Origin: Candidatus Microgenomates bacterium | Lineage (GTDB): Bacteria > Patescibacteriota > Microgenomatia > UBA1406 > GWC2-37-13 | Length of the DNA stretch: 34,585 bases | Assembly: GCA_023245215.1 (NCBI GenBank) | Contig: JAHFKS010000010.1 | Coordinates: 1-34,585 of the forward strand | Direction of reading: 5' to 3' | Program-made: the position numbers and the translations under genes | In this document: positions 1 to 34,585 of the stretch, piece by piece | Layout: each line of letters starts with the position of its first letter | How positions within the stretch are numbered: position 1 is the first letter of the stretch | The notes under the pieces: model-generated | Database searches by the model: none | Told to the model about the DNA's origin: nothing | Seen by the model: the letters and a program-made list of their open reading frames with translations, nothing else

Positions 1-1
1 A

Positions 2-577
2 TTTCTCCGGCAGGATCCGAACATAATTTTGGTCGGTGAAATCCGAGACAAAGAAACCACCCAGTTGGCAATTCAAGCAGCATTGACGGGACATTTGGTT
101 TTTTCCACACTGCACACCAACGATTCGGCCACGGCGATCCCCAGACTGATTGATCTCGGCGCCGAGCCTTTTTTGATCGCTTCGGTATTGACCGCAGTAA
201 TGGCCCAACGTATCTGCCGGCGCATCTGTCCTCACTGCAAGACAACTTATGAACCGATCGCCCAGGTCAAAGAAAATATTAAAGCAATTTTGGGGCCTTT
301 TTTGCCAAAAATCTATGAAACCCAGTCCATAAAACTCACCAAAGGAGCGGGTTGTGTTGAATGTAATCAGACCGGTTATTTAGGAAGGATTGCCATTTTT
401 GAAGTTTTAAAAGTCTCGTCTTCTATAAATAAAATGATTTTACAACAGGAGTCAGCCAGGAATATAGAAGAACAGGCAAAAAAAGAAGATTTAATCGTAA
501 TGAAGCAGGACGGATATCTCAAGGCTCTTGAGGGTATTACGACAATTGAAGAAGTGTTGAGAGTCGCTGAAACATAA
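2..577 (+). CDS. pilB: Type IV pilus assembly ATPase PilB/GspE, C-terminal part (5' truncated by window edge)
   Basis: Frame open from base 2 ([42 protein letters not shown]) with Walker B/Asp box/His box; zinc-binding CRRICPHC...CVEC typical of PilB/GspE. Confidence 0.93.
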
Positions 578-578
578 T

Positions 579-1643
579 ATGGAATTAAATAAACTATTGC
601 AATTAGTGATTGATAAACAGGCTTCGGATCTGCATCTCGTTCCTGAATATTTTCCGACAATCAGAGTGGCGGGTGAACTTTTCCAGCTATCGACGATGAC
701 TAAAATATCCGCACCGATGGCAGAACAGATGCTGCTGACTCCTTTAAGCGGCGAGCAGAAGGAAAGTTTTCTGGCCAACAGGGAGCTTGATCTGGCGCTT
801 ACTTATAATAATAACCGTTTCCGCGTCAACTTATATTATGCCAAAGGAGTCATTTGCGGCAGTTTCAGATTGATACCGTCAACCATCAAAAGCATCGAAG
901 AGCTGGGTCTTCCGGCGATATTAAAAAAATGCGTTGATTTCCGACAGGGGCTTGTCCTTTTGACAGGCCCGACAGGAGAGGGTAAGTCGACTACCCTGGC
1001 TTCCATTATCAATGAGATAAATCATAAATATGCAAAACACATCATCACAATTGAGGATCCTATCGAATATATTTATTCTGTTTCAAAATCAATTATTTCC
1101 CAAAGAGAACTCCATCAAGACACTCATTCCTGGAGCTTATCTTTAAAATCGGCTTTGAGAGAAGATCCGGACGTTATTCTTGTCGGAGAAATGCGGGATT
1201 TTGACACAATTTCCTTGGTTTTAACAGCCGCCGAAACCGGCCATTTGGTTTTTTCCACGCTTCATACAAATTCAGCACCGGAATCGATCGACAGGATTAT
1301 TGACATTTTTCCACCGCACCAGCAAAATCAGGTTAAAAACCAGCTGGCAACAGTTTTAAAAATGATAGTTACTCAAAGACTAGTCCCAAAGCAGAACAGC
1401 ATTGAAAGAATTCCAGCTTCGGAAATTCTTATCAGCAATTCGGCCGTGTCAACGACCATAAGAGAAGGAAAAACTTACCTGATTAATAATATTCTTGAGA
1501 CTTCAGAAGGAGAAGGGTTTATCCTTTTTGAAAAAAACCTCCTCTCCCTTTATAAGGCCGGCTTGATATCAAAAGAAACCGCATTTTCTTATGCAATCAG
1601 GCCAAAGGAACTGGAGAAATTTATAAAAATAACCCGCTCTTAA
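579..1643 (+). CDS. pilT: Twitching motility/pilus retraction ATPase PilT
   Basis: Walker [53 protein letters not shown]; directly after pilB. Confidence 0.92.
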   Translation: MELNKLLQLVIDKQASDLHLVPEYFPTIRVAGELFQLSTMTKISAPMAEQMLLTPLSGEQKESFLANRELDLALTYNNNRFRVNLYYAKGVICGSFRLIPSTIKSIEELGLPAILKKCVDFRQGLVLLTGPTGEGKSTTLASIINEINHKYAKHIITIEDPIEYIYSVSKSIISQRELHQDTHSWSLSLKSALREDPDVILVGEMRDFDTISLVLTAAETGHLVFSTLHTNSAPESIDRIIDIFPPHQQNQVKNQLATVLKMIVTQRLVPKQNSIERIPASEILISNSAVSTTIREGKTYLINNILETSEGEGFILFEKNLLSLYKAGLISKETAFSYAIRPKELEKFIKITRS

Positions 1644-1647
1644 ATCC

Positions 1648-2850
1648 ATGATTTTCAAATACAAAGCTCTCAAAGGCACGGAGATGATTGAAAAACAGAT
1701 TCAAGCTGTTTCGAGCGACTCTGTTGTTGATTATTTAAAGAAAAATGGTTATTTTCCTGTTTCTGTTACTGAAGTCAAAGAGCAGCAGTTGAGTTTTCTT
1801 AACGCATTAAATAACAAAGTAAATTTTAATGACGTTGTCGATTTTACCCGTCAAATTGCCATAATGCTCAATGCCGGACTGACATTGATAGATGCCTTGG
1901 AGATTTTGAAAAAACAGATTAGTAAGCCGGGTATGCAAAAAATGGTCAATGATATTGATTCGGATATAAAAGGCGGAGGTTCTTTTTCTTCTGCCTTGGG
2001 AAAATATCCGAATAATTTTTCCGGCCTTTATATTGCTTTGGTCAGGTCGGGTGAAGCATCGGGGAAATTGGGCGAAATCCTGCTCCGCTTGGCCGACAAT
2101 CTTGAAAAAGAAAGAGAGTTTAAAAGCAAGTTAAAAGGAGCGCTGATTTATCCTTCTTTAATTTTGGTTGGTATGTTTGTCGTCATGTTTATAATGATTA
2201 CTTTTGTCATTCCTAAACTACTGAACCTATATAAGGATTTTAACGTCGAACTGCCGATGACAACGCAAATTTTAATTCTTATTTCTTCTTTTTCTGTCAA
2301 ATTTTGGCCGTTGATGGTTATCGGCATTTTCGCCGGAAGCTATTTTGTAAGAAAATACCTAAAAACAAAAAATGGAAAGCTTAATTTCGACAGACTGGCT
2401 CTTAAGCTGCCTGTAATGGGCAAAGTAATTTCCATATCAGCATTGGTTGATACGACAAGAACTTTGGCGATACTTATCGGTGCTGGAGTTTCGATTCTCG
2501 ATGCATTATCAATAGTCATTGATACGACGGAAAATATGATTTATCAGAAAGCCTTTATCAGCGTTAGCCATAAAGTAGAAAAAGGCCAGTCACTGGGAGT
2601 CTCACTTGATCAGGAGGGAATTTTTCCGCCGATTTTAGTCCAGATGAGCCAGGTGGGAGAGCAAACAGGCAATCTTGACGATACTTTATTTCGCCTTTCA
2701 AAATATTTTGAAATGGAATCAGAAATTTCCATTAAGTCGATGACGACTTTGATTGAGCCGATGATTCTGGTGATTTTAGGATTCGGCGTCGGTTTTCTGG
2801 TTTTATCCGTCATTACTCCTATTTACAACCTGACGTCTTCGTTTAAATAA
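1648..2850 (+). CDS. pilC: Type IV pilus inner-membrane platform protein PilC/GspF
   Basis: Two T2SSF repeats (FTRQIAIMLNAGLTLIDALEIL..., ALVDTTRTLAILIGAGVSILDAL...), hydrophobic segments, follows pilB-pilT. Confidence 0.92.
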   Translation: MIFKYKALKGTEMIEKQIQAVSSDSVVDYLKKNGYFPVSVTEVKEQQLSFLNALNNKVNFNDVVDFTRQIAIMLNAGLTLIDALEILKKQISKPGMQKMVNDIDSDIKGGGSFSSALGKYPNNFSGLYIALVRSGEASGKLGEILLRLADNLEKEREFKSKLKGALIYPSLILVGMFVVMFIMITFVIPKLLNLYKDFNVELPMTTQILILISSFSVKFWPLMVIGIFAGSYFVRKYLKTKNGKLNFDRLALKLPVMGKVISISALVDTTRTLAILIGAGVSILDALSIVIDTTENMIYQKAFISVSHKVEKGQSLGVSLDQEGIFPPILVQMSQVGEQTGNLDDTLFRLSKYFEMESEISIKSMTTLIEPMILVILGFGVGFLVLSVITPIYNLTSSFK

Positions 2851-4857
2851 TCAATCCCTGGCAACTATCCCCTTTTGGTAGTTGTCGACCTTTTTTTTTA
2901 ATAACCGGTAATTTGTAATTGAAAAATGGCTGTCGAAATATCCGACGGCTTTTTTGGTTTTATCAATCAAAGCATAGTCTCCGAATGAAGCAATTTTCAG
3001 TTCTATAAATCCGTGTTGTTTCATTCCATAAATGTCACCCGGGCCGCGGATTTTTAAATCCTCTTCAGCCAATTTATTTCCGTCGGAAGTCTGAGAAAAA
3101 AATCTCAATCTTTCGATTACGGGTAGAGAATCGGTTTCAGAAAACAAAAAACAATATGATTGTTTATCACCTCTCCCGACCCGACCTCGTAACTGGTGCA
3201 GTTGGGCCAGGCCGAAACGTTCTGCTCCCTCTATCAGCATGATAGTCGCATTAGGGATATCGACGCCGACTTCAACGACCGGCGTCGCCACGAGAATGTC
3301 GGTTTTCCGGTTGTTAAAGTCTTCCATTATTTTATTTTTTTCTTTACCTTTTATTTTTCCATGAAGCAGACCGATTTTAAAATCCGGAAAGATTTTTTTG
3401 AGATTTTCGTATTCGGCTTTGGCGGCTTTGACAGATTTCATAGTTTCTATTTCAGACTCTTCAATCAGGGGGCAGACAATAAAGATTTGAGATTGATGAT
3501 TTAAGATTTCAGATCTCATCCATTGATATCCGGCCTGTCTTTTTTCTTTTGAAACATAGAAAGTTTTTACACGTTTTCGTCCAGGCGGCATTTCATCTAT
3601 GATAGACAGGTCCAACTCTCCATAAAGAGTCAGCGCGACCGTACGGGGTATCGGTGTTGCCGTCATCGACAGCAGATGAGGAGTTATGCCTTTATTTTTT
3701 AATTCAGCCCTCTGGGCGACTCCAAATCGGTGCTGTTCGTCGACTATAACTAAGCCGACTTTTTCCAATTTAAATTTTTTACTCACCAAAGCATGAGTTC
3801 CGACTACAATGTCATTTCCGTTTATTTTCTGTGAACCAGTCTGCAGCCCGATTTTGACAGGAAATTTTTTAAATAATTTAACTAAAGTTTGATAGTGTTG
3901 CGTTGCTAAAATTTCCGTAGGAGCCATTAAGAGCGACCTGTATCCGTTGAGGTACGCCAGATAACAGGTCAAGGCGGCGACGACTGTCTTTCCCGACCCG
4001 ACTTCTCCCTGTAAAAAGCGGTTCATCGGATTGTCCTTTTTTAGATCGCTAGATATTTCTTTCCAAACCCGATGTTGAGCTTTTGTTAACTTAAAAGGAA
4101 GGCTTTCTATAAATTTATTGATTAACTTTTCATTTTTACCAGTCAAGATAAATTTATTGGTCACTTTTTCTTTTTCCCATTCTTTTTTAACCAGCCTTGA
4201 AGACAGCTGAATAGTAAATAGTTCGTCAAAAGCCAGTCTTTCCCTGGCTTTTTTTTCAGATTCTAAAGAATCGGGGAAATGAATTTGCTGGTATGCGGTT
4301 GGTTCACCCATAAGATTATTGAATAAAATTATTTTTTCCGGAAAAATCTCTTCGGGGAAACTCTCTATAAACATCATTTTTTCCCTGATGGTTCTCGAAG
4401 ATAATCCTTTCTTTTCCGGATATATCGGAATAATTCTGGCCGTATGAACTCTCTTTCCATTGACTTCATACTCTTTCGGTTTTATCGACAGTTTTTTGCC
4501 GTATTGTTCGATGATTCCGGCGGCGCTTATATTCATTCCTTTTTTTAGCAGCCGCAGTAAATAAGGCTGGTTGTAAAATCCAAGCTCTATCTCGCCAGTT
4601 CCGTCATCCAACTTAAATACCTGGATTTTTAAACCGGTTCTGGTAATTTGGTATTTTGATTGTGAGATTACTCCTTCAACCGTCACAGTTTCTCCGGGCT
4701 GCAGTCTGTTTATTTTTGAAACTATGGAGTAGTCCTCATAACGGAATGGGAAATAGTTGATTAAATCAAGATAAGTATTAATTTCCAAAGATTGGAATTT
4801 TTTGATAGTAACAGAACTGGTCCTTGGAAGCGAAGAAATTGGTTCTGATAAGTTCAT
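2851..4857 (-). CDS. recG: ATP-dependent DNA helicase RecG
   Basis: GEVGSGKTVVAALT, VDEQHRFGVAQRAELKNKG, SMTATPIPRTVALTLYGELDLSIIDEMPPGR, QLRGRVGRG motifs. Confidence 0.95.
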   Translation of the reverse strand: MNLSEPISSLPRTSSVTIKKFQSLEINTYLDLINYFPFRYEDYSIVSKINRLQPGETVTVEGVISQSKYQITRTGLKIQVFKLDDGTGEIELGFYNQPYLLRLLKKGMNISAAGIIEQYGKKLSIKPKEYEVNGKRVHTARIIPIYPEKKGLSSRTIREKMMFIESFPEEIFPEKIILFNNLMGEPTAYQQIHFPDSLESEKKARERLAFDELFTIQLSSRLVKKEWEKEKVTNKFILTGKNEKLINKFIESLPFKLTKAQHRVWKEISSDLKKDNPMNRFLQGEVGSGKTVVAALTCYLAYLNGYRSLLMAPTEILATQHYQTLVKLFKKFPVKIGLQTGSQKINGNDIVVGTHALVSKKFKLEKVGLVIVDEQHRFGVAQRAELKNKGITPHLLSMTATPIPRTVALTLYGELDLSIIDEMPPGRKRVKTFYVSKEKRQAGYQWMRSEILNHQSQIFIVCPLIEESEIETMKSVKAAKAEYENLKKIFPDFKIGLLHGKIKGKEKNKIMEDFNNRKTDILVATPVVEVGVDIPNATIMLIEGAERFGLAQLHQLRGRVGRGDKQSYCFLFSETDSLPVIERLRFFSQTSDGNKLAEEDLKIRGPGDIYGMKQHGFIELKIASFGDYALIDKTKKAVGYFDSHFSITNYRLLKKKVDNYQKGIVARD

Positions 4858-5000
4858 TGAAAGTATTTTACCTGATAAATAAAGGCGCTAACGATGACAA
4901 AATCAAAAGCAGTGAAGAAACAACGACGATTACTTTCCACAAAGAATCTCTTTTTATTTTCCTGCCCATTATTTTCATTAGATTTATTATACTATTTTTT

Positions 5001-7547
5001 ATGTATTTATCCCGTCGCCTTCGTTTTCGGCAGCAATATTCCCGCCAAAGACTTTTGGCCTATGCCTTGATTATTGCCACTGCCATGGTAATTGTCGGTT
5101 TTATTTTTTCTTTTGGTCTTTTTGCCTGGTATGCTAAGGACTTACCTTCACCGAGCAAGCTCTCCCAAGTGACCGGTTACTCTACTGTTTTTCAGGACAG
5201 AAATGGAAAGATTCTTTATGATATGTATAAAGATAAAAACCGGGTTCCTGCCTCATTCGACGAGATTCCAAGTTATTTAAAACAGGCAACAATATCCATC
5301 GAAGACAAAAATTTTTACAAGCACGGTGGAATTTCTCAGTTTGGAATTATCAGAGCTGGTATCAACATTTTGCTCGGTCGCGGCCTCCAGGGCGGGTCGA
5401 CAATCACTCAGCAGCTGATAAAAAATGTATTGCTTACTTCAAGGCAGACTATATCCAGAAAAATACAGGAAATGATTTTGGCAATGGAGGTGGAAAGGCG
5501 CTACAAAAAAGACGACATATTATTAATGTATCTTAACGAGTCGCCTTACGGCGGTAGTTTTTGGGGCGTGAAGACGGCGGCTAAAGGTTATTTCGGCAAA
5601 GACGTCAAAGATTTAAATCTGGTCGAGTCGGCGATTCTGGCTGGATTGCCCCAATCACCGAGCAGCTATTCGCCCTTTATAGGCAAAAATGACGCTTGGC
5701 GCGGTCGCGCAAAAGACGTTTTGAGGAGGATGAGGGAAGATCAATATATTACTAACGATCAGGAAAAAACCGCTCTTGCCAGTCTCGCGAAAATCAAATT
5801 TACTTCACCCAAACTTGTTATTGATGCGCCGCACTTTGTTTTTTATGTTAAAGACCAAATCGATAAAGAATACGGCGAAAAATTAATCGACCAGGGAATA
5901 AAAATAAAAACCACCCTTGATTTAGACGTTCAAAAAACAACGGAAAAAATTGTCGCTGAAGAAATAGAAAAACTCAAAGGATTGAATGCGACAAACGGCG
6001 CAGTAGTTGTTTTGGATTCCAAAACAGGCGACATCTTGGCAATGGTTGGTTCCTATGATTTTAACGACGAGAAATTCGGCAAGTTCAATGCTGCTTTGGG
6101 TTTAAGGCAGCCGGGTAGCGCGATAAAACCGGTTACTTACGCAACGGCGTTTGAAAAAGGCTATACTCCTTCGACAGTATTGATGGATGTAAAAACGGAG
6201 TTTTCTTCCGGGTCCACAGGTGACAAGCCGTATACGCCGGTTAACTATGATGGAAAATTCCGGGGGCCGATGCAGGTCAGGTTTGCTTTGGGCAACTCGG
6301 AAAATATTCCTGCCGTAAAAATGCTCGCTATGGCCGGCCTTCGTGATTTTTTACAGAAAGCAAACGATATGGGTTTAACGCAGTTCGCGCCGACGGATGA
6401 AAACTTAAGGAGATTTGGACTTTCGGTAACTTTGGGAGGCGGAGAAACAACTTTGCTCAATCTGACTTCGGCTTTTTCGGTTTTTGCCGCCGGCGGTCAA
6501 AAAAAAGACACTTCTTCAATATCGGAAATAACCGACTTCAAAGGAAAAACGATTTATAAACAAGTCAGGGTAAGGGAAAAACAGGTAATATCACCGGAAG
6601 TAGCATTTTTGCTTTCCCATATTTTGTCAGACAACAACGCAAGGTTAGATATCTTTGGACCGAATTCTTATCTCAATATTCCCGGAAAAACAGTTTCCGT
6701 CAAAACCGGAACGACCGATGACAAGCGCGACAACTGGGCTGTCGGTTATACAAAATCTATTACCGTCGGCGTCTGGGTGGGAAATAACGATAACACTCCT
6801 ATGAATCCGAAAATCGCTTCTGGTGCAACCGGCGCCTCCCCCATTTTTTACAGATTGATGAGAGAGTTGCTGAAAAATCACGAAGACGGAATCATGGATA
6901 AGCCGGATAAAGTAAAGGCTCTCACAGTTGATGCTTACCTTGGCGGTTTGCCGAAAGACGGCTACCCTACCCGGAGCGAGTATTTTATAGAAGGAACAGA
7001 ACCGAAAGACGTCTCTCCTTATTATAAGAAACTAAAAATATCCAAAAGCACCGGCAAATTAGCTAACGACGTTGAGGTGAAAAACGGGAACTATGATGAA
7101 AAAGATTTTATTGTCATTACTGAAAGCGACCCGGTCTCCGCCGACGGAAAAAACCGCTGGCAGGAAGGAATAGACGCCTGGGTAAAAGACCAGGGCGATT
7201 CCAAGTTCCATCCGCCGACCGAGACTTCAGATGCATCGTCCGAAGACGTAGTTGTTTCCATTAAGAATCCCTCTGGCCAACAAAGCGTCAATTCAAACAA
7301 CGTGGAAATCAAAGCCAAAATAATAAGTATTGCCAAAATAAAAAACGTCAAAATCAAAATAAACGGCTCTGATGTGAAATCAATCGACGGAGACAATAAA
7401 GATATAGATGAAACGATAAATTTAACTGATGGAGCATATGAACTTCAGGTAGTGGCGACTAATGAAAAAGATAAGCAGGGTGAGTCAACGATTAAATTTG
7501 GAGTAAACAAGCCTTGGGATTACGTTACACCGACGCCGACTCCATAA
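5001..7547 (+). CDS. Class A penicillin-binding protein (PBP1A family) with C-terminal Ig-like extension
   Basis: Transglycosylase motifs (IEDKNFYKHGGIS, GGSTITQQLIKN) and transpeptidase motifs (QPGSAIKP, SENIPAVKML, VKTGTTDDKRDNWAVGYT). ORF track opens at 4824; ATG 5001 preferred because TATACT lies 7 nt upstream and the TM segment follows. Confidence 0.93.
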   Translation: MYLSRRLRFRQQYSRQRLLAYALIIATAMVIVGFIFSFGLFAWYAKDLPSPSKLSQVTGYSTVFQDRNGKILYDMYKDKNRVPASFDEIPSYLKQATISIEDKNFYKHGGISQFGIIRAGINILLGRGLQGGSTITQQLIKNVLLTSRQTISRKIQEMILAMEVERRYKKDDILLMYLNESPYGGSFWGVKTAAKGYFGKDVKDLNLVESAILAGLPQSPSSYSPFIGKNDAWRGRAKDVLRRMREDQYITNDQEKTALASLAKIKFTSPKLVIDAPHFVFYVKDQIDKEYGEKLIDQGIKIKTTLDLDVQKTTEKIVAEEIEKLKGLNATNGAVVVLDSKTGDILAMVGSYDFNDEKFGKFNAALGLRQPGSAIKPVTYATAFEKGYTPSTVLMDVKTEFSSGSTGDKPYTPVNYDGKFRGPMQVRFALGNSENIPAVKMLAMAGLRDFLQKANDMGLTQFAPTDENLRRFGLSVTLGGGETTLLNLTSAFSVFAAGGQKKDTSSISEITDFKGKTIYKQVRVREKQVISPEVAFLLSHILSDNNARLDIFGPNSYLNIPGKTVSVKTGTTDDKRDNWAVGYTKSITVGVWVGNNDNTPMNPKIASGATGASPIFYRLMRELLKNHEDGIMDKPDKVKALTVDAYLGGLPKDGYPTRSEYFIEGTEPKDVSPYYKKLKISKSTGKLANDVEVKNGNYDEKDFIVITESDPVSADGKNRWQEGIDAWVKDQGDSKFHPPTETSDASSEDVVVSIKNPSGQQSVNSNNVEIKAKIISIAKIKNVKIKINGSDVKSIDGDNKDIDETINLTDGAYELQVVATNEKDKQGESTIKFGVNKPWDYVTPTPTP

Positions 7548-7562
7548 GTCTTATTAGTCTTA

Positions 7563-9440
7563 TTAGACTAATTTGTCCAATTCCCCTTTGGCTTCTTCTT
7601 CGATGAGGTTGCGATCCATTGAAGAGTAATAAAAGCGGAGAGTGAGTTTGTTATTGAATTGTGAAACAACCTCGACATTTATCAATAATTTTGAACTCAA
7701 AGCTTTTTCTTTTAATGATCTATAAGTATTATTTTTATCCAGGATAAAAGTTTTATCCAGCTTAATCACCGAATATTGGTTTAATTGTTTGAATTTCGGA
7801 ACCGACTGATAATTTTTAATCAGCTTGGATAATTCTATTTCCGTTACGAAAATGCCGTTTTTTTCTTTAATGTTTTCTGTAACGTCAAGCTTTATATTCA
7901 ATTCTTTATAAACTGCTTCTACTATTCCTTTTAAATCAAAATAATCGGTATTAGTTGCAATTCCCAGACGATAGTTTTCTTCTGGCAGGTCATTTTTTCT
8001 GGGAAGATAGACTTTTCCGATTTCAAAAAACCTCATGATGTCTTTTTTTCCTATATTGTCTTTGATGTTTTTGTACAAAGAAGGAAATAATGTGATCCGC
8101 AGGTATTCTATGTCTTCAGATATGCTGTTGGATAGCCTTAAGTGGTCTTCAATCTTTAATCCTGAATCCTGAATCATTTCTTTGGAAACCATCGAATAAT
8201 TTATCACCTCGTTTAGTCCAAGGTGTTTGAGCAATAATTTTATTTTGTTTTGAAAAACAAACAGGTCTTCCATTTCTTTTGGCTGTTCGACATAAGAGGG
8301 CGCCTGCAAACGTGAAGGAATATTTTGGTAACCATAGATTCTCGCTACTTCTTCAACCAAATCTTCCGGAATTGAAATGTCATATTTGCGGTAGGAAGGA
8401 ACGGTAACAGTCAAAAAATCCTTTTTTTCTTCCGCTCCAAATCCTAAGTTGGTTAGAATTTCCCTAATTTTTTTCCTGTCAATTTTTATACCAATCAATT
8501 TCTCGAAAGTTTCAAGCTTTATAACTATCGTCTTTTTTTTATAAGGGTTGGGGTAGATATCGTATATCTTTGAAGCCAGTTTTGCCGAAGCGTATTTTTG
8601 CAAGAGTTCCGTGCCGTAAACCAAAGTGGCTTCAACCCTTTCTTCATCGAGGCCTTTTTCAAAATAAGTCGCTGCCACGGTTCTGACTCCAGTGTTCATG
8701 ACGGTTTTGCGGACTTTTTCTTTGTTGTAGGTTTGGACAAAAAGGATAATGCGTTTGGTTTTGTTAGAAATGGCGGAATTGAGTCCGCCCATGATTCCGC
8801 AAAGGTCAACCAGCCTTCCCGATCCGTCTTCAATGACGATGTCTCCGCCAGGCAGGGTGATTTCCTGCTCGTCAAGGGTGGTAATTTTTTCGCCTTTTTT
8901 AGATTCACGCATTATCATGGTTTGTTTTTTGATTTCATCATAATCAAAGACATGGACGGGTTGCCCCAGAGTTAACATCAGATAGTTTGAAACATCAACG
9001 GCGTTATTGATGGATTTAATTCCAGCGGCAAGAACTCTTTCAGAGATAAATTTTGGCGAAGGGCCGATTTTGACATTGTCAAAAATAACCGCCGTAAATC
9101 GGGAGCACAGGTTTTTATCCTCAATTTTAACGTTTAAGGATAATCCGGAATTATTCTCTTTGATTTTTGTAAACTTATAAGCTGTTAATGGGTCAAACTT
9201 CAATTTAGCTTTTTTTCCGAACATCGGCAGGATGGCGGCTGCTTCCTGGGAAATGCCCAAAACCGACGCATAGTCTATTCGGTTGGAAATTATTTCAATG
9301 TCATAGACCCAGTCCCCATCAACTTTAGTTGCAGATTCTACAGATGGGCCGCACAAGGAAAGGTATTCTCTTATTTGGTCAGCCGTAGCGTCAGTTTCCA
9401 AATATTCCAGCAACCAATTATGAGTGATCTTTATATTCAT
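7563..9440 (-). CDS. pheT: Phenylalanyl-tRNA synthetase beta subunit (short form without the N-terminal EMAPII/OB domain)
   Basis: B3/4 and B5-type segments (VEEVARIYGYQNIP, SNSISEDIEYLRITLFPSL), FDX-ACB-like C-terminus; directly downstream of pheS. Confidence 0.9.
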   Translation of the reverse strand: MNIKITHNWLLEYLETDATADQIREYLSLCGPSVESATKVDGDWVYDIEIISNRIDYASVLGISQEAAAILPMFGKKAKLKFDPLTAYKFTKIKENNSGLSLNVKIEDKNLCSRFTAVIFDNVKIGPSPKFISERVLAAGIKSINNAVDVSNYLMLTLGQPVHVFDYDEIKKQTMIMRESKKGEKITTLDEQEITLPGGDIVIEDGSGRLVDLCGIMGGLNSAISNKTKRIILFVQTYNKEKVRKTVMNTGVRTVAATYFEKGLDEERVEATLVYGTELLQKYASAKLASKIYDIYPNPYKKKTIVIKLETFEKLIGIKIDRKKIREILTNLGFGAEEKKDFLTVTVPSYRKYDISIPEDLVEEVARIYGYQNIPSRLQAPSYVEQPKEMEDLFVFQNKIKLLLKHLGLNEVINYSMVSKEMIQDSGLKIEDHLRLSNSISEDIEYLRITLFPSLYKNIKDNIGKKDIMRFFEIGKVYLPRKNDLPEENYRLGIATNTDYFDLKGIVEAVYKELNIKLDVTENIKEKNGIFVTEIELSKLIKNYQSVPKFKQLNQYSVIKLDKTFILDKNNTYRSLKEKALSSKLLINVEVVSQFNNKLTLRFYYSSMDRNLIEEEAKGELDKLV

Positions 9441-9442
9441 AT

Positions 9443-10480
9443 TTAAAACTGTTCAAGAAAACGAATATCACCGCCATAATAATTCCTGATGTCGTCCAAA
9501 CCGTATTTCATCATGATTACTCTTTCGATGCCGAAGCCAAAAGCCCAGCCGGTAAATTCGTTTGGATTTATTCCGCCCTCCTTTAGGACATTCGGGTGGA
9601 CCATTCCGGTGCCGCCGAGTTCAAGCCAGCCGGATTTGCAAACTTTGCACTTTTTTCCGTTTACTTTGGCGCTTCCTTTGCAGACGGTACAGGTGACGTC
9701 GACTTCAAAAGATGGTTCGGTGAACTGAAAGTGATGAGGGCGGAGGCGCGTCTTGGTCCCTCGGCCAAAGTATTTTTCGGCAAAATAATCAAGCGTGCCT
9801 TTGAGATTAGTAATGTTGATATCTTTATCAACACAAAGGCCTTCAAACTGGTAGAACATCGGCGTATGGGTGGCGTCCCAATTCGGCCGGTAGCATTTTG
9901 ATATGTTTATCATCCTTATCGGCGGGTTTTTGACGCGCCTCATTTCGCGGTTCTGGCCGTTTGAAGTATGTGGCGTTAAAACCATCTTCCCGAATTTTGG
10001 ATGAGGAGGCGTATCGATGTAGGAGGTTTCAAAATCGTCTCTGGCCGGGTGGCCTTTCGGCATATTCAAAGATTCGAAAGCGGAATATTCCCAGTCGACT
10101 TCTGGGTAAGAAACTCGGATGAAAGAAATCTTTTCAAAGATTTTTGTAATTTCTTCAATGGCATAAGAAATAATGTGCGAGCTTCCCTTAGGATACTGTT
10201 TTCCAGGCATTGTTTTGTCAAAAAATTTGTCCGATTTCTTTGAAGACAGTTCCTTAGTCTTAGCGTTGATTTTTTCCTCAATTTCTTTCTTGAGTAAATT
10301 TACTTGGGTTCCATATTGTTTTTTTTCTTCATTGGGAATTTCCTTTATTTTTTTCAATAAATCATTGATGAGTCCATTCCGCCCCAGATATTTAATATGA
10401 AGAGCAGTCAATTGTTCTGAATTGGAAATTTGCGAGAGATTTTTATTGAATTCTTGCTTTAAATTATCAAGATTAGACAT
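9443..10480 (-). CDS. pheS: Phenylalanyl-tRNA synthetase alpha subunit
   Basis: Class II motifs (MPKGHPARDDFETSYID, PHTSNGQNREMR, FEGLCVDKDINITNLKGTLDYFAEKYFG, GWAFGFGIERVIMMKYGLDDIRNYY). Confidence 0.95.
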   Translation of the reverse strand: MSNLDNLKQEFNKNLSQISNSEQLTALHIKYLGRNGLINDLLKKIKEIPNEEKKQYGTQVNLLKKEIEEKINAKTKELSSKKSDKFFDKTMPGKQYPKGSSHIISYAIEEITKIFEKISFIRVSYPEVDWEYSAFESLNMPKGHPARDDFETSYIDTPPHPKFGKMVLTPHTSNGQNREMRRVKNPPIRMINISKCYRPNWDATHTPMFYQFEGLCVDKDINITNLKGTLDYFAEKYFGRGTKTRLRPHHFQFTEPSFEVDVTCTVCKGSAKVNGKKCKVCKSGWLELGGTGMVHPNVLKEGGINPNEFTGWAFGFGIERVIMMKYGLDDIRNYYGGDIRFLEQF

Positions 10481-10501
10481 GAAGAAAATTATAGCAGAAG
10501 T

Positions 10502-10846
10502 TTATTTTACTTTCTCGACGACTTTTTCAAAGACTTTCGGGTAATCCAAGGCCAATTTGGAAAGAATTTTTCGGTCAATGCCGACTTTTTTGGCATTTAA
10601 TTTTTGGATAAACTGGCTGTAAGTCAGTCCGAGCGTCCGGACAGCGGCGTTGACGCGGATAATCCAAAGCTTCCTAAACTCTCTTTTTTTGCTTTTTCGG
10701 CCTTTAAAGGCATACTCTCCGGCATGAAGGACAGCCTCTTTAGCTTTTTGAAACTGCTTATGCCTCGTCATCCAATAACCCTTGGCAAGCTTCAGTACTT
10801 TTTTATGTCTTCTTTTGCTCTGGAGCCCTGATTTTACCCTAACCAT
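10502..10846 (-). CDS. rplT: 50S ribosomal protein L20
   Basis: MVRVKSGLQSKRRHKKVLKLAKGYW...FRKLWIIRVNAAVR...YSQFIQKL. Confidence 0.97.
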   Translation of the reverse strand: MVRVKSGLQSKRRHKKVLKLAKGYWMTRHKQFQKAKEAVLHAGEYAFKGRKSKKREFRKLWIIRVNAAVRTLGLTYSQFIQKLNAKKVGIDRKILSKLALDYPKVFEKVVEKVK

Positions 10847-10847
10847 A

Positions 10848-11051
10848 TTATTTTCTGCCCAACATTTTTAAAAGTTTTCTCTTGTATTTTCCCTCGACTT
10901 TATTCATTTTCTTCATGCGCCTCAACCACTTTTTGTTTTTCTTGGCTTTTAGATGCCTGAATCCTTTAGAGCGGTGGAGCACCTTTCCACGCGCGGAGAC
11001 TTTAAATCTTTTCACAGCCGATTTCCTGGTTTTTTGCTTGTTTTTAGCCAT
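10848..11051 (-). CDS. rpmI: 50S ribosomal protein L35
   Basis: Small basic protein KTRKSAVKRFKVSARGKVLHRSKGFRHLKAKK, adjacent to rplT/infC. Confidence 0.94.
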   Translation of the reverse strand: MAKNKQKTRKSAVKRFKVSARGKVLHRSKGFRHLKAKKNKKWLRRMKKMNKVEGKYKRKLLKMLGRK

Positions 11052-11075
11052 ATTGAAGTTTTTATTATAACTTTC

Positions 11076-11612
11076 TTACTTCTTTTTTGCAACCACACTT
11101 CGAATCACCCTACCTTCAAACCGGGGCGGTTTGGAGACGTTGACTTCGCCGAGAGAGGCAATATACTTGTTTACCAAATCGTAAGCCATCTGTTTTTTTC
11201 CCATTTCCCTTCCCCTCAAGGTCAAATTTATTCTTACCTGGTGTCCTTCGCTCAAGAATTCTTTTCCTTTATTTTCCAGGCGGGCAAGGTCTCCGGCGGC
11301 GATAAATAAACCCAAACTGACATCTTTCGTAGTGCTTTTTTTGATGCCTTTTTTAGCTTCTTTGGCTTTTTTCTCTTCCTGGTACAAAAACTTTTTAAAA
11401 TCAATTATTTTTGCTACAGGCGGTACGGCTTTTGGGGCAATTAAAACCAAATCGAGTTCTAGTTCCTGGGCCTTTCTCAAAGCTTCTTCTTTTGTGATGA
11501 CTCCTACCTGTTCTCCTTTTTCATCAATCACCCTCAAGGTAGGCGCCTCAATCCTGTAGTTGATAAAATAGTATTTTCGCGGTTGATATCTTGGTCTATG
11601 AAAAGTTCTCAA
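11076..11612 (-). CDS. infC: Translation initiation factor IF-3
   Basis: YFINYRIEAPTLRVIDEKGEQVGVITKEEALRKAQELELDLVLIAPKAVPPVAKIIDFKKFLYQ; start overlaps thrS by 17 nt. Confidence 0.95.
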   Translation of the reverse strand: MRTFHRPRYQPRKYYFINYRIEAPTLRVIDEKGEQVGVITKEEALRKAQELELDLVLIAPKAVPPVAKIIDFKKFLYQEEKKAKEAKKGIKKSTTKDVSLGLFIAAGDLARLENKGKEFLSEGHQVRINLTLRGREMGKKQMAYDLVNKYIASLGEVNVSKPPRFEGRVIRSVVAKKK

Positions 11613-13338
11613 TTTGAGCTTTTAGTTTTGATACAAACTCGGAAATTGTAACTGTTCCTAAGTCTTTGCCTTCGCGTGTCCGCAAAGCAATTTTTTCCGA
11701 TTTGACTTCCTTTTCCCCTATTATAACCATGTAGGGAATCTTTTGCAACGTCGTTTCCCTTATTTTCGCTCCCAAGGTTTTGTTATCGTTGTTCAGTTGG
11801 ACGCGAACATTAACATCCTCCAACTGTTCTTTAACTTTTAAGGAATAATCCTGAAATTTGTCTGAAACCGGCAAAATCGATATTTGAACAGGCGTCAGCC
11901 AGAGCGGGAACGCACCGGCAAAATGTTCAATAAGGATTGCCAAAGTTCTCTCAATTGAGCCCGTTAACCCCCGATGAAGAATTACAGGGTGTTTTTCTTT
12001 TCCGTCTTCGTCGATATATGTCAAATTCAATCTTTTACCCATAAAAAGATCAAGCTGCAAGGTACTCATCTGCCATTCGCGGCCTAGTGAATCCCTAACA
12101 ATAAAATCAATCTTTGGTCCGTAAAAAGAAGCTTCGCCTTTAGCAATTTTGTACTCGAGGTGATTGTCTTTGACTATTTTTTCAAGTTTTTCACCGGCCT
12201 TTTTCCAGGTATCATTGTCGGCAATATATTTAACAGCGTTTGATGGATCAGCTAAAGATAGACGGACATAAAAGTCTTTAAGGTGAAAAGCAACAAACAT
12301 TTTTTTAACCAGTTCGATGCATAGTTTAAATTCTTTTTCGATTTGGTCTTCCGACATTAAAATATGACTATCATCTATTGTCAGAGCGCGCACTCTCAGA
12401 AGTCCAGCCAGTTCTCCGGTTTTTTCAAAACGGTAGCACGTTCCTGGTTCAGTCAACCTTATAGGTAAATCCTTATAACTCCTTGGTTTTGAAGTGTAAA
12501 TCATATAATGGTGAGGGCAGTTCATTGGTTTTAATACATATTCTTCACCGTCAATGCCGAAGGGAGCGTACATGACATCTTTATAATGTTGCCAGTGGCC
12601 GGTTTTTTTATACATTTCGCTTCGGGCGATATGTGGAGTGGAAACGTGCTGAAATCCGGCACGTCTTTCTAATTCATATTCAAAATCCAAGATTTGCTTC
12701 TTTATTAAAGTTCCTTTAGGTGTTAAAAGCGGTAATCCTTTTCCGATGTTTTCAGAAATGACAAATAAATCTAATTCTTTACCCAATTTTCTATGATCTC
12801 TTTTTTTCGCTTCCTCAAGCATTTTAAGGTGGTTTTCGAGTTCTTCCTTGCTTGGGAAGACAGTTCCATAGATCCGGGTTAGCATTTTATTCTTTTCGCT
12901 CCCTCGCCAATAAGCTCCGGCAACCGATAAAAGCTTAAAATGTTGGAGTTCTTTTGAAGGATTGTCAACATGGCCCATCTTGCACAGATCTAGAAAATCG
13001 CCCGGATCATTTGTTTGGAGTTTTTTCCCCTGCTTTGCAAATTCCGTTGCCATTTCTACTTTGTATTTATTATCTTTGAATAATTTTTCTGCTTCGGAGA
13101 GGGTCACTTCATTGAATGTAAATTTTTGCCAAGTTGGTAGTATTTCTCTCATCTTTGCTTCGATTTTAGGAAAATCGCCTTCAGAGATATTCCATTTACC
13201 CATATCAAAGTCCTGATAGAACCCGTTTTCGATAGCTGGTCCTATCGCGTTTAAAGCCCCGGGATACAATTGTTTTACCGCATGTGCCAGCAAGTGTGCG
13301 CAAGAATGTCTTAAACTGTCTAAATTTTTAGATTCCAT
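11596..13338 (-). CDS. thrS: Threonyl-tRNA synthetase (no N-terminal TGS domain)
   Basis: Editing-domain HSCAHLLAHAVKQLYP, class II core MNCPHHYMIYTSKPRSYKDLPIRLTEPGTCYRFEKTGELAGLLRVRALTIDDSHI, anticodon-binding domain. Confidence 0.95.
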   Translation of the reverse strand: MESKNLDSLRHSCAHLLAHAVKQLYPGALNAIGPAIENGFYQDFDMGKWNISEGDFPKIEAKMREILPTWQKFTFNEVTLSEAEKLFKDNKYKVEMATEFAKQGKKLQTNDPGDFLDLCKMGHVDNPSKELQHFKLLSVAGAYWRGSEKNKMLTRIYGTVFPSKEELENHLKMLEEAKKRDHRKLGKELDLFVISENIGKGLPLLTPKGTLIKKQILDFEYELERRAGFQHVSTPHIARSEMYKKTGHWQHYKDVMYAPFGIDGEEYVLKPMNCPHHYMIYTSKPRSYKDLPIRLTEPGTCYRFEKTGELAGLLRVRALTIDDSHILMSEDQIEKEFKLCIELVKKMFVAFHLKDFYVRLSLADPSNAVKYIADNDTWKKAGEKLEKIVKDNHLEYKIAKGEASFYGPKIDFIVRDSLGREWQMSTLQLDLFMGKRLNLTYIDEDGKEKHPVILHRGLTGSIERTLAILIEHFAGAFPLWLTPVQISILPVSDKFQDYSLKVKEQLEDVNVRVQLNNDNKTLGAKIRETTLQKIPYMVIIGEKEVKSEKIALRTREGKDLGTVTISEFVSKLKAQIENFS

Positions 13339-13344
13339 GTTTTT

Positions 13345-13350
13345 ATTATA
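13345..13350 (-). promoter_or_regulatory. -10 element (TATAAT) of thrS, 6 nt from ATG
   Basis: Minus strand TATAAT-AAAAAC-ATG. Confidence 0.65.
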
Positions 13351-13372
13351 AACTATTAATAGATTGTAGCAT

Positions 13373-13395
13373 AAAAAAACCCTCCTCTCGGAGGG
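13373..13395 (-). terminator. Rho-independent terminator of the 13414..14106 gene
   Basis: Minus strand CCCTCC-GAGA-GGAGGG followed by TTTTTTT. Confidence 0.88.
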
Positions 13396-13413
13396 AAGGT
13401 TATTGTCAAGAAC

Positions 13414-14106
13414 TTATTTTCTTTTTTGTAATCTAAATGGAATTCCAGGATTAATAAAACCGGCCTCATCCGTCAAGAAACGTTTAAAATCATTTGGAGA
13501 TTCTGCCCCGACTGACTTAAAGCGAAACCTTCTGGCGTTTTTAGTCAAATCTACCATTGCCTGTGTAATAAAACCTGCGCTTTCAATATTAAATCCGCCC
13601 AGATCGCTCGTTGACTTAATTCCTAATGAGGTATCACCAGCTTTTGAATCAGGTATGCCGATATCACAACCTGCCAGATAATAGTTCCCGTCAATCTCAG
13701 ATTGTTTATAAGACGCAGCAATTATTCTGTTGCTTAAAGTCCCTGCCAGATTAATTCTTGAAACCCCGTCTTTGCCGGATTCAACCGCCATGGTAGCAAA
13801 ACCTTGGTGGACGGAACTTAATGGTTCATAATCGTTAAACATAAAAGCAAAGAAACCGCCCCGGTTGGATTCGGTAGCTATTTGTATAGGAAAGCCTGGA
13901 GTAGAAAAACCAAAGAGGCTGACTAAAGTTTCCAGTTCTCTTACATCTATCGGAAGTTCGCTTTTAAAGAATTTAAGTCTTTCCGAAGGTCCTCTCTTCA
14001 AAAGATTAACATTTTTTGTTTCATCAGTCTCGAGGCCTTTAAGTTTATTTTCAACTTGGGGAAGGAAAAAATCAAAATAAATTGGAATACTTTTTTCAGA
14101 AGCCAT
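13414..14106 (-). CDS. Hypothetical protein, 230 aa
   Basis: Complete ORF with consensus promoter upstream and terminator downstream; no recognised motif. Confidence 0.85.
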   Translation of the reverse strand: MASEKSIPIYFDFFLPQVENKLKGLETDETKNVNLLKRGPSERLKFFKSELPIDVRELETLVSLFGFSTPGFPIQIATESNRGGFFAFMFNDYEPLSSVHQGFATMAVESGKDGVSRINLAGTLSNRIIAASYKQSEIDGNYYLAGCDIGIPDSKAGDTSLGIKSTSDLGGFNIESAGFITQAMVDLTKNARRFRFKSVGAESPNDFKRFLTDEAGFINPGIPFRLQKRK

Positions 14107-14111
14107 GGGAT

Positions 14112-14140
14112 ATTATATTTCAGCTTGTTGTGAAAGTCAA
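14112..14140 (-). promoter_or_regulatory. Promoter TTGACT-N17-TATAAT, 5 nt from ATG
   Basis: Minus strand TTGACT ttcacaacaagctgaaa TATAAT atccc ATG. Confidence 0.82.
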
Positions 14141-14145
14141 TTCTG

Positions 14146-14219
14146 TGGTCGCGACAGGACTTGAACCTGTGACCTTTTCAATGTCAATGAAACGCTCTAG
14201 CCAACTGAGCTACGCGACC
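14146..14219 (-). tRNA. tRNA-Val (GAC)
   Basis: GGTCGCG-TA-GCTC..GAGC-G-TTTCA-TTGACAT-TGAAA-AGGTC-ACAGG-TTCAAGT-CCTGT-CGCGACC-A; 7-bp acceptor; CCA not encoded. Confidence 0.95.
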
Positions 14220-14223
14220 AATT

Positions 14224-15528
14224 TCAGTCAATTTTACCAAAAAGCCTGCCCTTTTTAAAATCCATTATTTTAACTCGTCGTATATTTCCAGGAGCTGTCA
14301 GGTTGCCAGGTTGATCAGAGACAAAAATCGGCAGCTGGTTATCCAACAATCCTTCTCGGTAACTGTTGAAAGTCTTTTCTAAGAATAAGACTGACGAGCT
14401 TCTTCCGACGTTTTTTCGCAAAAAATTTGACAGCTTTTTTTGACCGAGCTTGATCAAAGCCTCTGCCCTATCTTCTTTTTCCATTGCCGTAGGTTCTTTA
14501 AGCCGGCGCGCCATGTAATCGGCAGACGTCTTTGCCCTTCTGGAAAAGCGGAAAACGTGGAATTTATTAATCGGTGATTCTTTCAGGAAATTGTAGGTAT
14601 CCTGGAAATCAGCCTCTGATTCTTCCAGAAACCCGACGATTATGTCCGTGGCAATCAAGGCGTATTGGTTGATAGCTCCAAGTTCCCTAAGTTTGCTGAC
14701 GAATTCTTCTCTTGTATATCCCCGTTTCATAAGACCAAGTATCTTATTTGAGCCTGATTGGAGCGGTATATGGAAAAAGTCCGCCAATCTTTTTTTTTGG
14801 GCGTATTGTCGGTAAAAGGTAAAAAAATCATCGTTTACGCTCCACGGGTGAACTGATCCGAGGCTGATTTTAGGAATATCAGTCTGGTCTATGGCTGATT
14901 TTAGCAAGTCTATAAAAGACTCCTTGGAGTCGAAGCCGAATGCCTGGGTGTTTATGGCTGTGAGAACAACTTCTTTGACTCTATTCTGTTTTGCCAACTG
15001 TTTAATCTTTTTGACTATTTCGCTGATTTTGCTTGATTTAGGCATGCCCCGGAGATAAGGAACGATGCAAAAGGTGCAAAATCTTTGGCAGCCGTCCTGG
15101 ATTTTTATCATAATCCTGCCAGAACCGATAAACTTATTCGATACAGCCTCATTAACTCCTATAAACTTGCCTACATTTTTATTAATAAGCCTTTTTCTGA
15201 TAATGTCGACAAGGTATTCTTTATTGACATTGTCGATAATGAGGTCAGCGGGAATTTTTTCAGCCTGCCTGTTTTTCTGCCAGTAGGTGGCCGCGCACCC
15301 CGTAACGACGATTTTGCTTTCGGGCAGGCGTTTTTTTGTTTGATACACAAGCTGGCGGGCTTCTCTGTCAGCCTTACTAGTAACAGAGCAGCTGTTTATG
15401 ATAAAAATATCAGGCTTGTTTTTGTCGAATTTGAAACCCCGGGCAGCCATTTTACGGTCAATTTCTTCTTTTTCAGCCTCATTTACCCGGCAGCCGAAGC
15501 TAAAACTGTAGAAGGTAGCTGGTTTCAT
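14224..15528 (-). CDS. mtaB: MiaB/MtaB-type tRNA methylthiotransferase (radical SAM)
   Basis: FSFGCRVNEAEKEEID, INSCSVTSKADREARQ, KIQDGCQRFCTFCIVPYLRG, FFHIPLQSGSNKILGLMKRGYT, DIIVGFLEE. Confidence 0.85.
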   Translation of the reverse strand: MKPATFYSFSFGCRVNEAEKEEIDRKMAARGFKFDKNKPDIFIINSCSVTSKADREARQLVYQTKKRLPESKIVVTGCAATYWQKNRQAEKIPADLIIDNVNKEYLVDIIRKRLINKNVGKFIGVNEAVSNKFIGSGRIMIKIQDGCQRFCTFCIVPYLRGMPKSSKISEIVKKIKQLAKQNRVKEVVLTAINTQAFGFDSKESFIDLLKSAIDQTDIPKISLGSVHPWSVNDDFFTFYRQYAQKKRLADFFHIPLQSGSNKILGLMKRGYTREEFVSKLRELGAINQYALIATDIIVGFLEESEADFQDTYNFLKESPINKFHVFRFSRRAKTSADYMARRLKEPTAMEKEDRAEALIKLGQKKLSNFLRKNVGRSSSVLFLEKTFNSYREGLLDNQLPIFVSDQPGNLTAPGNIRRVKIMDFKKGRLFGKID

Positions 15529-15601
15529 AGATGTCTATTATATCGATAAAAAACGGCAAATTGTAGTTTCTAATTTAATATAGGGTTAAACTTAAGTATT
15601 C

Positions 15602-15630
15602 TTGACATACCTATAGTTATATGCTATAAT
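15602..15630 (+). promoter_or_regulatory. Perfect consensus sigma70-type promoter TTGACA-N17-TATAAT with extended -10 TGC
   Basis: cTTGACAtacctatagttatatgcTATAATact. Confidence 0.93.
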
Positions 15631-15638
15631 ACTTCCAG

Positions 15639-15686
15639 ATCCTAAGGTTTTTCAGATTTTTCTTGAAAAGCTTTAGGATTTTTTTT
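15639..15686 (+). promoter_or_regulatory. Leader hairpin: 15-bp stem, 11-nt loop, U8; right arm contains AGGA (SD) for ATG 15687
   Basis: ATCCTAAGGTTTTTC-AGATTTTTCTT-GAAAAGCTTTAGGAT-TTTTTTT(ATG); all 15 positions pair (two G-U). Confidence 0.85.
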
Positions 15687-16250
15687 ATGAAAAGAACTAT
15701 CTTGATGCTAATCATTACAGGACTGTTTCTCTTCAAAAGCGGCCTTGTCATGGCGGAAAACCAGGCTGGCAATTCTGCCCAGCTGGCTTTATCTGTAAAA
15801 TTTAATAAAGAAGAACAGGAAGCTCTAGATTTGAAAAGAAAAGAGTTAGCTATAAGAGCCGTTCTCAATCGTTATGATTCTCCTATGGCTGGACAGGAAA
15901 AAAGCTTTATAGAGGCTTGTAAAAAATACAACTTGGACTGTTATCTCCTTCCGTCCATTGCCGGATTGGAATCGACTTTTGGAAGATTCATATTACCAAA
16001 TTCTTATAATCCTTTTGGCTGGGGCCGTGGGTACTTAATGTTTAACGGCTGGCCGGAATCGATTGATGCTGTGGGCCAAGGCTTGAGGAATAACTATATA
16101 AACCGTGGGGCCGAAGGCGTCTATGGAATAGGGCCTATTTATTCTGAAAGCCCTACTTGGGCTGTTAGAGTAGCTTGGTTTATGAACGAATTCGAAAAAG
16201 AAGAAGGAAAAATATCATTGCTTTCTTCTGATTTTCCTGTAAAATTATAA
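15687..16250 (+). CDS. Secreted murein hydrolase-like protein (glucosaminidase/lysozyme-like fold)
   Basis: Signal peptide MKRTILMLIITGLFLFKSGLVMA|EN; YNLDCYLLPSIAGLESTFGRFILPNSYNPFGWGRG; SD AGGA 8 nt before ATG. Confidence 0.7.
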   Translation: MKRTILMLIITGLFLFKSGLVMAENQAGNSAQLALSVKFNKEEQEALDLKRKELAIRAVLNRYDSPMAGQEKSFIEACKKYNLDCYLLPSIAGLESTFGRFILPNSYNPFGWGRGYLMFNGWPESIDAVGQGLRNNYINRGAEGVYGIGPIYSESPTWAVRVAWFMNEFEKEEGKISLLSSDFPVKL

Positions 16251-16255
16251 ACTAA

Positions 16256-17122
16256 ATGTACAGCTACAAACTTAAAAAACTGCCTAAAAACAGCCTGGAA
16301 ATCAACCTAACTATTCCTGCAGCTGATATAAAGAAAGAAAAAGAAGGTGCTTTCTCAAGACTTCAGCAAGAACTGACAGTTGAAGGCTTTAGAAAAGGAA
16401 AAGTACCATTGCCTATCGCCCAAAAACATCTTTCTCCTGAAGCTGTTCTCCAAGAAATGATCAAGGTTTTGCTGACAAGAATCTATGAAGAAATCATAAA
16501 AAAAGACTCTTTAAGGCCGATAATCAACCCTAAAGTTGAACTTGTCAAAGTGCAGGACGGCCAGGATTGGGAAGTCAAATTGACCTTGGCAGAAAAACCA
16601 GTAGTCGAGCTGAAAGAATACAAAAAAGTCGTCAAAGAAACTATTGTTGAAGGAAAAAAAGCCGATATCTGGGTGCCGGGAAAAGATAAACCGGCTGATA
16701 AGAAACCAGAACAGGACAGGAGCAAACTTATGAATCTGATTCTTGAAGCGGTTTTGAAAGAAGTAAAAGTCGAGGTTTCGGACTTGATAATTAATGAAGA
16801 GCTTGATCTCAGGCTCTCACGTTTAGTAGATGACGTTGAAAAAATAGGTCTGACAACTGATGCTTATTTAAAATCAAAGAACCTGACTATGGATCAATTG
16901 AAGACTACTTACCGCCGGGAAATTGAAGATACTTACAAGCTTGAATTTGTTTTGTCAGAAATTGCCGACAAAGAAAATATCAAAGTCGAAAAAGAAGACC
17001 TGGACAAACTTTTTGTCAACATTAAGGATGAAAAAGAAAGGAAAGCGGCCGCAGAAAATAGCTACTATTATGCCTCGATTTTGAGGAAACAAAAGACGCT
17101 TGACTTCCTTCTCACCCTATAG
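16256..17122 (+). CDS. Trigger factor-like chaperone lacking the PPIase domain
   Basis: N-terminal ribosome-binding motif GFRKGKVPLPIAQK; C-terminal helical trigger-factor-like region; no FKBP-type segment. Confidence 0.8.
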   Translation: MYSYKLKKLPKNSLEINLTIPAADIKKEKEGAFSRLQQELTVEGFRKGKVPLPIAQKHLSPEAVLQEMIKVLLTRIYEEIIKKDSLRPIINPKVELVKVQDGQDWEVKLTLAEKPVVELKEYKKVVKETIVEGKKADIWVPGKDKPADKKPEQDRSKLMNLILEAVLKEVKVEVSDLIINEELDLRLSRLVDDVEKIGLTTDAYLKSKNLTMDQLKTTYRREIEDTYKLEFVLSEIADKENIKVEKEDLDKLFVNIKDEKERKAAAENSYYYASILRKQKTLDFLLTL

Positions 17123-17128
17123 TAAAAT
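17100..17128 (+). promoter_or_regulatory. Promoter TTGACT-N17-TAAAAT, 6 nt from ATG 17135
   Basis: gcTTGACTtccttctcaccctatagTAAAATctttgtATG; lies over the 3' end of the trigger factor gene. Confidence 0.8.
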
Positions 17129-17134
17129 CTTTGT

Positions 17135-17746
17135 ATGCAGAAACCAGCTTCAACTCAAAAATCACAAAACACTATTCCTTATAAAAATCCCTTAGAAAGT
17201 CTTCGTGACTTAGGCACAAATACGGCTAAAAAGACCGCCGACGCCTTTGGAAAAATTGGCGGAGGCATGCTTGATCAATTCTTCGGCGACTACGAATCAG
17301 ATGAAGAAAAAAGCCAAGATTTGTCAATTGATAAAGAGGCCAAAAAAGGACAAAAAAAACAGGAAGCAAAAGTTTTTAACTACCAGGAATATTACGAAAA
17401 TACCCTTGTTAAACGCCAGATTGCCGAACTGACAGAACAGATTAAAAAAGAAATTGAAGCTATTAAAAAAGCCGATTCTTCTCTTATTCAGGACGTCAAA
17501 GATATTGAAAAACTTACAGTTGATCAGCTTCCGGAAAAACCGGGAGTTTACCACATCCGCTTCCTGGAAATAGTTTTGAATATTTTGCGAGTTCTTAGGG
17601 CAAAGGTTGGCGAGTCAAAAACCTGGCTACAGGCTTTGATGTCGCGCAGAAAAAAAAGAGGCTCTTTATTTGCCTCAAGAAGCAAAAAATCAGGAACACA
17701 ATACTCGCTTTCACAAGAACTTCAATCAGCAAGAAGCGTTCAATAA
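17135..17746 (+). CDS. Hypothetical protein, DUF5660-like (CPR)
   Basis: Complete ORF; charged coiled-coil middle, YHIRFLEIVLNILRVLRAKVGESKTWLQALMSRRKKRGSLF. Family label from memory, not searched. Confidence 0.6.
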   Translation: MQKPASTQKSQNTIPYKNPLESLRDLGTNTAKKTADAFGKIGGGMLDQFFGDYESDEEKSQDLSIDKEAKKGQKKQEAKVFNYQEYYENTLVKRQIAELTEQIKKEIEAIKKADSSLIQDVKDIEKLTVDQLPEKPGVYHIRFLEIVLNILRVLRAKVGESKTWLQALMSRRKKRGSLFASRSKKSGTQYSLSQELQSARSVQ

Positions 17747-17748
17747 GA

Positions 17749-18339
17749 TTATTCCAGCGCTTTCAAGAAGGTATTGACTCCGTGAGACCAGCTTCCTGGT
17801 GAAGACGGCGTATATTTGCTCATAATTGCAGAAGCAGTCACGAGGCCTTTGTCTATATATTCTTCTTTGATGCCTTTTGCCACAGTATCTATGGCTTCGC
17901 CATAAGTGTCAAATTTAGTCACTGTAGAACCGTAGATGCCCCATCCCCAGCAGTTGTGGGAGTCGTCGGGTATGACCCGGCAGAGGTTTGATTCCTGCAT
18001 GGCAATTGCCGGTAAAAGTCTGTAATCAAACTGATAGCGATCAGACATGGCTACAATTCTGTCAGCCCATTCATAAAGGGGAGAATTATATTTTCTGAAA
18101 AAGGCTTTTAAGTTGCCGGTTCTTGCATCAGCCACAGAGACTTCAGTATTATATCCTGAATTATCGATTGGAGCGCTTGATGAATAAAACTGGCTGTTTT
18201 TGTTTTCATTGATGTCGGCGAGGATTTTTTCTATTTTTGCCTGCTTGTCAAAAAGGGCATAAGCTTTTATTGTCAGAAAAAAGTTCAGACCGGCCAAAAC
18301 AAAAAAAAGAACAAAATAAACAACGCTTTTTTTAAGCAT
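17749..18339 (-). CDS. Membrane-anchored/secreted murein hydrolase-like protein, related to 15687..16250
   Basis: N-terminal hydrophobic segment; YQFDYRLLPAIAMQESNLCRVIPDDSHNCWGWG...YGEAIDTVAKGIKEEYIDKG parallels the other copy. Confidence 0.68.
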   Translation of the reverse strand: MLKKSVVYFVLFFVLAGLNFFLTIKAYALFDKQAKIEKILADINENKNSQFYSSSAPIDNSGYNTEVSVADARTGNLKAFFRKYNSPLYEWADRIVAMSDRYQFDYRLLPAIAMQESNLCRVIPDDSHNCWGWGIYGSTVTKFDTYGEAIDTVAKGIKEEYIDKGLVTASAIMSKYTPSSPGSWSHGVNTFLKALE

Positions 18340-18345
18340 AGTTTA

Positions 18346-18374
18346 ACTATAATAAAGCTCCAAAAGAAAGTCAA
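18346..18374 (-). promoter_or_regulatory. Promoter TTGACT-N17-TATAGT, 6 nt from ATG 18339
   Basis: Minus strand TTGACTttcttttggagctttatTATAGTtaaactATG. Confidence 0.8.
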
Positions 18375-18396
18375 ATACCTTATAATATCTATCCTT

Positions 18397-19065
18397 ATGG
18401 AAAGGTCTCGCTATACAGGAAAACAGACAGAATATTTTTATAAAACTTATCGGAGTTTAAGGTCTTTGGCAAGTCTTCCGGAAAAAGAAAAGCTGTTCGA
18501 ATTAGAGCAATTATTAAGGCTTCATGACCCGATTACTCACAGACATTCTTCCCAGGTAGGCGACATTGCCCAGCAGTTGGCTCTTCTTTCCGGATTGAGA
18601 CAGTATGATTCTCACAGAATATATTACGGCGGTTTATTTCATGACATCGGCAAAGTTTTGGTGCCCCAGTCATATATAAACAGATTGAGTCAAAGCGACC
18701 TGTTAAAAGAACAAAACGACTTATTGATATCCCATGGCGTTAAAGGTGCTTTTATCATGCGCCATCTCGTAAATATGGATGAGTCTTTTGCCAGCATATG
18801 CGATCAGCATTGGATTGGAGAAATACCCGAAAAACCACCGTCACAGCAGGATGTTGACAACAGGCATTGGTATGTACCATTTGTTACGATAGCTGATTTA
18901 GTTGCCAGCGCTTTTGACTACAATAGAAAATATCAGATAAAATACAAGCGTAAGGACGTTACTAATTACGTAAATGACAGATTTGAAAACGGAGTTTTTC
19001 CCGAATATATCCGCCCAGCCTTTAATAAATTAATGCTCAACAACAGATATTTAAGATATTTGTAA
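18397..19065 (+). CDS. HD-domain phosphohydrolase-like protein
   Basis: HDPITHRHSSQVGDIAQQLALLSG...GGLFHDIGKVLVP...ISHGVKGAFIM...CDQHW. Confidence 0.8.
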   Translation: MERSRYTGKQTEYFYKTYRSLRSLASLPEKEKLFELEQLLRLHDPITHRHSSQVGDIAQQLALLSGLRQYDSHRIYYGGLFHDIGKVLVPQSYINRLSQSDLLKEQNDLLISHGVKGAFIMRHLVNMDESFASICDQHWIGEIPEKPPSQQDVDNRHWYVPFVTIADLVASAFDYNRKYQIKYKRKDVTNYVNDRFENGVFPEYIRPAFNKLMLNNRYLRYL

Positions 19066-19069
19066 TTAG

Positions 19070-19142
19070 TGAGTCCGGAGAGACTCGAACTCTCAACCAA
19101 TGCCTTAAGAGGGCACTGCTCTACCAGTTGAGCTACGGACCC
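19070..19142 (-). tRNA. tRNA-Lys (CTT)
   Basis: GGGTCCG...GTGCC-CTCTTAA-GGCAT...GAGAG-TTCGAGT-CTCTC-CGGACTC-A; upstream TTGTGA-N17-TATAAT on minus strand. Confidence 0.92.
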
Positions 19143-19255
19143 AAGACTTTAGATATTATATCAACAGCCACACTTACTCACAAGCTAACAATTAATAAAT
19201 TGACGTCTGATATTCCTTATTGTGCCAAGTTTTGTAAAATGTTAAGATTTTATCA

Positions 19256-19540
19256 ATGTTTGTAGGGGATACTTTAATAAATATTGTTGGACTGTTAATA
19301 GGGCTATATTTTATAGGATTTTCTATTAATCTTATTATTCGTTGGATTAATGGAGACGATTTAGAAAAAATAAATAATACTATTGAATTTAAATGGTATC
19401 CTGGATACGGCGGCGGTCTGCATCATGGCAATAAACCTCCTGTCGAAAGAATCTATTTCATAATAAATTTAACTGTTTTTTTGATATTTGGTTTTGCTTT
19501 TACCTATTATTCATTCTTAGGCTTATTTAATATTAAGTAG
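19256..19540 (+). CDS. Hypothetical two-TM protein, 94 aa
   Basis: Open frame with two hydrophobic segments, fills an otherwise unexplained gap. Confidence 0.6.
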   Translation: MFVGDTLINIVGLLIGLYFIGFSINLIIRWINGDDLEKINNTIEFKWYPGYGGGLHHGNKPPVERIYFIINLTVFLIFGFAFTYYSFLGLFNIK

Positions 19541-19578
19541 AAATTTTTTAAATTTTACTGCTCTACGGTTAATCACGA

Positions 19579-20358
19579 TTAGTCAAAAATTGTTTTGGTT
19601 ACAGCAGTTGGTTTTAAGACGATTGATTCAAGAATTGATTTAATTGCATTGTTTGAAGACACAGATTTAACACCAACCCAGCCAATCCGAGTCAAAGTAA
19701 TATATCTTTGATCCTTATATTTTTCGCAAACTGTTTGGAATGAAGTAGAAGTATCTTTATTTTTACTAATTCTCCAGGGGGCTGGTTTATCTAACTGGGT
19801 ATACGAAATGTAATATAATCCTGTACCGCTAAAATTTGTGTAGTCTGGGTCATCGTAATATACACATGTTCCGGCCAAACCGTTTTCCTGAGTAATTACA
19901 ATTATATCTCCATATTGATTCACTAAAGTTACATTCAAACCTTTTGGATCCACCAGACTATATTTATCGGCAAGCTGCCAATCAGACGGATAGGTTATTT
20001 GAAACGAATAGAAATCATTTCCAATAACAGGGGATGTATAAGTTTTAAAACCAGGCGTTGGCGTGGGTGTTATCGTTGGACTTAGTGATGGAGTAGGTGC
20101 CAGGGTGGGTTTTGATGATGGCTTTGGAGTTGGTGTAGTCGTTGCTGTCGTAATGGGAGTAATGGTTGGAGTCATAGAAGATGCGGTAACTGATTTTTTT
20201 GTTGGCTGTTTATTTATAAAATTTAATGAAACATTAATAATGATAAGGAGAGCGCCGAAAAATAATAACGCGGGTAGGGCAAATTTTTGTTTAGGATTGG
20301 AGACCGATGGGTCAAGATATTTTTCGGGAAGAGGTGTAAAATTTGCTGAAGATGACAT
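19579..20358 (-). CDS. Hypothetical membrane-anchored protein with Thr/Pro-rich linker and extracytoplasmic domain
   Basis: N-terminal TM (FALPALLFFGALLIIINVSL), TPTITPITTATTTPTPKPSSKPTLAPTP linker, then a Trp/Tyr-containing globular region. Confidence 0.8.
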   Translation of the reverse strand: MSSSANFTPLPEKYLDPSVSNPKQKFALPALLFFGALLIIINVSLNFINKQPTKKSVTASSMTPTITPITTATTTPTPKPSSKPTLAPTPSLSPTITPTPTPGFKTYTSPVIGNDFYSFQITYPSDWQLADKYSLVDPKGLNVTLVNQYGDIIVITQENGLAGTCVYYDDPDYTNFSGTGLYYISYTQLDKPAPWRISKNKDTSTSFQTVCEKYKDQRYITLTRIGWVGVKSVSSNNAIKSILESIVLKPTAVTKTIFD

Positions 20359-20363
20359 ACGAG

Positions 20364-20435
20364 TGCGCCCTGGAGGAATCGAACCCCCATCATCTGTTCC
20401 GAAGACAGATACTTTATCCGTTAAGCTAAGGGCGC
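20364..20435 (-). tRNA. tRNA-Arg (TCG)
   Basis: GCGCCCT-TA-GCTT..AAGT-A-TCTGT-CTTCGGA-ACAGA...TTCGATT...AGGGCGC-A. Confidence 0.92.
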
Positions 20436-20452
20436 TAAAAAAGCTTAAATAT

Positions 20453-20460
20453 ATTATACT
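20453..20460. promoter_or_regulatory. Overlapping divergent -10 elements (minus TATAAT for tRNA-Arg, plus TATACT for methyltransferase)
   Basis: ATTATACT: minus TATAAT at 20453..20458, plus TATACT at 20455..20460, 6 nt before ATG 20467. Confidence 0.65.
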
Positions 20461-20466
20461 AAAAAG

Positions 20467-21021
20467 ATGCTTATCTTAATTCTATATTTGAGCGCAGTAT
20501 TACTGCTTCTTCTCTTCCTGATTTCGATGAGCGTTTACACTCTTTCCCTGATATATTCTTCCATGAAAGGCTCGCCTTATGTCGCCACAAGGAAGCAAAC
20601 GACTAAGGAAATTCTGAAAGGAGTCCCGCTGAAGAAAGGAAAGTTATTTGTTGAGTTGGGCAGCGGCGACGGAAGAATAGTCAGGACGGCTGCGAGGTTA
20701 TATAAAATCAAAGGAATAGGGGTCGACGTCAATCCCCTGCTCGTGTTTTGGTCGGGATTTCTTTCAAGATTGGATGGCACCAGAAAGGACGTGGCTTTTT
20801 ACAAAAAAAATATCTTTGAGACCGATTTGACAAAAGCCGACTACGTCTATATTTTTCTTATGCCCAAGTTAATCGAAGAATTGACAGTAAAGATGGACAA
20901 GGAAGTAAAAAAAGGCGCCACTGTCATTTCCCATGGTTTTCCCATAAAGGTTTGGAAGAATAAACTTTTTAAGAAGGTTGATCGGAGTCCGTTTCCCACC
21001 TATTACTATAAAGTTAAATAA
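20467..21021 (+). CDS. Membrane-anchored class I SAM methyltransferase, FAM173/ATPSCKMT-like
   Basis: N-terminal TM; VELGSGDGRIVRTAARLYKIKGIGVDVNPLLV; IFLMPKL; ISHGFPIKVW. Confidence 0.75.
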   Translation: MLILILYLSAVLLLLLFLISMSVYTLSLIYSSMKGSPYVATRKQTTKEILKGVPLKKGKLFVELGSGDGRIVRTAARLYKIKGIGVDVNPLLVFWSGFLSRLDGTRKDVAFYKKNIFETDLTKADYVYIFLMPKLIEELTVKMDKEVKKGATVISHGFPIKVWKNKLFKKVDRSPFPTYYYKVK

Positions 21022-22621
21022 TCTCTTCTTTTCTTTTCCTGACGAAAGTTATCCACTCTTCCACTACTTCAAAAAGCAGTTTGAACGGGGCTTCGATTAT
21101 GAAGTCGAAAATAAAAATAAAAAAATTCAAGCGGGCGATCTCCTGGGAGAAAAATTTACCCAATGACAAAATCGGCATAAAGAAAAAATCAGCTATCGGC
21201 GTCAGAATATTTTCTTTGATATCGAGCGTCAGTTCTTTGGTAATCTGTCTTATCCGGTAGGAGAAAAACGTCACCACGCTGACAAAGAATATAAAAATAG
21301 CCTGGCTGACCATATTAAAGTTTAACTTTGTTAGGAATTCATAGATTAAAGTCAAGGTGATAAAAAAAGTCAAGGAATAGAATATGGTAAATCCAAAAAT
21401 GAGCAGCGGCCTGCGCGGTGCCGATTTCTTTGGAACAAACGCCATTTTGGTTTCAAAAGTCCGGTTGGAATCAATAATTTCTATTATCCGCTCGTAGATT
21501 TTTTTTGTATTGCTTTCACCGGGAACACGGAAAAAAGCCAGGATAATCGCCATTAAAATCGGCGGAAAAAGAGTATTGATAAATATTGACTCATAATTGA
21601 CCTCTCCGTAAAAATACTTGGAAAGCGGGAATTCCAAAATCAGAGCAAAGACCATTTTTGTCAGAAGGATATAGATGAAACTCCTTATTGCCAGGTTTCT
21701 TATTCTTGTCCCCATCTGCTGGTATTTATCCCGGCATGTCTGATCGACTTCGGTCCAAAGTTTTTCTTTATCGGTCAAAATTGAACTTACATCCTGGAAT
21801 TTATTTTTTAGCAAATCAAAAAGAACCAGGAAGGGAGGCAGCTGTTTGCGGGTAAACTTGATAAGATTTTCTACGTACGGGTTGGCAACCATATCATCGA
21901 TTTTTTTAAAGATAGAAGGAAGATTGTGGGAAAGCGTATCCAGTTCGGCGTTTGTATAACCGGCCAAGGGTTTATAGAAAGTAATAAAGAGGTGGTAGTG
22001 GAGATAAGACCTGTCGCTCCGGCCGAAAACTTTTTCTATGGCGACGAGGAAAAAAGCGTCTTTTTGATCTTCTTTCAGGTCTTCTATCTTTATTTTTTTT
22101 CGCAAAACCTGGTAGATAAAGAAAGTCAGATTGGCCTGGCGCTGGGCTGACTCCGGCTTAAGCAACTCTTCGATTTCGCAGGTGAGAAGGTCGAGAAGAA
22201 ACTGGTTCAGATAGGTCTGCATTTCGACAGCCCGGCCGACGACTAGCTTCCGTCTCAAAGACAGGTATTTATCTATCAATTCCTGGATTTTGATTATATC
22301 TTCGCCTCCGAGGCTGCTGTTGTCGAAATACCTGGCCCAAAGGAGTTCCCGGATCAAATTCTCCCCTTCTCCCCGGCCGTCCGGATTGAGGGAAAAACGG
22401 CGCCTCAAGACTCTTTCAATGGCAGCCCGGAGAATAAGATGGTCTTCGCGGAACTCAACTGCATTCCTCACTTTTTCATAAACCAAAGCAAAAAAAGATA
22501 CGGTTTGAGAAACAGAAAGGGCAGAAATGTCGTCAGGCCGGCTTTTGCCTTTGATGGCATTTAAAGCGCTCAATAGGGCGCTCGTATACTGGGAAAGAAC
22601 AATCTTGTTGTCTTCAGCCAT
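21014..22621 (-). CDS. Hypothetical multi-pass membrane protein, 535 aa
   Basis: Long ORF; soluble helical N-terminus, several TM segments in the C-terminal half. Confidence 0.85.
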   Translation of the reverse strand: MAEDNKIVLSQYTSALLSALNAIKGKSRPDDISALSVSQTVSFFALVYEKVRNAVEFREDHLILRAAIERVLRRRFSLNPDGRGEGENLIRELLWARYFDNSSLGGEDIIKIQELIDKYLSLRRKLVVGRAVEMQTYLNQFLLDLLTCEIEELLKPESAQRQANLTFFIYQVLRKKIKIEDLKEDQKDAFFLVAIEKVFGRSDRSYLHYHLFITFYKPLAGYTNAELDTLSHNLPSIFKKIDDMVANPYVENLIKFTRKQLPPFLVLFDLLKNKFQDVSSILTDKEKLWTEVDQTCRDKYQQMGTRIRNLAIRSFIYILLTKMVFALILEFPLSKYFYGEVNYESIFINTLFPPILMAIILAFFRVPGESNTKKIYERIIEIIDSNRTFETKMAFVPKKSAPRRPLLIFGFTIFYSLTFFITLTLIYEFLTKLNFNMVSQAIFIFFVSVVTFFSYRIRQITKELTLDIKENILTPIADFFFMPILSLGKFFSQEIARLNFFIFIFDFIIEAPFKLLFEVVEEWITFVRKRKEEII

Positions 22622-22683
22622 AAGATGCTATATTATATAAAAAACAGGCTCCAGTTACAAGTTAGCGTTGCTATAATAAATGA

Positions 22684-23016
22684 ATGTCAGAACAGCCATT
22701 ACCATCACCTGAACCTTTAAGGATAATGAGGCCACAAGCGGAAAGAATTGCCAAACAAATTATCAAACAAGAAGCCAGATTAATGGATCCGGAAAAGAAA
22801 AAGAAACTTGATTTAGAGCCGGAATTGACAGAATTCCAAGCAAAAAGCATTCTAGAAGGAATTCACAAAAAAGCAAATAAAAGGGGCTGGCAGGTTTATG
22901 GTGAAGAATCCTTATTTAATACTAAAAAAGTTAAAGTGAAGGTGAATCCCCGGTTTATGTTCATTGTCACAAGCCAAGAAGTGTATGAAGAAATAAATGA
23001 TATCCTACCTGCTTAA
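22684..23016 (+). CDS. Hypothetical protein, 110 aa
   Basis: Complete ORF with TATAAT 6 nt upstream of ATG. Confidence 0.72.
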   Translation: MSEQPLPSPEPLRIMRPQAERIAKQIIKQEARLMDPEKKKKLDLEPELTEFQAKSILEGIHKKANKRGWQVYGEESLFNTKKVKVKVNPRFMFIVTSQEVYEEINDILPA

Positions 23017-23019
23017 TGT

Positions 23020-24408
23020 TTAGTGTTCAGCTCTGGCGCCGTGGGAGATAATTTTACTTGTTACTTCTTCGAGTTTTTGTTTCATTAAAACTTCAGTGTC
23101 GGCTTCCAAATTGAGTCTAATTAAAGGTTCGTTGTTCGAGCCACGGATGTTAAAGCGCCAATCAGGATAGTCAACTGTTAATCCGTCCATCCAATTGACC
23201 GTACCGTCTTTAAAAAATTCTGATAATTTTTTCAAAAAGCCTTCATTTGTTTCTCCTATTGGAAGTTCAAAATTAAATTCGCTAGATTCATAAGAGGAAA
23301 ACAAATCGCCTATTATTTGAGATAAAGGTTTACCCGATTTAGATAAGGCATTTAATAAATAATAAATTACTCTAACTGAGCTTTCAGTGCCTCCGGTTTC
23401 CCGAAAAAAATAGTGTCCTGATGATTCACCGGAAAATGCCCCGTTTTCCTTATTGAGTGTTTCGGTGATTAAGGCATGTCCAACCATATTGATTATTGGT
23501 TGGCCGCCGTATTTTTTCACAACTTTAACAGTATTTCTTGTATAACGGATGTCAACGAGAATCTTCTCATTTTTATTTTTTGAAAGAATTTCTGTGGCAA
23601 TTAGTGCTGATATTAATGTCGAAGGAATAATTTGACCTTTTTCGTCTATGAAAAATATTCTATCACCGTCGCCGTCTGTGGCAATGCCGAAGTCTGCCTT
23701 TTCTTCCACAATTCTTTTTTGAAGGTCTTTTAAAGTTTCGAATTTAATCGGATTGGCTTCGTGAGCCGGCATATTTCCGTCGAGTTCAAAATTCATCCTG
23801 ATCAGTTCACAGTTTGTCCTTTTGAAAATTTCTTCAAGATATAAAGAACCCATGGCGTTTGCAGTATCTGCGACGATTTTAAATTTATTTATTTTGGGAT
23901 TAACGAGATTATAAGCATAATCGACTTCGTCTTTGACCACTTCCTTTTTAATTAATTTACCGTTATTTGTTGGCGGATCGAACTGATTTTTTAAAGCTAA
24001 ATCGCGTATCTCGTTCATGCCGGTGTTTTTTGCGACTTTAATAAGTTTGTTTCCACTTTTATAAAAAAACTTTATTCCATTCCACTGTTTAGGATTATGG
24101 GAGGCAGAAATCTGGATTCCGGCGTCGTACTGAAAGTGGTAGACAGAAAAATAAACAGTCGGTGTAGAAGATAATCCAATATCGACTACTGTCGCTCCCG
24201 ACTGCATAAGTGTCTTTTGGACAACTTGGCTAAGAGCCGGCGATGAAAGTCGCATATCTCTTCCCAAAACAATTGTCAGATCTTTTTTGTTGAGTTTTTC
24301 GGAAAAAAATTTGAGGATTGCTTTTGTGACCGTGACTATGTTTTGTTCATTGAGCTCGGTCGGGTATACTCCTCTAATATCGTAGGCTCTAAAAATTGAT
24401 GGGTCCAT
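23020..24408 (-). CDS. manB: Phosphomannomutase/phosphoglucomutase
   Basis: FRAYDIRGVYPTELNE, ISASHNPKQWNGIKFF, FGIATDGDGDRIFFIDEKG, GAFSGESSGHYFFR. Confidence 0.92.
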   Translation of the reverse strand: MDPSIFRAYDIRGVYPTELNEQNIVTVTKAILKFFSEKLNKKDLTIVLGRDMRLSSPALSQVVQKTLMQSGATVVDIGLSSTPTVYFSVYHFQYDAGIQISASHNPKQWNGIKFFYKSGNKLIKVAKNTGMNEIRDLALKNQFDPPTNNGKLIKKEVVKDEVDYAYNLVNPKINKFKIVADTANAMGSLYLEEIFKRTNCELIRMNFELDGNMPAHEANPIKFETLKDLQKRIVEEKADFGIATDGDGDRIFFIDEKGQIIPSTLISALIATEILSKNKNEKILVDIRYTRNTVKVVKKYGGQPIINMVGHALITETLNKENGAFSGESSGHYFFRETGGTESSVRVIYYLLNALSKSGKPLSQIIGDLFSSYESSEFNFELPIGETNEGFLKKLSEFFKDGTVNWMDGLTVDYPDWRFNIRGSNNEPLIRLNLEADTEVLMKQKLEEVTSKIISHGARAEH

Positions 24409-24417
24409 GAAGTCTAA

Positions 24418-25107
24418 TCATAAATAATAAACGCTTAATATGTCAAGGGATTTCTTTAGAGAATAAGGATTTGCAGAGGTTTTTTGCGAAACATCGATCT
24501 TATGAAAGGAATCGTAGAAATTTGCCAATTTATCTATCTGCCAGTGGGCAGCTTGTGATTTTAGTTTAGCCACCTGCCAAGGTTGCAGCCTTGAAGAAAC
24601 AGCTCCGGATTTAATTAGCAATAAATTTCTCAAATGACGTAGAAGCATAATGAATATAAAAGTTTCGTCGACAGAGGCGGATAGTTCGTTGATTATCGAT
24701 AAAAAATTTTTCAGATTTCCCGGATAAAGACTATCCTGGAGTTTGAAAATGTTCTGTGAAGGTTTGAATTCTTTTACCTGTGGACCTTTTGGAAATTTAA
24801 GTTCGCGGGAGGAAATCTCTTCTTCCCAGGTGACGACTTCCAAAGTTTTGTCCTTAATCAATATTTCAACTACCCGGTTTATTTTTAGATTTAATTTTCT
24901 GGACAGTTTTTTGTTGACATTTTGTGTAAAAAAAACTTTTTTTTGGGAAAAAAGCGATTGGGAATCCCCCATCCAGGAAGTAATGTTTTCCAGGACAGAA
25001 GAGTTAACGTCAAGTATCTCATTATTCTTGTCCTGATAGGCTTTTTTAAGAGAAGAATAATAATTGAAAGACGCCACCGAATCTTCTCCGCAGATAATGG
25101 TCAACAT
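24418..25107 (-). CDS. DNA polymerase III delta subunit-like protein (HolA-like, short)
   Basis: N-term LTIICGEDSVASFNYYSSLKKAYQ; C-term IFIMLLRHLRNLLLIKSG...AHWQIDKLANFYDSFHKIDVSQKT resembles the delta collar domain. Confidence 0.55.
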   Translation of the reverse strand: MLTIICGEDSVASFNYYSSLKKAYQDKNNEILDVNSSVLENITSWMGDSQSLFSQKKVFFTQNVNKKLSRKLNLKINRVVEILIKDKTLEVVTWEEEISSRELKFPKGPQVKEFKPSQNIFKLQDSLYPGNLKNFLSIINELSASVDETFIFIMLLRHLRNLLLIKSGAVSSRLQPWQVAKLKSQAAHWQIDKLANFYDSFHKIDVSQKTSANPYSLKKSLDILSVYYL

Positions 25108-25121
25108 GCTATTATTATACT

Positions 25122-26024
25122 ATGTACGATATTATCTCCGTAGGCAATATAAGCATTGATTTATATTACAAAGGAGCTACTTTTACCCACAGTAGAGATA
25201 GATTTAATTTAGCTATCGGAGGCAAATATTATGCCGATTTTTTTCACGAAGATATCGGCGGAGGCGCAGTAAATGTTGCAGCGGGGTTGGTTAAACTCGG
25301 ACTCAGGCCGGCGGTTTTCGGTAAAATCGGTGACAATCCTTACAAAGAAGTTATTCTGAAAAAACTAGCCGATAAAAAAATATCTTCCGAGTTCTGTCAA
25401 ATAGAGGACGACTATTACAAAATATCCTCCATACTTCTGACGGATAAGGGAGAAAGAACCATCATCCATTACGAGACTCCGACCCACCTGCTCAAAGAAT
25501 TTTTTCTCCACAAAGATTTAAAAAAAGCCAAACATATTTATTTTTCTCCTTTGGAAAATTTAGACTTAAAAGAAAAAAAGAAAATGATCAGCTATTTAAA
25601 GGGTGATCAAACTCTAACTTTCGTAAATCTGTCGGCGGTCGACTGTCGAAGACCGATAAAAGATTTGACGGCTTTTTTTGATGCTCTCGACGTTTTGATA
25701 ATCAACGCCCATGAATTTTCGGATTTAATAAAACGGCCTTATGAAAAAATCGATTTCAAAAAATTAGAAATAAAACTTCCCTATCTGAAAGACAGGATTT
25801 TAATTGTCACTGATTCAGCAAAAGGCAGCTATGGTTATTTACGGGGGCATATTATTTTCCAGGAAGCAGTCAGATCCAAAAAAATCGTTGATACGACGGG
25901 TTGCGGTGATGCGTATACTGCTGGTTTCATTGCTCAATATATAAAAACAAAGAGTGTAACTCTAGCAATGCAGAAGGCAGCTGAATACGCAGCAAAAAAA
26001 TTAGGCCGAATCGGGGCGAATTAA
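25122..26024 (+). CDS. PfkB-family (ribokinase-like) carbohydrate kinase
   Basis: GGGAVNVAAGLVKLGLRPAVFGKIGDNPYKEVI; VDTTGCGDAYTAGFIAQY. Confidence 0.9.
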   Translation: MYDIISVGNISIDLYYKGATFTHSRDRFNLAIGGKYYADFFHEDIGGGAVNVAAGLVKLGLRPAVFGKIGDNPYKEVILKKLADKKISSEFCQIEDDYYKISSILLTDKGERTIIHYETPTHLLKEFFLHKDLKKAKHIYFSPLENLDLKEKKKMISYLKGDQTLTFVNLSAVDCRRPIKDLTAFFDALDVLIINAHEFSDLIKRPYEKIDFKKLEIKLPYLKDRILIVTDSAKGSYGYLRGHIIFQEAVRSKKIVDTTGCGDAYTAGFIAQYIKTKSVTLAMQKAAEYAAKKLGRIGAN

Positions 26025-26462
26025 GTTATAGGCCATACCGCAGGCGACTGCGTCGGCCTCATCATCCTGTTTGATGTCAATTCCCATTTCGAGTTTTATC
26101 ATCTTCTGGACCGATTTTTTGTCAGCCTGTCCGTATCCGGTTATTGATTGCTTGATTTGTAGCGGAGTCAGAAATTCCACTTTGATTTTGTTTTGCGCGG
26201 CTAACAAAAGAGATACTCCTTGAGCCTGCGCTACCCTAATAAAAGTTTTCTGGTTTTTAAAATACAACAGTTGTTCAAGAACAACGACCTCAGGCTTATA
26301 TTTGATAAAAACCTGTTTCAATTTTGAATAAATCTGCTCTAAACGAGCTTCGGTTGATTCGGTTTTTAGCGTTTTTATAAGCGCGGAAGTGACGTACTTC
26401 TTGTTCCTGAAAATTGCGTACCCGGTTTTTTCTATACCGGAATCAATTGAAATGATAATCAT
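26001..26462 (-). CDS. ruvC: Crossover junction endodeoxyribonuclease RuvC
   Basis: IISIDSGIEKTGYAIF, VVLEQLLYFKNQKTFIRVAQAQGV, ITGYGQADKKSVQKMI, DEADAVACGMAY. Confidence 0.93.
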   Translation of the reverse strand: MIIISIDSGIEKTGYAIFRNKKYVTSALIKTLKTESTEARLEQIYSKLKQVFIKYKPEVVVLEQLLYFKNQKTFIRVAQAQGVSLLLAAQNKIKVEFLTPLQIKQSITGYGQADKKSVQKMIKLEMGIDIKQDDEADAVACGMAYNLIRPDSA

Positions 26463-26471
26463 TTTTTTTGA

Positions 26472-29397
<2,926 letters not shown>

Positions 29398-29469
29398 TCA
29401 ATTAAACATTACTAACATTCATTGCTAAAACCTACTTTTTTTCTCAACAACCGGATTGTTAATGTGCGG

Positions 29470-29542
29470 TGGACCTATGGGGATTTGAACCCCAAACCTT
29501 CTGAATGCAAATCAGACGCTCTAGCCGTTGAGCTATAGGCCC
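29470..29542 (-). tRNA. tRNA-Ala (TGC)
   Basis: GGGCCTA...TCTGA-TTTGCAT-TCAGA...GGGG-TTCAAAT-CCCC-TAGGTCC-A with G3-U70 identity pair. Confidence 0.95.
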
Positions 29543-29703
29543 AGATTTAAACTCAAAAGTCAAAATTCAAAGTCCAAAAAAAATAACCACAAAACGTTTT
29601 GATCTTTAAATTTTATCTTTAGTTTCTGATGAAGGCTGTTCGGAGTGCAAGTTGTGCATCCAATGGTGCCTTTAAGAAAGCGAAATTTTCATTGGTAACA
29701 AGA

Positions 29704-29732
29704 ATAATAACAGATGTTTTTAGGCTTGTCAA
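29704..29732 (-). promoter_or_regulatory. Promoter TTGACA-N17-TATTAT for tRNA-Ala-23S unit
   Basis: Minus strand TTGACAagcctaaaaacatctgtTATTAT. Confidence 0.88.
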
Positions 29733-29741
29733 TATGTTTTT

Positions 29742-29972
29742 TTAAGGAAGGATATTGGTTCCACCGAGATACATCATTGTAGCAAGACCCAGCAAGCCGC
29801 AAATAAGCACTAATCCTCCAGCAGCAACCCATCTCATTGCAGCGTTTATTGGTTCTTTGCTACGGGTGGGAATGCCATTGACAGGTGGCCTGAAGTTTGG
29901 TTCGTTTAGATGTGGATTTGGGATCACACGGTTGGGGTGAGGATGTGCATTTTTCAATCTAGAAGTTTCCAT
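29742..29972 (-). CDS. Small single-TM hypothetical protein, 76 aa
   Basis: ORF with C-terminal TM (WVAAGGLVLICGLLGLATMMYLGG); minus strand TATAAT-TTACTC-ATG upstream. Confidence 0.65.
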   Translation of the reverse strand: METSRLKNAHPHPNRVIPNPHLNEPNFRPPVNGIPTRSKEPINAAMRWVAAGGLVLICGLLGLATMMYLGGTNILP

Positions 29973-30013
29973 GAGTAAATTATATCAAAAAGACGAGTAT
30001 TAAACAAATTCCC

Positions 30014-30042
30014 TTGACTTGAAAGGAAAACTTTTTTACTCT
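30014..30042 (+). promoter_or_regulatory. Promoter TTGACT-N17-TACTCT, 7 nt from ppsA ATG
   Basis: TTGACTtgaaaggaaaactttttTACTCTtagttaaATG. Confidence 0.68.
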
Positions 30043-30049
30043 TAGTTAA

Positions 30050-32386
30050 ATGGCGAACAAAAAAACCATTGTTTGGTTTGAAGAAGTTGGAAAAGACGAC
30101 ATCGGGCTGGTCGGAGGCAAGGGAGCCAATCTCGGTGAAATGACCAATGCCAGGCTGCCAATACCATACGGATTTATAATAACTTCCCAGGCTTACTTTG
30201 ATTTCATTGAAAAAGCCGGTATAAAGAAAAGAATCAGCAATCTCCTTGAATCAGTTAACTATGAAAGGCCAAACGAACTGGAGCAAGTATCAGGCTTAAT
30301 TAGGGAATTAATCAATAAGGCATCTCTCCCCGATCAATTAGTAAGACAGGTTATCAAATACTACGATGAACTGACAGTCAAAGAAAACCATTTTTATAAC
30401 TCAGGCAGTAATATTATTAGCCACGGGCTATCAAAAGTTAAGTCTTTATACAGCCCGCCGTTGGTGGCAGTCCGTTCTTCAGCTACCGCCGAAGATCTGC
30501 CAGGGGCTTCGTTTGCCGGACAGCAGGAAACCTTTTTAAACGTCCGCGGTGAAGCCCATTTATTAACCAAAATCAGGGAATGTTTTGCCTCGTTATTTAC
30601 AGAAAGGGCGGTATATTACCGCCACCAGCAGCATTTTGACCATACTAAAGTTGGTTTGGCCGCGGTCGTGCAAAGAATGATACAGTCAGACAAATCAGGG
30701 ATAGCTTTTTCCATTGACCCGGTCTCCAATGACAAGAACAAGATTGTCATCGAAGCCATATACGGTTTGGGAGAGTATATCGTCCAGGGAAAAGTTACTC
30801 CCGATCACTATGAAGTCAGCAAAAAGTCATTCGTTATTATCAATAAAGAGATCAAGAAGCAGACGATTAAGATGGTTAAATCTAATATCTATAACCGCGA
30901 AGTGCCTGTTGATGCTGTTGGAAGACTTCAAAAACTTTCTGACGAGGAAATAGTCAAAGTAGCGATTCTTGTCGCCGATATTGAAAAACACTATTATTTT
31001 CCCCAAGATATCGAGTGGGCCATTGAAAAAGGCAGAGTCTTTATAGTTCAGTCGAGGCCTGTCACGACAACCCATAAGACTAATAAGTTCAATAAGTCCA
31101 ATGAAGCTTATGAGACTCGTACTCCCATCCTGATCGGCGCCCCGGCATCACCGGGCATCGGTGTCGGGCCGGCAAAGATTATTTTTTCTCCAAAAGAAAT
31201 CGATAAAATCAAGACGGGTGATATTTTAGTGGCGCCTCAGACTAATCCCGACTATGTTCCGGCCATGAAAAAAGCCAGCGGCATAGTGACTGAAAAAGGC
31301 GGTCGGACATCCCACGCTGCAATAGTTTCCCGCGAGCTGGGAATCCCGGCTGTAGTCGGTGCAGAAAGAGCGACAAAAATTATCAAAGATGGCGAAGTAG
31401 TTACTGTTAACGGAGCCAGCGGTGAGGTTTACAAAGGAAAAGCATTGGTGCCTTCGGTTACCGCAAAACCGAAACAAGTGACGAAGAAACTACAGACAAT
31501 TACCAAAATCTATACGAATCTTGCCCAGCCTAGTGAAGCCTCAACCGTGGCAAAAAAACATGTTGACGGCATCGGATTGCTCCGCGCGGAGTTTGTCATC
31601 GCCGAGATAGGGGTGCATCCGAAACAGTTCATTAAGCAAAAAAAAGAAAATATTTTCATCAACCGTTTATCGCGGGAACTCTTAAAATTTGTCGTTCCCT
31701 TTTCTCCCCGGCCGGTAGTCTACCGGGCGACGGATTTTAAAACTAATGAATACCGCAATCTCGCCGGTGGAAAAGAATTCGAGCCCCATGAAGAAAACCC
31801 GATGTTGGGATTCCGCGGCGCATATCGTTATATCGCCAATCCGGAAGTTTTCAATCTAGAATTGGCAGCTCTAAAAAAAATTTGGGAAAAAGGCTACCGG
31901 AATCTTCAGTTGATGATTCCTTTTGTAAGAGTTCCCTGGGAGTTGATAAAAATCAAAAGCTTGATTGAAAAAGCCGGACTTTTTAACTATCCGGAATTTA
32001 AACTCTGGATTATGGTTGAAGTTCCTTCAGCAGCATTAAATTTAGAAGAATTTATTAAAGTCGGAATTGACGGAGTTTCTATTGGAACAAACGATTTGAC
32101 TATGATGTTGCTTGGTGTTGACCGCGATTCTGAAGAGGTCTCTCATGTTTATGATGAAAGAACGCCTATCGTTCTCTCGGTTTTAGAGTATATAGTAAAA
32201 ACCTGCCAAAAATATGGAATTACTTCTTCGATTTGCGGTCAGGCGCCTTCTGATTATCCGGAAATTGTTGAAAAATTAGTAAAAGCCGGAATTACTAGTC
32301 TTTCTGTTTCACCCGATGTCATTGACAGGACTAGGCAGACTGTTTTTGATGTTGAAAAAAAACTCTTTCTTCAAAAGAAAAAATAA
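30050..32386 (+). CDS. ppsA: Phosphoenolpyruvate synthase
   Basis: GKGANLGEMTNA, VRSSATAEDLPGASFAGQQETFLNV, GGRTSHAAIVSRELGIPAVVG, GTNDLTMMLLGVDRD, SICGQAPSDYP. Confidence 0.95.
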   Translation: MANKKTIVWFEEVGKDDIGLVGGKGANLGEMTNARLPIPYGFIITSQAYFDFIEKAGIKKRISNLLESVNYERPNELEQVSGLIRELINKASLPDQLVRQVIKYYDELTVKENHFYNSGSNIISHGLSKVKSLYSPPLVAVRSSATAEDLPGASFAGQQETFLNVRGEAHLLTKIRECFASLFTERAVYYRHQQHFDHTKVGLAAVVQRMIQSDKSGIAFSIDPVSNDKNKIVIEAIYGLGEYIVQGKVTPDHYEVSKKSFVIINKEIKKQTIKMVKSNIYNREVPVDAVGRLQKLSDEEIVKVAILVADIEKHYYFPQDIEWAIEKGRVFIVQSRPVTTTHKTNKFNKSNEAYETRTPILIGAPASPGIGVGPAKIIFSPKEIDKIKTGDILVAPQTNPDYVPAMKKASGIVTEKGGRTSHAAIVSRELGIPAVVGAERATKIIKDGEVVTVNGASGEVYKGKALVPSVTAKPKQVTKKLQTITKIYTNLAQPSEASTVAKKHVDGIGLLRAEFVIAEIGVHPKQFIKQKKENIFINRLSRELLKFVVPFSPRPVVYRATDFKTNEYRNLAGGKEFEPHEENPMLGFRGAYRYIANPEVFNLELAALKKIWEKGYRNLQLMIPFVRVPWELIKIKSLIEKAGLFNYPEFKLWIMVEVPSAALNLEEFIKVGIDGVSIGTNDLTMMLLGVDRDSEEVSHVYDERTPIVLSVLEYIVKTCQKYGITSSICGQAPSDYPEIVEKLVKAGITSLSVSPDVIDRTRQTVFDVEKKLFLQKKK

Positions 32387-32401
32387 TCTATAATGGTTTT
32401 T

Positions 32402-33622
32402 ATGGCAACAATTAAGAAAATTAACGCTACGGAAATAATCAACTCGCGCGGTTATCCGACGATTTTTGGAAAATTGACTTTAGACAACGATCGAGATGTG
32501 ACAATTAGCGTTCCTTCACTTGAAAGCATCAATGATTATCAGACGGTTGAATTAAAAGACAATGATGAAAAACGATTTAACGGCAAGGGAGTGACAAGGG
32601 CCGTTTCATACATAAATAATTTAATCGGTCCGAAACTAAAAGGAGTCTCTCTGAATAAGCAGTTTGAAATCGACGCCTGGTTGATGAATACTGATAAAAC
32701 TAAAAATAAAAGCGAATTGGGTATAAATACTCTTTTAACCGTTTCCTGCTTGGTCGCCAAAGCCGGCGCTAAAGAGCAAAAAATGCCTCTTTTTAAATAT
32801 TTAAACTCGCTTTTTAATAAAATTTCCCAGCCGGCCTTAACTATAGATAAAATGCCTTCACCAATTTTTCCCCTGCTTATGGGAGGAAAACACGGGCAGG
32901 TCGACCTTGATTTTAAAGAATTCCAAGTGATTCCCTCCTCGTCTTTTTCCTACTCCCGCTCATATCAAGTTGGCGTTGATCTATATCACTTATTGAGGGA
33001 GCTGTACAAATACAAATTTAATTATAATTTGGACGTCATCGATTCTATTAAAGATACGGTAGAAAAAAAAGGCCTGGTATTTGGGCGCGATATCTTTTTG
33101 GGAATTAATTTCGGAGCGCCATTCTTTTTTGCCGGAAAGCGTTATTCTGTCAAAGACAAACAACAGCCTGTGTTAAGCGATGAGTATTTAAATTTTCTCG
33201 AAAAATCCATAATCAGCAAATATTATCCATTGATGATAACCGACTGTTTTGCCAATGAAGATTGGCAGGGTTGGAATAAATTAAACGGCTTGGTTTCCAA
33301 AGAAACCTATCTAGTGGCCGATGAATTAATAGGTTCAAATAAGGAGCGCTTAGAAAAGGCCATCAAAGAAAAATCCTGTTCTGCGGTAGTGTTCAGGCCG
33401 AACCAGGTAGGAACAATTACCGAAACTTTCAGATTGATTGATATAGCAAGAAAAAACCAGATAAACTACCAGATTGCTTCTGACCTCGGTGAAACCGACG
33501 ACAATTTTATCGCTGATTTCAGCGTTGGAGTCGGCACGGAATTCGTCAACTTCGGTCCGCCAGTGCACGGTGAGAATGTCGCCAAATACAATAGATTATT
33601 GGAAATAGAAAAAGAAATATGA
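32402..33622 (+). CDS. Enolase homologue with degenerate active site (probable pseudoenzyme)
   Basis: ATIKKINATEIINSRGYPT; KSCSAVVFRPNQVGTITET; GETDDNFIADF; VAKYNRLLEIEKEI. TATAAT 7 nt before ATG 32402 argues against the upstream ATG 32393. Confidence 0.88.
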   Translation: MATIKKINATEIINSRGYPTIFGKLTLDNDRDVTISVPSLESINDYQTVELKDNDEKRFNGKGVTRAVSYINNLIGPKLKGVSLNKQFEIDAWLMNTDKTKNKSELGINTLLTVSCLVAKAGAKEQKMPLFKYLNSLFNKISQPALTIDKMPSPIFPLLMGGKHGQVDLDFKEFQVIPSSSFSYSRSYQVGVDLYHLLRELYKYKFNYNLDVIDSIKDTVEKKGLVFGRDIFLGINFGAPFFFAGKRYSVKDKQQPVLSDEYLNFLEKSIISKYYPLMITDCFANEDWQGWNKLNGLVSKETYLVADELIGSNKERLEKAIKEKSCSAVVFRPNQVGTITETFRLIDIARKNQINYQIASDLGETDDNFIADFSVGVGTEFVNFGPPVHGENVAKYNRLLEIEKEI

Positions 33623-34191
33623 TTGGAAAACTAAAAGGAAAACTGGCAGAAATTTCCGGCAATGTTGGTTTAATCGAGACTGCTTCCGGAGTTTTTTATG
33701 AAGTTTATCTTACTCCGAGTTTAATTTCCAAAACTGGCGCAAAATCGTCTATAGAAGTTTATACTTTCTTGCAAGTCCGGGACGACGCCTTAGTTCTTTT
33801 TGGATTTGAGACGCGTCAGCAATATGAATTTTTTAAACTGCTTCTTTCTGTTTCCGGCGTCGGTCCGAAGACCGCATATAATGTAATTTCATTTGTCAAA
33901 TTGGATTCATTAGTCTCATTTGTGAAGAATAACGAAGTAGACGGTTTGACGCAGGTACCTGGACTAGGTAGAAAAACGGCCATGAAAATCATCTTGGAAC
34001 TATCGACAAAACTGAAGTCTGAATTTGACATGAAAAATATGGTGATGTCGGAAGAAGATAAGACCTTTGTTGATGCGCTTGTTTCCTTGGGTTATAAATC
34101 CTTTGAAGCCAAAAAACTTCTTTCCAAACTGCCTAAAAATCTTTCCTTGGAGCAAAAAATCAAAGAAGCGCTAAAAAATAACAAAAAATAA
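33619..34191 (+). CDS. ruvA: Holliday junction branch migration protein RuvA
   Basis: MIGKLKGKLAEISGNVGLIETASGVFYEVYL, VSGVGPKTAYNVIS, VPGLGRKTAMKIILEL; start overlaps the enolase-like stop. Confidence 0.94.
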   Translation: MIGKLKGKLAEISGNVGLIETASGVFYEVYLTPSLISKTGAKSSIEVYTFLQVRDDALVLFGFETRQQYEFFKLLLSVSGVGPKTAYNVISFVKLDSLVSFVKNNEVDGLTQVPGLGRKTAMKIILELSTKLKSEFDMKNMVMSEEDKTFVDALVSLGYKSFEAKKLLSKLPKNLSLEQKIKEALKNNKK

Positions 34192-34194
34192 TAA

Positions 34195-34413
34195 TTATTG
34201 TGAAGGAGGTTTAGGTTGTTCTTTTCCTTTAACTTTACTTTTATCAGGTGTAATATGTATCGTTGGTAGCGGGGTTGAGTTAGCTGGTTTTGGTGGGTTT
34301 ACTACTCTTTCTAGTTTTTGATCAAGTAAAGAATCACCTGTTTTAATTGGTTGTCCTGTTCTTCTTCGTAAAATTTTTGCTGCCCATTGTAAAAATTGTT
34401 CTGCTGACGGCAT
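34195..34413 (-). CDS. Small hypothetical protein, 72 aa
   Basis: ATG 34413 with minus strand TTGAAT-N17-TACAAT 9 nt upstream; the track's start at 34431 (TTG) would lie in the promoter. Confidence 0.6.
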   Translation of the reverse strand: MPSAEQFLQWAAKILRRRTGQPIKTGDSLLDQKLERVVNPPKPANSTPLPTIHITPDKSKVKGKEQPKPPSQ

Positions 34414-34474
34414 AGTAAGATAATTGTACAAACTTTTCTTAATTAATTCAAATCTATCTTATATAAGTAATCTC

Positions 34475-34503
34475 TTGACAAAAGATTTTAATTCTAATAT
34501 TCT
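34475..34503 (+). promoter_or_regulatory. Promoter TTGACA-N17-TATTCT for the gene starting at 34531
   Basis: TTGACAaaagattttaattctaaTATTCT. Confidence 0.6.
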
Positions 34504-34530
34504 GAATGTTAATTAGCAATTTTTAAAAAT

Positions 34531-34585
34531 ATGCCTAAAAGAAAAGTTTCTTCGGTAAAAAGGGCCTCGGCCAAAATGAGCCCGG
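34531..34585 (+). CDS. N-terminus of an unidentified protein (truncated by window end)
   Basis: MPKRKVSSVKRASAKMSP open to window end, downstream of a good promoter. Confidence 0.5.
   Translation, partial: MPKRKVSSVKRASAKMSP

Follow-up and report, generated by a model that had tools for sequence, protein, structure and literature searches.

Organization of the locus

The window, a 34,585-nucleotide stretch of a Candidatus Microgenomates bacterium contig, carries a promoter and a hairpin with a U-tract directly upstream of a cell-wall hydrolase gene, which is followed by the gene for trigger factor and a DUF5660 gene (Table 1). Hydrolase and trigger factor presumably form one operon, and the order hairpin-hydrolase-tig was kept in many genomes; DUF5660 may also be transcribed separately, because a promoter-like site of its own (17100-17128) ends 6 nt 5′ of its ATG. 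PF01832 was detected in 14 of 18 hydrolase orthologues (weak matches, best 5.4e-05, with the window protein below the curated cut-off), and PDB profile matches to endo-beta-N-acetylglucosaminidases reached 1.5e-05. Start codons are inferred ones, and that at 15687, which gives the signal-peptide-like N terminus, was supported by orthologue alignment. The same protein occurs at 59% identity in Candidatus Roizmanbacteria bacterium UBA6242, and the group is here named, by inference, the Roizmanbacteria/Microgenomates class. A hydrolase paralogue lies convergent to the operon (17752-18339, minus strand); its -10-like TATAGT ends 6 nt 5′ of the ATG, and it is not preceded by a hairpin.

Table 1. 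Features of the promoter-hairpin unit and the genes downstream
Feature	Position	Strand	Basis or remark
-35 element TTGACA	15602..15607	+	consensus match; TTGACA in 119/134 homologous units
Spacer element CCTATAGT, consensus CYTATARt	15610..15617	+	CYTATA in spacers of 105/134 units
Extended -10, TGCTATAAT	15622..15630	+	TG in 106/134 units; TATAAT/TATACT in 113/134
Predicted ~50-nt RNA: hairpin from predicted +1, then U8; putative intrinsic terminator	15637..15686	+	fold, covariation
Near-invariant left arm AGATCCTAAGGT	15637..15648	+	conservation over 134 units
Right arm GCTTTAGGA, then U-tract reaching the start codon	15670..15686	+	
Glucosaminidase-type cell-wall hydrolase gene, 187 aa, signal-peptide-like N terminus	15687..16250	+	
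Trigger factor gene (tig)	16256..17122	+	5 nt after hydrolase stop
DUF5660 gene	17135..17746	+	next to tig in the window and in several further genomes

A strong promoter followed immediately by a hairpin

A TTGACA-N17-TATAAT promoter with an extended -10 had been proposed in an earlier, sequence-only reading of this DNA, and its coordinates were exact: TATAAT occupies 15625-15630, 17 nt after TTGACA, with TG one base 5′ of it, and this is the sole 12/12 promoter match between window positions 8000 and 24000. Among 134 homologous units, the -35/-10 spacing was 16-17 nt in 133, and the gap from the -10 element to the hairpin was 6-8 nt in all. Transcription is predicted to start at A15637, the base of the hairpin. 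As that reading had also described, 15 consecutive pairs join 15639-15653 to 15665-15679, T8 spans 15679-15686 and directly adjoins the ATG at 15687, and AGGA (15675-15678) lies in the right arm, 8 nt 5′ of the ATG. The pairs include a G·U (15646/15672) and a U·G (15648/15670). The 50-nt strand 15637-15686 folded at -21.9 kcal/mol (z -6.6), which none of 200 shuffles equaled. Within the left arm, TAAGGT (15643-15648, +7 to +12) is -10-like (TAnnnT) and nearly invariant across units, yet it is also part of the stem.

No Rfam release 15 covariance model matched the element in the window at gathering score, and the literature searched yielded no paper describing RNA elements of this kind in the group. 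Elsewhere in the window, upstream of thrS (13378-13408, minus strand), a terminator hairpin with T7 and then an ATG sits between TTGACA and TACAAT, and resembles an ordinary terminator combined with a promoter.

The unit is conserved across the class

We compared the unit over metagenome-derived genomes. Within the genus, the strict hairpin pattern was present upstream of the orthologous gene in 18 of 20 genomes, with a diverged form in G009, and the orthologous proteins were as little as 46% identical. Within the family, a covariance model matched in 64 of 73 genomes. The unit stood upstream of the glucosaminidase-type gene in 64 of 64 family genomes holding an orthologue, that is, a protein whose score clearly exceeded that of the paralogue; in the remaining nine there was no match, or paralogue-like or fragment matches only. 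The proposed link to a cell-wall lytic gene was thereby borne out. Across the class, model R2 (threshold E <= 0.003, E-values being rough) matched in 134 of 382 sampled genomes and 98 of 282 genera. The true spread is wider than these matches, because about 8 of 22 hydrolase loci in genomes without a model match showed a diverged version at a similar promoter (e.g., G094, G110, G125, G130, and G087). The unit normally occurs once per genome; a second copy in G018, which repeats the flank of the first, looks like an assembly duplicate. In the phylum-wide sample a single match fell outside the class (G634), a palindrome with neither promoter nor gene, which was taken as chance.

The stem covaries and its left strand is constrained in sequence

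In the family alignment (52 sequences), which was not fitted to the structure, 97% of cells were paired, two-sided changes occurred in 7 of 16 pairs, and covariation was 0.139 versus 0.082 (sd 0.005) for shuffles. In the class alignment (78 sequences), which was fitted to the structure and is thus biased towards it, 96% were paired, with two-sided compensatory changes in 12 of 16 pairs (69 cells) and covariation of 0.247 versus 0.113 (sd 0.006) for shuffles and 0.039-0.065 for slid controls. Stem covariation in orthologues, the test that the sequence-only reading had named for itself, was thus passed strongly, and the comparison supports a conserved, promoter-proximal, terminator-like hairpin with a predicted RNA of about 50 nt. 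A chance origin was ruled out by the shuffles, the covariation and the class-wide conservation, and a terminator of the upstream gene by the conserved promoter that intervenes.

Three further features were beyond the reach of a single sequence: constraint on the left-arm sequence, a pair 10 that is never G-C, and the conserved element in the promoter spacer. Over the 134 units, every left-arm position was at least 91% identical, and the arm was nearly invariant even at positions where pairing fails. Pair 10 was G·U in 92 units, G·G in 30, A-U in 12 and G-C in none, and U12 was retained in 132 of 134, opposite either G or A. Since G-C never occurs at pair 10 and U12 stays whichever of the two bases it faces, the left strand is, by this comparison, constrained beyond pairing. 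The apical loop and upper stem were variable and free of constraint. Resemblance to rRNA was considered, since TCCTAAGGT is reminiscent of what we take to be a conserved 23S stretch; CCTAAGGT is absent from the window's own 23S, the string is broken in compensated variants, and the idea was dropped.

In most genomes CYTATARTNNTNTGNTATAAT is essentially single-site, the one site being this promoter, and the CYTATARt spacer element was less conserved in some families. A regulator or antiterminator may bind this element; the conservation of the element might also stem from an ordinary operator. An upstream inverted repeat, TATARG...CYTATA, was visible within the genus and weak class-wide, and was dropped.

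The U-run is kept regardless of the downstream gene

The hydrolase lay downstream in 127 of 135 units, and outside the family of the window a hydrolase paralogue usually lay upstream of the unit as well. The gap from U-run to ATG was 0 in 47 units and at most 334 nt, and the U-run had a median length of 7 whatever the distance from hairpin to ATG. In the seven homologous units that lack a hydrolase downstream, it measured 7-8. The window hairpin is a stable stem followed by a U-tract, as in intrinsic terminators, and because the U-run is kept at every ATG distance and where the hydrolase is missing, the most plausible reading of the element is an intrinsic terminator that would yield an RNA of about 50 nt.

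The sequence-only reading had given the element two functions, termination and a block of translation. Only the terminator-like part held up. The second proposal, a translational switch or RNA thermometer that sequesters a Shine-Dalgarno sequence, starts from the AGGA lying at a suitable distance from the ATG in the window. It is rejected because the presence of AGGA proved independent of that distance (46 of 51 units with the ATG 0-3 nt away, 35 of 39 with the ATG more than 60 nt away). Furthermore, in three units of the family where the ATG abuts the U-run, L082 (AAGA), L085 and L089 (both AGCA), compensatory changes destroyed AGGA and kept the stem, which is itself very stable for such a switch. 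We consider this role very improbable. Still harder to credit is that the right arm supplies a -10 (TAGGAT, 8 nt 5′ of the ATG) from which a leaderless transcript would begin with the ATG. The DUF5660 gene and the window hydrolase paralogue do carry -10-like hexamers six nt before the ATG, but the same sequence is kept when the ATG is far away, a matching -35 is missing, and the stem covaries.

Several leaders hold additional structures. A second, non-conserved hairpin was found in some, with its own U-run before the ATG in a few (G322, G336, and G088). In ten loci (L012, L018, L014, L015, L013, L004, L006, L016, L078, and L081), the leader is longer by about 100-200 nt between the U-run and the ATG of the hydrolase. 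The additional stretch contains a hairpin, GAGUCYGU...ACRGACUC, that covaries (two-sided changes in 10 of 14 pairs), as well as further stems; the whole stretch is missing from sister genomes, among them that of the window, and Rfam gave no match at the loci with extended leaders either. A leader peptide after the U-run was also considered, since many units with a later hydrolase start have an ATG behind the run; on inspection the frames were not conserved.

In a few genomes the unit precedes other genes. The hairpin is followed by tRNA-Leu and/or tig in G242, G248 and G233 (the tRNA of G233 being convergent), by tRNA-Leu alone in G255, and by EF-P in G389 and G331; the EF-P genes and the tRNA-Leu genes of G248 and G255 were identified by inspecting the sequence. 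Promoter and hairpin persist in all of these genomes, including G242, G248 and G255, where the hydrolase is gone. At L188, L189, L247 and L251, tRNA-Leu directly follows the hairpin; the lineages concerned no longer have the hydrolase downstream. G070 (contig C1) has an extra, diverged promoter-hairpin unit (L187:2293-2341, plus strand) between two minus-strand genes; it has a full promoter and a compensated stem, ends 2 nt before the convergent gene, and has no co-directional gene downstream.

A regulated transcription brake as the favored explanation

We tentatively favor, at somewhat less than even confidence, a conserved and regulated transcription brake. RNA polymerase would initiate from the strong promoter so that +1 coincides with the hairpin base, and the nascent 5′ end would fold immediately into an intrinsic terminator. 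The U-tract would halt most transcription and release the RNA of about 50 nt, so that the hydrolase and trigger factor operon would be expressed by read-through alone. Because the predicted transcript starts at the hairpin, an RNA-only antiterminator would be impossible in the window, which would leave a factor acting in trans, or else leakiness at a fixed level. Taken together, the spacer element and the TAAGGT near the predicted 5′ end suggest that an antitermination protein would load onto the promoter-proximal polymerase in the manner of Q and AlpA. Such protein-dependent antitermination is our best guess; the architecture fits, and the protein is hypothetical. The second U-run hairpins in some leaders would be consistent with a brake. 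Against it stand the extra G070 copy, which an attenuator does not explain; the lower conservation of the spacer element in some families; and, by analogy, the conserved hairpin sequence, whereas terminator sequence has no known importance in the Q and AlpA systems.

Foremost among the rivals is an autonomous small RNA gene. Its hairpin of about 50 nt would act in trans, perhaps through a protein bound to the irregular basal stem, with the hydrolase merely lying downstream. This reading draws on the G070 copy, on the units that persist beside tRNA-Leu, a convergent tRNA or EF-P, and on the combination of a normally single copy, a strong promoter and a near-invariant basal stem. However, the RNA has no conserved single-stranded region for base pairing, its apical loop being variable, and a purely trans role leaves the hydrolase linkage, and the many units whose ATG abuts the U-run, unexplained. 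As a complete account we regard it as rather unlikely; an RNA role compatible with the brake is left open by the exceptions, above all by the G070 copy. Less probable is an unregulated leader, in which the hairpin would fix a low level of a dangerous enzyme or protect the mRNA 5′ end. A hairpin at +1, a U-run and a lytic product would suit it, but the near-perfect promoter, the invariant left arm, the never-G-C pair and the conserved spacer would all be unneeded.

In its most specific form, the brake would be released by a dedicated protein that binds the spacer site and passes polymerase through the +1 terminator into hydrolase and trigger factor. This would be a non-phage, vertically inherited, class-wide switch of the Q/AlpA kind, whose off-state RNA may have a role of its own; taken as a whole, this version is a speculative one, and we think it unlikely to hold in every part.

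Gene regulation in these ultrasmall bacteria is almost unknown, and about 100 of their genera have retained this undescribed RNA and promoter element. The peptidoglycan hydrolase to which it is attached could have a part in cell division or in attachment to a host. The element raises the question whether antitermination from a promoter-embedded site, so far found mainly in phages and phage-like lysis systems, is a core chromosomal mechanism here.

Comparison with known systems

Attenuators controlled by proteins or riboswitches (TRAP, PyrR, LicT, T-box) place a leader terminator ahead of the gene. The present unit shares that terminator 5′ of the gene; unlike them, it would allow no alternative antiterminator, its predicted RNA starting at the terminator, and it has no Rfam match. 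The short gap between -10 and hairpin in every unit leaves no upstream room for an antiterminator or aptamer of the riboswitch or T-box type. The put RNA of HK022 (PMC9378689) is likewise a structured RNA element acting on termination, but put suppresses termination, whereas the hairpin with U-tract here is terminator-like.

The Q proteins of phages lambda, 21 and 82 (PMC6606751) offer another parallel, with a promoter-embedded site, a short terminated off-state RNA and lysis genes downstream; here, however, the terminator is immediate rather than distal, and the locus is not a phage. In the Q and AlpA systems, sigma-paused polymerase takes up a protein from its binding site between -35 and -10, and this protein enables it to pass a terminator that precedes lysis genes (PMC7969949, PMC9371919). 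At alpBCDE of Pseudomonas aeruginosa, the AlpA target, an element between -35 and -10 and a -10-like sequence are found with an intrinsic terminator before the lysis genes, and AlpA reads through heterologous terminators (PMC7969949, PMC9371919). The unit described here has corresponding parts: a conserved element between -35 and -10, which in most genomes is unique to this promoter, a -10-like sequence past the predicted start site, which is at the same time the left arm of the stem, and a putative intrinsic terminator immediately 5′ of a cell-lysis gene. It differs in that the hairpin begins at +1 and is conserved in sequence and structure across the class, and in that a chromosomal hydrolase gene, linked to that of trigger factor, lies downstream. 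The likeness is one of architecture, and the relation to Q and AlpA is an analogy rather than membership.
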